Assembly (NCBI RefSeq): GCF_030689645.1
Contig: NZ_JAUYFU010000099.1
Location: 1 to 54,583 of the forward strand
Direction of reading: 5' to 3'
From: Humidesulfovibrio sp.
GTDB lineage: Bacteria > Desulfobacterota > Desulfovibrionia > Desulfovibrionales > Desulfovibrionaceae
Length of the DNA stretch: 54,583 bases
The position numbers and the translations under genes are program-made. The notes beneath the pieces are model-generated. The model ran no database searches. It was not told the origin of the DNA and was given only the letters and a program-made list of their open reading frames with translations. Positions 1-54,583 of this stretch are shown here, piece after piece; the first letter of the stretch is position 1, and each line of letters opens with the position of its first letter.

Positions 1-664
1 AGGTGAACCGCGTCCTCTCGTCAACCCTTTTCTTCAACCTTTTCAAAAAACCCTCGCTGCCCGGTCAAACGCCTTCCGGCTGTCTCAAGCGGCGAGGGGC
101 GTTTCTAGGGGAACCGCTGCCAAGAGTCAACACGTTTCTGGGGTGGGTGGATGAACTTTTAGCATTAGCATGCAATAACAGCACGTTATACCATGCTCGC
201 AATTCTTGTCGCCTGCAACCTCTTGCTTCTGTGTCGCCGTGATCCCCTAAGAGGCCGTGTGGACGACCATGCGTTCCTATTATATATGATACCTCAGCTT
301 GACCACAAATGCCTTGCTCGGCATCAGCCTACGGACCGCTAACACGCACCGCTCCGTCCACTACGTCCCGAAGTGACACTGGGGAGGGCAGCAAAAAGTG
401 ACGGAAGCAACTGCAAAAACACACGATAGCACTGAATGAACACACCACGGTTGGAGACAAGATCTGCCCAGCCACCTTGGCCAGGCGCTACATGCTGGAC
501 TGCGGCTGACCTGATGCGAGCGTCCGTGAACTAGGACCTTGTCCAAGGTGTCGGCTCCATGCCATGTTCTGACGCCATAACGACTCGAATATCTGAAGAA
601 TATGAGATTATTGATCAAGCACCACGACGAGAACTCTACTATTCATGCGCATGGAAGACACTCG
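1..664. other. Gene-poor left edge, no supported CDS
   Basis: No reading frame here has a convincing ribosome binding site or a recognisable product; short open frames at 3-242 and, on the minus strand, 361-618 have unlikely compositions. The clearest structure is a hairpin with 10-base arms at 51-60 and 89-98 (one G-T wobble) and a 28-base loop. Read on the minus strand it is followed by six T residues (45-50), so it could terminate a minus-strand transcript. The rest, roughly 240-600, shows nothing I can name; it may contain the promoter of the downstream AraC-type gene, but no clear -35/-10 pair is visible. Confidence 0.5.
41..100 (-). terminator. Possible hairpin terminator on minus strand
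   Basis: Arms CCCTCGCTGC (51-60) and GCGGCGAGGG (89-98) pair with one wobble. On the minus strand the stem is followed by a T6 run. The loop is long (28 bases), which is unusual for an intrinsic terminator, and no minus-strand gene is seen directly upstream of it, so this is tentative. Confidence 0.25.
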
Positions 665-1561
665 ATGAAACTCGACACCAAGAACACCTATGCCGCACGC
701 ATGCTGAAAGTGTTGAACCACATCCAGCGCAACCTGGACGAACAGCTCAACCTGGAGTGCTTAGCTGGCCTGGCCCATTTTTCCGTCTCCCACTTCCACC
801 GTGTGTTCAAGGGCATGCTTGGGGAGACCATCATGGACCACCTTCGACGTATCCGCCTGGAACGGGCCTATGCAAGACTCGCCCACACGAGCGATACCGT
901 AACCGAGATTGGCTTCGCGGCCGGGTATGACTCTCTCGAGGCTTTCTGCCGCGTCTTCCGCAAGACCTTTGGACTCTCGCCCACTGAGTGCCGCAAGCAG
1001 GGCTGGACCATGCTCTTCCCCGAAGCGCCTTCCGGCGTGCACTACAGCACAGGCGAGATCGTGGAGTTCATCCTCAACGAGACAGGAGCAGCGTACATGA
1101 ACGTCCGCATTGAGACATTGCCAGACATTCGCATCGCCAGCGTGCGCCAGACCGGCCCATATATGGAGTCAGCAGAGCGCGCCTGGAAGATCCTTTGCGG
1201 TTGGGGCGCGCCCAAAGGGCTCTTTACCCCAAGAACCATGATCATCGGCATCAGTCACGATGACCCGCAAGCCACCCCGCCAGAGGAGATCCGCTACGAC
1301 GCGGCGATCTCGCTCGAAGTTGACATCGCAGTGGAGCCGCCTGTGACCCTTGGGGCGCTGCCCGGCGGAGAGTACGCCATCTTCACGCACCAAGGCCCGT
1401 ATGAGGGCCTGGAAGAGGTTTACAAAACCATCATGGGCCAGTGGCTCCCCACAAGCGAGCGCGAGTTCCGAGACACTCCCTGGTTTGAGGTCTACCGAAA
1501 CGACCCAAGCACCACTCCGCCGGCCCAGCTCATCACCGACATCCACATCCCGCTGAAGTAA
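665..1561 (+). CDS. AraC family regulator with GyrI-like effector domain
   Basis: Predicted cytoplasmic transcription regulator of 298 residues. Residues about 8-107 form the AraC-type double helix-turn-helix (the typical HFHRVFK of the first HTH and FCRVFRKTFGLSP of the second). Residues about 140-298 resemble the GyrI-like/AraC effector-binding fold, with the usual PPVTLGALPGGEYAIF segment. Regulators of this architecture (SoxS/Rob/BmrR-like sensing) bind small, often toxic, hydrophobic molecules; the ligand here is unknown. I chose ATG 665 because GGAAG lies 7 bases upstream; an in-frame ATG at 602 would add 21 residues but has a poor ribosome site. It is convergent with asnS and ends in its own terminator. 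No obvious target gene adjoins it. Confidence 0.85.
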   Translation: MKLDTKNTYAARMLKVLNHIQRNLDEQLNLECLAGLAHFSVSHFHRVFKGMLGETIMDHLRRIRLERAYARLAHTSDTVTEIGFAAGYDSLEAFCRVFRKTFGLSPTECRKQGWTMLFPEAPSGVHYSTGEIVEFILNETGAAYMNVRIETLPDIRIASVRQTGPYMESAERAWKILCGWGAPKGLFTPRTMIIGISHDDPQATPPEEIRYDAAISLEVDIAVEPPVTLGALPGGEYAIFTHQGPYEGLEEVYKTIMGQWLPTSEREFRDTPWFEVYRNDPSTTPPAQLITDIHIPLK

Positions 1562-1565
1562 CGCT

Positions 1566-1594
1566 AAAGGGCGCCCCTAACGGAGCGCCCTTTT
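1566..1594 (+). terminator. Intrinsic terminator after the AraC-type gene
   Basis: Nine-base arms AAAGGGCGC and GCGCCCTTT around a 10-base loop, followed by a short T run on the plus strand. It sits in the 35-base gap between the convergent AraC-type gene and asnS and may slow transcription from both sides. Confidence 0.75.
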
Positions 1595-1596
1595 CA

Positions 1597-2979
1597 TTAG
1601 AACTCAAGGTGTCCTGGCGTTCGCGGGTACGCGATGACATCGCGGATGTTGGCGATGCCCGTGACCAGCATAAGCAGGCGCTCAAATCCAAGGCCGAATC
1701 CGGCGTGGGGCGCGGTGCCAAAGCGCCGCGTATCCAGATACCACCAATAAGGATCTTCCGGCAGCCCCGCCTCGGCCATGCGCCGGACCAGCACATCCAT
1801 GCGTTCCTCGCGCTGGCTGCCGCCACACAGCTCGCCGATGCGCGGCACCAGCAGGTCCATTGCCGCCACGGTCTCCTCATCATCGTTAAGGCGCATGTAG
1901 AACGCTTTAATCTCCTTAGGGTAATCGTAAACAATAACCGGACGCTTGAAGTGCTCTTCGCAAAGGAAGCGCTCATGCTCGGTCTGCAAGTCGGACTTCC
2001 CATGCACCGGAAACTCGAAGCTCCGGCCCGAGGCCTGCAACACACGGATTGCTTCGGCGTGGGTCAGACGCGCAAAGGGCGCGGAAAGCATGCCTTCCAG
2101 GGTGGGCATGAGGCTCTTGTCCACAAAGCTGGCGAAGAGCGCCAGGTCCGACGAGCAAGAGCTTAGGGCGTGACGCACCAGATGGCGCACGAGATCCTCG
2201 GCCAGATCCATGTCGTCCTTGAGATCAGCAAACGCCACTTCCGGCTCAACCATCCAGAACTCGGCAGCGTGCTTCGGGGTATTGGAATTCTCGGCCCGGA
2301 AAGTGGGGCCAAAGGTGTACACGCTGCCCAGGGCGAGCGCCATGAGCTCGGCCTCCAGCTGGCCGGACACGGTGAGCCCAGCCGGGCGTCCGAAGAACTC
2401 AGCCTCGGCCCTGGCCCTGGGGTCAAGGATGACCGCCTTCTCAGGCTCAAGATTGCTCACACGAAACATCTCGCCAGCGCCCTCGCAGTCGGATCCGGTG
2501 AGAATGGGCGCATGCACGTGGAAGAATCCGCGTTGACGGAAGAAGTCGTGCACGGCAAAGGCCATTTCCGAACGCACGCGCAGCATGGCCCCGTACTTGT
2601 TGGTGCGCGGCCTCAGGTGCGCGATGGTGCGCAGAAACTCGTCCGAGTGCCGTTTCTTCTGAAGCGGAAAGGCTTCAGGGTCTGCGCCGCCATATAGGAT
2701 GAGGCCCGACGCCCGAACCTCCCAGCGCTGCCCGCTGGCCGGAGACTCCACCAGCTCGCCTGTGACCGCCACAGCGGCTCCAGTGTTCATGCCTTCGAGG
2801 GCCGGAAGCAGCTCCGGCGTGTGGTCCGCCACCACCTGCACATTGGCCAGGCAGGAGCCATCATTGACCTCCAGGAACGAGAACCCCTTGGCGTCGCGCC
2901 TGGTGCGCACCCAGCCTTTGAGCAGCACCGGGCCGCCCTCCCCTCTGTCCAATAACTCGACAATGCGTGTGCGCTGCAT
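1597..2979 (-). CDS. asnS: Asparaginyl-tRNA synthetase
   Basis: Class IIb aminoacyl-tRNA synthetase of 460 residues that charges tRNA-Asn with asparagine in the cytoplasm. The N-terminal OB-fold anticodon-binding domain covers about residues 15-100 (VLLKGWVRTRRDAKGFSF). The catalytic domain carries motif 2 (TFRAENSNT) and motif 3 (GFGLGFERLLMLVTG), and YPKEIKAFYMR is typical of AsnRS rather than AspRS. Length is normal for bacterial AsnS. ATG 2979 is preceded by a strong AAGGAGGG. It diverges from ftsY across about 120 bases. Its presence suggests that Asn-tRNA can be made directly, without needing the amidotransferase route. Confidence 0.96.
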   Translation of the reverse strand: MQRTRIVELLDRGEGGPVLLKGWVRTRRDAKGFSFLEVNDGSCLANVQVVADHTPELLPALEGMNTGAAVAVTGELVESPASGQRWEVRASGLILYGGADPEAFPLQKKRHSDEFLRTIAHLRPRTNKYGAMLRVRSEMAFAVHDFFRQRGFFHVHAPILTGSDCEGAGEMFRVSNLEPEKAVILDPRARAEAEFFGRPAGLTVSGQLEAELMALALGSVYTFGPTFRAENSNTPKHAAEFWMVEPEVAFADLKDDMDLAEDLVRHLVRHALSSCSSDLALFASFVDKSLMPTLEGMLSAPFARLTHAEAIRVLQASGRSFEFPVHGKSDLQTEHERFLCEEHFKRPVIVYDYPKEIKAFYMRLNDDEETVAAMDLLVPRIGELCGGSQREERMDVLVRRMAEAGLPEDPYWWYLDTRRFGTAPHAGFGLGFERLLMLVTGIANIRDVIAYPRTPGHLEF

Positions 2980-3100
2980 GGAAGCCCTCCTTGAGCCAGG
3001 ATGGTTCTAGTGCCTCCGGCTTCGGATTTCAACAGAGTTGCGTCAGTTTCGCACCTGGGGTAGAAGCGGCGCACACATCATTTAGAGGGGGCGCTTGCGC

Positions 3101-4471
3101 ATGGGATTTTTCAGCAAGGTCAAGAAGCTTTGGGGCGGGGATTCCGTTCCTGATCAAACGCCCAGCCAAACGCCCGCCCAAACGCCGGACTTGGCACCGG
3201 ACCTCACGCCAGTCCAAGACGCCGCTCCCTCAAGCACATTGGAACAAGCACCCAGCGCCCCGGTTTTGACAGAGCAGTGGAAGACCGAGCTGGCCGCATC
3301 CCTGCGAGGTTCGCGGGCTCGCATCTCCGAGTGGCTGGGGCTCTTGCTTTCCGGCCTGGACGCCGCCGACGAGGCCCTGTGGCTGCGCCTGCGCTTCCTG
3401 TTCGCCACGCTCGGCGCACCGGAAGCAGAGGCCGAAGCTTTCATCAACGAGTTCAAAGCTTGGTCCAAGGCCATGAACCTCACCAAGGTTGAAGATTTCC
3501 GTTCCGAACTGCGCTATCGCCTCATCCTTTCCCTTGACCTGGAGCAGGAGGAGGAGGAGCGCAAGAACGTGTTCCAGAAGCTCACCAAAGGCCTGGCCAA
3601 AACGCGTGAGCGCATGGCCGCAGGCCTGGGCGCGCTGTTTGGCCGAAAGGGCGAACTGGACGAGGCCTTCTGGGAAGAACTTGAAGAACTGTTCATCACG
3701 GCTGACGTGGGCTCGGAAGCCACTCGCAAGCTCCTTTCAAACCTGCGCAGCCGCGCCCGCAGCATGGGCGTCACCGAGTCGGCCCGCTTCCGCGAGGTTC
3801 TGGGCCGTGAACTGGACGAGCTGTTCCCCTTGCCAAAGAAACCCAAGGTCGCCGCGCCGCCGGAAGTCGTCATGATGATCGGCGTTAACGGCGTGGGCAA
3901 GACCACCACCATCGCCAAACTGGCCTACCGCGCGCGCCTGCAGGGCCGCAAGGTGCTCATCGCTGCGGGCGATACCTTCCGGGCCGCAGCCATCGGCCAG
4001 CTGGAGATCTGGGCCGGACGCGTTGGCGCAGGCATCTTCGCCAAGTCCGAAGGCTCCGATCCGGCAGCCGTGGCATACGAGGCCGTGGATCTGGCCCTCA
4101 AGGAGGGTTACGACCTCGTACTGCTCGACACGGCGGGCCGCCTGCACACCAAGGTGAATCTCATGGAGGAGCTGCGCAAGATCAAGCGCGTGCTCGAAAA
4201 GAAGCATCCCGGCGCGCCGCACAAAAGCGTGCTGGTCATCGACGCAACCACGGGCCAGAACGCCCTGTCCCAGACCAAGCTGTTCCATGAGGCCATCGGT
4301 GTGGATGAGATTGTGCTGACCAAACTGGACGGCACGGCAAAGGGCGGCGTCATGGTGGGCGTGGCTATCACTCACAAGCTGCCCATCAGTTTCGTGGGCC
4401 TGGGTGAGAAAATGGAAGACCTGCGGCCCTTTGTGGGCGAGGACTTCGCCAAAGCCCTGCTGGGCGAATAA
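3101..4471 (+). CDS. ftsY: Signal recognition particle receptor FtsY
   Basis: SRP-type GTPase of 456 residues that docks SRP-ribosome complexes at the inner membrane through Ffh and SecYEG. The N-terminus starts with a short amphipathic stretch (MGFFSKVKKLWGG) and then a low-complexity TP-rich, acidic linker to about residue 50, as in FtsY A domains. The NG domain has G1 GVNGVGKTTT (about residue 260), DTFRAAA, G3 DTAGRLHT (about 343) and G4 TKLDGTAKGG (about 406). ATG 3101 fits the GAGGGGG at 3085-3091; a TTG six bases earlier is too close to that site. It is convergent, 13 bases apart, with the disrupted DUF2157-like gene, with no terminator visible between them. Confidence 0.95.
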   Translation: MGFFSKVKKLWGGDSVPDQTPSQTPAQTPDLAPDLTPVQDAAPSSTLEQAPSAPVLTEQWKTELAASLRGSRARISEWLGLLLSGLDAADEALWLRLRFLFATLGAPEAEAEAFINEFKAWSKAMNLTKVEDFRSELRYRLILSLDLEQEEEERKNVFQKLTKGLAKTRERMAAGLGALFGRKGELDEAFWEELEELFITADVGSEATRKLLSNLRSRARSMGVTESARFREVLGRELDELFPLPKKPKVAAPPEVVMMIGVNGVGKTTTIAKLAYRARLQGRKVLIAAGDTFRAAAIGQLEIWAGRVGAGIFAKSEGSDPAAVAYEAVDLALKEGYDLVLLDTAGRLHTKVNLMEELRKIKRVLEKKHPGAPHKSVLVIDATTGQNALSQTKLFHEAIGVDEIVLTKLDGTAKGGVMVGVAITHKLPISFVGLGEKMEDLRPFVGEDFAKALLGE

Positions 4472-4484
4472 GCTCCAACAGGGG

Positions 4485-5495
4485 CTACATCGCCCTGTTT
4501 CTCGGCAGTGAGCGGCACAGCCAATCCGGCAGCCTGCGCATCACTGCCGCGTCCAGGGCTGCACAGTGCCGCCGGTACGCCCAGCCCAGGCCCATAATGC
4601 CAAGGCCCAGGGCGCGCAACACCAGGGGAAACAGAATGGAATCCTTGAACAGGCGGTGCGCGAGCTCTCCTAAATACAGACCGACCCCGGTCCCGCCGAA
4701 AGCCAAAAAGGCCCGGCGCTGCAGCACAATAGCCGCAAGAAGCAGCACAAGATTGATGCCGAGATAGGCCTGACGCCCCAGTTCGCTTGTGCTCTCCATA
4801 AGCGACAAGCCCCCCAGAAAGCGAAATCCTCACGCGTGCGGCGGTCCAGCCAGAACGTCGCCGCCAGCATGGCCAAGCCGAACCAGATTGACACAAGGCG
4901 TCGCTGAACCCAGGTGACATCCGCCTGCCCGAAAAGCAGCAGCATCAGGTCCATGGAAAGAAACCACAGTGCCACAGACAAGGGCGCGGCGAGGAACGGG
5001 AAGCGAAAGCGGCGCAGAGCCAGCAGACCGACGAGGACCGTGGCCAGCTCCATGAAAAGCCAGAAGCTCTTAATCCGTGTGAAGAATAGGGGAGAGGAGG
5101 CCGGGGGGCCTTGCGGCCAAAAGCCAGTCATCAACTCCAGACCGTAGACGCCCAGGGGGAGTCATGCACACGGCCACAGTCACCAGCACACCGCCCGGCA
5201 CGCGCCCGCCGGGCCTGTCCCACATGATTAATCCTGCCCAAAGAAATGAGCCCGCGTAGCAGACGGCTGCCAGGAGAAACCCCACGCCGCCCATGCCGTT
5301 CCAGGCTTCGGTCAAAAACCAGCCCATGGCGGCAATGACCACAAGCCCGCCAAGAAAATACGTCAAATGCTCAAACGTCAGCCTGGGCCAGTCAGTCTGG
5401 CGTTTAGCGGCAAGGGCCAGCAACTTGTCGGCCTGCTCCTGAGAGAGAACGCCCTGATCAACGGCGATCTCCAAATCGGTTCTGCCAATCTGCAT
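4485..5495 (-). pseudogene. DUF2157-like membrane protein, two frameshifts
   Basis: Three overlapping minus-strand frames (5495-5070, about 5134-4670 and 4808-4485) join into one polytopic membrane protein of about 337 residues. The N-terminus (QIGRTDLEIAVDQGVL, then a hydrophobic series beginning FLGGLVVIAAMGWF) resembles DUF2157 proteins; the function is unknown. Removing one base in the C5 run at 5155-5159 continues the protein as TPLGVYGLELMTGFWPQ, and adding one in the G6 run at 4810-4815 (both minus-strand sense) continues it as FWGGLSLMESTSELG. The two shifts compensate exactly. Both lie in homopolymers, so they may be assembly errors rather than true decay. It lies upstream of ftsY's end and downstream of the DUF3124 gene (17-base gap). 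Confidence 0.8.
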
Positions 5496-5512
5496 GCCCC
5501 CTACGGAGTAAA

Positions 5513-5971
5513 TTATTCCTGAATCACCACCCCACGGCTGGTGAAGGAGATGCCCTGGCTGTTGGCGGTGCCGATCATGACAGACTCAACCACGGGTGGG
5601 TTCATGGCCGCATCCGCACGCCAGCGCACAAGAAACGACGCCCCGGCTCCGCCGGACGTGTCGTTCTGTTCCACAGTGAATTCGCGCGTGCTCAGCGGCG
5701 GCATCACCATTTCGGCAGCCACATGCCGCTTGAGCAGCCTTCCGTCGCTGCCGTGGTAGTCCACGCTGATGAGCCGCATGGTGCGCTTCGGGTCGGTATT
5801 GCGCACTGTGAGGGTGATTGCGAGGTCAAAGGGCCGCGTTTTGATCCCATGATAGATGTGCGAGGAACAGGGAACGTACAAGGCCTGGCCCTTGGACATT
5901 TCTGCCAGGGCAGGCAGGCTCGCGCAGGTCAGGAACGCGCAGGCGGCGATGGCGATGAGGCTCCGTTTCAT
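5513..5971 (-). CDS. Secreted DUF3124-type protein
   Basis: Protein of 152 residues with a clear Sec signal peptide (MKRSLIAIAACAFLTC followed by an ALA/E cleavage region near residue 23), so probably periplasmic. The mature part (KGQALYVPCSSHIYHG, LTVRNTDPKRTMRLISVDYH, PPLSTREFTVEQNDTSGG) has the look of a beta-sandwich and matches what I recall of the DUF3124 family, whose function is not established. It lies 9 bases after the pseudouridine synthase gene on the same strand, so it is probably co-transcribed with it and with the frameshifted membrane protein downstream. Confidence 0.75.
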   Translation of the reverse strand: MKRSLIAIAACAFLTCASLPALAEMSKGQALYVPCSSHIYHGIKTRPFDLAITLTVRNTDPKRTMRLISVDYHGSDGRLLKRHVAAEMVMPPLSTREFTVEQNDTSGGAGASFLVRWRADAAMNPPVVESVMIGTANSQGISFTSRGVVIQE

Positions 5972-5980
5972 GTTTGCTCC

Positions 5981-6970
5981 TTAGTCCAGTTCGGTTTCGG
6001 CGCCCTCTGCCCGCGCCGTCTCAAGCCGTTTTAATTCCTTCAGCCATGGCGGCTGCCGAAACGCTTTGAAGCCCTGGAATTCCAGCCGCCTGTGATGCAG
6101 ATACAGCCGCCCCCCGGTCTCCTTTTCCGCGCCGGGTTCACCATAGAGCGGGTCGCCGAGGATGGGCAGGTTGGCTGCGGCCAAGTGGGCACGGATCTGA
6201 TGTCTGGCCCCGGCCTGGATGCGCACGCGCACAAGGGTTCTTCCCCCGGCCAGCCGCGCTTCAGGCCACACCAGCGTCCAGCCGCGCGCATCGTTCTCCA
6301 TGCGTCCCAACACGCGGGTGCGCTTGCGGTCGTCGGTGTCCAGCTTGCGCTTGAGCTGCAAGGGCTCGTCGAGTGCGCCGTTCACCACGGCCATGTATTC
6401 CTTCACCACATCTTTCGGCTTCAGGGCCGCAAAAACCTTGGCGGCACGTCCGTTCAATGACACGAGCACCAGGCCGGAAGTCAGATAGTCCAGGCGATTC
6501 AGCAGGCGCGGCGTGATGCCCGGAAAGAGTTCCGGCAGCATGGCTTCCAGGCTCTGCCCGCCGCCCCCGGCCAGGGCTGCACTGTGCAGGCCCGCAGGCT
6601 TGTCCAGTGCGGCGTAGTCCTTGGTGCGCTCGACAATGCGAATTACCGGGCGCGCCGCTGGACGTGTGGATTCAGCAGCTTCATGACCGAATCCTTCCGG
6701 CGTTTCATTGTCCGCAACGTTTGAGCTTGGTTCCGTGCCGCCTTTGGCGCTTTCCGGAAGCAGGCTGAGCCGCTGTCCAGCGCGCAGCTTGAGGCTGGCC
6801 GGGGCTGGTCGGCCCTCAATCAGCACCCTGCCGTTTTCGATGAGCCTCCGGCGCAGGCGAAGCCCTGAGCCAGGAAGCAAAGTCTCAAGAACCCGGTCCA
6901 GCCGGGTGCCCTCAAGCGCCGCATCAACTAAAATTTCACGCGATTGTCCCGCGTCTGTCTGCCATGTCAT
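5981..6970 (-). CDS. RluA-family pseudouridine synthase
   Basis: RNA-modifying enzyme of 329 residues. An N-terminal S4-like RNA-binding segment (about 10-75: GTRLDRVLETLLPG, RRRLIENGRVLIEG) is followed by a variable linker and the RluA/RsuA catalytic domain (about 110-325). The catalytic aspartate is D161 in LLNRLDYLTSGL; the residue before RLD is N158 instead of the usual histidine. LDKPAG at 132-137 and GARHQIRAHLA near the end are family motifs. The RNA target (rRNA or tRNA position) cannot be told from sequence. It is the first gene of a short minus-strand run and diverges from the cyclodeaminase-family gene. Confidence 0.88.
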   Translation of the reverse strand: MTWQTDAGQSREILVDAALEGTRLDRVLETLLPGSGLRLRRRLIENGRVLIEGRPAPASLKLRAGQRLSLLPESAKGGTEPSSNVADNETPEGFGHEAAESTRPAARPVIRIVERTKDYAALDKPAGLHSAALAGGGGQSLEAMLPELFPGITPRLLNRLDYLTSGLVLVSLNGRAAKVFAALKPKDVVKEYMAVVNGALDEPLQLKRKLDTDDRKRTRVLGRMENDARGWTLVWPEARLAGGRTLVRVRIQAGARHQIRAHLAAANLPILGDPLYGEPGAEKETGGRLYLHHRRLEFQGFKAFRQPPWLKELKRLETARAEGAETELD

Positions 6971-7094
6971 AGTGCTACTCTACGCGCTGGGGCGGGGCTC
7001 TGCAACCATAAGGCGGGCACCTGCTTTTGACGAAGCTGGCGAAACAGCCTAGTGAAAAAACGCCTCATAAATCCTACACATCAGGAGTTCCCCC

Positions 7095-8084
7095 ATGCCC
7101 TTCGACGTGCTCTGGCTGTCCCGCGCGGACATCGATTCCTTGGGTCTTACCATGCGCGAAATCATGGATGTTGTGGAGGAAGGCTTCGCAGCCATGGGAC
7201 GCGGCGAGGTGGAAATGCCCGCAAAAATCGGCATCCACACCCGCAAGGACTGTTTCAACCACTCCATGCCCTGCTATGTGGGCGGTGACCTGGACATGGC
7301 CGGAGTGAAAGTCGTGTCCGGCTACCCGCCGAACCAGGCCAAGGGCCTTCCCTACATCACCGGCATCTGGGCGCTTCTGGACCCCGAGACCGGCCTTGTG
7401 CGCTCGGTGATGGATGCGGCCTGGATAACTGCATGGCGCACGGGCGCGGCCTCCGGCGTATACGCCCGGCACTTCGGCAGCCCGGACACCAAAAGCATCA
7501 GCATCATCGGCCTCGGCGTGCAGGGACACATGAACCTGCGGGCAATGATCGAGGTCTTTCCAGACATCGAAGAAGTGCGCATGTTCGATCCCGTCACCGC
7601 CCAGGCCGCCCGCTTCCAGACAAGCATGCAGCCGCTTCTGCCCAATGCCCGTTTTGTAGACTGCGACACCCCCAGGGAGGCCGTTGCCAACGCAGATGTG
7701 GTCATCACCTGCTCGCCCATCATGGAAAAGCCGGAGCGCTTCATTTTGTCCGAGTGGCTGAAGCCCGAAGTTCTGGCCATCGCCGTGGACTACGACTCCG
7801 CCTTTGACGCCGAGACCATGAGCAAGGCCGCCAGCTTCACAACAGACAGCGAGAGCCAGTACCTGTGGACCCAGGACCACGGGACCTACTTCCAGAACGG
7901 CTATCCAACGAAGGCTGGCCTGCACTCCGACCTTGGCGAAATCTGCGCGGGCAATAAATGCGGCATCCGCGAGGGCCGCCGCAGCGCCGTACTCATGGGC
8001 ATCGCCCTGGATGACGTCATGACCGGGCACCTCATCTACAAGAAGGCGCTTGAACAGAAGATCGGCGCCTGGGTGCAGTTGTAG
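7095..8084 (+). CDS. Ornithine cyclodeaminase / mu-crystallin family protein
   Basis: NAD(P)-binding enzyme of 329 residues, normal for the family, which includes ornithine cyclodeaminase, alanine dehydrogenase, ketimine reductase and ectoine-type enzymes. The N-terminal substrate domain carries EMPAKIGIH and GVKVVSGYPPN; the Rossmann fold starts at SISIIGLGVQGHMNLRA (about residue 134), followed by VITCSPIMEKP. The characteristic conserved lysine and arginine positions seem present but do not fix the substrate. ATG 7095 has AGGAG at 7082-7086. The next gene, an EamA transporter, begins 6 bases after its stop, which suggests a metabolite-linked pair, possibly amino-acid related. Confidence 0.85.
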   Translation: MPFDVLWLSRADIDSLGLTMREIMDVVEEGFAAMGRGEVEMPAKIGIHTRKDCFNHSMPCYVGGDLDMAGVKVVSGYPPNQAKGLPYITGIWALLDPETGLVRSVMDAAWITAWRTGAASGVYARHFGSPDTKSISIIGLGVQGHMNLRAMIEVFPDIEEVRMFDPVTAQAARFQTSMQPLLPNARFVDCDTPREAVANADVVITCSPIMEKPERFILSEWLKPEVLAIAVDYDSAFDAETMSKAASFTTDSESQYLWTQDHGTYFQNGYPTKAGLHSDLGEICAGNKCGIREGRRSAVLMGIALDDVMTGHLIYKKALEQKIGAWVQL

Positions 8085-8089
8085 CCACC

Positions 8090-8980
8090 ATGCGTTCAAC
8101 CGGCTACCTCTACGTCCTCTGCGCGGCCGCCCTCTGGGCGCTCATCGGCCCGCTCTCCAAGCAGGTCATCGCCCTTGGCGTGGCCCCGCTGGAAGCGGCA
8201 TTCTGGCGTTCGGCCATCGGCTGGAGCTTCTTCGCCGTACACGCCCTGTCCACCGGGGCGTGGCGGCTTGAGCGCAAGGACGCCCCGGCAATCGCCTCCT
8301 TCGGCATCATCGGCGTGTCGACACTCTTCGGCGCATACATCCTGTCCATCAGCATGGTGGGCGCGGCCATGGCGTCTGTGCTGCTGTACACGGCTCCGGC
8401 CTGGGTTGCGGTGCTGGCCTGGCTCACACTGGGCGAGCAGATGCACGCCCACAAGCTCATCGCCCTGTGCATGACTCTGCTGGGCGTGGCCTGCGTAAGC
8501 CTTGGCCCGGCCATCGTCTCCGGCCAGGGCCTGGGCGCGGTGAACTTGCCGGGCATCCTGCTTGGGCTCCTGTCGGGGTTCAGTTACGCAACCTATTACA
8601 TCTTCGGCAAACGCTACCTGGGCCGCTACGCAACGCCCACCCTGTTTCTCTACGCCCTGCCCGTGGGCTGCCTGGGACTTCTGCCATTCGTCACCTTCAC
8701 GCCCAAGTCGGAGGAGGCTTGGCTCTTCCTTACGCTCCTCGCCGTCACAACCACTTATGGCGCCTACAGCGTGTATTACGCGGGCTTGCGGCGGCTTTCG
8801 GCCACTCGCACGGCCATCGTGGCGACTCTGGAGCCTGTTCTGGCCGCAGGACTGGCTTATGTCTGGTGGGATGAGCGCTTTGACCTCATGGGCTACGCCG
8901 GCAGCGCGCTGATTCTCGCCGCAGTGCTGTGCACCATCCTTGGCGGCAGCCGAAAGAGCGGACGGGAGGCGACAATTTGA
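8090..8980 (+). CDS. EamA/DMT family transporter
   Basis: Inner-membrane protein of 296 residues with about ten hydrophobic segments arranged as two EamA repeats (first about 5-140, second about 150-290). The start LYVLCAAALWALIGPLSKQ and the second-repeat LLGLLSGFSYATYYIFGK are typical of drug/metabolite transporters, many of which export amino acids or related solutes. The substrate is unknown; the cyclodeaminase-family gene 5 bases upstream makes an amino-acid derivative plausible, but that is inference. Its TGA overlaps the ATG of addA (TGATG), so AddA translation may be coupled to it. Confidence 0.88.
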   Translation: MRSTGYLYVLCAAALWALIGPLSKQVIALGVAPLEAAFWRSAIGWSFFAVHALSTGAWRLERKDAPAIASFGIIGVSTLFGAYILSISMVGAAMASVLLYTAPAWVAVLAWLTLGEQMHAHKLIALCMTLLGVACVSLGPAIVSGQGLGAVNLPGILLGLLSGFSYATYYIFGKRYLGRYATPTLFLYALPVGCLGLLPFVTFTPKSEEAWLFLTLLAVTTTYGAYSVYYAGLRRLSATRTAIVATLEPVLAAGLAYVWWDERFDLMGYAGSALILAAVLCTILGGSRKSGREATI

Positions 8981-11900
8981 TGGGCGCGCCCTTCCGCCAG
9001 GTGAAGGCTTCCGCCGGGTCGGGCAAGACCTACGCCCTTACTTTGCGCTTCCTTGACCTGCTGGCTGGCTGCGCTGAAGATGCATCCTGCGTCGAAGACA
9101 ATGCGACCGCCCCAGCGCATCGAGGCTTTGCATGCGTCGCCGGGCCAGAGGCAATGGGAGGCCCGCAACGACACTACAGCTGGCCGGAGATCCTGGCCGT
9201 CACCTTCACCAACAAGGCCGCAGCCGAGATGCGCGAACGGGTCCTGCGCGCCCTCAAGGAACGCGCCCTGGGCGATGCCGACGGCCCAGGCCGTGGCCTC
9301 GACCAAGACAAGGCTGGTCGTCTGCTGCTGGAAATACTTCGCCACACGCAGCACCTGGGCATCCGCACCATCGACAGCCTGCTCTCGCTCCTGGTTCGGC
9401 TCTTCGCCTTGGACCGGGGCCTTAAGCCCGACTTCGATACAGTCTTCGACGAAGGCCAGGCGATTGACGGCCTGTTGGACCGCTTCCTGGCGCGTTGCCA
9501 AGCGGGCGGCCCAGAGGAGGCGCTATACGAGCAGGCCGTGCGAACGCTCATCAAGCACGAGGACAAGGTCGGCTTCTGGCTGCAGGACGCCCTGCGCGAG
9601 CGGCTGGTGAGCCTGACGCGCCACCTCTTGCACCTGCTGCCCACACTGCCCGGCCCCCTCACCACAGACCAAAGCCGCATGGCCGACCTGCTGGCGCTCT
9701 CCTTCGGCGAACTGCGCCTTGCCCTGGACACGCTGACTCAGGCCATTTCCGGCGAGGAACTGGCCTGCCAGGCTCATTTCAGCACGCTCTTGCGGAAATG
9801 CGACGAGGTTGAGCTCTTCGGCAAACTCCCGGTGGATTCCGCCTACCTGACCAAGGACACCCTGGATGAGTGCCTGCTCGCCAAGTCGCGCGGGAAGTGC
9901 TCCGCAGCCGCCAGCCGGGCTTATGAGCAGTTCAAGGCCGCAGCGGCCGAGCACATCCGCTGCCATGCCATTCTTTCCACCGCCTATTCCCTGGCACCCT
10001 GCGCTGAGATCGCCCGGACGCTGCTGCGTGATCTCGACGCGGTGCAGCGTGAAAAAGGTTTCCTTTTCGGCTCGCAAATGGCGGGCATCGTGGGCGAGGT
10101 GCTGGACGGCGACTTCGGCGTGCCCGACGCCTTCTGCCGTTTGGGCGATCGCCTGCACCACCTGCTGGTGGACGAGTTCCAGGATACCAGCCGCGCCCAA
10201 TGGACCGCAACCCTGCCCCTGGCCTCGGAGTGCCTGTCCAAGGGCGGCAGCCTGTTCTATGTGGGCGACGTGAAGCAGGCCATCTACGGCTGGCGCGGCG
10301 GCGACGCCCGGCTCTTCGACGAAGTGGCGGACAACGGCGAACTGCTTGCCATGTCCGGCGGACTTGCCCAGGAGACCCTGCCACACAACTGGCGCAGCAG
10401 TCCGGAAATCATCAGCTTCAACAACGAGGTCTTTGGCCGCTTGGGCCAGGAGAACACCGCGCGCGACATCGCTGCGGCCCTGCTCAAAGACGCGCCGGAG
10501 GACATCGTGGACGCCTTCGTTCTGCGGATCACGAGTGCCTTTGCCGATTCGCGCCAGGAGGTGCCAACGCGCGAGGGCGTCCAGGAGCCAGGTCGGGTGC
10601 AAGTACGTCTGCTGCCCCAAGGAAAGGCGGAGGAGATCCTTGAATCAGGCCTGGACGCCCTGGTTGACACCCTGAAAAACGATCTGCTGCTGCGCCGCAG
10701 CCCTGGCGATGTGGCTGTACTGGTGCGCACAGGAGCGCACTCGGACCTGGTGTGCGAGCGCCTTGTGCGCGAGGGCCTGCCTATCATCACCGAAAACAGC
10801 CTCCAGCTTGCCCGGCACCCCATCGTGCGGCAACTCATCGCCCTGCTGCGTCTGCTCGACGCTCCGCCGGACGACGTGAGCTTCCTGACCTTCCTTTGCG
10901 GGGGCGAGCTGTTCCTGGCCGAATCCGGCCTGGAACTCGGCCAGGTGCTGGATTGGGCCGCTGGCTCTCGCGACGGCGGACGCAAAGGCGGCCTGCTCTC
11001 GCGCTTCCGCGACGACTTCCCCGAAGTCCATGCCCGGCTGCTAGCCCCATTCCTGCGCCAGACAGGGCTCATGCGGCCTTACGACCTTGTGCGCGCAGCG
11101 CTGGACACCTTCCAAGTGCTGACCCGGCACCCGGAATCCGAACTGTACGTGCGCCGCTTCCTTGAGGTCGTGCACCTGGCCGAAACCCAGGGCATGGGCT
11201 CCCTGCCGCGCTTTCTGGAATTCTGGGACGAGACCGGCATGGAGGAGAAGGTGCCCCTGCCAGAAGCAGCCGACGCCATCCGCATCCTGACCATCCACAA
11301 GTCCAAGGGGCTGCAGTTCCCTGTGTGCATCATCCCATTCCACAACTGGTCCGCCGGTCCCAAGGGCGAACTCGGGGTGGTGGAGATTCACGGCCACCGC
11401 GTGCTCACAAGCCTCAAGAAAGTCCTGGGCCGCCCGTATTTCGAGAATCAGGCCGAGGGGCTCATGGAACAGGCCAACCTGCTCTATGTGGCTTGGACCC
11501 GCGCCGAGGAAGAGCTGTACGCCTTTGTTCCCGGCACTGGGGAAAAACAGCGCCTGGGCCCTGTGCCTGTGATGCTGCATCACTTGCTCGACATCCCGCC
11601 GGAGGACGCTGGGCTCGACCTGGGCCGCGCTCCGGCCTGCTCGGCTACAACCGTCCACGGCAAGACGCAGCTGACAGACGTTGCGACATGCGAAGTCCCC
11701 CCGAGCGACACTTCGCCGGAATTCCAGGCCTGGCTGCCCCGTCTGCGCGTTTTTCGTCACGCCGTGGAGGACGCAGGCTTTGACGAGCGCACCCGCGGCA
11801 AGCTGGCGCACAAGGCCGTTGAGCTGCTGCGCCCAAGTGGAGACGACCAGGCCGACGCCCTGCGAGCTGCAAGGCTTTCCATTGGAGAATTCACAGAACT

Positions 11901-12270
11901 TCGTGCACTTACAGTTGAGCGAAGAGCGGAACTTCAAGTCCAGATTGAAGAAATGTTGCATTGGCTTTTATCCCAGCCAGAGGCCCGTCCACACCTGGGG
12001 CATGCCGGTTCGGAACTGACCATCCTGGCCGAGGACGGCGGGTTCCTGCGGCCGGACCTGCTGCATTTTTCCCCCAGCGGGCCCGTGGTGCTGGAATTCA
12101 AAACCGGCCAGGCCTCGCCAGACCATTCCAAGCAGCTTCGCGCCTACCTCGCCCTGGCGCAAGCCATCAGCGCGAGGCGTGGCGAACCGAAGCAAACTCA
12201 GGGCTATCTTGTGTACCTTGACCGCCGCGTGGTCGAGCCGGTGACGCTCGCTAAGGGAGTCCCGGCATGA
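8980..12270 (+). CDS. addA: AddA-type helicase-nuclease subunit
   Basis: Large subunit (1096 residues) of an AddAB-type double-strand break resection enzyme. UvrD-like SF1A helicase motifs are in order: Walker A ASAGSGKTYAL (10-20), Walker B VDEFQDTSRAQW (about 397), GDVKQAIYGWRGGD, the late motif ILTIHKSKGLQFPV (about 770) and LLYVAWTRAEEELYAF. A C-terminal PD-(D/E)XK nuclease carries RPDLL and VLEFKTGQ (about 1025-1042). The start at 8980 overlaps the upstream stop, with GGGAGG at 8964-8969; an in-frame ATG at 8929 lies inside the transporter gene. It overlaps addB by ATGA. RecB is the main alternative, but the partner with an Fe-S cysteine set makes AddA the better name. Confidence 0.92.
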   Translation: MGAPFRQVKASAGSGKTYALTLRFLDLLAGCAEDASCVEDNATAPAHRGFACVAGPEAMGGPQRHYSWPEILAVTFTNKAAAEMRERVLRALKERALGDADGPGRGLDQDKAGRLLLEILRHTQHLGIRTIDSLLSLLVRLFALDRGLKPDFDTVFDEGQAIDGLLDRFLARCQAGGPEEALYEQAVRTLIKHEDKVGFWLQDALRERLVSLTRHLLHLLPTLPGPLTTDQSRMADLLALSFGELRLALDTLTQAISGEELACQAHFSTLLRKCDEVELFGKLPVDSAYLTKDTLDECLLAKSRGKCSAAASRAYEQFKAAAAEHIRCHAILSTAYSLAPCAEIARTLLRDLDAVQREKGFLFGSQMAGIVGEVLDGDFGVPDAFCRLGDRLHHLLVDEFQDTSRAQWTATLPLASECLSKGGSLFYVGDVKQAIYGWRGGDARLFDEVADNGELLAMSGGLAQETLPHNWRSSPEIISFNNEVFGRLGQENTARDIAAALLKDAPEDIVDAFVLRITSAFADSRQEVPTREGVQEPGRVQVRLLPQGKAEEILESGLDALVDTLKNDLLLRRSPGDVAVLVRTGAHSDLVCERLVREGLPIITENSLQLARHPIVRQLIALLRLLDAPPDDVSFLTFLCGGELFLAESGLELGQVLDWAAGSRDGGRKGGLLSRFRDDFPEVHARLLAPFLRQTGLMRPYDLVRAALDTFQVLTRHPESELYVRRFLEVVHLAETQGMGSLPRFLEFWDETGMEEKVPLPEAADAIRILTIHKSKGLQFPVCIIPFHNWSAGPKGELGVVEIHGHRVLTSLKKVLGRPYFENQAEGLMEQANLLYVAWTRAEEELYAFVPGTGEKQRLGPVPVMLHHLLDIPPEDAGLDLGRAPACSATTVHGKTQLTDVATCEVPPSDTSPEFQAWLPRLRVFRHAVEDAGFDERTRGKLAHKAVELLRPSGDDQADALRAARLSIGEFTELRALTVERRAELQVQIEEMLHWLLSQPEARPHLGHAGSELTILAEDGGFLRPDLLHFSPSGPVVLEFKTGQASPDHSKQLRAYLALAQAISARRGEPKQTQGYLVYLDRRVVEPVTLAKGVPA

Positions 12271-15218
12271 AGGCCGCGCAAATAATCAACATCGTTCCCT
12301 GGAACACGGATTTCATCAGCGCGCTGGCTCGACACCTCGTCCGCAACCAGTCGGATCTGGCTCGCACGCGCCTGATCTTTCCCCACAACCGCCCTGCCAG
12401 GCATCTGCGTGCCGCACTGGCCGAACACCCAGACCTGCCAAAGCCCTGCCTGCTGCCGCGCATGCAGTCCCTGGACGACTTCCTGCGCACCTTGCGTCAG
12501 GATCTCGCGCCTGTGGCCACCCTGCGCGCGGGGAAACTGGACCGCATCGGCGTGCTGCATGGCATTGTGCGCGGCCTGGGCCTCGTCGGCGGCCCCTTGG
12601 AATCCCTTGGCGGATCTGCCAGGGAATTCTTCCCCTGGGGTGCCCGGCTGGCCGGCCTGCTGGAGGAAATGGCCGGTCAAGGAGTGCGCCCGGCCTCCAT
12701 CCACAATCTTTCCGGAGAAGTGAGCCCCTGGGCTGAAGCCTTGCTGGGCCAGCTGGACGCCATCGGCGAAGCCTACCACACGGCCCTGAACGAGCGCGGC
12801 TGGACAACGCCGGGGCTCGACAGCCTGTGGCTCGCGGACAGGCTGGACAAGGTGGCGGAAGAATTGTCCGGCCAGCAGATCTTCTTTGCAGGGTTCCACG
12901 CACTGAGCGGCACAGAGGAGCCCATTCTGCGCAGACTATGGCAGGAGGGTGCGGAGATATTCTGGCACACCGACCCGGCCCTGGCCCTTGGCGGTCAATC
13001 CTCCTGGGCAGCGCAGGAGCATCGGCGCTGGCTCACGCGCTGGCGCGCACGCGCCGTGCTCACTCAGGATGTCCCCGCATCCGGCCCGCAGATCCGCCGC
13101 TTCTATGAGGGCTTCGACCTGCACTCCCAGCTCTCAGTGCTGGAGCGCAAACTGGCCGCCCTGCCGGATACCGGGTCCACGGCCATCGTGCTGCCCGACC
13201 CAGGCGCGCTGGTGCCTGTGATGCACCATCTGCCCGCTGTTGAGGCCAACATCAGCATGGGCTACCCTCTGGGGCGCTCGGCCCTGGCCCAGCTGGTTGA
13301 GACGGTGCTGACCCTGCACGAGAATACAGACAGCGCTGGACGCTATGCGTGGCGCGATCTGGTGGCCCTGGTCCGACACCCTCTGCTGCGCATGCTCCGC
13401 GCGGGCGAAAACGACGAAATGCCGCTGCGCAGCGCCTACGTGGCCTGGGAGCGGCACATCCGCGCCAATGGAGCCTTCCAGGCCCCGGAGGAATGGCTTT
13501 TCGCCTACAACGCCGAGGAGACGACAGCCTCTGAATCGGAGATTCTCGTCCTGCACTCCGAGGTGCTCTCAGTCTGCTTCCGCAATTTCAGAGGCATCAC
13601 CACCCTGAGACAGGCCGGACAAGCCCTGGACGCTCTTTGCGAGCTGCTGCGCCGCCGCGGCGGCGACACCTGGCATCGCAACCTCATCGACGCGGAATGT
13701 TTGCTGCGCCTGTGGCAATCCGTAGTGCCGGAACTCACTGGCAGCATCCTGGCCGACGAAGAGTATGACCAAGGCCTCCTATTTCTCATCCTGCGCCACC
13801 TCATCGATGCCGAACGGGTATCCTTCGAACCCGAGCCGCTGGCCGGGATGCAGGTGCTCGGCATGCTTGAGACGCGCCTCCTAACCTTCGTACGCCTGTT
13901 CATCCTTGACGCCACGGAGGACAAACTGCCAGGCGCAAATCCGCCGGACCCCCTCCTGCCCGATCCCCTGCGCCAGGCCTTGAACCTGCCCGGCAGGCGC
14001 GAACGCGACAGCGTGGCCGCCCACAACTTCTTCCGCCTGCTCATGGGCGCGCGGGAGGTTACGGTGCTCTACCAGGCCGGAGTGCGGCCCGGGGCACTGG
14101 AAGGCAAGAGCGAGCGCAGCCGCTACGTGGAGCAGATGCTCTGGGAACTGGAGCAGCGCCAAGGCGTCCTCGTCAAACCGCAGCCGTCTTCCGTTGTCGA
14201 AGCGCCGCTCAAAGCGGTCAGCTTCCCGGTGTGCCCCATTCTGCTCCGCAGACCCGACGTGACCCTGACCCCTGCTCTGCGCGCCAAACTGGCTCAACGA
14301 CTCAAGGCCAAAGGCATCACGCCCTCCGGTCTGGAGGTCTGGCTCACCTGCTCCAAAAAGGCGTTCTTCTCCCAGGTTCTTGGTCTGCGCCCCATGCAAA
14401 AGGTGGCGGAGAACGGGGACCGCGCCCGCTTCGGAGAAATCGTGCACCGCGTGCTCAAGGAGTTCCTGACCCCGCACCTGGGAAAGCCCATTTCGGGCGA
14501 GATGCTGGACCCCCTGGCGCTGGCTGCTGCCTTTGAACTCGCCCTGGCCGAGGAATCCTTTGCTCTCCAGATGCCCTACGACGGCCGCGTTGCGCTGCTG
14601 GCCGCTGGCCGCGAACGCATGACCCGCTTTGTGTACAGCCTGCCAACGACCACAGTGCGGGCCCTGGAGCTTCCGGTCTTGACCCAGTTGACTCTCAGGG
14701 GCATTGATGACGCGGTGCTGGACGTGAACGTGCAGGGGCGCATCGACCGAGTGGACGAGCGCGGAGGCGCGCACATGGTGCTGGATTACAAAACCGGCGG
14801 CATCAAAACCGGCGGAGCGGAAGGCTGGCTGGACGAGTCCCTGTTCGCCCGCATGTCTGAATGCCTTTCCGGCAGCGCGGACATTGACCGCCCCGGCACT
14901 CCGATGGCGGCAGAGCTTTTCCAGGAGCTCGCAAACACCGGCCTCGATGTGCAGCTGCCGCTCTATCTGCACTTGCTGGGCTCGGACAACGACTACAGGC
15001 CGGACAATGCGGCCTGGGTGGAGCTCGAGAACAGCGGGGACGAGATGCCTCTGTTCTCGGCCAAGGTCGAGCCAGACCAGCGAACCGAAGTGATCCGACA
15101 ACGCGCCCCAGACCTTGTGCGCTTCGTGCTGGAGCACATGCTGGCGGCAGAGGCGCTGCCAGCGCGCAGCGGCAAACACTGCCAGTGGTGCGATTTCCAG
15201 GGTCCATGCAGCGCGTGA
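12267..15218 (+). CDS. addB: AddB-type nuclease subunit with Fe-S cysteines
   Basis: Second subunit (983 residues) of the AddAB resection nuclease. The N-terminal part is helicase-like, but I see no Walker A (GxxGxGKS/T), so it is probably a scanning, inactive helicase fold, as in many proteobacterial AddB proteins. The C-terminal nuclease has GRIDRVDERGG (about 823) and VLDYKTGG (about 837-844). Four cysteines frame it: one in VWLTCSKKAFF (about 695) and three in HCQWCDFQGPC at the extreme C-terminus (C-x2-C-x5-C), the pattern that binds a 4Fe-4S cluster in AddB and Cas4-like nucleases. The ATGA overlap with addA implies coupled translation and equal subunit supply. Confidence 0.9.
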   Translation: MKAAQIINIVPWNTDFISALARHLVRNQSDLARTRLIFPHNRPARHLRAALAEHPDLPKPCLLPRMQSLDDFLRTLRQDLAPVATLRAGKLDRIGVLHGIVRGLGLVGGPLESLGGSAREFFPWGARLAGLLEEMAGQGVRPASIHNLSGEVSPWAEALLGQLDAIGEAYHTALNERGWTTPGLDSLWLADRLDKVAEELSGQQIFFAGFHALSGTEEPILRRLWQEGAEIFWHTDPALALGGQSSWAAQEHRRWLTRWRARAVLTQDVPASGPQIRRFYEGFDLHSQLSVLERKLAALPDTGSTAIVLPDPGALVPVMHHLPAVEANISMGYPLGRSALAQLVETVLTLHENTDSAGRYAWRDLVALVRHPLLRMLRAGENDEMPLRSAYVAWERHIRANGAFQAPEEWLFAYNAEETTASESEILVLHSEVLSVCFRNFRGITTLRQAGQALDALCELLRRRGGDTWHRNLIDAECLLRLWQSVVPELTGSILADEEYDQGLLFLILRHLIDAERVSFEPEPLAGMQVLGMLETRLLTFVRLFILDATEDKLPGANPPDPLLPDPLRQALNLPGRRERDSVAAHNFFRLLMGAREVTVLYQAGVRPGALEGKSERSRYVEQMLWELEQRQGVLVKPQPSSVVEAPLKAVSFPVCPILLRRPDVTLTPALRAKLAQRLKAKGITPSGLEVWLTCSKKAFFSQVLGLRPMQKVAENGDRARFGEIVHRVLKEFLTPHLGKPISGEMLDPLALAAAFELALAEESFALQMPYDGRVALLAAGRERMTRFVYSLPTTTVRALELPVLTQLTLRGIDDAVLDVNVQGRIDRVDERGGAHMVLDYKTGGIKTGGAEGWLDESLFARMSECLSGSADIDRPGTPMAAELFQELANTGLDVQLPLYLHLLGSDNDYRPDNAAWVELENSGDEMPLFSAKVEPDQRTEVIRQRAPDLVRFVLEHMLAAEALPARSGKHCQWCDFQGPCSA

Positions 15219-15252
15219 AGCATCAAACAGAACATTTCACGGAGATCTTAAA

Positions 15253-15696
15253 ATGAAGGTTGCGGAAGGCCGTATAGGCCGGGTTTTCGTGCTTCGACTT
15301 GAGGACGGCGACCGTCTTCCTGACTGCGTCGAGGCCTTCGCGGCCAGCCGAGGCGTGGCCCAAGGATTCTGCGCTTTTGTCGGCGGCGTGGGCTCCGGCC
15401 GCATAGTGGTCGGACCTGAAGACGCGTCCGCCATGCCACCGGTGCCAGTGCTTACAGAACTTCTTGGCGCGCACGAGGCCGCAGCCGTGGGCACCCTGTT
15501 CCCTAATGAATCTGGTCAACCCAAACTGCACATGCACGCCACCTTTGGCAGGGGCGACGAGGTCAAAACCGGCTGCATCCGGCCCGGCATCGACATCTGG
15601 ACCATAGGCGAATTTGTCCTTATTGAACTCACCGGTCTGGACCTTGTACGCAAGCGCGATGCAGCCACGGGCTTTGAGCTGCTCGCCCCGAAATAA
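15253..15696 (+). CDS. PPC/DUF296 domain protein
   Basis: Single-domain protein of 147 residues of the PPC (plants and prokaryotes conserved)/DUF296 family. Visible family features are the early FVLRLEDGDRLPDCVEAFA, CAFVGGVGSG and the metal-site-like LHMHATFGRGD, where the two closely spaced histidines usually help bind zinc. Some members bind DNA when joined to AT-hooks, but no AT-hook is present, so the role is unknown. ATG 15253 has GGAGA 7 bases upstream; longer frames start inside addB. It follows addB by 34 bases and precedes the hydroxyglutarate oxidase by 16. Confidence 0.85.
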   Translation: MKVAEGRIGRVFVLRLEDGDRLPDCVEAFAASRGVAQGFCAFVGGVGSGRIVVGPEDASAMPPVPVLTELLGAHEAAAVGTLFPNESGQPKLHMHATFGRGDEVKTGCIRPGIDIWTIGEFVLIELTGLDLVRKRDAATGFELLAPK

Positions 15697-15712
15697 CCAT
15701 CAGGAAGCCATA

Positions 15713-16933
15713 ATGACCACAGCAAGCATTCTCATCTGCGGCGCAGGCATCGTAGGCCTCACCGTCGCCCGCGACCTCGTCGCCGCAGGTTACGATGACA
15801 TCCTTATCATTGACAAAGAACCGGAGGCCGGCATGCACGCTTCCGGCCGCAACAGCGGCGTGCTTCATGCGGGCATCTACTATGCCCCGGGCTCCCTGCG
15901 CGCCCAGTCCTGCCTCCAGGGCAACTTCCGCATGAAGCAGTATTGCGAAGAACGCAGCCTGCCCATGCTCAAAACCGGCAAGGTCATCGTGGCCCGCGAC
16001 GAATCCGAACTGCCCACCTTGAACGAGCTCTACACCCGCGCAACCCAAAACGGCGCCAAGGTGGACCTCATCGATGACAAGCAGTTGGCCGAGATCGAGC
16101 CCAACGCCAAGAGCGCGGGGCAGGCCCTTTACTCCCACTACACTGCGGTGGTGGACCCAAAGGCCATCCTTAGAAGCATTCAGGCCGAGCTGCTCGCCAC
16201 AGGCAAAGTGAAGATTCATTTCGGAGCGCGCTTCACCGGCCTGGGAAAGCAGGAAGGCAAGCGTCTGCTCGTGCAGACCACCGCCGGGCCAATCTCCTGC
16301 GCCTTCTTTCTCAATGCTGCCGGGGCTTACGGCGACGTAGTGGCCCACAGCTTTGGACTGGGACAGGACTACCAACTCATCCCCTTCAAGGGCATCTACA
16401 AGAAACTCAAGAAAGAGAAGGCTCACACCATCCGGGGCAGCATCTACCCGGTGCCGAACATCAAGAACCCATTCCTCGGGGTTCACTTCACACGCGGAGC
16501 GCACGGCGATGTCTACCTCGGCCCCACTGCCATCCCGGCTCTTGGCCGTGAAAATTACGGCATTTTGTCGGGCATCGATTCCGAGGCCTTCTCCATCCTG
16601 CTTCGCGATGCGGTGCTGTTCTTCCGCAACAAAAAATTCCGTGAGGTGGCCCTTGAGGAGCCCCGCAAGTACTCCTTCACTTACTTCTTCAATGATGCCA
16701 AAAGACTGGTCAAGGATCTCTCACCCGATGACATCGAGGCCACACCCAAGGCAGGAATCCGGCCCCAGCTCGTGGATATAAAGAAAAACGAGCTGGTCAT
16801 GGACTTCGTCATAGAGGGTACTTATAATAGTGTGCATGTGCTGAACTCCATCTCTCCCGCCTTCACAAGCTCTCTTTTCTTCTCAGAGATGTTGTTCAAG
16901 AAGTATATTGCGCCGAAGCTCGCCAAGCTCTAG
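15713..16933 (+). CDS. lhgO: L-2-hydroxyglutarate oxidase family FAD protein
   Basis: FAD-dependent oxidoreductase of 406 residues of the DAO superfamily. The dinucleotide-binding motif is at the N-terminus (ICGAGIVGLTVARDL), followed by ASGRNSGVLHAGIYY, a signature of LhgO/L2HGDH proteins that oxidise L-2-hydroxyglutarate to 2-oxoglutarate. The C-terminal part (SFTYFFNDAKRLVKDL, PKAGIRPQL) also fits that family. No signal peptide is visible; the known enzymes associate with the membrane and pass electrons to quinones. ATG 15713 with CAGGAAG upstream was chosen; a TTG frame at 15614 lies inside the PPC gene. A generic glycerol-3-phosphate-dehydrogenase-like oxidase is the alternative. Confidence 0.85.
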   Translation: MTTASILICGAGIVGLTVARDLVAAGYDDILIIDKEPEAGMHASGRNSGVLHAGIYYAPGSLRAQSCLQGNFRMKQYCEERSLPMLKTGKVIVARDESELPTLNELYTRATQNGAKVDLIDDKQLAEIEPNAKSAGQALYSHYTAVVDPKAILRSIQAELLATGKVKIHFGARFTGLGKQEGKRLLVQTTAGPISCAFFLNAAGAYGDVVAHSFGLGQDYQLIPFKGIYKKLKKEKAHTIRGSIYPVPNIKNPFLGVHFTRGAHGDVYLGPTAIPALGRENYGILSGIDSEAFSILLRDAVLFFRNKKFREVALEEPRKYSFTYFFNDAKRLVKDLSPDDIEATPKAGIRPQLVDIKKNELVMDFVIEGTYNSVHVLNSISPAFTSSLFFSEMLFKKYIAPKLAKL

Positions 16934-17011
16934 TAGTCGTCCCCTTGCGGACGTCTTGACAAGAGTGGTAAAACGCGAAACAAGGCGTCAACAAAAATGA
17001 GAGGTCTCTCG

Positions 17012-18142
17012 ATGAAACTTCCAGAACTTCGCTTCGGCGATCAGATCGCCACGTTGCCCATCATCCAGGGTGGCATGGGCGTTGGCATTTCCCTCTCCGG
17101 CCTGGCTTCGGCTGTGGCCAATGAGGGCGGAGTTGGCGTAATTGCCGCCGCCATGATCGGGATGGACGAGTCCGATGTGGGCAAGAACCCTACCGAAGCC
17201 AATATGCGCGCCCTGCGCGATGAAATCCGCAAAGCCAAAGAGCGCATGACGCAAGGTCTGCTCGGCGTCAACATCATGGTGGCCCTCACCAACTTCACAG
17301 ATCTTGTGCGCACCTCCATCCGCGAGGGAGCTGACGTCATTTTCTCTGGCGCCGGGCTTCCCCTTGATCTGCCCAAGTACCTGCGCGAGGAGTTCCCCGG
17401 CGAGCTGGCCGACAAGGCGCGCACCAAGCTGGTGCCCATAGTGTCCTCTGGCCGTGCTGCCGGCGTGCTGTGCAAAAAGTGGCTGTCACGCTACGACTAC
17501 CTTCCTGACGGTTTCGTGGTGGAAGGCCCCAAGGCTGGCGGACACCTTGGCTTCAAGCCTGAGGAAATCGACGACCCGGAGTTCCAGCTTGAGAAAATCC
17601 TGCCCGAAGTTGTCGAGGCAGTGAAGCCCTTTGAACTTGAAAGCGGTCGGCGCATTCCGGTCATCGCCGCTGGCGGCATCTACACCGGAGCGGATATCGC
17701 AAAATATCTTGAAATGGGCGCTTCCGGCGTGCAGATGGGCACCCGCTTCGTAGCCACCCACGAGTGCGATGCGAATCAGGCGTTCAAAGAAGCATTCGTC
17801 AACGCCCGTCGCGAGGATGTCACCGTCATCAAGAGCCCGGTCGGCATGCCTGGCCGCGCAATCTTCAACGACTTCCTCCTGGCCGTGCGCGAGGGCCGCA
17901 AAAAGCCCTTCAAGTGCCCGTTCCACTGCATCAAGTCCTGCGACATCACCAACACGCCCTACTGCATCTCCCAGGCATTGGTAAGCGCCAAGAAGGGCAT
18001 CATGAAGCACGGCTTCGCCTTCTGCGGAGAGAATGTCTGGCGCGTGGACAAGATCATGAGCGTAAAAGAGCTCGTTGGCGGACTTAAGCAGGAATTCGAC
18101 GAATTCTGGGCGCAAAAAATGGCCCAATTCGCTAATAAATAG
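17012..18142 (+). CDS. Nitronate monooxygenase family flavoprotein
   Basis: FMN-binding TIM-barrel protein of 376 residues of the 2-nitropropane dioxygenase/nitronate monooxygenase family. The N-terminal LPIIQGGMGVGISLSGLA, the central VVEGPKAGGHLG (flavin phosphate region and the family histidine) and the IPVIAAGGIYTGADIAKYL segment with GVQMGTRF are all present. FabK-like enoyl-ACP reductases share this fold, so the reaction is not certain. The late segment carries several cysteines (KCPFHCIKSCDITNTPYC) typical of a subgroup found in anaerobes. ATG 17012 fits GAGAGG 7 bases upstream better than the ATG at 16997. It precedes the cyclophilin gene by 30 bases. Confidence 0.82.
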   Translation: MKLPELRFGDQIATLPIIQGGMGVGISLSGLASAVANEGGVGVIAAAMIGMDESDVGKNPTEANMRALRDEIRKAKERMTQGLLGVNIMVALTNFTDLVRTSIREGADVIFSGAGLPLDLPKYLREEFPGELADKARTKLVPIVSSGRAAGVLCKKWLSRYDYLPDGFVVEGPKAGGHLGFKPEEIDDPEFQLEKILPEVVEAVKPFELESGRRIPVIAAGGIYTGADIAKYLEMGASGVQMGTRFVATHECDANQAFKEAFVNARREDVTVIKSPVGMPGRAIFNDFLLAVREGRKKPFKCPFHCIKSCDITNTPYCISQALVSAKKGIMKHGFAFCGENVWRVDKIMSVKELVGGLKQEFDEFWAQKMAQFANK

Positions 18143-18172
18143 GCCGTCAAACCGGCGCAATCAGGAGAAAGA

Positions 18173-18682
18173 ATGAGCAATCCCACTGTTCTGATCGAGA
18201 CCCCCATGGGCGAGATGCTTGTGGAACTCTGGCCCGACAAAGCCCCGGAGACTGTCGCCAACTTCCTCGCCTACGTGGACGAGGAATTCTACGATGGGCT
18301 GATCTTCCACCGCGTCATCAAGAACTTCATGGTTCAGGGCGGCGGCATGGATATGATGATGCGCGAAAAGAAGAACAAGGCGCCCATCAAGAACGAGGCC
18401 CGGGCCGATACGCCCAATGAGGTATACACCCTGGCCATGGCGCGCACCATGGACCCCCACAGCGCCACCAGCCAGTTCTTCATCAACGTGAAGGACAACG
18501 CCTTTCTGAACTTCACCGCTCCCACCGCCCAGGGCTACGGCTATGCCGTGTTCGGCAAGGTCACCGAGGGCCAGGACGTGGCGATGAAACTCAGCAACGT
18601 CAAGACCAAGAACTATCTTGGCCACGGCGACGTGCCCTCCGACCCCATCACCATCATCAGCATCCGCCGCTTCGAAGCCTAG
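18173..18682 (+). CDS. Cyclophilin-type peptidyl-prolyl isomerase
   Basis: Cytoplasmic PPIase of 169 residues, the length of single-domain bacterial cyclophilins, with no signal peptide. Motifs run in order: ETPMGEMLVELWPDKAPETV, FYDGLIFHRVIKNFMVQGG (catalytic arginine in FHRV and glutamine in VQGG), MARTMDPHSATSQFFIN and YAVFGKVTEGQDV. It catalyses cis-trans isomerisation of X-Pro bonds during folding. Ribosome site AGGAGAAAGA lies just upstream. A strong terminator closes the plus-strand run. Confidence 0.93.
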   Translation: MSNPTVLIETPMGEMLVELWPDKAPETVANFLAYVDEEFYDGLIFHRVIKNFMVQGGGMDMMMREKKNKAPIKNEARADTPNEVYTLAMARTMDPHSATSQFFINVKDNAFLNFTAPTAQGYGYAVFGKVTEGQDVAMKLSNVKTKNYLGHGDVPSDPITIISIRRFEA

Positions 18683-18705
18683 CGTCGCTGAAGACCAAAG
18701 AAACG

Positions 18706-18739
18706 CGGCGCGTCCCAACCTGGGGCGCGCCGTTTTTTT
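18706..18739. terminator. Intrinsic terminator between cyclophilin and xerC
   Basis: GC-rich stem (CGGCGCG pairing with CGCGCCG, then one wobble and a CCC/GGG pair) with an AACCT loop and T7 on the plus strand. The minus-strand reading has a weaker T-rich tail, so it may serve both convergent transcripts. Confidence 0.85.
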
Positions 18740-18756
18740 GTGCGCTCATGAAGTGT

Positions 18757-18837
18757 TCACTCTCCCGTGGGAGCTCCCGAGCCCCTGATGACCACGAAGG
18801 CGAAGGCAAGCGCCGTGATCAGCCAACAGCGGTCCAT
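18757..18837 (-). CDS. Possible 26-residue membrane miniprotein after xerC
   Basis: An ATG lies five bases after the xerC stop (TAGcgggcATG) and opens a 26-codon frame. The product has one hydrophobic core (WLITALAFAFVVI) flanked by charged or small residues, the shape of single-pass small membrane proteins. There is no strong ribosome site; translation would depend on coupling to xerC. It could equally be chance. No known family is recognised. Confidence 0.2.
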   Translation of the reverse strand: MDRCWLITALAFAFVVIRGSGAPTGE

Positions 18838-18842
18838 GCCCG

Positions 18843-19880
18843 CTACTTTGCCTTTGGGCTTCTGCGGTCCTTGCCGCCATCAGGCAGAATCTCGGCTTCG
18901 CCCTCGCCCTGTGCGGTTTTGCCTGTCTTTTCCGAGTAGGGGTGCGCCCGGTCATACACTTCCATGATGCGCCGCAAATCCAGGTGAGTATAGCGCTCAG
19001 TGGTGGATAGGCGCGAATGTCCGAGCAACTCCTGCACGCTGCGTAAATCCGCGCCAGCCTGAAGCAGGTGCGAGGCGAAGCTATGGCGCAGGGTGTGAGG
19101 ATGTACACTCTGGCTGACACCGGCCAGCAAGGCAAGGCGAGAAATGATGCGCTGGGATTCGCGCCGAGAGAGGGGTCCCCCCCGCACGCCCAGGAACAGC
19201 GCTTGCTCAGCCTCAGCGTGCGGCAGGGCAAAACGCTCGTCAAGATATTCCTTCAAACGGTGCCGTGCAGCCTCGCTCAAAGGAGCCAGACGATCCTTGC
19301 CCCCCTTGCCGCGCACCCGAACAAAGCCGCGGTCCGCACGCACATCATCCACAGTAAGGGAAAGCGCTTCGCTGATGCGCAGGCCCGAGCCGTACAAAAG
19401 CTCGGCAAGCGCAAGGTCGCGGATGCCCTCAGGGCCAGGACGGGCAGGCGCATCCATGAGCGCCGTGGCCTGGTCCACATTAAGGGCTCGAGGCTGCCGG
19501 CTCTCCTGCTTGGGGTTGCGCAGGCCAGCCAAAGGACTCTGCGCCAGCATCCGGTGACGAATGAGGTAGCGGAAAAACGAACGCAAAGTCGACAACTTGC
19601 GCGCCATGCTTGATTTCTTCTGGCGCTGGCGGTGCAGTTCGGCCAAAAACCCTGTGGCGTCCTCACGGCTGATGGCTTCGAAGGCGCCAAGAGTCTTGCC
19701 CCGGCGATGAAGGAACGCCTCAACCTGATCCAAATCTGCGGCGTAGGCGCGAGCAGTGGCTGGGCTGTAGCCCTTTTCCACTGCCAGAAACCCCAAAAAA
19801 CCCCGGCAGACCTCGGGCAATGAGCCGCCTGGCTCCGGCCCGGACCTTTGACTGTTACTCAGTGCGCCTGTCGAGGACAT
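18843..19880 (-). CDS. xerC: Tyrosine recombinase XerC
   Basis: Site-specific tyrosine recombinase of 345 residues, probably the chromosome-dimer resolvase acting at dif with XerD. The SAM-like core-binding domain covers about 20-110; the catalytic domain carries R168 (YGSGLRISEAL), K192 (VRGKGGKDRLAP), H262 and R265 (HPHTLRHSFASHLL), H288 (LLGHSRLSTT) and the nucleophile Y297. After the usual end it has a charged tail of about 45 residues. It is the last gene of a six-gene run and overlaps the GGDEF gene by 26 bases. XerD cannot be excluded from motifs alone; a phage integrase is unlikely given the context. Confidence 0.88.
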   Translation of the reverse strand: MSSTGALSNSQRSGPEPGGSLPEVCRGFLGFLAVEKGYSPATARAYAADLDQVEAFLHRRGKTLGAFEAISREDATGFLAELHRQRQKKSSMARKLSTLRSFFRYLIRHRMLAQSPLAGLRNPKQESRQPRALNVDQATALMDAPARPGPEGIRDLALAELLYGSGLRISEALSLTVDDVRADRGFVRVRGKGGKDRLAPLSEAARHRLKEYLDERFALPHAEAEQALFLGVRGGPLSRRESQRIISRLALLAGVSQSVHPHTLRHSFASHLLQAGADLRSVQELLGHSRLSTTERYTHLDLRRIMEVYDRAHPYSEKTGKTAQGEGEAEILPDGGKDRRSPKAK

Positions 19881-20805
19881 AACTGCTCTTGGGGTTTTCC
19901 TTGGCCTTTTTCTTCAGGCCCATGGCGATGGCCGATGCTTCGCCATAGTGCTTGAGACGCCCGCCGGTGTTGAAGACAACGGCAATGGAAACGGCCATGA
20001 GCGGGAAGGTGCGCACCTCGCCCTGGCGGTCGGTGGAGATGATGCAGCCCTTCTCGCGGTCTCCGCCGTCATAGAAGTGCGGCACAATGTCGTCAAAGGC
20101 GGCGACAACGCGCTTGCAGGCCTCCTCAGCGATATCGGCTGGAACAATGAACACGAAGTCATCTCCGCCAACGTGCCCCACAAAGCTGCGCACGCCCGGA
20201 AAACTGCGGATGGTGTTGACGATGACCCGCGCAGACATCATGAGAACCTCATCCCCGCGCGAGAAGCCATATTTATCATTGAAGGACTTGAAATGGTCCA
20301 GGTCGCAGTATGCCAGCGCAAAATCATCCTTGCGGTCAATGAGATCCTGAATGCGCTGGATAATGCTGGTGTTTCCCGGTAATTTCGTCAGAGGGTTGGC
20401 ATCCATGGCGCGCGATGCGCGGCACAAGGTCAGGTGAACGCGCTCCCTGGCTTCCCGCGTGGAGAAGGGGCGCACCAGAAAGTCGTCTGCCTCGATTTCA
20501 TTCCAATCCCAGTCGCGCTCCAAGTCGTGGTTATCCAGGCAAAGAATCACCGGCAACTGCCGGTACACGTTCTCGCTCTTCACTATGGTCGCAACTTCAG
20601 CGCTGGGAATGTCTTCCAGGCGGTTGTCCACCACCAGAATGTCTGGCGGCTCGTTGAAAATGATTTCCATGGCTCGCCGCCCCTGGGCGATGACGGTCCA
20701 CTCTATCTCCTGTGGATTCCACAGACTTTTAAAAAGAGCAGCCAACTCGGTGTCCGGCGTAAGCAGGATGCCGCGCTGTTGTCGAGAGAAGAGTTTCAGA
20801 TCCAC
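19855..20805 (-). CDS. Pseudo-receiver GGDEF protein (diguanylate cyclase-like)
   Basis: Cytoplasmic protein of 316 residues. Residues about 10-125 resemble a response-regulator receiver: D60 in PPDILVVDNRL is in the phospho-acceptor place, but the acidic pocket is altered (ILLTPDTEL) and the conserved lysine is an arginine (R112 in LVRPFST). Residues about 135-310 form a GGDEF domain with DLDHFKSFND and an active-site motif VGGDDF in place of GGDEF/GGEEF, still compatible with c-di-GMP synthesis. No RxxD inhibitory site precedes it. It lies 12 bases after the HDOD gene. A role in c-di-GMP signalling is likely; phosphorylation control is doubtful. Confidence 0.82.
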   Translation of the reverse strand: MDLKLFSRQQRGILLTPDTELAALFKSLWNPQEIEWTVIAQGRRAMEIIFNEPPDILVVDNRLEDIPSAEVATIVKSENVYRQLPVILCLDNHDLERDWDWNEIEADDFLVRPFSTREARERVHLTLCRASRAMDANPLTKLPGNTSIIQRIQDLIDRKDDFALAYCDLDHFKSFNDKYGFSRGDEVLMMSARVIVNTIRSFPGVRSFVGHVGGDDFVFIVPADIAEEACKRVVAAFDDIVPHFYDGGDREKGCIISTDRQGEVRTFPLMAVSIAVVFNTGGRLKHYGEASAIAMGLKKKAKENPKSSYVLDRRTE

Positions 20806-20817
20806 ATTGCGCCTCGG

Positions 20818-21693
20818 TTAGTTCCCTTTGCCTTTGCCCGGCGCTGCGTCTTCGGGGGCAAAGTTGACGCCCGAAACCTCGCCCAGGTTGTCGGAAAAGC
20901 CGTCCAGGATGCAGTCAAGGTCTGTGAGCTTGAGCCCCAGGATTTTCAGAGCCGACTCGGAGAGCGGAACAGCCTGGTCATCGCCCCCATTGCCGTACTC
21001 GAAAACACGCACGATGAAGTCGCCAACATGGGTTGCGGCTGCATGCTGCGGATAAAACTGGGCCCGCTCCGGGTTGTGGTGCGAACTCATGGCCTCTTTA
21101 ATGGTGGGGGGCAGGTGCCAGTGCTGAGCCAGCCAGGCGTTGATGCGGTCATGCCCGAATCCCAGCACGGCCTTCTCGGCCTCGAACCAACGCAGATCCT
21201 GAGTCCGCACGGCTTCGCCCACGGCCTTGTGCAGTTCCGGCAGCTGCACTGCCGCAACCACCTTGCCCAGGTCATGCAACAGCCCGCACACGCTAAATTC
21301 TTCCGGATCCTTGAGCTTGGCTTGCCTGGCCACAAGGCCCGTGGCCAGGGCGCAACCCACGCTGTGCTCCCACAACCCTTCCATGGCCTTGCTCATGATG
21401 TCGAACACGCTTGTGGAAATGATGACGCCACGGATGACATTGAAGCCAAGAAGCACAAGGGAGTGCTGGATGGAGCTGATGCGGCCGGGAAAGCCGTACA
21501 CCGGCGAATTGACCATCTTGAGCACCTTGGCCGAAAGCACTTGATCGCGCGAAATGACTTTAGCGATGGCTTCGATGGAGGTGTTCGGATTCTGAACAAG
21601 CCTTGATACTTCGTCCAGCACCTTTGGCAGGGTGGGCAGGTCGCGGATGGACAGAATCTGTCCCTTGGCGCTGGTTTTGAGATCCTCTTCCAC
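20818..21693 (-). CDS. HDOD domain protein
   Basis: Protein of 291 residues with one HDOD domain (about 15-210): LPTLPKVLDEVSRLVQNP, ISRDQVLSAKVLKMVNSPVYG and VCGLLHDLGKVV. HDOD domains are HD-related but often lack catalysis and act in signalling or regulation. Here an HD pair (HDLGK) is kept, so activity is not excluded. It starts with GTG at 21693, three bases after the stop of a 115-residue protein, and is followed by the GGDEF gene, so it sits in a signalling sub-block. The C-terminal 30 residues are low complexity. Confidence 0.85.
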   Translation of the reverse strand: MEEDLKTSAKGQILSIRDLPTLPKVLDEVSRLVQNPNTSIEAIAKVISRDQVLSAKVLKMVNSPVYGFPGRISSIQHSLVLLGFNVIRGVIISTSVFDIMSKAMEGLWEHSVGCALATGLVARQAKLKDPEEFSVCGLLHDLGKVVAAVQLPELHKAVGEAVRTQDLRWFEAEKAVLGFGHDRINAWLAQHWHLPPTIKEAMSSHHNPERAQFYPQHAAATHVGDFIVRVFEYGNGGDDQAVPLSESALKILGLKLTDLDCILDGFSDNLGEVSGVNFAPEDAAPGKGKGN

Positions 21694-21696
21694 AAG

Positions 21697-22044
21697 CTAC
21701 CCCTTGCATTCCGCTGATGCGGACGCAGAACCTGAAGCAGCGTCTGCAGCGGCCTTGATTGTAAAGTATTCCCGAAGATAGCCCTTCACCTTTCCCTGAA
21801 AAGGCTCCCCCTCCAGGCGGCGGAACAATTGGTCCAGCCGGGTGACGCGCTCAGACGGGTTCTGACTGGCGGCCACTGCGTCGCCGACCACATGGATTTT
21901 GTCGATGCCCATACCGTCAAGCCGGGAGATGAGCGAGTCGGAGAGCTCCACGCCTGCGGCGATGATGGGCATGCCGTTGGATTTAGTGATGGGCTTGGCC
22001 AGTTTCATGCCCGGCTTGGCCAAGGAAAGGGGAATCTTTTGCAT
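21697..22044 (-). CDS. Small protein of unknown function beside HDOD gene
   Basis: Protein of 115 residues. The N-terminal half (QKIPLSLAKPGMKLAKPI, IIAAGVELSDSLISRLDGMG, KIHVVG) resembles the beta-rich N-terminal part often found before HD-GYP phosphodiesterase domains, here as a free-standing protein. The C-terminal half ends in an Ala/Ser-rich tail. ATG 22044 has AGGA just upstream; a TTG frame at 22077 would add 11 residues. It precedes the HDOD gene by three bases, so the two probably act together, perhaps as a split version of an HD-type signalling protein. The function is unknown. Confidence 0.7.
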   Translation of the reverse strand: MQKIPLSLAKPGMKLAKPITKSNGMPIIAAGVELSDSLISRLDGMGIDKIHVVGDAVAASQNPSERVTRLDQLFRRLEGEPFQGKVKGYLREYFTIKAAADAASGSASASAECKG

Positions 22045-22077
22045 GTGGCGTCCTGTACGTTGGAGGGGGGAAATCAA

Positions 22078-23271
22078 CTACGCGAGGCTATAGTACATGC
22101 CCGGCCACTGGCGGACAAGCCCATGCAGTTCCAGCACCAAAAGCCGCCTGCTGACAGCGGCACAGTCAGCGTCCAGGGTCTGAATAAGACTGTCGATGTG
22201 CAGCTTGCCATCGGCAGAAAGGGACGAGAGAAGCATGCGCTCGTCATCGGTGAGATTGGCTGGCAACTCACGTACGACCTGCTGCGGAGAAACCGTCGGC
22301 AGGGGGCGCACAGAGGTCGCGCGCAACGGCGTCTGCGGAACCTCCTGCACTGGCAGGGCCGAAGGTACGGCGGAGAGTTCCGCAGCGAACTGGTAGCGCA
22401 GGGTGCGAATGATGTCCTCAGCGTTTTCCACCAGCGCAGCGCCTTGCTTGATGAGCTTGTGACACCCGGCAAAAGTGGGTTGCCCCAGCGGACCCGGTAG
22501 TGCAAAAACCTCACGGCCATGCTCCGTGGCCAGGCGCGCGGTGATAAGGCTGCCACTGCGCGATGCAGCCTCGGCCACCAGAACGCCCAGTGACAAACCG
22601 CTTATGATACGGTTGCGAAAGGGAAAATTGCGTGCTTCTGGCCGTGTGCCAGGGCCAAATTCCGTCACCACCAAGCCTTGCGCCTCCAGGGCGCGACGCA
22701 AATCCTCATTCTCAGGCGGGTAGTGGATATCAAGCCCGGCCCCCAGCACGGCGATGGAGCTGCCTATGCCGGTCAGGGCCGACTGGTGCGCCTGCCGGTC
22801 AATGCCTGCCGCCAGGCCGGAAACAACCGTAACGCCGAAGCGAGAAAGATCAGCGCTGATGCGCTCCACACTCCGCAGCCCCAACAGCGTACACTCCCTT
22901 GCCCCGACCACCGCCACAGCCGGATTTTTGAGCAGGCTCATGTCGCCGCAAAAATAAAGCAGGATTGGAGGGTCCGGTATCTCGCGCAGACGTTTGGGGA
23001 AACGGGGATCAAACCAGGTGAGGACTCGCAGTTTTGCCGCGCGGGCAGCGCGATACTCAGCCTCAGCCGCGGGACGCCAGGGCTCCTGCATGAACACATC
23101 GACGCGATTTCGAGGCAAGACCTTGCGCCCCGCCCAGTTGCGGGCGTCGCTTACGGCTTCAAAGGCGCTTTCATAGGCGGAGAGTATGCTCTTCCAGGAA
23201 CGTGGGCCAAGACCAGGCGTATGCCGCAGGGCCAGACAGGAGAAAAATTCCTTGGCCGCATCCAGGCTCAT
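22078..23271 (-). CDS. dprA: DNA processing protein DprA
   Basis: Cytoplasmic single-stranded-DNA-binding protein of 397 residues that loads RecA on incoming DNA in transformation. An N-terminal helical region (about 1-85) precedes the Rossmann-type DprA domain (about 100-300) with VAVVGARECTLLG, VVSGLAAGIDRQAHQSAL, AVLGAGLDIHYPPEN and RNRIISGLSLGVLVAEA. The C-terminal winged-helix-like part is about 335-397. DprA is widespread in non-competent bacteria too, so natural competence is not implied. It lies between cpoB (21-base gap) and the small protein gene (33-base gap). Confidence 0.94.
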   Translation of the reverse strand: MSLDAAKEFFSCLALRHTPGLGPRSWKSILSAYESAFEAVSDARNWAGRKVLPRNRVDVFMQEPWRPAAEAEYRAARAAKLRVLTWFDPRFPKRLREIPDPPILLYFCGDMSLLKNPAVAVVGARECTLLGLRSVERISADLSRFGVTVVSGLAAGIDRQAHQSALTGIGSSIAVLGAGLDIHYPPENEDLRRALEAQGLVVTEFGPGTRPEARNFPFRNRIISGLSLGVLVAEAASRSGSLITARLATEHGREVFALPGPLGQPTFAGCHKLIKQGAALVENAEDIIRTLRYQFAAELSAVPSALPVQEVPQTPLRATSVRPLPTVSPQQVVRELPANLTDDERMLLSSLSADGKLHIDSLIQTLDADCAAVSRRLLVLELHGLVRQWPGMYYSLA

Positions 23272-23292
23272 GGGCGTCCCTGCGGCGGGGGG

Positions 23293-24069
23293 CTAACCGC
23301 CCAGCTCCACAAGGAGCTTGCGCGCTGCCGGAGCGGGTTCGGACTTGGGGTGGCTCTTCAAAAGGGCGCGCAGATACAGGGTGGCGTTGTCCTTTTCACC
23401 CATCATCTGGTAGCACATGGCGATTTTGAGCAGGGCTGCTGCGGCTTTATGATGCTTGGGGAAGCGACGGGTCACGTCCTTGAAGGTAAGGATAGCCTGA
23501 GGGTAATTTTTGTCCAGGTAGTGGCTCTCGCCTATCCAGTAAATGGCGTTGGGAACCAGGCCGCTCTGAGGATCCGTCTCAAGGAACTGGTTCAAAATCG
23601 CGCGTCCTTCAACACCCTTTTCGGCGCGCACAAGGGTCATGCCCTGTTCGTAGAGACCTTTTCCAGCGTTGGCGGAGGCGCTCGGCTGCGGGACAAGAGC
23701 AGCGGTTGGCGCGGGACTATGCTGCGGCATGGAAGACTGAGTAGACGGGTCAGCGGGTGCAACCGGGGAGGCGTACGCGATAGGTGGGGCAGAGGCCAGG
23801 GCGGCGGAAGGCTTTACAACTCCAACGCCCAACTGCTCATGCATGCGAGCCAGGGAATCTTCCACAGCACGCACACGGTCCAACAGCTTGCGCTGTTGAT
23901 CCCGAGCTTTCTCTTCCTGTTCCCGCTGTGATTCCTTAAAGTTAAGAAAGTTCTCCTCCAGGCTGCGCAAGCGCCATTCCTCACTCAAGCCGCGCTGGGC
24001 GTCCATCTTGCCCGCGCAACCAGCAAGGGCAAACGCGCACAACGCAATGATGATTCCGGGCTTTCGCAT
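23293..24069 (-). CDS. cpoB: CpoB/YbgF-like lipoprotein with TPR repeats
   Basis: Envelope protein of 258 residues with a lipoprotein signal (LAGC, lipidated cysteine at about residue 18). A charged coiled-coil region follows (about 30-80, heptad-like EENFLNFKESQREQEEK), then a Pro/Ala-rich linker (about 85-135), then three TPR-like repeats (about 138-255: YEQGMTLVRAEKGVEGRAIL, AIYWIGESHYLDKNYPQAIL, AMCYQMMGEKDNATLYL). This is the layout of CpoB/YbgF, which links peptidoglycan synthesis with Tol-Pal constriction. E. coli CpoB has a cleaved signal rather than a lipobox, so the anchoring differs. No tol or pal gene is in the window. It heads the run that ends with xerC. Confidence 0.8.
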   Translation of the reverse strand: MRKPGIIIALCAFALAGCAGKMDAQRGLSEEWRLRSLEENFLNFKESQREQEEKARDQQRKLLDRVRAVEDSLARMHEQLGVGVVKPSAALASAPPIAYASPVAPADPSTQSSMPQHSPAPTAALVPQPSASANAGKGLYEQGMTLVRAEKGVEGRAILNQFLETDPQSGLVPNAIYWIGESHYLDKNYPQAILTFKDVTRRFPKHHKAAAALLKIAMCYQMMGEKDNATLYLRALLKSHPKSEPAPAARKLLVELGG

Positions 24070-24118
24070 CAGAGACTCCCTGTTCGCATCTCATTAGGCT
24101 ACTGCGAGTAATTTTGCA

Positions 24119-24147
24119 ACAATACCCTAGCTGTGGATCAACGACAA
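24119..24147 (-). promoter_or_regulatory. Candidate promoter for cpoB-dprA-xerC run
   Basis: On the minus strand TTGTCG (24147-24142) and TATTGT (24124-24119) are separated by 17 bases, about 50 bases before the cpoB start. Matches to the sigma-70 consensus are 4 of 6 in each box. Confidence 0.35.
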
Positions 24148-24219
24148 GAACCTTGCCATCGTTACATAAATACGGCACACAAAAAGAGTATTCAAACCGC
24201 AAAGGCGAGGCTTCCCTCT

Positions 24220-25191
24220 ATGCCCTTAGCCGAAATGCTGCTCATTGCCGGAGCATTAAGCGCCCCGGCTTTCTTCCTGATCTTCGCGCTGGCCTCTCTC
24301 GGGTCACCGTTGCTCGCCATGTTGTGCCTTGCGGTCAGCCAGCTTCGCAGCACGCAATACATCGAAGCCTATGCAAGACGGCTCCTGCGCATGGCGCTCA
24401 CCGCAGCTCTGCCTGCATTGTTGGCATTTGCCGTGGCAACCGCCCTTGCAGCCCGAAAGGCCCCATGGATGGTGGACTGGGTCCACTCAGCACCACTTGG
24501 CCCTGGGCTTTTCGTCGTGTCCGCCCTGGCCTTCTTCGCGTCTCTACTGACCTTGCGCCAGTCTCGTCCAGCGGCTCGGCACGGGCGGCAAAGCTCCCCC
24601 CTGACCCAAGCCTTCATCCTGTCACTCCTCGCCATAATCATACTCTGTCTGAGCCTAGCCCTGACTATTGGCTTGATGGAGCAGGCTCAAGCAGTGCTTC
24701 AAGCCCCCACAGCGGGTGGTATCAGCGTTGCTCCCCTCATCCCCCCGGACGCTTCCGCCCTCCCCCCGTTTATCTGGGCAGCCCTCGCTGCCCTCGTGCC
24801 CCTGTGCATAGCCTGCGCAAGCGTCATGAGCCAAGAGTATATACTCATGCTTCGTGACCGCGACCCCTTTGGGCGCGAAGCCCTGGCCCAGATGCTGCGG
24901 ATAGCGAGCCGCAGCACCCTACGCTCCACACTGCTTGCAATGGCCTTTTTGCCAATGATCTGGTTGCACCTGGCAAAAATATCGGCCCAGCCAGGTGTTC
25001 ACAGCTCCGCACAGTTATTGCTCGTCGTCGCTGGCGCCTGCTCGATTGCTTTGTGCTTCTGCGCCGGAATGGTAACACGAAGCAGCAGGCCCTGGGCCAA
25101 CTCGTTGGCAATCCATCTGGAATTTCTAGCCCTCTGGATGGGGCTTACGGCCCTGCTCAGCATCGTGCTGTTCAACTTCTACGCCGCATAA
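24220..25191 (+). CDS. Polytopic membrane protein of unknown function
   Basis: Protein of 323 residues with about seven or eight hydrophobic segments (for example MLLIAGALSAPAFFLIFALA, AFILSLLAIIILCLSLALTI, FIWAALAALVPLCIACASV). A central charged loop (EYILMLRDRDPFGREA) lies between membrane segments. I do not recognise a family. ATG 24220 follows AGGCGAGG by 9 bases; a longer frame from 24133 lacks a ribosome site. It is a single gene, divergent from cpoB and convergent with cheA. Confidence 0.65.
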   Translation: MPLAEMLLIAGALSAPAFFLIFALASLGSPLLAMLCLAVSQLRSTQYIEAYARRLLRMALTAALPALLAFAVATALAARKAPWMVDWVHSAPLGPGLFVVSALAFFASLLTLRQSRPAARHGRQSSPLTQAFILSLLAIIILCLSLALTIGLMEQAQAVLQAPTAGGISVAPLIPPDASALPPFIWAALAALVPLCIACASVMSQEYILMLRDRDPFGREALAQMLRIASRSTLRSTLLAMAFLPMIWLHLAKISAQPGVHSSAQLLLVVAGACSIALCFCAGMVTRSSRPWANSLAIHLEFLALWMGLTALLSIVLFNFYAA

Positions 25192-25210
25192 CCCCGTCCC
25201 CCCCTTGCCC

Positions 25211-25237
25211 AAAAAAAAGGCGGCCCGCAGACCGCCT
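25211..25237 (-). terminator. Terminator after the chemosensory operon
   Basis: On the minus strand AGGCGG, an 8-base loop and CCGCCT are followed by eight T residues. It lies just after the cheA stop and closes the cheB-to-cheA transcript. Confidence 0.85.
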
Positions 25238-25262
25238 CGAATGATCAATTCACAACCAGTAT

Positions 25263-28200
25263 CTAATCAAGCGTTCCCTGCTTGGTCGTCGCGGTAGCCA
25301 GACGATAGACCTCATGGGGATCGAGGATCAGCACCACACTGCCGTCGCCCATGATGGTTGCCCCGGAAATGCCGCGAATCTCGAAGGTGTTGAGGTACTG
25401 CCCCAGCGGCTTGATGACTATCTCCTGGCGTTCCAGCAGACGGTCCACGACAATGCCCAGCCTGCGGTCATTGTCGTGAATGATGACAACGGGCAGAATC
25501 TCGCGCTCAACCGGGTTCGGCGGAAGGTCAAGGAGCTCGGAGAGTTCAATGATTCCAAGAACTTCTCCGCGCAAAGTGAGGGCCTTGCGATGGTTCACCT
25601 CGCTTAAGCGCTCCACCTCGATCTTTGTGGTTTCGCTTACAGCATCGAGAGGGATTGCATAGACGTCCTTGCCAACCTGAACCATGAGAGCGTCGATGAT
25701 GGCCAGGGTCAACGGCAAAGTCAGGGTGAAACGCGTGCCGCGCCCCACCTCGGAATTGATTTGAATATTGCCCTTGAGATTCTTGATGTTCGTTTTGACT
25801 ACGTCCATGCCGACGCCGCGTCCAGACACATCGGTGATCTTTTCAGCAGAGGAAAAGCCCGGAGCAAAGATCAGATCAATGGCCTGACGGTCATCCAGAA
25901 GCTTGGCTTCCTCAGCCGTGACCAGCCCCTTCTTTACGCCGACCTGACGCATCTTTTCCGGGTCGATGCCGCGGCCATCGTCCTCAACCTCAATGGCGAC
26001 GGAATTTCCCTTATGATACGCGCGCAGCCAAACGTTGCCCTTGGGGTTCTTGCCTGATGCAACGCGCTCATCCTCAGGTTCAAGCCCGTGGTCCAATGAA
26101 TTGCGGATAAGGTGGACCAGCGGATCGCCAATTTCCTCGCCCACGCTCTTGTCCAGTTCGGTCTCCTCACCCTCGGTGATGAGCTCCACCTGCTTGCCGC
26201 TCTTGCGCGAAAGGTCGCGCACCAGGCGTGGGAAGCGCGAGAAAACAGTGTGAACGGGGACCATGCGCACCTTCATGATGGTGTCCTGCAGGTCATCGGA
26301 GATGCGAGCCATGGCGTAGGTGGTCTCAGTCAACTGCTGGGCCACATCGGGCACATTGTCCTGCCCCTCGGCCAGGGCGCGGGCAATCATGGAGTAGCGA
26401 TTGCGGTTGATGATCAGCTCGCCGATGAGATTCATCAGATGGTCGAGCTTTTCATGGTCGACTCGTATGGTGGTTGCACCCTTCTGCGGAGGAGCCTGGC
26501 CGGCCTCAAAAGCCGCCTGCGCCGCCGTCGGCGGAGCTGGCGTAACAACAGCAGGCTTGGGCGCTGGGGCGGGCTTCGGAGCCTCGGCCTTAGGTGCCGG
26601 CTTTGGGTCTGGAACTGGCTTTGCGGCCTCGACCTTGGGCGCTTCGGGCTGGGGCTTTGCTTCTACCCTGGGCGCAGGTTCCGGCTTCGGAGCAGAAGCC
26701 GCCATCGGCTTGGTCGATGGCGTAGGCTCTGGCGCTGGGGCAGGCTGCTGCTCTGTTGCTGGCGCGGAAGCCGCTCCGGTTGGCGATTCACCCTTGATGC
26801 GGGCCAATGCAGCAAGGACCATGTCCTTCAGGATGGAAATCTCCTGGGACAAAATGTCGAGCATGAGCTCAAAGCCAACGCCAGACTTTCGGGCCTGATC
26901 AACGAGACCTGCGGTGCGTTCGGCATAGCCCTTCACATCGGCAAGGCCCATGTAGCCGCAGGAGTTCTGCAACGTGGTCAGACTGCGGAACAGCCCATCG
27001 ATGAGATCGCGCTGATCAGGATCCTTGCGCAGCATCTCAATGGCCATATCAAGACTCTTGTGCTGATGCAGGGCGGTATCTTCAAAGATCGACACATCCT
27101 CGGGATCGAAGTCGGAGGATGGAGGTGCTGAGGCGACAGGAGCAGCCGGAGCCGCGATTTCGGACTCAGGAGCGGAAGCGGTCTCCGGATCGGCCTCCCA
27201 AGAAACATCCTCGGTAACGAGCACTTCAGACTCGGACTGCCCCAAAGACGCAACCGGAGAAGCCAAACCCTCGAATTCTGGAGCCAGCACAGGGAGATAC
27301 TGCGGTGGCACGGAGAGTTCACCAGCCTCGGTGGTGGCCTGCAGCACGGCGGCCATCATGATGATGTCCTTGGGCGTCGCCTTGCCGCTTTCAAGGTCGA
27401 TGCGGCTGAGGAGCTCTTCGATAAGATCTACAACCGCCAAGAGCAGATCAATGGTGCCCCGGCTGGTGTGCATCTCGCCCTTGCGCACGCGGTTCAGCAG
27501 AGTCTCCGCCTCATGGGTCAGGGCGTTGAGCTCACGATAGCCGATGATGCCGCTATTGCCTTTAATGTTGTGGAAATAGCGGAAGATATCATTAACGAGT
27601 TCGCTGCTGCCGTCAGGATTCTTCTCCAACTCCAGCAGGCCCTGATTGAGGTTTCCCACCAAATCGCGGGCTTCCTCGAGAAAGTCATTCAAGTGGCCTT
27701 CACCCACGGTTGTCAAAACGTATGGCGTGGCGTCAAAATCTGGGCTGGGTTCGTAGACAACGTTCTGCCAGCGGATGGTTAGCGGCCCGGCGAGAGGAAC
27801 AGACGCCTCATCCACAAGGTCGGCGTAAGTCTCGGCCACGGGCTCAGGCCCCAGTTCAACAAGAGGCTCCGGCTCAATGGAAGGAGCATCAGAAGCATCA
27901 GCGGGTGACGTGGCGTATTCGCCAGCCAAAGCGTTCTCGATACGCGCGATAATACCAGAAGTATCGACGTCGCCTTCTTGCCCCGTTGTCTCCAGGTTCT
28001 CCACCATAGTGCGCAGGGCATCGGTGGCGGCCAGAATGATGTCCATGATGCCGGAATTAACGCCCATGGCCCCCTGGCGCAACTCGTCCAGAATATTCTC
28101 GGCCTTATGGGCCAACCCGTTGATTTTGTGCAGCCCAAGAAAGCCAGACGCTCCTTTGAGGGAGTGCATGGGCCGGAAGATCTCGTTCAAAAGCCCAAGA

Positions 28201-28313
28201 TTGTCCGGGCTTTTCTCCAACTGGAGCAGATTGGGCTCGATGGTCTCCAGATGCTCCTTGGCTTCCACAAAGAAGTCAGTGAGGATTTCTGGATCAAGGT
28301 AATCCTGGCTCAT
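25263..28313 (-). CDS. cheA: Chemotaxis histidine kinase CheA, three Hpt modules
   Basis: Cytoplasmic histidine kinase of 1016 residues, longer than a classical CheA (about 650). Hpt1 spans about 5-115 with H50 in MHSLKGASGFLG; Hpt2 about 203-315 with H248 in YFHNIKGNSGIIG. A third Hpt-like module (about 405-505) has T446 where the histidine should be (LTTLQNSCGYMG). A Pro/Ala/Lys-rich linker follows (about 510-610), then P3 dimerisation, the HATPase domain (N738 in HLIRNSLDHG, EDDGRGID, GRGVGMDVV) and a CheW-like P5 at the C-terminus. No separate P2 CheY-binding domain is recognised. It is the last gene of the operon, 84 bases after cheY, and ends at a terminator. Confidence 0.94.
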   Translation of the reverse strand: MSQDYLDPEILTDFFVEAKEHLETIEPNLLQLEKSPDNLGLLNEIFRPMHSLKGASGFLGLHKINGLAHKAENILDELRQGAMGVNSGIMDIILAATDALRTMVENLETTGQEGDVDTSGIIARIENALAGEYATSPADASDAPSIEPEPLVELGPEPVAETYADLVDEASVPLAGPLTIRWQNVVYEPSPDFDATPYVLTTVGEGHLNDFLEEARDLVGNLNQGLLELEKNPDGSSELVNDIFRYFHNIKGNSGIIGYRELNALTHEAETLLNRVRKGEMHTSRGTIDLLLAVVDLIEELLSRIDLESGKATPKDIIMMAAVLQATTEAGELSVPPQYLPVLAPEFEGLASPVASLGQSESEVLVTEDVSWEADPETASAPESEIAAPAAPVASAPPSSDFDPEDVSIFEDTALHQHKSLDMAIEMLRKDPDQRDLIDGLFRSLTTLQNSCGYMGLADVKGYAERTAGLVDQARKSGVGFELMLDILSQEISILKDMVLAALARIKGESPTGAASAPATEQQPAPAPEPTPSTKPMAASAPKPEPAPRVEAKPQPEAPKVEAAKPVPDPKPAPKAEAPKPAPAPKPAVVTPAPPTAAQAAFEAGQAPPQKGATTIRVDHEKLDHLMNLIGELIINRNRYSMIARALAEGQDNVPDVAQQLTETTYAMARISDDLQDTIMKVRMVPVHTVFSRFPRLVRDLSRKSGKQVELITEGEETELDKSVGEEIGDPLVHLIRNSLDHGLEPEDERVASGKNPKGNVWLRAYHKGNSVAIEVEDDGRGIDPEKMRQVGVKKGLVTAEEAKLLDDRQAIDLIFAPGFSSAEKITDVSGRGVGMDVVKTNIKNLKGNIQINSEVGRGTRFTLTLPLTLAIIDALMVQVGKDVYAIPLDAVSETTKIEVERLSEVNHRKALTLRGEVLGIIELSELLDLPPNPVEREILPVVIIHDNDRRLGIVVDRLLERQEIVIKPLGQYLNTFEIRGISGATIMGDGSVVLILDPHEVYRLATATTKQGTLD

Positions 28314-28397
28314 TCAGTTACCTGCCTGCTCTCGTGTTTCCGCCGCCCGACAACCATCATGCGGGGTGGATAAAACCAGATCCCGCGCACTGCGGAA

Positions 28398-28766
28398 TCA
28401 CCCCAAAAGCATTTTGACGTTTCGTACCATCTTTTCGGGCTGTGCGGGCTTGACCATGTAAAGGTTCGCACCCAGGGTCAGCCCGGTTTCAATGTCCTTG
28501 TCCTGGCCTTCGGTGGAAAGGACGATGATCGGTATATCCCGATAGGCCTCTTGCTCGCGGACGTTCTTGATGAAGGTGAACCCATCCATGCGCGGCATGT
28601 TCACGTCGCTCACGATGAGATCCACCTGTTCCGCAGCGTAGAGCTTTTCCAGGCCGTCGAGCCCATCCTCAGCTGTGGTGACCTTGAAGCCTTCCTTCTT
28701 CATGATGAAGGCGACAAGATTCCTTACAGTCTTAGAATCGTCCACAATCAGAATATGTTTAGGCAT
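28398..28766 (-). CDS. cheY: CheY-like response regulator
   Basis: Single receiver domain of 122 residues. Phospho-acceptor D54 (IVSDVNMPRMDG), acidic pair D9/D10 (ILIVDDSKTVRN), the switch residues in IIVLSTEGQ and the lysine in MVKPAQP are all present, so it should be phosphorylated by CheA. It may act on the flagellar switch or as a phosphate sink; the sequence cannot decide. A strong GGGGGAAGG precedes the ATG. Its start overlaps the end of the CheW-like gene by eight bases. Confidence 0.93.
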   Translation of the reverse strand: MPKHILIVDDSKTVRNLVAFIMKKEGFKVTTAEDGLDGLEKLYAAEQVDLIVSDVNMPRMDGFTFIKNVREQEAYRDIPIIVLSTEGQDKDIETGLTLGANLYMVKPAQPEKMVRNVKMLLG

Positions 28767-29442
28767 GCGTCCTTCCCCCTTGCAGCACTACCTGGACTAG
28801 GTTGTCGATGGACAGGATACTGATGAGCTTTTCGCCAGACTTATAGAGCCCCATGAGCAGGTGTGCGCTGACGCCGATGTTACCTTCTACGTTCCACTCG
28901 AGATCGTCCCCGCCGGCCTTGTACATCGTGGAAACTGCGCCGATCATGAGCCCGATCTGAAGGCCCCGATGGCGGCAAACGACGATGAAGCGGTCATCCT
29001 GCTCACCTGGAATGCCGAGCAGCGTGCGCAAACTCACCAGCGGCGTCACCCGTCCGCGCAGGTTGATGATCCCAGCAATGCAGGCGGGAGCCGTGGGCAG
29101 CTTCGTCGGTTTGACGTAGCGAATGACCTCCTGGATTACCGTAATGGGCAGCGCATATTCACGCTCCAGAAGCGAAAAGCTCACCAATCGGATTTCCAAC
29201 TGGCTGCGCATCTTCTCGTCGGAGTGCTCTTCAGCAGAGCCGCCAGATTCGGTGCCGACGATGCCGGACACCACGTCCTCGCTGCGGGGATCAAGCCGTG
29301 CGGCCTGGGCCAGAACCTTCTCGCGCTCGGCGCCAAGGTACTTGTCCAGGAAGGCCTGCTCCGCGCTTGTGAGGGCACGGCCCGCGTCGTCTACGTCCGG
29401 CAGGCGGACATCATCGACGAAATATTGCTCAGGCGTTTTCAT
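28759..29442 (-). CDS. cheW: CheW-like adaptor with N-terminal extension
   Basis: Protein of 227 residues. A CheW domain occupies about 82-227 (EIRLVSFSLLEREYALPIT, GIINLRGRVTPLVSLRTLLG, GEKLISILSIDNLVQ), coupling receptors to CheA. An 80-residue acidic N-terminal extension (SAEQAFLDKYLGAEREKVL, ESGGSAEEHSDEK) is absent from ordinary CheW. Its gene overlaps the ParA-type gene by 14 bases. In vibrios a ParA-like ATPase (ParC) works with a protein ending in a CheW-like domain (ParP) to place chemosensory arrays at the pole, so a ParP-like role is possible. It is the only CheW in the window besides the CheA C-terminus. Confidence 0.9.
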   Translation of the reverse strand: MKTPEQYFVDDVRLPDVDDAGRALTSAEQAFLDKYLGAEREKVLAQAARLDPRSEDVVSGIVGTESGGSAEEHSDEKMRSQLEIRLVSFSLLEREYALPITVIQEVIRYVKPTKLPTAPACIAGIINLRGRVTPLVSLRTLLGIPGEQDDRFIVVCRHRGLQIGLMIGAVSTMYKAGGDDLEWNVEGNIGVSAHLLMGLYKSGEKLISILSIDNLVQVVLQGGRTHA

Positions 29443-30208
29443 GTGCGTCTATCTCTTTTGCCAGTTGCATGTATTCCACAGCTCCACGAGCCCTCGGGTC
29501 CACCTCAAAAATAACCTTGCCACCTGCGCTCGATTCCCGAAATTTGGTGTCAAAATGAATCACGGTCTCAAAAACCCGTTCGCCCAGCTTGTCGCGCATA
29601 AGGCGCAAAATGCGCCGACATGCCGCAGTGCGCTGATCATACATGGTGGCAAGGGCCATGTAGCGCACGCTTCGGGGCAGCACCCGATTGAGAAGCCGGA
29701 TGGTGTCAAATAACAATCGTATCCCGTACAAGGCCAGAAAATCCGTCTGTATGGGGATGAGCACCATGTCAGAGGCCACGATGGCGTTGACCAACAAAAT
29801 CCCCACATGCGGCGGGCAGTCCACAAGCACGTAGTCGTAGTCCTCGCGCCTGTCTGCCAAAACGTCCGTGAGGATGAGCCCTTTATTCCGCCGCTCCTTG
29901 AGGTCCACCTCCAACTCTGAGAGCCGAATGTGGCCAGGAACAAAATCAAACCCGCTGGAAAGCCCTGTTTTCAGGATCCTCGTAAAGAGCGCGCCGTCCG
30001 CAGTCTCTGCTTGGAAAAGATCGTACGCTGTGGCCTCAAGGGTCTCCGGAAAAAAAGATAGGTGTACCGAGGCGTTGGCATGGGGGTCAAGGTCGATGAC
30101 CAGCACCCGCTTGTTCAACCGAGCCAGGGCGGCCGCCAGATTCAGCGCTGTGGTGGTCTTGCCCACCCCGCCCTTCTGGTTCGCAATGGCGATGACCCTC
30201 GTACTCAA
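29429..30208 (-). CDS. ParA/Soj family ATPase in chemosensory operon
   Basis: Deviant Walker ATPase of 259 residues: NQKGGVGKTTTALNLA (K12 and K17), VLVIDLDPHANAS, YVLVDCPPHVG. It is of the Soj/MinD group, but the setting between cheR and cheW, with no parB or origin nearby, points to positioning of chemosensory arrays (ParC or PpfA type) rather than chromosome segregation. The most likely start is TTG at 30208; the ribosome site before it is weak. It lies 45 bases after cheR and overlaps the CheW-like gene. Confidence 0.88.
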   Translation of the reverse strand: MSTRVIAIANQKGGVGKTTTALNLAAALARLNKRVLVIDLDPHANASVHLSFFPETLEATAYDLFQAETADGALFTRILKTGLSSGFDFVPGHIRLSELEVDLKERRNKGLILTDVLADRREDYDYVLVDCPPHVGILLVNAIVASDMVLIPIQTDFLALYGIRLLFDTIRLLNRVLPRSVRYMALATMYDQRTAACRRILRLMRDKLGERVFETVIHFDTKFRESSAGGKVIFEVDPRARGAVEYMQLAKEIDAHENA

Positions 30209-30253
30209 AAAATCACCCGAACCGTTGGCCGTACGAACCCGTTCTCCGGCGCA

Positions 30254-31132
30254 TCAGGCCTCCTTCTTATACATAATGGCCCCTGGATAGTGGATGGGCT
30301 TGAAGGAGCGCGTGATGTTGTGCAGAGACTCAGAGTGCCCGATAAGCAAGTAGCCGCTCGGCATAAGGTTGTCGTAGAAGGCCCCAATGACCTTGCGCTT
30401 CATCTCATCGTCAAAGTAAATGATGACGTTTCGGCAGAGCACTATTTGCGAACGCTCCACCCGTTTGAGGGCCACGCGGTCGGAAAGGTTAAGCTGTCCA
30501 AAGGAGATAAGACGCTTGAGCTCGGGCTTTACACGAAAGTTTTCGCCATCTTTCTCAAAATAACGGGCGACTATCTCCTTGGGCGTAGTGCGCAGGGTGT
30601 ACTCATTGTATATGCCCTTGCGCGCTGTTTCAAGCACGCGCTCCGAAAGATCGCTGGCGGTGATGCGCACGTCCCAGGCCGGAAGTTCGCCCCGAAGCAC
30701 CTCGGCCACTATGATGGCGATGGTGTATGGCTCTTCACCTGTGGAACAGCCAGCAGACCAAATCCTGAGCCGCTTGTCGCCTTTCTTTTTCAGCTCGGCG
30801 ATGACCTCGGCCAGGATGTTCTCTTGGAACACCTTCAACTGCGGGGGATTGCGGTAGAAACTGGTCTCGTTGGTTGTGATGACCTCGAAAAGCTTCGTGA
30901 GCTCGGTCTTCTTGTTGGAGTCGTATTGGAGATAGTGGTAGTATTCTCCAAAATTCTTCAAACTCAGCAGCTTCAAGCGGTTAGCAAGACGATTCTCAAC
31001 GAGATACTTCCGGTTATCAGCAACATAGATGCCACATTGAGCATAGATGAAGTCACGAAGCTGAACGAATTCGGCGTCGCTGATCTTCAGCTCTGCCCCG
31101 ACGGCCCCAGATGGAGAAAAAAGCGCAGCCAT
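30254..31132 (-). CDS. cheR: Chemotaxis protein methyltransferase CheR
   Basis: SAM-dependent methyltransferase of 292 residues that methylates glutamates of chemoreceptors. An N-terminal helical domain (about 15-90: YIYAQCGIYV-like DFIYAQCGIYVADNRKYLV, TTNETSFYRNP) precedes the Rossmann methyltransferase with the SAM motif LRIWSAGCSTGEEPYTIAI and the late IVLCRNVIIYFDDE. Length is usual for CheR. Its ATG abuts the stop of the HEAT-repeat gene (TAAATG), so translation is probably coupled. Receptors are not encoded here. Confidence 0.94.
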   Translation of the reverse strand: MAALFSPSGAVGAELKISDAEFVQLRDFIYAQCGIYVADNRKYLVENRLANRLKLLSLKNFGEYYHYLQYDSNKKTELTKLFEVITTNETSFYRNPPQLKVFQENILAEVIAELKKKGDKRLRIWSAGCSTGEEPYTIAIIVAEVLRGELPAWDVRITASDLSERVLETARKGIYNEYTLRTTPKEIVARYFEKDGENFRVKPELKRLISFGQLNLSDRVALKRVERSQIVLCRNVIIYFDDEMKRKVIGAFYDNLMPSGYLLIGHSESLHNITRSFKPIHYPGAIMYKKEA

Positions 31133-33061
31133 TTACAGTTCCCTTTCCTGTTCTTCCTGAATCCTGGAGATGGCGGCTTCGGCGGCCTCCATCAACTCGT
31201 AGTCCTCGCTGTTCGAGATGGACAGCAGGGCCTGGAAAGCAGCGGTGCCGCCAATGCTGCCAAGACATTCAATGGCCCGGATGGCGACCAGCTTGTTCTG
31301 GTACTCCAGAAGGTTCATAACCCCAGGAATGGATTCCACCACACGGTGCTGGCCCAGCACCTCAAGGGCGCGCACCTTCACCCAGTCATCGTCGTCGTTC
31401 AAAGCGTGCAACAAATGGGGGACAAGCTGCTGCGAAAAGCACTTGCCCATAATCTCGACCACTGTTTGGCGCACATCGCGATTCTCATCCAGCAGGCGCG
31501 GAGCAAGCAGCTCAACCCACACGTCATTTTGATAACAAAGGGAGCTGATGGCCTCCAGCGCATGCTTGCGGATGTCTGGGCTGGCGTCCTCAAGAGCGGT
31601 TTTGAGTAGTTCAAGGTTGGCGGCTGCATCAATGCGGCCCAAGGCGTATACAGCCATAAGGCGCTTGACCTGATCCTCCCCCGAAAACAACGCCTTAAAA
31701 CGCTCCTGCATCTCTGCGCCACCAATGGCCACGCAGGCGTCCAGGGCGGCTTCCTTAACGTCGTCGTACTGGTGGTCCAAGAGGTCGAAGAGTGCTTCAG
31801 CGGCAGGAGGATGCTTCAGCTTCTGCCCAAGGAAATTGGCGGCGGACTTCAGCACCTTGCCATCGTTGTGCTTGTGCAAAAGATCCATGAAGAAATCGAC
31901 GCTGCCCGGTCCGGCGATGCGCGCAAGAACGACCACGATGGCGCGCTGCACCGTGATGTAGCCTTGCCAAAAGGAGTTGACCAGAACGTTCTCCACCTCG
32001 GGATCGGAGATGCGCGCGAGGGTTTCGACGGCCAGCAATGCGCTGTGAACGTCATCATTGCGAAGCGCATTCTTCAGAACCGCAGTGACCCCCATCTGGG
32101 AAAGGCTTGCGAGAATGCTGTCCAGACGGTCCTGGTCCTTGCCCGGATCAAGCTTCAGGGCGATGGCGAAAACACCGGCTGCGGCATCGTCGCCGCCCAT
32201 AACCGCCAAACCGAGTATGGCGGCGTCCTGAACCTCTTCTTCTTCGTCCTCAAGTGCCACAAGAAGATAGTCGCGAAAGTTCTCACGCGCGTCTTTGGGC
32301 AGCAGGTTTACCAGCTTGGCGCCAAGGATCTTTACGATGGCTTTGACGATTTTATTACGAAGGGCCGTGGGCGATGACTCCATGCGGCTGAGCAGAAGCG
32401 AAACGGCCTTGACGTTGCCCATTTCACCCAGAGCGTCGATAATCATGGAGACCACAAGCTCAGAAGAGTGGCTCATGGCCTTGACCATGGCGTCAACGGA
32501 ACTGGAGTGGCGAATTTTCGCCAAGGCCTCGATGACCGAGTACTGAACCCACTCCTCGTCGCGCATGGCCTGATTCAGGCACTTGGCGGCCTCGGGCAGC
32601 CCAAGGCTGCCCAAGCTCACAGCGGCCTGATAGCGCACGTTGACCTCGGGGTCCTTCAAGAGGGCCTCGCACAAAGGCGCAACAGCCATGACATTGCCTG
32701 CGGAGCCCAAAATATCTGTGGCGAAGATGCGGATATCCACATCTTCCTCCTTCAAAAGCGGGATAATGGACTGGAGCTCCTGACTGCCCAAGGTACGCAG
32801 TATGTCCATGGCCCCATTGCGCACGGGGGCTTCATCAGAGCTCAACAGCGGTATGACTCCAGTAACGGCCTCTTTGCCGCCAATCTTCCGGAGCGCATTA
32901 TCTGCGGACTCCTGAACACCAATATTGCTGCTCTTGAGCATCCCCACAAGAAAGGGCACCGCGTCTTCACAATGCTCTTCGCCGGCCAGATAGGCCCCCT
33001 CGCGCAGCACATCCGTCTCGGCACTTTTGAGCATCGCCAGGATTTCTTTGCAGTCTGTCAT
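31133..33061 (-). CDS. HEAT-repeat scaffold protein in che operon
   Basis: Soluble protein of 642 residues built almost wholly from HEAT-type helical repeats of 30-40 residues, recognisable by repeated units such as DVRQTVVEIMGK, PDIRKHALEAISSL, EWVQYSVIEALAKI and VNVRYQAAVSLGSLG. There is no signal peptide, membrane segment or catalytic motif. Such alpha-solenoids act as protein-binding scaffolds; PBS lyase-type HEAT proteins are the nearest look-alike. It lies between cheB (74-base gap) and cheR (abutting), so it probably interacts with chemosensory proteins. ATG 33061 with GGAGGGG nine bases upstream was chosen over TTG 33091. Confidence 0.85.
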   Translation of the reverse strand: MTDCKEILAMLKSAETDVLREGAYLAGEEHCEDAVPFLVGMLKSSNIGVQESADNALRKIGGKEAVTGVIPLLSSDEAPVRNGAMDILRTLGSQELQSIIPLLKEEDVDIRIFATDILGSAGNVMAVAPLCEALLKDPEVNVRYQAAVSLGSLGLPEAAKCLNQAMRDEEWVQYSVIEALAKIRHSSSVDAMVKAMSHSSELVVSMIIDALGEMGNVKAVSLLLSRMESSPTALRNKIVKAIVKILGAKLVNLLPKDARENFRDYLLVALEDEEEEVQDAAILGLAVMGGDDAAAGVFAIALKLDPGKDQDRLDSILASLSQMGVTAVLKNALRNDDVHSALLAVETLARISDPEVENVLVNSFWQGYITVQRAIVVVLARIAGPGSVDFFMDLLHKHNDGKVLKSAANFLGQKLKHPPAAEALFDLLDHQYDDVKEAALDACVAIGGAEMQERFKALFSGEDQVKRLMAVYALGRIDAAANLELLKTALEDASPDIRKHALEAISSLCYQNDVWVELLAPRLLDENRDVRQTVVEIMGKCFSQQLVPHLLHALNDDDDWVKVRALEVLGQHRVVESIPGVMNLLEYQNKLVAIRAIECLGSIGGTAAFQALLSISNSEDYELMEAAEAAISRIQEEQEREL

Positions 33062-33135
33062 CGGCTTGAACCCCTCCAGGGTCTTGTCCAACCAGTGGTA
33101 ACGGCAGGCATTCCATCCGCCGCGCTCCGCGCAGC

Positions 33136-34242
33136 TTACAAATACAGGTTATTCATGATGGCTTGGGCCATTTCATCAATATCCACAATCTCGTCTGAAA
33201 GTCCAGCGTCAACGATTGCTTTAGGCATTCCATACACAACACAGCTGGCGTCGCTTTGCGCCAAAGCACGGCCCCCCTTCAACTTAAGAGCGCGGATGCC
33301 TTCCATACCGTCATTGCCCATGCCGGTGAGGATAACGCCCAGGGCGCGTCGGCCCACGGCTTCTGCGGCGCTGGTGATGAGCACGTTGGCTGAAGGCTTG
33401 TACAAAGCGCTGACAGGCTCGGCGCTGATCTCCAAATCAACACGGCTCACCATCTGCTTCAGCAGCAGGTGCTTGCCGCCGGGGGCGATGAAGGCGCAGC
33501 CGGGCTTAAGCCTATCTCCGGGCTCCGCCTCCTTCACGCTGATCTTGCACAACCCGTCCAATCGTTTGGCGAAGGGACCGGTGAAAGCCTGCGGCATATG
33601 CTGGGCGATGATGATGCTGGCGGGAAAGTCGGCGGGAAGTGCCGAAAGCACCTTCTGCACAGCAGGTGGTCCGCCAGTGGAAACGCCGATCACGACCACG
33701 TCTCGCTTGGCGGATCCGTTGGGGGTTACCATGGCGGCCGTCGTGCCGTTGCTGGCGGGCCTGGCGATGGCGCGAGCCGCAAGGGGAGTGGTGACCGGCG
33801 CAGTTGGCCGCGCTATGCTTGCCGCACGCGGGCGAGTATGCATGAGCTTGCGCGAAGCAACGATCTTTACCTTGGAGATGAGGCTGGCCTCGATCTTGAC
33901 AATATCGAGAGAGACCTTGGAGAGCTGCTTGGGGATGAAGTCAACGGCGCCGAGCTCCAAGGCCTTGAGGGTAGCTTCTGCGCCCTCGTTGGTGAGGGAG
34001 CTCACCATGAGAACGGGCCTGGGCATCTCCATCATTATGTGGCGCAAAGTCGTGAGGCCGTCCATCCGGGGCATCTCGATATCCAGAGTGACGACGTCCG
34101 GGTTGTGCTTGCGTATGAGCTCAAGCCCCTCCACGCCATCACGAGCCGTGGCCACCACGTCGATCTCCGGGTCCTTTGCCAGCATGGTGCTGATGGCCTT
34201 GCGCATGAACGCAGAGTCGTCGACAACTACAACCTTGATCAC
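33136..34242 (-). CDS. cheB: Chemotaxis methylesterase CheB
   Basis: Response regulator and glutamate methylesterase/amidase of 368 residues that removes methyl groups from receptors. Receiver domain about 1-120: VVVVDDSAFMRK, phospho-acceptor D54 in LDIEMPRMDG. The linker is about 135-165. The esterase domain has the catalytic triad signatures GVSTGGPPAV (Ser), AQHMPQAFT (His) and GMGNDGMEG (Asp). It starts with GTG at 34242, preceded by AAGGAG. It is the first gene of the che operon; no CheD is present. Confidence 0.95.
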   Translation of the reverse strand: MIKVVVVDDSAFMRKAISTMLAKDPEIDVVATARDGVEGLELIRKHNPDVVTLDIEMPRMDGLTTLRHIMMEMPRPVLMVSSLTNEGAEATLKALELGAVDFIPKQLSKVSLDIVKIEASLISKVKIVASRKLMHTRPRAASIARPTAPVTTPLAARAIARPASNGTTAAMVTPNGSAKRDVVVIGVSTGGPPAVQKVLSALPADFPASIIIAQHMPQAFTGPFAKRLDGLCKISVKEAEPGDRLKPGCAFIAPGGKHLLLKQMVSRVDLEISAEPVSALYKPSANVLITSAAEAVGRRALGVILTGMGNDGMEGIRALKLKGGRALAQSDASCVVYGMPKAIVDAGLSDEIVDIDEMAQAIMNNLYL

Positions 34243-34396
34243 AAAACACTCCTTTACATGATGAACAGGGACGTTAAAAAAAGTCCGACTTCATCGTACC
34301 AAACCTAAGTGAGATTCGCATATTTTCTTATAGTTGTCCAACCAGAAGGACTTGCGCGGGAGTTCCCCCTAAATGGGACAAGGACTACTCAAACGC

Positions 34397-34425
34397 TTGC
34401 CTTTTATTTTCGATTCAGCTAAAAG
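34397..34425 (+). promoter_or_regulatory. Promoter of tRNA-Pro
   Basis: TTGCCT (34397-34402), 17-base spacer, TAAAAG (34420-34425), with the tRNA starting 16 bases after the -10. It resembles the tRNA-Met promoter in this window. Confidence 0.6.
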
Positions 34426-34440
34426 CCGACGTCTCAACAA

Positions 34441-34517
34441 CGGGATGTGGCTCAGTCTGGTAGAGCGCCGCGTTCGGGACGCGGAGACCGGAGGTTCAAA
34501 TCCTCTCATCCCGACCA
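34441..34517 (+). tRNA. tRNA-Pro (CGG)
   Basis: A 77-nucleotide cloverleaf with a seven-base acceptor stem (CGGGATG pairing with CATCCCG), discriminator A and an encoded CCA. The anticodon arm CCGCG-TTCGGGA-CGCGG gives anticodon CGG, reading the proline codon CCG, which fits a GC-rich genome. The T arm GAGGTTCAAATCCTC is normal. It has its own promoter and terminator, so it is a single-gene unit between cheB and the phosphatase. Confidence 0.95.
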
Positions 34518-34526
34518 GTACATGAT

Positions 34527-34559
34527 AAGGGCTTACGGCGTAAACCGTAAGCCCTTTTT
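34527..34559 (+). terminator. Terminator after tRNA-Pro
   Basis: Perfect 12-base stem AAGGGCTTACGG / CCGTAAGCCCTT with a six-base loop and a T run, starting nine bases after the tRNA. Confidence 0.9.
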
Positions 34560-34663
34560 CGTTTCACTGCATTGCCTGTCGACAAAACACAGCGCGCCCC
34601 CCTGACGAGAGTTTCGACTTCATCCCACTCGACAGACCGGACAGGTTGATCCTACACTACCGC

Positions 34664-35320
34664 ATGACCACAGTGCTGTTGCTCCGCCACGGAGAGATCA
34701 CCCAATCCAGCCCACGGCGGTTCGTGGGGCAAAGCGACCTGCCGCTCACGGACCGGGGCCGCCGCCAAGCCGTCAGCTGGTCCGAGCCCCTGTCCGGACT
34801 ACCGCTGGTCGGAGCTTGGTGCTCCAGTCTTTCGCGTTGTCGCGAGACGGCGGAACTGGCTCTGTCCAAACAGCCGATCCAGGCATTGCCCCTGGACGGC
34901 CTGCGCGAAATCAGCCTAGGAAAATGGGAAGGGTTAAGCGAGGCTGAGGTACGCCAGCGTTATCCTGGCGAGTTCGAGCGACGTGGATCAGACCTTGCCA
35001 ACGTGGCCCCAGCCGGAGGTGAAAGCTTCGCACAAGCCCAGCGCCGCGCCTGGATCGCCCTCAGCGGCATACTCGCGCAGACCGCCGGGCTGAACAACGC
35101 CCTGGCGCTGGTGGTGGCCCATGCCGGCATCAACCGGGCCCTCATCTGCCAAGCCCTCGGCCTGCCCCTAAGCAATATCTTCAGCATAGGGCAGGACTAC
35201 GCGGGCCTAAGCGCCCTTGAGTTCTCCACGCCCACTCCCCTTCTGCGCGCCCTAAACTTCCCGCCTATGCCTGCAGCAGAACTAGCAACCTTGCTCTCTC
35301 ACACAAAGGTGCCTTGCTGA
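34664..35320 (+). CDS. Histidine phosphatase family protein
   Basis: Phosphoglycerate mutase-like phosphatase of 218 residues. LLLRHGEIT holds the catalytic histidine, SSLSRCRETAE the arginine, and VVAHAGINRALI the second histidine. The sequence is close in feel to CobC/alpha-ribazole phosphatase and to general broad-range phosphatases. It overlaps the next gene (a nucleotidyltransferase-HD fusion) as TGATG, which argues for a shared pathway, perhaps cofactor metabolism. ATG 34664 immediately before the TTVLLLRHGE strand was chosen over TTG 34646; neither has a strong ribosome site. Confidence 0.83.
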   Translation: MTTVLLLRHGEITQSSPRRFVGQSDLPLTDRGRRQAVSWSEPLSGLPLVGAWCSSLSRCRETAELALSKQPIQALPLDGLREISLGKWEGLSEAEVRQRYPGEFERRGSDLANVAPAGGESFAQAQRRAWIALSGILAQTAGLNNALALVVAHAGINRALICQALGLPLSNIFSIGQDYAGLSALEFSTPTPLLRALNFPPMPAAELATLLSHTKVPC

Positions 35321-36426
35321 TGCAGCTGTCGGCGATCATCCTGTCCGCAGGCCGGTCTTCACGCCTGCCAGGCTTCAAACCGCTCTTGCCTCTAGACGGA
35401 ATGACCATGCTGGCCCGGGCAGCCAATTTATTCAGAACAGCCAACGTGAATGATATAATTGCCGTCACAGGCTACCGTGCCGACGAGGTCAAAGACGAAG
35501 CTTTGCGAAATGGGATTCGCCCAGTGCTCAATCCACACTACGAGGACGGCATGCTCTCCTCCGTGCTGGCCGGCTTGGCGGCCCTGCCCCTGGACACGGA
35601 CGCCGTCTTCGTCCTGCCCGTGGATATGCCGCTGCTCCGGACGGAAACAGTTCGCGCTTTGGCGGAACGGATGCGCCACACCCAGGCGCAGGCGCTCATT
35701 CCCACCTTCCACACCAAGCCAGGGCATCCGCCGCTCCTGCGAACAATGGCGCTGCCTCGCATCAGGGACTGGAAGGGAGAAAACGGGCTGGCTGGCGCCT
35801 TAACCGCCATTGATTATGAGGAGGTTCCAGTAGCCGACAGGCATATTCTCTTTGATGTGGACGATGATGCCGCCTTTGCCGAGGCAATGACCCGCGTCAC
35901 GCGACAGGATGTTGCGACGCCGGCCGAAGCGCTCGCCCTGCTTGATCTGCATGACGCAGGTGAACGCGGCCATGCACACGCACGCGGTGTCGCCGATGTC
36001 GCCCTGGCCTTGGGGCGCGCGCTCAACGCCTGCGGATACGGCCTCGACCTGGAGCTCATGGAGTCTGCGGCGCTGCTTCACGACATCGCCAAGGGCCATT
36101 CGGAACATGAAAAAATTGGCGGTGCGTTACTGTACGAGCTAGGGTACCCGCATCAGGCGGCAATTATTGCCGCACACCGGGACATTGATCCCGCAGGCCT
36201 GACGCGGCCCACGGAACGCGAACTGGTATACTTGGCAGACAAACTCGTGCGCGGGCCTCAGCTCGTTGGTGTCGCACAGCGATTCCAGGAGAAGCTGGAC
36301 CACTTCGCACACGATGAAGCTGCTTGCGAAGCCATCATGCGCCGCCAGCAACACGCCCAGGAAATGATCTCCCTGGTTGAAAAATGTGCAAAGAGTTCTC
36401 TTCAAAAAATTCTTTCATCAATTTGA
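35320..36426 (+). CDS. MobA-like nucleotidyltransferase fused to HD domain
   Basis: Bifunctional protein of 368 residues. Residues 1-190 form a MobA/MocA-like NTP transferase (IILSAGRSSRLPGFKPLLPL with the nucleotide-binding signature, VLPVDMPLLR, KPGHPPLL). Residues about 210-330 form an HD phosphohydrolase domain (LLHDIAKGHSEHEKIGG, IIAAHRDID). Stand-alone MocA adds CMP to molybdopterin for Mo-hydroxylases such as aldehyde oxidoreductases, which Desulfovibrio species have. The HD half could remove a nucleotide or phosphate. The fusion and its partner phosphatase suggest a molybdenum cofactor maturation unit, but the substrate is inferred. The start overlaps the upstream stop. Confidence 0.8.
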   Translation: MQLSAIILSAGRSSRLPGFKPLLPLDGMTMLARAANLFRTANVNDIIAVTGYRADEVKDEALRNGIRPVLNPHYEDGMLSSVLAGLAALPLDTDAVFVLPVDMPLLRTETVRALAERMRHTQAQALIPTFHTKPGHPPLLRTMALPRIRDWKGENGLAGALTAIDYEEVPVADRHILFDVDDDAAFAEAMTRVTRQDVATPAEALALLDLHDAGERGHAHARGVADVALALGRALNACGYGLDLELMESAALLHDIAKGHSEHEKIGGALLYELGYPHQAAIIAAHRDIDPAGLTRPTERELVYLADKLVRGPQLVGVAQRFQEKLDHFAHDEAACEAIMRRQQHAQEMISLVEKCAKSSLQKILSSI

Positions 36427-36576
36427 GACTGATACTCCGCAGCATACTCCATCCGTATCCCCTCGACCTCATCCTTGCAGCACCCCTTGCGCGTTGTTCG
36501 CACTGCACCAGATGGATCATAACCGTCTGCAACACCATCGTTAAAACGTTTGTTTGACAATCAAGTCACAAGGGGC

Positions 36577-36605
36577 TTGACAACTGCAAAACAAGAATTT
36601 AAATG
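36577..36605 (+). promoter_or_regulatory. Promoter of tetR and efflux operon
   Basis: A perfect TTGACA (36577-36582) is followed by TTAAAT at 16 bases or TAAATG at 17. A second TTGACA lies 23 bases upstream (36554). The -10 region overlaps a palindrome, which fits repression. Confidence 0.55.
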
Positions 36606-36616
36606 CTGTTTAAATT
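36596..36616. promoter_or_regulatory. Inverted repeat, candidate TetR operator
   Basis: Perfect 8-base arms AATTTAAA and TTTAAATT with a TGCTG spacer (21 bases in all). It overlaps the -10 box of the predicted promoter and lies 38 bases before the tetR start, the usual place for an autoregulatory operator. Confidence 0.5.
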
Positions 36617-36624
36617 TATATTGC

Positions 36625-36635
36625 AAACATTGTTT
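36625..36635. promoter_or_regulatory. Second palindrome before tetR
   Basis: AAACA-T-TGTTT, a perfect 11-base palindrome with half-sites common in TetR operators, lying between the first inverted repeat and the ribosome site (AGGAG 36643-36647). Confidence 0.35.
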
Positions 36636-36653
36636 CGTCTTCAGGAGCACATG

Positions 36654-37298
36654 ATGTCAGCACCCTCGGAAACCGGCACTAAGGCCCGGCTATTGCAAGC
36701 AGGCCGCAAGGTCTTCGCGGAGCAAGGAATCAAGAACGCCACAGTTCGAGACATTTGCAGCCTCGCGGGGGCCAACGTCGCCTCTGTGAACTATCATTTC
36801 GGCGGCAAGGACAAACTCTATGTGGCGGTACTCCAGGACTACATGGAGCGTGAGGCCAAGCGGCACCCGCACGACCTCAACGTGACGAAGGACAGCCCTT
36901 CGGAAGACCGTCTGCGTGCCTACGTGCAAAGCTTCTTAGCGCAAACCCTCGGGGATGGAACCGCAGAAAATGAACGTCTGGGAAAATTGCTCAAGCAGGA
37001 GTTTATTGAGCCCTCTCCTCATTTTGGCGAGATTTTCGAGCGCAACTGCAGGCCGAAACACTCGTACTTGCTCGACATTCTACGTCACATGCTACCTGGA
37101 GTTGAGGAAGTGGTGGTGTCGCGCTGCGGCTCAAGCATCATCGGCCAATGCGTACTGTTCGATTTCGCCAAAGAGGCCCTCACCCGCATGAACCCAGAAT
37201 TGACGCTCAAGGCCAGCAACATCGAACACATCACCGAGTTCATCATGCAATTTTCCTTGGGCGGCATAGAGCGCATTCGCTTGGCTCACCAGCATTAG
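36654..37298 (+). CDS. TetR family regulator of the efflux operon
   Basis: Dimeric repressor of 214 residues. The N-terminal HTH (about 8-55) reads RLLQAGRKVFAEQGIKNATV, then SVNYHFGGKDKLYVAVL. The C-terminal ligand domain (about 70-210) has the QEFIEPSPHFGEIFE region typical of CecR/YbiH-type regulators (DUF1956). The ATG at 36654 is six bases from AGGAG; an ATG three bases earlier is also possible. It lies 46 bases before the RND adaptor gene and probably represses the adaptor-pump-channel operon and itself. The inducing ligand is unknown. Confidence 0.9.
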   Translation: MSAPSETGTKARLLQAGRKVFAEQGIKNATVRDICSLAGANVASVNYHFGGKDKLYVAVLQDYMEREAKRHPHDLNVTKDSPSEDRLRAYVQSFLAQTLGDGTAENERLGKLLKQEFIEPSPHFGEIFERNCRPKHSYLLDILRHMLPGVEEVVVSRCGSSIIGQCVLFDFAKEALTRMNPELTLKASNIEHITEFIMQFSLGGIERIRLAHQH

Positions 37299-37344
37299 CC
37301 GTCCCTTGCCATCAGCTCACATATAAACAGGTCAGGACACACAC

Positions 37345-38871
37345 ATGCGCATTGCTAAATTCCTTCCAGGTTCTCTGCTTCTCGTAGGCGTTCTTCTGAC
37401 GGCCCTTTCCGGCTGTGGACAAAATCAACAGGCAGGCGGGCCGCCCCAGGCCGGCGAGCCGGAGGTCACGGTTCACACCATCGCGCCAGAAAAAGTCATA
37501 CTAACGACAACTCTTGCCGGGCGCACTTCGGCCTATCAGGTTTCAGACGTGCGGCCCCAGGTGGGCGGCATCATACAGAAACGCCTGTTCAGGGAGGGGT
37601 CCGACGTCAAGGCTGGCGAAGTACTCTACCAGATTGACCCTTCCACGTATCAGGCCGCTTACAACAACGCCAAGGCTACGCTCTCAAAGGCTGAGGCCAA
37701 CGCCCTGCCCGCTCGCCTCAAAGGCGACCGCTACGGCAACCTGTCCAAGGTCAACGCCGTGAGCCAGCAGGACAACGACGATGCCCAGGCTTTGCACCTC
37801 CAGGCCGAGGCAGAGGTCGTCTCCGCTCGTGCTGCGCTTGAAACAGCCCGCATCAACCTTTCATACACCCACGTCACCTCGCCTATCGGCGGCCGCATTG
37901 GAAAGTCCAGCGTCACTCCAGGCGCGCTGGTTACGGCAAGCCAGACGAACGCCCTGGCTACTGTGCAACAGACCGACCCAATGTATGTGGACGTCACCCA
38001 GTCCAGCGGCGAAGTGCTGCGACTGAAGCGCGACCTTGCCAGCGGCAAGCTCAAGAAAGCTGGCGCAGGCGGAGCAAAAGTGAAACTCCTGTTCGAGGAC
38101 GGCACCCCCTACCCCCTTGAGGGCTCGCTTCAGTTCTCAGACATCACCGTTGACCAGAACACCGGCGTCATCACCTTGCGCGCCCTGTTCCCCAATCCGC
38201 ACCAGGATCTGCTTCCCGGGCTTTATGTTCGCACGGTGCTCGAGGAGGGCGTGGAGGAAAATGCCATTCTGGTGCCGCAGGCAGCTGTGAGCCGCAACAG
38301 CAAGGGCGCGGCCCAGGTCCTTGTGGTCAAGGCCGATGGCGTGGTTGAGATGCGCCCCATCGGGGTGAGCCGAGTCGTGGGCGACAAATGGCTGGTGTCA
38401 TCCGGCCTCGCCGCAGGCGATCGCGTCGTCGTGGACGGACTGCAGAAGGTGAGGCCGGGCGGCAAGGCCAAGGCCGTGGAAGCCGGACAGGCCTCGCAGC
38501 CAGCCGCCACGCCAGAAGCAAACGCCACCGCCCCGGCTCCTGCCGCTGCGGATCAACCCGTCACCAAAACCGAGGCCGCGCCCAAGGTGGAAACAGCCCC
38601 CAAGACTGAAAAGCCCAAGGACGCGAATCCTTCCGCGACAGCTACGCCCAAGAGCGAAGCCCCGCAGATGGCCCCCCAGTCCGACAAGCCCGCATCGGCC
38701 AAAGGCTCTATGAAAGAGATCATGAAGGAAGTCATGAAGGACGCGCCAACGGCCAAAGTCCAGAACGACAAGAGAAGCATCGTCTATTCGCCGCCCAAGG
38801 ATCAACCCTGGCCCGGCTCCACGGGCTCCGCAGCACCCGGCAACAATTCTGAACCCAAGTCCGAACAGTAA
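37345..38871 (+). CDS. RND efflux periplasmic adaptor (AcrA/MexA type)
   Basis: Lipoprotein of 508 residues (lipobox LSGC, C24) that joins the inner-membrane pump to the outer-membrane channel. The beta-barrel, lipoyl and alpha-hairpin parts follow the MexA order (PQVGGIIQKRLFREGSDVKAG; QIDPSTYQAAYNNAKATL; INLSYTHVTSPIGGRIGKSS). The conserved part ends at about residue 380, as expected for the family. Beyond it runs a 128-residue tail rich in Ala, Pro, Lys, Glu and Thr (for example TKTEAAPKVETAPKTEKPKD), which AcrA/MexA lack. The operon continues into the pump gene after 21 bases. Confidence 0.92.
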   Translation: MRIAKFLPGSLLLVGVLLTALSGCGQNQQAGGPPQAGEPEVTVHTIAPEKVILTTTLAGRTSAYQVSDVRPQVGGIIQKRLFREGSDVKAGEVLYQIDPSTYQAAYNNAKATLSKAEANALPARLKGDRYGNLSKVNAVSQQDNDDAQALHLQAEAEVVSARAALETARINLSYTHVTSPIGGRIGKSSVTPGALVTASQTNALATVQQTDPMYVDVTQSSGEVLRLKRDLASGKLKKAGAGGAKVKLLFEDGTPYPLEGSLQFSDITVDQNTGVITLRALFPNPHQDLLPGLYVRTVLEEGVEENAILVPQAAVSRNSKGAAQVLVVKADGVVEMRPIGVSRVVGDKWLVSSGLAAGDRVVVDGLQKVRPGGKAKAVEAGQASQPAATPEANATAPAPAAADQPVTKTEAAPKVETAPKTEKPKDANPSATATPKSEAPQMAPQSDKPASAKGSMKEIMKEVMKDAPTAKVQNDKRSIVYSPPKDQPWPGSTGSAAPGNNSEPKSEQ

Positions 38872-38892
38872 CAGGGACCGGGAGCACATATC

Positions 38893-41800
38893 ATGGCCAA
38901 GTTCTTCATCGATCGCCCGGTCTTCGCCTGGGTGATCGCCATCATCATCATGCTTTGCGGCGTGCTTTCCATCCTGAAGCTGCCAATTTCGCAGTACCCG
39001 GCCATCGCGCCCACGGCCATCAGCATCACCGCCGCCTATCCCGGAGCCTCGCCCAAGACCCTGGAGGACACAGTCACCCAGGTTATTGAGCAGAAGATGA
39101 AGGGCATAGACAACCTGCAGTACATGTCCTCAACCAGCGACACCACCGGCGCGGCGGTCATCACCCTGACCTTCGATTCGTCCACCAACCCGGACATCGC
39201 CCAGGTGCAGGTGCAGAACAAGCTCGCGCTGGCGACTCCGCTTCTCCCCCTTGAGGTTCAGCGCCAGGGCATCACCGTGGCCAAGACCGCCAAGAACTTC
39301 CTCATGATCATCGGCTTCGTGTCCGAAGACGGCGCCATGACAGGCAGGGACCTGAGCGACTACGCCGCAGCCTACGTGCTGGACCCCATCAGCCGCGTGA
39401 ACGGCGTGGGCGAGGCCACCATCTTCGGATCGCAGTACGCCATGCGCATCTGGCTGGATCCGGACAAGCTGAACAACTACAAGCTCACTCCGGCTGACGT
39501 TTCGAGCGCAATTCTGGCGCAGAACGCGCAGATCTCCGCAGGACAAATCGGCGGCACTCCCTCGGTTCCCGGCCAGCAGATGAGCTTCACCATCCTCTCT
39601 CAGGCCCGCCTGGAGACGGCGGAGCAGTTCGAAAAAATCCTGCTGCGCGTCAACACCGATGGCTCCGTCGTGCGCTTGTCCGACGTTGCGCGCTGCGAGC
39701 TGGGCAGCGAGTCCTACGAAGCCCTGACGCGCTTCAATGGCAAGGCCGCAACCGGCCTGGCCATCAAGCTGGCGACCGGGGCCAACGCCCTCGACACAGT
39801 GAAGAACGTCCAGAAGGCCATGACCTCGCTGTCCTCGACCTTCCCCAAGGGAATGAGCGTGGTGTTCCCCTACGACACAACCCCCTTTGTGCGCGTCAGC
39901 GTCGAGGAAGTTGTCAAGACGCTCATAGAGGCCATCATCCTGGTCTTCCTGGTCATGTATCTGTTTCTGCAGAACATGCGCGCAACCATCATTCCGACAA
40001 TCGCCGTGCCCGTGGTTCTCCTGGGCACCTTCGGAGTCATGGCCGCGTTCGGATTCTCAATCAACACGCTGACGATGTTCGGCGTGGTCCTGGCAATCGG
40101 GCTTCTCGTGGACGACGCCATCGTGGTGGTTGAAAACGTGGAGCGAATAATGACCGAGGAAGGCCTGTCACCCAAGGAGGCAACCAAAAAATCAATGAGC
40201 CAGATTACCGGCGCATTGGTGGGCATCGCCCTGGTGCTCTCTGCAGTGTTCATCCCCATGGCCTTCATCAGCGGTTCCTCCGGCGTCATCTACCGTCAGT
40301 TCTCCCTGACCATCGTCTCCGCCATGGCGCTCTCGGTGCTTGTGGCCATCGTGCTCACACCGGCACTGTGCGCCACTTTCCTCAAGCCCATCCGCAAGGG
40401 CGAGCACCACACCCATACGCAGCACGGCTTCTTCGGCTGGTTCAACCGAGCCTTCGACAAGAGCAGCCACAAGTACAAGAGCAACGTCACCGGCCTGCTG
40501 GGTCGGCCCAAGCGGGTCATGGCCGTGTACGTGGCCATCCTCGTGGCCCTGGGCGTACTGTTCCTGCGCCTGCCGTCCTCGTTTCTGCCAGAGGAAGACC
40601 AGGGAATCATCTTCGGCCTAGTTCAGTTGCCCGCAGGCGCTCCCCAGGAGCGCACAATCGAGGTGCTGAAGCAGGTGGAGCAGCACTTCATGGAGACGGA
40701 GAAGGCTACGGTCAGCTCCATCTACACCGTGGCCGGCTTCAGCTTTGCGGGAAGCGGGCAGAACGCTGGCCTGGCCTTTGTACAGCTAAAGCCCTGGGAC
40801 GAGCGCAAGGGTGAAGCCTCGCGCGCAGGCGCCATAGCCAACCGCGCCATGGGCGCCTTCAGCAAGATAAAGAGCGCCATGGTCTTCGCCTTTACGCCGC
40901 CTGCGGTCATGGAGCTGGGCAACGCCTCGGGCTTCGACCTGTTCCTGCAGGACCGCGCGGGCCTGGGCCACGAGGCTCTCATGCAGGCGCGCAACCAGAT
41001 GCTGGGCATGGCCTCCAAGCATCCCTCGCTCATGGCCGTTCGCCCCAACGGACAGGAGGACACCCCGCAGTACCAGATCGACATCGACCAGGCCAAGGCC
41101 GGAGCGCTCGGCCTGTCCATGGCTGAAGTAAACAACACCATGTCCACTGCGTTGGGCGGCTCCTACGTCAACGACTTCCTGGACCGTGGCCGCGTGAAGA
41201 AGGTCTTTGTGCAAGGCGATGCGCCCTACCGCATGATGCCTGAGGACATCAACCGCTGGTATGTCCGCAACAAACAGGGCGACATGGTGCCCTTCTCGGC
41301 CTTCTCATCAGGACGCTGGACCTACGGTTCGCCGCGCCTTGAGCGGTACAACGGCATGCCTTCGGTGGAAATTCTCGGCATGCCCGCCCCTGGCAAAAGC
41401 TCGGGCGAGGCCATGAAGGCCATGGAAGAAATAGCTGCCAAGCTCCCCCCTGGCATCGGCATCGAGTGGACCGGCTTGTCTTACCAGGAACGCATGAGCG
41501 GCTCCCAGGCGCCGATCCTCTATGTCATCTCAATCCTGGTGGTGTTTCTGTGCCTGGCGGCGCTCTATGAATCCTGGTCCGTACCCACAGCGGTCATGCT
41601 TGTGGTGCCCCTGGGCGTCATCGGCGCAGTGCTGGCCACCCTAGCGCGAGGGCTCACCAACGACGTGTACTTCCAGGTGGGTCTGCTCACCACCATCGGG
41701 CTGGCAGCAAAAAACGCCATTCTCATCGTGGAGTTCGCCAAAGACTTGGTGGAAAAGGGCCATGGCCTGCTGGAGGCGACCATTGAGGCTTCGCGCCTGC

Positions 41801-42111
41801 GCCTACGCCCAATCCTCATGACCTCCCTGGCCTTCATCCTTGGCGTGCTGCCCCTGGCCATCAGCACAGGCGCGGGCTCCGGCAGCCAGAAAGCCATCGG
41901 CACCGGCGTCATAGGCGGCATGACTGCCGCCACGGTGCTCGGCATCTACTTCGTGCCGGTGTTCTTCGTCATCGTGTACCGCCTCGCCATGCGCGGAAAG
42001 AACAAGCCCCTGGCCCAGGCCGATGCAACCGCCGCAACAGAAGAGAATCAGTCCATTCCTGCGGCTCAGGACGCCGGGACTGGCACCGATAACACCCCCG
42101 AGGTAAAGTAA
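38893..42111 (+). CDS. RND multidrug efflux pump (AcrB/MexB type)
   Basis: Proton-driven inner-membrane pump of 1072 residues, the HAE1 family length. It opens [18 protein letters not shown] with the first membrane helix, has two large periplasmic loops and twelve membrane helices, and keeps the TM4 aspartate pair in [18 protein letters not shown]. It takes drugs or other amphiphiles from the periplasm and membrane and drives them out through the outer-membrane channel. A His-rich cytoplasmic stretch ([15 protein letters not shown]) in the central loop is an oddity that may bind metal. Stop TAA overlaps the start of the channel gene (TAATG). Confidence 0.95.
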
Positions 42112-43586
42112 TGCGCTCCAAACAACACGCCCTGGCCGCAGCCTTTGTGGCCGCACTGCTTCCAGTGTTCGCGGGGGGCTGCACCATGGCCCCCAAATAC
42201 ACCCAGCCCGCGCCGCCACTGCCAGCGGAATGGACCAGCGGCGGCGTCATGAAATCAACGCCCGGCGCAAAGACCCAGGACTGGCGGCAGATCCTTGCGG
42301 ACGAACCCATGAAGCGGCTGGTGGAATTGGCCCTGATCAACAACCGCGACCTGCGCGTGGCGGCCCTCAAAATCGAAAAGGCGCAGGCCCAGTATCAGAT
42401 CCAGCGCGCCGATCTGTTCCCAAAAATCGACGCAACGGCTGGAGCAAACAATCAACGTACACCGGCCAAGCTCTCCAGCACCGGCAAGGCGTCCACCAGC
42501 CACACGTACAGCGTGGGCCTCGGCTTCAGCGCCTTTGAGCTCGACCTCTTCGGCCGCATCCAAAGTCTGAAGGACGAAGCTCTGGAGAAGTTCCTGGCTA
42601 CCGAGGCGTCGCGCAGGAGCATTGAGCTGAGCCTGGTTGCCGAAGTGGCCACGGCCTATCTGACCCTGGCGGCGGACCGGGAACAGCTTTCATTGGCCAA
42701 AGAGATTCTTGAAACCGAACTGGCTTCCCTGGAAATAGTCCAGCAGCGCTTCAGCTTCGGCGTGGCCAACGAACTGGATTTGAGCCGCGCCCAAACCACA
42801 GTGGACACCGCCAAGGTCCAGATGGCCAAGTATGCCTCTCAGGTGACGCAGGACGAGAACCTGCTGTCGGTGCTGGTTGGAATGCCGCTTTCTGCGGAGC
42901 TGTTGCCAGCCAAATCCCTTGCAGATGTGGCCCCGCTGAACCCCGTGCCTGCTGGTCTGCCCTCCGAAGTGCTGACCCGCAGGCCCGACGTGCTCGCCGC
43001 AGAGCACCAGCTCAAGGCCGCCAACGCCGACATCGGCGCAGCCCGCGCCCGCTACTTCCCGTCCATCGGCATCACCGCCAACTATGGGTTCGCCAGCAAC
43101 GAGGTCAACGACCTGTTCAAGGCGGCTTCTGGAATGTGGGCGTTCTCGCCACAGCTCACCCTGCCCATCTTCCACGCCGGAGCCATTCGAGCCGGGGTCA
43201 AGGCCTCAGAGGCCGAGCGCGACATCATGCTCGCGCAGTACGAGAAAGCCGTGCAGACCGCCTTCCGCGAGGTGTCGGACTGTCTGGCCCAGAGCGCGTC
43301 CCTGGAAGGCCAGGTGGCGGCCCAGACCTCGCTGGTCAAGGCGTCTGGCAAAAGCTACGAACTCTCCACCCTGCGCTACGAGTCCGGTGTGGACTCCTAC
43401 CTGTCCAAGCTCGACGCACAGCGTTCTTATGCCACCTCTCGCCAGGGACTCATCGCCACACGGCTTTCGCGCCTGGCCAACACCATGACCCTGTACAAGG
43501 CCCTGGGCGGCGGGTGGTCTGATAATGTGGTCGAGCAGTCGGCCCAGAACAGCGCCAAACCGCTGACAATGGCCAAGGTGAAATAG
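42111..43586 (+). CDS. Outer-membrane efflux channel (OprM/NodT family)
   Basis: Lipoprotein channel of 491 residues (lipobox AGGC, C24) of the TolC superfamily, completing the tripartite pump. Two repeats of the outer membrane efflux fold are visible (RDLRVAALKIEKAQAQYQIQ; SIELSLVAEVATAYLTLAAD; RPDVLAAEHQLKAANADIGA; YEKAVQTAFREVSDCLA). Its start overlaps the pump stop. The tail ends close to a strong terminator, so the operon is tetR-adaptor-pump-channel. Confidence 0.93.
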   Translation: MRSKQHALAAAFVAALLPVFAGGCTMAPKYTQPAPPLPAEWTSGGVMKSTPGAKTQDWRQILADEPMKRLVELALINNRDLRVAALKIEKAQAQYQIQRADLFPKIDATAGANNQRTPAKLSSTGKASTSHTYSVGLGFSAFELDLFGRIQSLKDEALEKFLATEASRRSIELSLVAEVATAYLTLAADREQLSLAKEILETELASLEIVQQRFSFGVANELDLSRAQTTVDTAKVQMAKYASQVTQDENLLSVLVGMPLSAELLPAKSLADVAPLNPVPAGLPSEVLTRRPDVLAAEHQLKAANADIGAARARYFPSIGITANYGFASNEVNDLFKAASGMWAFSPQLTLPIFHAGAIRAGVKASEAERDIMLAQYEKAVQTAFREVSDCLAQSASLEGQVAAQTSLVKASGKSYELSTLRYESGVDSYLSKLDAQRSYATSRQGLIATRLSRLANTMTLYKALGGGWSDNVVEQSAQNSAKPLTMAKVK

Positions 43587-43610
43587 CGACACAACGTCGT
43601 TTCGTCCAAG

Positions 43611-43648
43611 AAAAAAAAGCCCCCGCGATGCGTCGCGGGGGCTTTTAT
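43611..43648. terminator. Bidirectional terminator between efflux operon and ftsK
   Basis: Fourteen-base arms AAAAGCCCCCGCGA and TCGCGGGGGCTTTT around a TGCG loop; A-run on one side and T-run on the other, so it can stop both convergent transcripts. Confidence 0.9.
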
Positions 43649-43673
43649 TCTTTGGAGCGGTGAAGGAAATCCG

Positions 43674-46046
43674 TTAGTCGCGGCCCTTGATGACCACGCG
43701 GGGCTTGCTGCCGTCAGCCGAGCCCAGCAGGCCGTCGGCCTCCATCTGCTCGATGTATCGGGCTGCGCGGTTGAACCCGATGCGGAAACGTCTCTGGATA
43801 AGGGATATGGACGCCCTTCCCTGGCCGGTGACGAATTCAAGAGCCTCGGCGTACATGGGATCGTCGGCCACGCCGTTGCCACCGCCCTCGCCGCCGCCGG
43901 AACCAGGCGCGGCCTCGCCTTCCTTGCGCCATTCGCTGAAGTCCAGGTCGAACTGCTGAGGCTGGCGGGCCTTCCAGTAAGCCACCACAGCCTCGATCTC
44001 GGTCTCGTCAACATAGGCGCCGTGCAGACGGCGCAGCTTGGACCCGCCGGACTTGTAGAGCATGTCGCCCTTGCCCAGCAGGCGTTCAGCGCCGACGGTG
44101 TCCAGAATGGTGCGCGAGTCGTGGCGGCTGGTCACCTGGAAGGAAATTCGCGTGGGAAAGTTCGCCTTAATGAGGCCCGTGACGACATCAACGCTGGGGC
44201 GCTGGGTGGCCAGAATCATATGGATGCCAGCCGCGCGCGCAAGCTGCGCCAGGCGCACGATGCAGGTCTCCACATCCTTGGCCGCAGTCATCATCAGGTC
44301 CGCAAGCTCGTCAATGACGATGACGAGATACGGCAGGGGTGCAAGATCAGCCAGTTCGTCCGGGCGCTTGTCGCCCATCTCGGCCAGCTTCTGGTTGTAG
44401 CCCTCGATGTTGCGCACGCCGATGCGCGCCAGAATCTCGTAGCGGGAGTCCATTTCGCACATGGCCCATTCCAGGGCGCTCTTGGCGAGGCTCATGTCCG
44501 TCACCACCGGGTGCACCAGGTGCGGCAAATCAGAATAGATGGCCAGCTCGATGCGCTTGGGGTCGATCAGCAGCAGCTTTACCTTTTCCGGCGAAGCTTT
44601 GAACAAAATCGACACAAGGAAACCGTTCAGGCACACGCTCTTGCCCGCGCCCGTGGCGCCGGCCACTAAAATGTGCGGCATGGTGGCAAGGTCGGCGATC
44701 TGGGGAGCTCCCTGAATATCCTTGCCTAGCGCGAGAGTCAGCGGCGATCTCGCCATGGTGAACACCGGGTGCTCGATGATCTCCCGCAGGGACACCGTCT
44801 GGCGGCGCTCGTTGGGAATCTCAACCCCGATGGAGTCCTTTCCCGGTATGGGAGCCTCGATGCGCACTGCCAGCGCCTTGAGGGACAAGGCGATGTCGTC
44901 GTGGCGAGCGGCGATGGTGCTGATCTTGACGCCGGGAGCAGGCTTGAATTCAAACATTGTGACCACAGGGCCGGGGATGACCTGCTGGATCTCGCCCTGA
45001 ATGTTGAAGTCCGCCAGGCATGAAGTAAGCTGCCGGGCCTTGGCCTGCAGCGTCTTGGGATCTGAGGTGGCCTGCTGGGGAGGCGCCTCGCGCAGCAGCT
45101 CCGCACCGGGAAGATCGGCGCTGGGCTCATGCTTCACCGTCGGCTTCTTGGGTGGCGCAGGAGCCTCGAAAGGCTTGAGAACCAGATCGGTGCCGGAAGT
45201 GGAGCCCGGTTCGAAGGTCACGGTTTTGCCTGCAGCACCGGAAGAGCCGGAGGCGGAAGAATTGGCGCTGCCTTGTTGAGCCTTGTCGGCGCGGTCGCTC
45301 AAGCGTTCGCTCAAGCGCTCCAGCAGGCGAATGGATGGCCGGGATGGGGCGGGATCGCTTTGCTGGGCAGCCTTGCTGTTCTCGACGCCCTTGCGGCGCA
45401 GAGAGCGCTCGCGATATTTGCACCACTGGTCATAAAGAAATGAACGGAATCGTTTGAAGATGGCGCCCCAGCTCACCTGGAAGCCAACCTGCAAAGATAC
45501 GGCGGTGAGGAACAGCCAGCACAGCGCCGAGCCCCAGGGATTCAGCAGCGTGAAGGAGGTGCTCACGGCCAGCTTGCCGAGCGCTCCGCCCCCTGCAAGG
45601 GTTGGGGCCTGTCCGCTGACAGGCAGTGCCCAAGGCTTGGCGGCCCAAGCCATGACGCAGAGCACCATCACGCCGACGCCGAACCAGCGGAAAAGGCCCA
45701 GGCGCAGGCGTTCCGCAAACTGGGCAAAACCGATGTAGGCCAGCACAAGGGGCCAGGCCAGCGCGCCGATGCCGAAGAGTTCTACCAGGATGCCAGCCGT
45801 ATACGAACCAACGGCCCCTGCAAGGTTGGTTGTCTTGCGGGCCACGCTCACGGCCTGGTTGAAGGTGGGGTCCAGCGGATCAAAGGAAAAGACGCACAGA
45901 AAGAGAAAGGCTGCAACAAAGAGGTATGCCAGCCCTCGAATCTCCATGCGGAATTTTACGGTGTCCGTTGGTCTACCCTCCGCCCTGGCTTTCGCCTTGG
46001 CATTGCGCCCGCCCCGCTTGGGGGCGGGCTTCTGAGATTCGGACAT
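43674..46046 (-). CDS. ftsK: DNA translocase FtsK
   Basis: Division-septum DNA pump of 790 residues that clears chromosome termini and activates Xer recombination. The N-terminus holds about four membrane helices (residues 30-210, from LAYLFVAAFLFLCVFSF). A Pro/Ser-rich linker (about 220-330) is short. The motor has Walker A GATGAGKSVCLNG (about 460), LLLIDPKRIELAIY and Walker B VIVIDELADLMMTAA. The C-terminal gamma winged helix (about 720-785: ISLIQRRFRIGFNRAARYI) reads KOPS. It is of SpoIIIE/FtsK length. It is the third gene after aroQ and efp. Confidence 0.95.
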   Translation of the reverse strand: MSESQKPAPKRGGRNAKAKARAEGRPTDTVKFRMEIRGLAYLFVAAFLFLCVFSFDPLDPTFNQAVSVARKTTNLAGAVGSYTAGILVELFGIGALAWPLVLAYIGFAQFAERLRLGLFRWFGVGVMVLCVMAWAAKPWALPVSGQAPTLAGGGALGKLAVSTSFTLLNPWGSALCWLFLTAVSLQVGFQVSWGAIFKRFRSFLYDQWCKYRERSLRRKGVENSKAAQQSDPAPSRPSIRLLERLSERLSDRADKAQQGSANSSASGSSGAAGKTVTFEPGSTSGTDLVLKPFEAPAPPKKPTVKHEPSADLPGAELLREAPPQQATSDPKTLQAKARQLTSCLADFNIQGEIQQVIPGPVVTMFEFKPAPGVKISTIAARHDDIALSLKALAVRIEAPIPGKDSIGVEIPNERRQTVSLREIIEHPVFTMARSPLTLALGKDIQGAPQIADLATMPHILVAGATGAGKSVCLNGFLVSILFKASPEKVKLLLIDPKRIELAIYSDLPHLVHPVVTDMSLAKSALEWAMCEMDSRYEILARIGVRNIEGYNQKLAEMGDKRPDELADLAPLPYLVIVIDELADLMMTAAKDVETCIVRLAQLARAAGIHMILATQRPSVDVVTGLIKANFPTRISFQVTSRHDSRTILDTVGAERLLGKGDMLYKSGGSKLRRLHGAYVDETEIEAVVAYWKARQPQQFDLDFSEWRKEGEAAPGSGGGEGGGNGVADDPMYAEALEFVTGQGRASISLIQRRFRIGFNRAARYIEQMEADGLLGSADGSKPRVVIKGRD

Positions 46047-46068
46047 GTTCCGTCAGTCGCCTAAACGA

Positions 46069-46626
46069 TCACTCGCGGCTCAGGTATTCGCCCGTGCGGG
46101 TGTCCACCTTGATGCGCTCGCCCTGAGTGATGAACAGAGGCACATTGACCATAATGCCGGTTTCGAGTTTGGCGGGTTTGGAGGCGCCGGTGACGCGGTC
46201 GCCCTGGACGCCGGGCTCAGTCTCCACAACCTCCATGACCACAGAGGCTGGCAGATCCATGTCGAAAAGTTCGCCGTTGTACAGCAGCACCTTGATGGTT
46301 TCGCCTTCCTTAATGTAGCCGCCCTTCTCGCCCACCTGCAAAGCCGGAATATTCTTCTGCTCGTAGCTCTCAAGATCCATGAATACGAAGTCCGTTCCCT
46401 CGCGATACAGGAACTGCATGTCCTGAACTGCGATGTCGGGCTTTCCTACCTTTTCGCCGGAGCGGAAGGTTTCGTCAAGGACGCGACCTGTGAGGATGTG
46501 CTTCAGCTTGGTGCGGACAAAAGCTCCGCCCTTGCCGGGCTTCACGTGCTGGAACTCGACAATTTCGTAAGGCTTGCCATCCATCTCGATCTTAAGACCG
46601 CGACGGAAATCAGACGTGGAATACAT
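46069..46626 (-). CDS. efp: Elongation factor P
   Basis: Translation factor of 185 residues that rescues ribosomes stalled at polyproline. Three beta-barrel domains are normal in length. The tip lysine is K32 in [12 protein letters not shown], in the place modified by lysylation in E. coli (K34). No epmA or epmB is in the window, so the state of this lysine is unknown. It lies 22 bases before ftsK and 45 bases after aroQ on the same strand, so the three are probably co-transcribed. Confidence 0.95.
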
Positions 46627-46671
46627 TCAACCTCCGGGGCATACTGGCGAACAACTCACTGTCGCGCCTAA

Positions 46672-47145
46672 TTATTTTTTATCCTGAAGCTTTGCGGCAT
46701 GTCGTTCCAGCGCCAGGACGGCCAACGCATACCCGAGAATGCCGAAACCGGCAACAACTCCGATGCAGCTTTTCCCCATGAGGCTCTTCTGGCGCAGGGG
46801 TTCGTCCGTGCGGGAGAATATGTTCGAAAGGTGGACTTCCACGCAAGGAACACCGATCCAGGCCAAGCAATCGGCAATAGCGAGACTTGTGTGCGTAAGC
46901 GCCCCGGCGTTGAAGGCCACGCCGTCCAGCTCCTCGTGCCGGGCTTTTTCCAGGCGGTCAATGAGATTGCCCTCAAAATTAGACTGGTGAAAAAGCAGCT
47001 CGACCTCGTCCCCAGCATCTCCCAGCATGGGTTTCAGCAGAGCTGGCAGGCTGTCCAGGCCTTCGCTTCCATAAATTTCTGGCTGGCGCGAACCGATGTG
47101 CCCGAGGTTGGGACCGTTCAGGATCAGGTACTTGCGGGTGCTCAT
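46672..47145 (-). CDS. aroQ: Type II 3-dehydroquinate dehydratase
   Basis: Shikimate pathway enzyme of 157 residues that dehydrates 3-dehydroquinate to 3-dehydroshikimate. Type II features are LNGPNLGHIGSRQPEIYG (active-site region), FHQSNFEGNLID, AFNAGALTHTSLA and VEVHLSNIFSR. These proteins form dodecamers in the cytoplasm. ATG 47145 follows AGGTGG by five bases; a GTG at 47154 is also in frame. It diverges from engB and begins the aroQ-efp-ftsK run. Confidence 0.93.
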   Translation of the reverse strand: MSTRKYLILNGPNLGHIGSRQPEIYGSEGLDSLPALLKPMLGDAGDEVELLFHQSNFEGNLIDRLEKARHEELDGVAFNAGALTHTSLAIADCLAWIGVPCVEVHLSNIFSRTDEPLRQKSLMGKSCIGVVAGFGILGYALAVLALERHAAKLQDKK

Positions 47146-47256
47146 GGCTGCCACCTATATGTTTAAGGTCACGGGTGAGGCTTGACGCGGGGGCCAAAAG
47201 CCAACATCAATGGAGGCGCCGCACACGCAGTGCGCGAAAACCCGCCCTGGAGCATT

Positions 47257-47865
47257 ATGAATCGAAGCTTCGACTTAGTCAAAACCGCCTATGTGCTCAG
47301 CCAGATTACAACTTCGGAAGAGCCGCAGGTGGCTCTTGCAGGCCGCTCCAACGTGGGCAAAAGCTCGCTTATCAACTGCCTGGCCAACCACAAAGGGCTG
47401 GCAAAAATCAGTTCCACGCCGGGCAAAACCCAGAGCGTGAACTACTTCCGCATCAATCCCGGCGGGTACACCCTGGTGGACCTGCCAGGCTACGGATACG
47501 CTCGCCGCTCCCAGACCGAGCGCGCCAAATGGGGGCAGCTCATCGAGCACTTCCTGAAGAACAATCCAGGGCTCAAGGCTGTGGCTGTGCTCATCGATGT
47601 CCGCATCACCCCGCAGCAGAGCGACCTGGAAATGGTGAGCTGGCTGCGGCACGGGAACATCCCCATCCTGCCGGTACTTACCAAATGTGACAAGGTGAAT
47701 CAGCGTGAACAAGCGGCCCGGCAGCGCGAATGGCGCGATTTGCTCGGCGGTGGCACCATGCCCATCTGCTTCTCCAGCGTGACAAAACAGGGCCGTGACG
47801 CCCTCTGGGCAGCACTTGACGAGTGCGCAGGCGCGCCCCAGGAGCCTATGCTTCAGAACGAGTGA
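47257..47865 (+). CDS. engB: Ribosome-biogenesis GTPase EngB/YsxC
   Basis: Small TRAFAC GTPase of 202 residues needed for assembly of the large ribosomal subunit. G1 is GRSNVGKSSL (about 29-38), G2 near SSTPGKTQSVNYF, G3 DLPGYGYA, G4 TKCDKV, and G5 probably CFSSVTKQG. ATG 47257 with GGAG four bases upstream was chosen; an earlier in-frame ATG at 47182 would add 25 residues of poor quality. Its 3' end overlaps lptG by 20 bases on the opposite strand. Confidence 0.93.
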   Translation: MNRSFDLVKTAYVLSQITTSEEPQVALAGRSNVGKSSLINCLANHKGLAKISSTPGKTQSVNYFRINPGGYTLVDLPGYGYARRSQTERAKWGQLIEHFLKNNPGLKAVAVLIDVRITPQQSDLEMVSWLRHGNIPILPVLTKCDKVNQREQAARQREWRDLLGGGTMPICFSSVTKQGRDALWAALDECAGAPQEPMLQNE

Positions 47866-49000
47866 AACTTCGCGCCAACCCAGCACGCCAGCGGTGCACC
47901 CGCGCCGTGAACCTGGGGGCGGTAATCCAAGCCAATCGCATAGCCGCCAGACCGCTGAAGACAGCATTGGCAAGCCAAGCACCGAGCATGGGAGATAGAA
48001 TCGCCTTTTGACCAGCGGTGATGCCCAACACGTATAGCCCGTAATAGCTGAAGATCACAAGCAGGCTCAACACCAAATTGATGTACATGTTCTCGAAAAA
48101 CGAGCACAGAGCCAAGGCAAGCAAGGCCATGGTGACTATGGAAAAGGCGTACGACCACTTGCCGTGCCAGGCCGTACGCAACCGCTCAACATTAGACCCC
48201 GACTCCCTAAGCTCGTCGATGACCTGGGCCAGGTGCCACAGAGGCAGATCAGACCGGTCCGCCACATCGGCGTTCAGGAAGCTTCGCATGTCCTGACGCA
48301 GCGGGATGAAGTGCGTCAGCAGCTTGCTGGACATGAAATCCTTGGTCTCAATCTCCCATACGTCGAGCAGCCCCCAGCCGTGTTCGTCCACCAACCCTTT
48401 TTTGGCCGTCATGATGCGCTCCAGGCGCATGGAGTCACGGTCGAACTCATACACCGTCACATCATTGACGCGGCTCTGAGTCGGCTGGGCCTCGGTGGCA
48501 TGGACGATGTACGCTCCCTCGCGAAACCAGAGGTTCTTCACCACGCGCTTGTCCAACTGGCGTTTGCGGACTTCCTCGCGCCAGATGCGCGAGGCCTCCT
48601 GCTCACCATATGAGGCGACAAACTGGGAAAACACCAGCTGCCCAAGGCTCCACACCAAGGCGTAGACCACAAAAAAGCGGATGAACCAGCCCATGGACAT
48701 GCCGCCAGCACGCAAGGCCATCATCTCGCGGTTGCGCACCATGAGCCCCACCTGAATGACCACGGCCAGCAAGAACACAGCGGGAAGAATCTGCGAAAAA
48801 ATCAGCGGCATCTTCACCATGAAATAGGTAAGAATCTGCCGCGCGCCAAGACCGGCGTCCAGAAAAGCCTCCAGCCGGTCAGAGAGATCTGTGAGCAGAT
48901 AAATGAATACGCCAGCCCCAAGGCAGGTGGCCATAAGAAACAGATTCTGGCGCACAAGATAGCCGCTCAACGCGCCAAGGCGAGGCCAGGACCAGGTCAT
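47846..49000 (-). CDS. lptG: LPS export permease LptG
   Basis: Inner-membrane protein of 384 residues of the YjgP/YjgQ family. Two groups of three helices flank a periplasmic beta-jellyroll (about 115-270), the LptFG layout. Residues of the second group (FENMYINLVLSLLVIFSYYG; LSPMLGAWLANAVF) are typical. With LptB, LptC and LptF it lifts lipopolysaccharide from the inner membrane. The ATG at 49000 overlaps the lptF stop (ATGA), with AGGAG six bases before it. No lptB or lptC is in the window. Confidence 0.9.
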   Translation of the reverse strand: MTWSWPRLGALSGYLVRQNLFLMATCLGAGVFIYLLTDLSDRLEAFLDAGLGARQILTYFMVKMPLIFSQILPAVFLLAVVIQVGLMVRNREMMALRAGGMSMGWFIRFFVVYALVWSLGQLVFSQFVASYGEQEASRIWREEVRKRQLDKRVVKNLWFREGAYIVHATEAQPTQSRVNDVTVYEFDRDSMRLERIMTAKKGLVDEHGWGLLDVWEIETKDFMSSKLLTHFIPLRQDMRSFLNADVADRSDLPLWHLAQVIDELRESGSNVERLRTAWHGKWSYAFSIVTMALLALALCSFFENMYINLVLSLLVIFSYYGLYVLGITAGQKAILSPMLGAWLANAVFSGLAAMRLAWITAPRFTARVHRWRAGLARSFTRSEA

Positions 49001-50163
49001 GCCGGGCTCCTTTTCTGAAGCTTCTGAAGCACCCACAGCACCCCAGAAGGCACACGCTCGCGCACGGCCTGTCGCAGAAAGACAAATCCCATGACGGAGA
49101 ACAAGATGTTTGGAACCCAGATGCCAATCACTGGCGGCACGAGGCGTGATTCCCCCATGCTCTCGGCCACGGAAAGCATGGAGTAGTATACAAGGAACAC
49201 ACCGAGGGCCAGCACAAGGCCGTGCTGCTGCTTCAGCGCACGGAACACGCAGGCGATGGGCACGGAAAAGAGCCCCAAAACCACGCAGGCCAAAGGCAGA
49301 GCCAAGCGCTTTTGTATCTCCACCTTGATCTTTCGCTCGCGGTCCAAGTCAAAGGTCTCGCGCATGAGTTGCTGGTTGTTATCGAACTCAAGCAGCCTTT
49401 CAAAAGACAACTCCTTGGGCGAAATACGCTCAAACCCCATTTTTCGGAGCATATTCCCTAGTGGCAACCTCACAGCATAGCTGCCAAAGTGCAGAACGTC
49501 GAGCTTCTCCCCCTCACGCCTGAAGATTTTGCCATTTTTGAACACAACCTTGATCTGCTCCTTCACGGGATCCGTGGTGACGGAGCCTTCAGGCGCGACA
49601 ACTGTGGTGGTGAAATTCTTGCTGGTCTTGTCCTGTACAAATACAAAACGAATATCACCTGAGTCCAGGTCAACCTGCTGGGCATAAATGGTCAGACCAG
49701 GAAATTCTTGATTAAAGACGCCCGCTTGTAATGAAAGTTTGGTTTTTGTGCGCGCAAACTCCATGAGCGAGAGCTTGAAGTGCTCCATGCCCCAGGCCAC
49801 GCCAAAGAGCGAGATGTACAGACTAAATAGCGTACACAGGCTGCAAAACACGATTGGCGCGGGCAGAAGCTGGTACAGGCTCACACCGCTGGCCTTGAGA
49901 GCAGTAAGCTCGCGATCCGCCGACATGCGAAGGAAGGTCAAAAAAACACTCAACATGCAGGCAATAGGCGTAAGCAGCAGCATGAAAAAAGGGCTTAAAT
50001 AAACGAAAAGGCGTAAGATATCGAGCACGCCCAGATTCTGAGACAACAGCATTTCCCGCAATTGGAGCATGCGTCCCACCAGAATAAGTCCCAGGAGGCA
50101 AGAACCAATGAGCAGGAACAAATGTATGTGTTCCTTCAGGATCTGTCGATGAATGATCTTCAA
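48997..50163 (-). CDS. lptF: LPS export permease LptF
   Basis: Partner of LptG, 388 residues, same six-helix layout with a periplasmic domain (about 120-270). The early FVYLSPFFMLLLTPIACMLS and the helix pair after residue 285 (RLALPLACVVLGLFSVPIA) fit the family. It begins with TTG at 50163, overlapping the stop of the 66-residue upstream protein (TTGA), so the three genes are probably translated in a chain. The C-terminus ends in basic residues. Confidence 0.9.
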   Translation of the reverse strand: MKIIHRQILKEHIHLFLLIGSCLLGLILVGRMLQLREMLLSQNLGVLDILRLFVYLSPFFMLLLTPIACMLSVFLTFLRMSADRELTALKASGVSLYQLLPAPIVFCSLCTLFSLYISLFGVAWGMEHFKLSLMEFARTKTKLSLQAGVFNQEFPGLTIYAQQVDLDSGDIRFVFVQDKTSKNFTTTVVAPEGSVTTDPVKEQIKVVFKNGKIFRREGEKLDVLHFGSYAVRLPLGNMLRKMGFERISPKELSFERLLEFDNNQQLMRETFDLDRERKIKVEIQKRLALPLACVVLGLFSVPIACVFRALKQQHGLVLALGVFLVYYSMLSVAESMGESRLVPPVIGIWVPNILFSVMGFVFLRQAVRERVPSGVLWVLQKLQKRSPA

Positions 50164-50360
50164 GACTGCTTCTCACCCGTGGTGTTTTTGTTATAAAATC
50201 GTTCCAAAAATTCAACCTCTAAAGGCCCGAGGTTGAAGCGCATAGCAGCCGACTCGACCAGTCGGGACAATTCCTGCGAGGTTTCGCCCTGCCCAAGCCT
50301 CTCGGTGATCCAATCAACGGCCCGGCGGACCAATTCGCTTTGTGGAACTACAGTGGCCAT
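50160..50360 (-). CDS. 66-residue protein upstream of lptF
   Basis: Small soluble, mostly helical and charged protein (ELVRRAVDWITERLGQGE, LVESAAMRFNLGPLEVEFLE). AGGAG lies six bases before ATG 50360; a longer frame starting at 50402 is less likely. It is translationally linked to lptF by a stop/start overlap. I do not recognise a family; it may be specific to this lineage. Confidence 0.75.
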   Translation of the reverse strand: MATVVPQSELVRRAVDWITERLGQGETSQELSRLVESAAMRFNLGPLEVEFLERFYNKNTTGEKQS

Positions 50361-50501
50361 ATCCGTCTCCTTGCTGTTCAGTGGACCGGAATGTCTTTGC
50401 AATTCCTACACCACTGACGTCAGACTGGCAACGAAGGTCATGCCCCAGAGCCAAGATCGAAAAAAAGTCGAAATTCTCTAGCCGTCACCCCTACAGAGCT
50501 A

Positions 50502-50530
50502 TTGCCAAGCCACCAGAGAATAGCTATAAG
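50502..50530 (+). promoter_or_regulatory. Promoter of tRNA-Met
   Basis: TTGCCA (50502-50507), 17-base spacer and TATAAG (50525-50530), 23 bases before the tRNA. A good sigma-70 match. Confidence 0.7.
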
Positions 50531-50553
50531 GCCCTTCCCGTTGAGGGAAACCT

Positions 50554-50630
50554 GGCGAGGTAGCTCAGTCGGTCAGAGCATGCGGCTCATATCCGCAGTG
50601 TCGGGGGTTCAATTCCCTCCCTCGCTACCA
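50554..50630 (+). tRNA. tRNA-Met (CAT), elongator type
   Basis: A 77-nucleotide cloverleaf. The acceptor stem GGCGAGG pairs with CCTCGCT, with a G-T first pair, and CCA is encoded. The anticodon arm TGCGG-CTCATAT-CCGCA gives anticodon CAT. The stem lacks the three G-C pairs that mark initiator tRNA, so it is an elongator Met tRNA, or possibly Ile2 whose first anticodon base becomes lysidine; the sequence alone does not separate these two. Confidence 0.9.
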
Positions 50631-50636
50631 GAAATT

Positions 50637-50664
50637 AAACCCCTGCTTAGGCAGGGGTTTTTTT
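50637..50664 (+). terminator. Terminator after tRNA-Met
   Basis: Perfect 10-base stem AAACCCCTGC / GCAGGGGTTT with a TTAG loop and a T run. Confidence 0.9.
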
Positions 50665-50731
50665 ATTCCCCCCGCCACCTTCCGGTACGCAAGATTGTCA
50701 CCCGTTCATTAGTTTTTCTTCACCATCTCCT

Positions 50732-50760
50732 TTGACTGCACACGTTCAACAGGTTACTGT
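50732..50760 (+). promoter_or_regulatory. Candidate promoter of the binding-protein/cyclase pair
   Basis: TTGACT (50732-50737), 17-base spacer and TACTGT (50755-50760). A second, weaker pair, TTGATT (50770) and ATTAAA (50793), is downstream. Both lie in the AT-richer 200-base leader before the binding-protein gene. Confidence 0.4.
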
Positions 50761-50764
50761 GAAC
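50744..50764. promoter_or_regulatory. Inverted repeat over the candidate promoter
   Basis: GTTCAACAG and CTGTGAAC form arms with a single-base bulge around GTTA. It overlaps the -10 box of the candidate promoter, so it may be an operator, although a chance palindrome cannot be excluded. Confidence 0.3.
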
Positions 50765-50861
50765 AGGCTTTGATTTGAAAACTTATCTAATGATTAAACT
50801 CCCTGCTCTCTCCCCCCCCGATAGAGAGCGCAACCTAGCCAGACTCTTCCTGTAGGGAACC

Positions 50862-52124
50862 ATGCGCACACCGAGCCGCCACTCAACGTTTATCACCCTG
50901 GCATGCTTAACTATATTATGCTCTGCCTGTTCACGTGACACAAGCCCTAAAACCTGCACGGACCCGCTAGGGTGCGTAGACATCGCTCCCAAGGAAGAGT
51001 TGAAGCTTGGGGTCATTCAATCCTTAAGCGGAAAAATCGCTGCGCTTGGACAAGAGCAGGTGCGCGGGTTTGAATTGGCCCTGGCACGCAGAGGCGACAA
51101 AGTGCTGGGGCACAAGGTCGCCCTCCAAGTGGAGGACACAGGCTGCCAGCCCGAGGGCGGGGCCAACGCGGCGCTCAAGGTCGTGGCCGACCCCAAAGTG
51201 GTCGCCATCTTCGGCACCACCTGCTCAAGCGATGCGGCAACCGCCGCGGAAGTAATGACAAAGGCCGGGCTCACAATGATTTCCGGCAACAATTCTGCCC
51301 CATTCCTTACAGCCATCGGCGGACAGCGAGCACCAAGGTGGCAGGAGGGCTACTTCCGCACAGCGCCCAACGAAGAGTCATCCGGACCAGCAGCAGCCAC
51401 CTACGCCTACCAAAAGCTCGGCATCCGCAAGGCCGCCACCATCAACGATGGCGACATCTACACAAGAGGTCTTACTGATGGGTTCGCCAAACGGTTCAAG
51501 GAACTTGGCGGACAGGTCGTATTGAACGCGACTGTGAGCAAGCAGGACACCAATATGGGACCAGTGCTCACCGCAGTGAAGCACGCAAAGGCTGACCTGA
51601 TATTCTTCCCCCTGTTCCAGCCCGAGGGAAACCATGTCCTGCTTCAGGCGCGCCGCGACCCGGCTTTGAAAAAGACGGTGCTTATGAGCGACGGTTCCCT
51701 GATTGAGCAGAGCTTCATCGAAGCCATGAAAGACGATGCCGTGGGTATGTACTTTGTTGGCCCCACGCCGCCGCAAAATGGCCCCGCCCTGGACAAACTG
51801 AGAAGCGAGTGCCTGGCGCGCTTTCAGACACCACCTGCAACCTACTATTACACCAGCGCCTTCGATGCGGCAGAGATTCTCTTCGCCGCCATTGAGAAAG
51901 CTGGACAACCGGCTCCAGACGGCACTGTGCATATCGGCAGAAAGGCCTTGCGCGATGCGCTTTACGCCACGCGCAACCATGAAGGCATAACCGGGCGCAT
52001 CAGCTGTGACGAATTTGGCGACTGCGCCTCGCCGAAATTCAACGTGCTTCAACTCATGGACCCCGCCGCTGGAGTTGAAGGGCTTAAATCCAACGTCAAA
52101 TTCACTTACAGCCCTGTGCCATGA
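50862..52124 (+). CDS. Periplasmic ligand-binding lipoprotein, LivJ type
   Basis: Branched-chain amino-acid-type binding protein of 420 residues with a lipobox (ILCSACS, lipidated cysteine about residue 23). The bilobal family fold begins at ELKLGVIQSLSGKIAALG and contains VEDTGCQPEGGANAALKVV and MTKAGLTMISGNNSAPFLT. Several extra cysteines (KTCTDPLGCVD, FGTTCSS, ISCDEFGDC) are unusual. No permease or ATPase follows; instead its stop overlaps a membrane diguanylate cyclase (ATGA). This points to a sensing protein that presents a ligand to the cyclase rather than a transporter component. The ligand is unknown. Confidence 0.85.
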   Translation: MRTPSRHSTFITLACLTILCSACSRDTSPKTCTDPLGCVDIAPKEELKLGVIQSLSGKIAALGQEQVRGFELALARRGDKVLGHKVALQVEDTGCQPEGGANAALKVVADPKVVAIFGTTCSSDAATAAEVMTKAGLTMISGNNSAPFLTAIGGQRAPRWQEGYFRTAPNEESSGPAAATYAYQKLGIRKAATINDGDIYTRGLTDGFAKRFKELGGQVVLNATVSKQDTNMGPVLTAVKHAKADLIFFPLFQPEGNHVLLQARRDPALKKTVLMSDGSLIEQSFIEAMKDDAVGMYFVGPTPPQNGPALDKLRSECLARFQTPPATYYYTSAFDAAEILFAAIEKAGQPAPDGTVHIGRKALRDALYATRNHEGITGRISCDEFGDCASPKFNVLQLMDPAAGVEGLKSNVKFTYSPVP

Positions 52125-53854
52125 ACATCCTTGGCCGTGTGATCCGCTCTTGGCAGAACCTCGGCGTCACCGCCAAGTTTGCTTTGTCCTTCACACTGCT
52201 TTTCAGCATGATACTGGTCGAGGCTGCTGTGAGCCTATTGGCCCTGGGAGATGTGCGCCAAGCGGAAGCCGTCATCCTGACCAGTGTTGAGATCCGGCAA
52301 CGGGTCTTCGAAATGGACGGTCAACTGGAAAAGGCGCGCCGACTTCATCGTGATTTCTTCCTGCAATACCCGCACATAGGCTTCATGGCCGCGCAGGAGC
52401 TCTACTTCAAGCCATCAACGGAAATCATAAGCAATGTGGTGGCCTCCAGTGAGGAACTCAAACGTCTTATCGAAGGCTCCCAGGTTAGCAACGCCCTGCG
52501 CGAACGCAACAATGACCTGACCCTTTACCTGACCACGGCACGGCGGTTTTCTGACATATTCCGGGAACTCGTTTCCCTGGTCACGGTGCTGGCCGCGCCA
52601 GCCACTGGACTGGAAAGCCAATTGAACGAGTTGGAAGCAAAACTTGAAAAGCATTCCAAACAATCTCCAGCAACCCTTTTAGCATTCCGTCAAATGGCGC
52701 TGCACCAACGCCAGTACATGGTCACCCGACAACGGCCCTTCATGCAGTCAGCCATGAACTCCTGCCTGGAACTGCGCTCCGCGCTCACAGCCCAGGGTGG
52801 ACAAGCCAACGCAGACAAAGAAAACGTATCGATGCTCCTTGCGCAGTACGTGGAAGTGGCGCGACAGATTCCAGACATCGACGTGGCCATCCGTAGCAAA
52901 CTCAACGATTTCAATTTGCAAGCCAGGGCCGTTGACCCCATTTCCGCAAATCTCAAGACCCTGGCCACCGATGAGGTGAACAGGGCCCGCGCAAGAATCG
53001 CCATAGCCAGCAGAGTCTCCACCGCCATCATCGTAGCCACGGCCTTAACCGGATTGTGCTTTGTCCTTTTGGTGGCCGCCATCATTCACGCCAGCGTGAC
53101 CCGCAAACTTGTAGCGCTTACTCGCTCTGCGGAGCAGATGCGCGCCGGGCATCTGGACGCCAGAGTAGAAACCGAAGCCCGCGACGAGGTGGGGGTGTTG
53201 GGCGCAAGCTTCAACGAGATGGCCAGCCGCATGAAACAGTTGGTGGGCAACCTCGAACACATGGTACAGATGCGCACGGCGGAACTCACCGATACCCGAG
53301 ACCGCCTTGAAACGCTGGTCATTGAACTGGACGAGAAGAACCAAGCCCTGGAGATCCTGTCCGTAACCGACAGGCTCACCGGGCTAGCAAATCGCCGCAA
53401 GCTTGAGGCCTCACTCCAATCAGAGCTCCTGCGAGCCCGCCGGTACGGCAAGACTTTCTCCATCATCATGCTCGATGTGGACCGCTTCAAAGCCGTCAAC
53501 GACACCCACGGGCACCAGGCGGGCGATGAGGTTCTAAAGCATCTTGCCGATCTTTTGCGCCGCAACGCCAGGGAAACGGACATCGTAGGCCGGTGGGGCG
53601 GTGAGGAGTTTCTCGTCATCTGCCCAGAAACCACCCTGCTGGTGGTAACGGCCCTGGCCGAACGCTACCGCATTGAGATGGAGCGCAGCGATTTCGGCGC
53701 AGTGGGCCAAGTGACTTCAAGCTTTGGCGTTACAGCCACTCAGGAGGGCGACGATATCCATCTCCTGGTGCGCCGCGCAGATGAAGCACTTTACCGGGCT
53801 AAAGAATCAGGCCGCAATCGCGTGGAGTCCGACCAGTCCCGTGCTTTACATTAG
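52121..53854 (+). CDS. Membrane diguanylate cyclase with HAMP domain
   Basis: Inner-membrane signalling enzyme of 577 residues. TM1 is about 19-41, a helical periplasmic domain about 42-300, TM2 about 301-325, HAMP about 320-372 and a coiled coil about 375-412. The GGDEF domain (about 413-575) has LDVDRFKAVNDTHGHQAGD and the active GGEEF (493-497). RETD (484-487) is an inhibitory I-site for c-di-GMP, so product feedback is likely. Its gene overlaps the upstream binding-protein gene by ATGA. The periplasmic domain probably senses the lipoprotein or its ligand; the helical pattern suggests a four-helix-bundle sensor. Confidence 0.92.
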   Translation: MNILGRVIRSWQNLGVTAKFALSFTLLFSMILVEAAVSLLALGDVRQAEAVILTSVEIRQRVFEMDGQLEKARRLHRDFFLQYPHIGFMAAQELYFKPSTEIISNVVASSEELKRLIEGSQVSNALRERNNDLTLYLTTARRFSDIFRELVSLVTVLAAPATGLESQLNELEAKLEKHSKQSPATLLAFRQMALHQRQYMVTRQRPFMQSAMNSCLELRSALTAQGGQANADKENVSMLLAQYVEVARQIPDIDVAIRSKLNDFNLQARAVDPISANLKTLATDEVNRARARIAIASRVSTAIIVATALTGLCFVLLVAAIIHASVTRKLVALTRSAEQMRAGHLDARVETEARDEVGVLGASFNEMASRMKQLVGNLEHMVQMRTAELTDTRDRLETLVIELDEKNQALEILSVTDRLTGLANRRKLEASLQSELLRARRYGKTFSIIMLDVDRFKAVNDTHGHQAGDEVLKHLADLLRRNARETDIVGRWGGEEFLVICPETTLLVVTALAERYRIEMERSDFGAVGQVTSSFGVTATQEGDDIHLLVRRADEALYRAKESGRNRVESDQSRALH

Positions 53855-53975
53855 ACGCATCCGTCCTTGACACCCGTCCAGCCCAAGGGCAAGATTACAG
53901 AATCTTGGATGGGACACCCCTTGCCAAGCAGTTAACCAGACTTATCTCTAAAGAGTCTAGATTGATCATTGAGAT

Positions 53976-54330
53976 GGGGGCGCACCGGTTTCGACGGGGA
54001 CAGTCGATGCCGTGGTTGCAGGTCGAGGCGCCGCTGGCCTCGTAAAAAGCGGCAAGCACTCAAGTGCCAACGACTACGATTACGCTCTGGCTGCTTAATA
54101 ACCAGTCACGATCCTTCTGACCGACGTCCGATACGTCCTTAGGATCGACAAAACCTCATCGGGACGGCGTGCAAATGGTGTCTGCCGTATGCACGCGGCA
54201 CAAGGCAGACGTGTCGTTTCGTGCCTGAACAGGGGCCAATGAGACGACGAGAATTGTACCTGTTCTAAACCTGTAGACGCCGCGCGCAAAGCATTCTCGG
54301 ACGAGGGTTCGATTCCCTCCGCCTCCACCA
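53976..54330 (+). ncRNA. ssrA: Transfer-messenger RNA (tmRNA)
   Basis: RNA of 355 bases that frees stalled ribosomes with SmpB. The 5' GGGGGCG pairs with CGCCTCC before an encoded ACCA (G-T third pair), giving the tRNA-like acceptor; the T arm is GAGGGTTCGATTCCCTC. The resume codon GCC is at 54066, and the reading frame gives the tag ANDYDYALAA followed by two TAA stops (54096-54101). The YALAA ending is what ClpXP recognises. Intervening sequence folds into pseudoknot-like regions. A terminator follows at 54368. Confidence 0.96.
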
Positions 54331-54367
54331 GAAGAACTTCCCAGAGAGTCCCAAGAGTCCCACAAAG

Positions 54368-54389
54368 CCCCGCAAACGCGGGGTTTTTT
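54368..54389 (+). terminator. Terminator after ssrA
   Basis: CCCCGC and GCGGGG arms around AAAC, with T6. It ends the ssrA transcript and separates it from the integrase. Confidence 0.85.
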
Positions 54390-54444
54390 GTTGCTTATGC
54401 CTCCCTATGGTTCCCGTAAGGTCCGTTGACATCCGCTATAAAAG

Positions 54445-54503
54445 TGGTATCTCCGTTGGTATCTCGCTCCGAGACACCCGCCAAACGACGGATGGAGATA
54501 CCA
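54445..54503. repeat. Inverted repeat that can mask integrase ribosome site
   Basis: TGGTATCTCC (54445-54454) is a perfect inverted copy of GGAGATACCA (54494-54503), which contains the GGAG ribosome site of the integrase gene. A second partial copy, TGGTATCTC (54457-54465), could pair with the same site. The arrangement fits an RNA hairpin or a protein-binding array. Confidence 0.5.
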
Positions 54504-54583
54504 ATGAAGCTCACCGACGCCGCCATAAAGAACGCTGCCGCCAAGGAAAAGCAATACACCCTCTTTGACGAAAAGGGCCTCTT
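54504..54583 (+). CDS. Integrase, N-terminus only (partial)
   Basis: Only the first 26 codons lie in the window. They start MKLTDAAIKNAAAKEKQYTL, typical of the N-terminal arm-binding segment (DUF4102) of P4-type tyrosine integrases. ATG 54504 follows GGAG by six bases. It lies 173 bases after the 3' end of ssrA, the favoured target of such integrases, so it probably belongs to a genomic island or prophage that continues beyond the window end. The catalytic residues cannot be seen. Confidence 0.75.
   Translation, partial: MKLTDAAIKNAAAKEKQYTLFDEKGL

Follow-up and report, generated by a model that had tools for sequence, protein, structure and literature searches.

A LivJ-type binding lipoprotein of Humidesulfovibrio sp., kin to LivJHMGF-type binders, is very probably a sensory subunit that works solely for the membrane cyclase encoded by the next gene. 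The two genes lie near the end of a 54,583-nt window, which is the whole stretch of DNA that was analysed. In the proposed mechanism, the lipoprotein would close around a small ligand, probably one like an amino acid, on the outer side of the inner membrane; the closed form would then dock on the cyclase's periplasmic domain, which is likely of helical-bimodular fold, much like TorT on TorS. The resulting change in the sensor helices would pass through the second transmembrane segment (TM2) and HAMP to alter the geometry of the GGDEF dimer, and c-di-GMP synthesis would change as a consequence, upwards or downwards. Product inhibition of the cyclase would act through an RxxD site.

Anatomy of the gene pair

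The binding lipoprotein (420 aa, 50862..52124, + strand) is a type-I binding protein and matches Pfam Peripla_BP_6 at E 3e-45. As read from the sequence, it begins with a predicted signal peptide and a lipobox-like LCSAC motif (50862..50930, + strand), with Cys23 predicted to be lipidated. Of the 66 binding proteins in the sensor clade (defined below), 58 have a cysteine aligned with Cys23. Lipid anchoring is not universal, as the lipobox cysteine is absent in seven of 22 family orthologues (L067-L073), whose N-termini contain a hydrophobic segment that is a possible anchor or cleavable signal. The stop codon of the lipoprotein gene overlaps the start codon of the cyclase gene by 4 nt (ATGA, 52121..52124, + strand), a spacing found in 10 of the 22 relatives within the family. 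No permease gene adjoins the pair, which is flanked upstream by a tRNA-Met with a terminator-like hairpin and downstream by a tmRNA. The initial annotation had described a LivJ-type binding protein without a transporter partner, its stop overlapping the start of a HAMP-GGDEF cyclase, and this description is borne out by the domain searches and the sequence.

The predicted membrane diguanylate cyclase (577 aa, 52121..53854, + strand, as are all of its parts) has the order TM - helical sensor - TM - HAMP - GGDEF, with HAMP and GGDEF both above Pfam cut-offs. Two TM segments were placed by eye at ~aa 19-41 and ~aa 301-322, and these flank an extracytoplasmic helical sensor domain (~aa 42-305, 52244..53035) that was also delimited from an AF2 model. 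The HAMP domain spans aa 323-372 (53087..53236, E 1.2e-11) and the GGDEF domain aa 415-567 (53363..53821, E 2.5e-45, with identical coordinates in the genome scan). By motif position, the I-site is RETD (RxxD, aa 484-487, 53570..53581) and the active-site motif is GGEEF (aa 493-497, 53597..53611). A GG[DE]EF active site and an RxxD-type I-site are each present in 29 of 29 members of the clade of partner GGDEF domains described below.

Upstream of the pair, a promoter-like element, TTGACT-N17-TACTGT, is located at 50732..50760 (+ strand), with TTGACT at 50732, a 17-nt spacer and TACTGT at 50755. It was recognized by its recurrence in relatives; a generic sigma-70 scan of the upstream region found no promoter. 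TTGACT-N17-TA occurs in six of 98 stretches upstream of binding-protein genes, counting the studied one, against an average of 0.36 and never more than two in letter shuffles, a control that is not independent because the pattern was picked after four of the six were known; among the six carriers L063 and L093 are one contig, and some contigs are present twice. The palindrome that had been placed over the promoter was rejected. It is an inverted repeat with 7-nt arms (GCTCTCT...AGAGAGC, 50805..50829), lying ~45 nt further downstream than the conserved promoter-like element. When the letters of the region were shuffled 500 times, 36 shuffles contained one or more repeats of this kind, and no counterpart was seen by eye in the upstream stretches of 10 relatives. 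The repeat is probably no component of the system.

Linkage of binding protein and sensor

An orthologue of the binding protein (E<=1e-160) was found in 23 of 149 family genomes, and the next-best match in the family was far weaker (E 8e-39, 32% identity). The sensor domain (E<=1e-90) was present in exactly these 23 genomes. Both genes were adjacent in all 23 (22 relatives and the studied genome), with the sensor protein homologue directly downstream of the binding protein in 22 of 22 relatives. Among 297 phylum genomes, the sensor was found in four and the binding protein, at E<1e-190, in those same four.

Searching GTDB genomes with the alignment of binding proteins yielded 75 loci; most are Desulfobacterota by title, and some lie on the same contigs as in the 149-genome family set. 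A homologous sensor was encoded downstream on the same strand at 69 of the 75; wherever both ends could be located, it starts -14 to +348 nt relative to the stop codon of the binding-protein gene. By output, these 69 comprised 21 GGDEF proteins, 47 long proteins and one broken protein (L154). Two of the six sensor-less loci run off the contig (L122 and L155), and in three (L153, L156 and L158) the binding-protein gene is broken or chimeric. L158 has kinase fragments beside that gene, and L153, which has no sensor in the 3.6 kb downstream, was counted against the pairing. The sixth, L146 from a Chloroflexi MAG, has Liv permeases in the sensor's place.

Genomic linkage alone is not proof of physical interaction. 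Taken with the split between transport and sensing and the predicted sensor fold, the linkage (69/75) and co-occurrence (23/23) nevertheless make the ligand-to-c-di-GMP reading of the gene pair, as proposed in the initial annotation, well supported at the level of sequences and models.

Five weaker sensor matches (E 7e-28 to 6e-6) all belong to one genus, g5, and occur in genomes without this binding-protein orthologue. In three of the five, another LivJ-type binding protein is encoded after the distant sensor homologue; for the other two, no LivJ-type binding protein was found within the 12-kb stretch. The sole g5 receptor scanned for domains (L287) is a hybrid kinase. Other LivJ-type binding proteins of the studied genome also have signalling genes as neighbours: a Cache histidine kinase together with an ORF that looks receiver-like by eye (contig C57), a hybrid kinase (C76), and a Cache-HAMP-PAS-GGDEF-EAL protein, again with a 4-nt overlap (C47). 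At the end of contig C108, a LivJ-type match below the cut-off lies beside a dCache-HAMP-PAS-GGDEF protein.

Transport versus sensing

In 17 further genomes of the phylum scan, a binding protein matched at E 1e-68 to 1e-117 while the sensor was absent. In all 17, LivH and LivM follow this sister-clade binding protein, with LivG at 16 and LivF at 15 of the loci, the missing ones falling at the stretch end. Within the sensor clade LivH or LivM adjoins the binding protein at L146 only, and no permeases were found beside sensor-paired binding proteins in the stretches examined; at L070, LivH is ~8 kb away, next to a different binding protein. On an 84-row binding-protein tree, with 66 rows labelled sensor (L122 by kinship only) and 18 labelled transport (L146 among them), the distinction between sensor and transport requires one change (SH-aLRT 95). 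One sister-clade row, L269, is a long branch, and L144 is the sensor-clade member closest to the transport side. Conserved positions at which the sensor clade differs from transport-side relatives include G142, N143, D198, K227, Q253, D277-G278 and C32/C38, among others; L146 and L144 are intermediate at these positions. The Liv operon of L146 is followed by an ornithine-cyclodeaminase-like ORF and an FAD-oxidoreductase-like ORF (both named by eye), which only hint at an amino-acid-like substrate.

Predicted structures, ligand site and cysteines

The AF2 model of the binding protein (pLDDT 92) resembled LivK 3td9 (Z 39.0, 346 aligned, 2.9 A) and leucine-bound 4n0q (Z 37.6) in VIA comparisons. 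The protein is like LivJ/LivK of Liv ABC transporters in fold, in one cysteine pair and in the aligned cleft positions S122, S145 and Y200; it is unlike them in having no adjacent permease. The contact residues of LIVBP, which we take to be Ser79, Thr102, Tyr150, Tyr202 and Glu226, are matched by S122, S145 and Y200, kept or conservatively replaced, while the Tyr202 column is occupied by Phe252. Gly278 takes the place of Glu226 in 65 of the 66 proteins of the sensor clade, and an amino-acid ligand is therefore not certain, though Asp277 adjoins it (in 57 proteins). The cleft residues as a whole are strongly conserved. No ligand clue was found among the neighbouring genes of the 75 loci, counted without the binding protein, its partner and antisense frames: the commonest group (ABC-ATPase-like by eye) occurred at 15 loci and further groups in small sets.

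Extra cysteines in the mature part, and hence possible disulfide control, had also been suggested. The cysteines are there, but they are mostly three conserved pairs and not special to this protein. C95 and C121, which line up with LivJ's own pair, occur in all 67 binding proteins, and C382 and C388 (also 67 of 67) are found in 17 of 18 transport-side relatives. The N-terminal pair, C32 (64/67) and C38 (65/67), is nearly confined to the sensor clade (63-64/66 vs 1/18), and C317 is present in the studied protein alone among the 67. Nothing found in the sequences favours a disulfide switch, which is not supported.

The AF2 model of cyclase aa 36-312 is all helical (pLDDT 89). Its best natural match in VIA comparisons was McpS (Z 16.7, 212 aligned, 2.4 A), followed by TorS (Z 15.0, 215 aligned, 2.9 A), McpZ (Z 14.9) and TorS from the TorS-TorT complex (Z 14.1, 217 aligned, 3.2 A). 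Helical models give high structure-match scores by default, and designed bundles were among the matches at Z 13.4-15.3, overlapping the scores of natural receptors. Foldseek gave no significant match for the sensor model (its top hits were a designed bundle, E 0.007, and McpS, E 0.013), and a sensor profile gave no match at E<=0.1 to the sequences of solved structures. At E<=0.1, no Pfam family matched more than four of 69 sensor members, and the 25 families listed, of 38 in all, included no receptor-sensor family; one of the 47 long partners (L135) had a 4HB_MCP_1 match below the cut-off. A helical-bimodular fold (HBM/TorS-like) is likely on these models, not secure.

Alternative explanations

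McpS, the top fold match, is a direct-binding HBM domain, and several polar residues of the sensor are conserved (Arg142, Tyr199, Arg203, Arg205, Gln209, Asn213 and Asp263), so that the helical domain might itself bind a ligand, as McpS does malate, with the binding protein as a second, modulating input or a scavenger. Such a receptor would need no obligate adjacent binding protein, however, and the exclusive co-occurrence and single change between transport and sensing favour the binding protein as the input; direct sensing by the helical domain is considered unlikely. A still smaller chance is given to the pair sensing redox or envelope state through cysteine pairs, with no solute. The conservation of six mature cysteines as three pairs and the near confinement of C32/C38 to the sensor clade would suit such a role, but C95/C121 is the LivJ pair by alignment, C382/C388 is shared with the transport side and the cleft is strongly conserved, which fits a structural role of the cysteines.

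Least probable of all, and very improbable, is that the lipoprotein still belongs to a transporter whose Liv permeases are encoded at another place in the genome, and shares no more than a transcript with the cyclase. The genome has five PF02653 permease pairs, every one on another contig, and one of these (C73:31666-33452) has no adjacent Peripla_BP_6 protein and might be served in this way. Against this, the other four (on C60, C77, C73 and C38) have their own adjacent Peripla_BP_6 protein, and the sensor pairing is kept across the phylum with no permeases adjacent. A dedicated sensory role for the lipoprotein remains the preferred explanation.

Exchange of outputs among relatives

All 47 long partners contain a HATPase and a receiver domain and 46 contain HisKA, and they are therefore hybrid histidine kinases. 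The output of the sensor is thus exchangeable, with GGDEF at 21 loci and a hybrid histidine kinase at 47. In the phylogenetic trees of the sensor and of the binding protein (74 rows each, 28 GGDEF and 46 kinase), two switches between GGDEF and kinase are required per tree, although the starred branches alone force only one. The two trees have 37 of 71 splits in common and their distances are correlated (r 0.84), an agreement for which common descent alone could be sufficient. On the sensor tree, the Fundidesulfovibrio kinases (L095, L064) and L107 are nested inside the GGDEF group. A profile made from the kinases of L059 (the G023 locus, which is L107), L064 and L065 scored ~500 on L095 and L107, as expected, 268 on L144, and below 50 or not at all on other partners. 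The L095, L064 and L107 kinases therefore look separately acquired.

In Fundidesulfovibrio (L065/L095, and L064 with the same genus code), a REC-GGDEF gene lies immediately after the hybrid kinase gene; the receptor cyclase is retained in G075, G118 and G130, which carry the Fundidesulfovibrio genus code. On a GGDEF tree made by a quick method with no bootstrap (86 of 88 rows, two short ones left out), 26 partner GGDEFs, the studied domain and the two Fundidesulfovibrio REC-GGDEFs form an exclusive clade (29 of 86 rows, SH-aLRT 95), and the 57 other GGDEFs fall outside it. Read most simply, these sequences would mean that the cyclase domain of the receptor was transferred to a receiver in Fundidesulfovibrio; the direction of the change is not given by the GGDEF tree. 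The output appears to be kept there and the wiring changed. At L059/G023, a REC-GGDEF gene occurs ~4 kb downstream of the kinase and was not counted as rewiring because its GGDEF domain falls outside the partner clade.

Comparison with known systems and significance

For the comparisons below, NspS is PotD-like, and ArtI is a transport protein encoded at a separate locus from STM1987. TorS has a hybrid kinase as output, unlike the studied cyclase, and TorT belongs to another type-I branch, unlike the studied LivJ-type protein; the relatives with kinase output are nearer analogues of TorT-TorS than the studied cyclase pair is. To our knowledge, few diguanylate cyclases have known inputs.

Stimulation by binding proteins is an accepted mechanism for kinases, chemoreceptors and cyclases (PMC8846402, PMC11113362, PMC6321045, PMC9602780, PMC8967002). 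The NspS-MbaA system of Vibrio cholerae places an inner-membrane GGDEF protein under the control of a periplasmic binding protein, and ligand state alters c-di-GMP (PMC8967002), as may also be the case for the studied pair; NspS recognizes polyamines and MbaA combines GGDEF with EAL in one enzyme, unlike the Peripla_BP_6 protein, GGDEF-only output and HBM-like sensor described here. TorT-TorS, which senses TMAO, resembles the proposed system in that a binding protein acts on an all-helical sensor (PMC6321045), and the modelled sensor matches TorS at Z 14-15. ArtI and STM1987 of Salmonella are alike in that an amino-acid binding protein is required for a diguanylate cyclase response and differ in the dCACHE sensor of STM1987 (PMC8846402). 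In PstS-CtpL of Pseudomonas aeruginosa, a binding protein stimulates an HBM-domain receptor, but the output is a chemoreceptor and the ligand phosphate (PMC6321045). Of the binding-protein-clan domains within GGDEF, EAL and HD-GYP proteins, SBP_bac_3 alone has been studied according to the excerpted text of PMC8846402. Cyclases activated by binding proteins are therefore already known, and what is new is the combination of a LivJ-type input, an HBM-like sensor and a GGDEF-only output. No description of this pair was found in the open-licence literature searched, and one may still be published.

Since the input is a separate, purifiable protein of a well-understood family, ligand discovery is direct. 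We lean somewhat towards a plug-in module of Desulfobacterota, in which a Liv-type protein would have been captured once by an uncatalogued helical sensor and the output then re-wired from receptor cyclase to phosphorelay. If this is true, the cyclase domain of one lineage was cut off and re-attached to a receiver behind a separately acquired kinase, and the phosphorelay keeps the original input and the original output enzyme in the same operon. The swapped outputs and the transport-linked sister clade together provide a tractable case of a transporter-type protein becoming a sensor, and the same set may show how one-component signalling becomes a phosphorelay.

Other binding-protein genes in the same genome

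The window's genome holds a second pair of a LivJ-type binding protein and a cyclase-type receptor, on contig C47 (L076, 919-5252, minus strand), where the genes overlap by 4 nt and the receptor, a GGDEF-EAL protein, has a Cache sensor. On contig C108 (L079, 6040-8371, minus strand) a dCache-HAMP-PAS-GGDEF protein is encoded downstream of a binding-protein fragment, which was matched below the cut-off and sits where the contig ends. LivJ-type binding proteins also adjoin histidine kinases on contigs C57 (L074, 4428-8443) and C76 (L075, 2828-7557), both on the minus strand; near the C57 set is a gene that was named by eye as molybdopterin-oxidoreductase-like.

At the window end (53976-54583), a tmRNA gene is followed by an ORF from approximately 54503 that, by eye, looks like a tyrosine recombinase. 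This is a usual place for genomic islands that integrate at ssrA, the tmRNA gene.

Related loci in public genomes

In the Chloroflexi MAG locus L146 (7013-15101), a sensor-like binding protein is part of a complete Liv operon; next come an ORF that by eye resembles an ornithine cyclodeaminase and one that by eye resembles a FAD oxidoreductase. In locus L138 (10024-11532) the sensor kinase gene shares its last nucleotides with an HDOD-GGDEF gene, and in locus L116 (11006-12727) it is followed by a GGDEF gene that matches Cache weakly; through these genes the same front end, the binding protein plus sensor, may have further c-di-GMP outputs. Three loci (L133, L142 and L144) carry two or three binding-protein genes in tandem upstream of a single sensor kinase, which suggests several inputs to one receptor.
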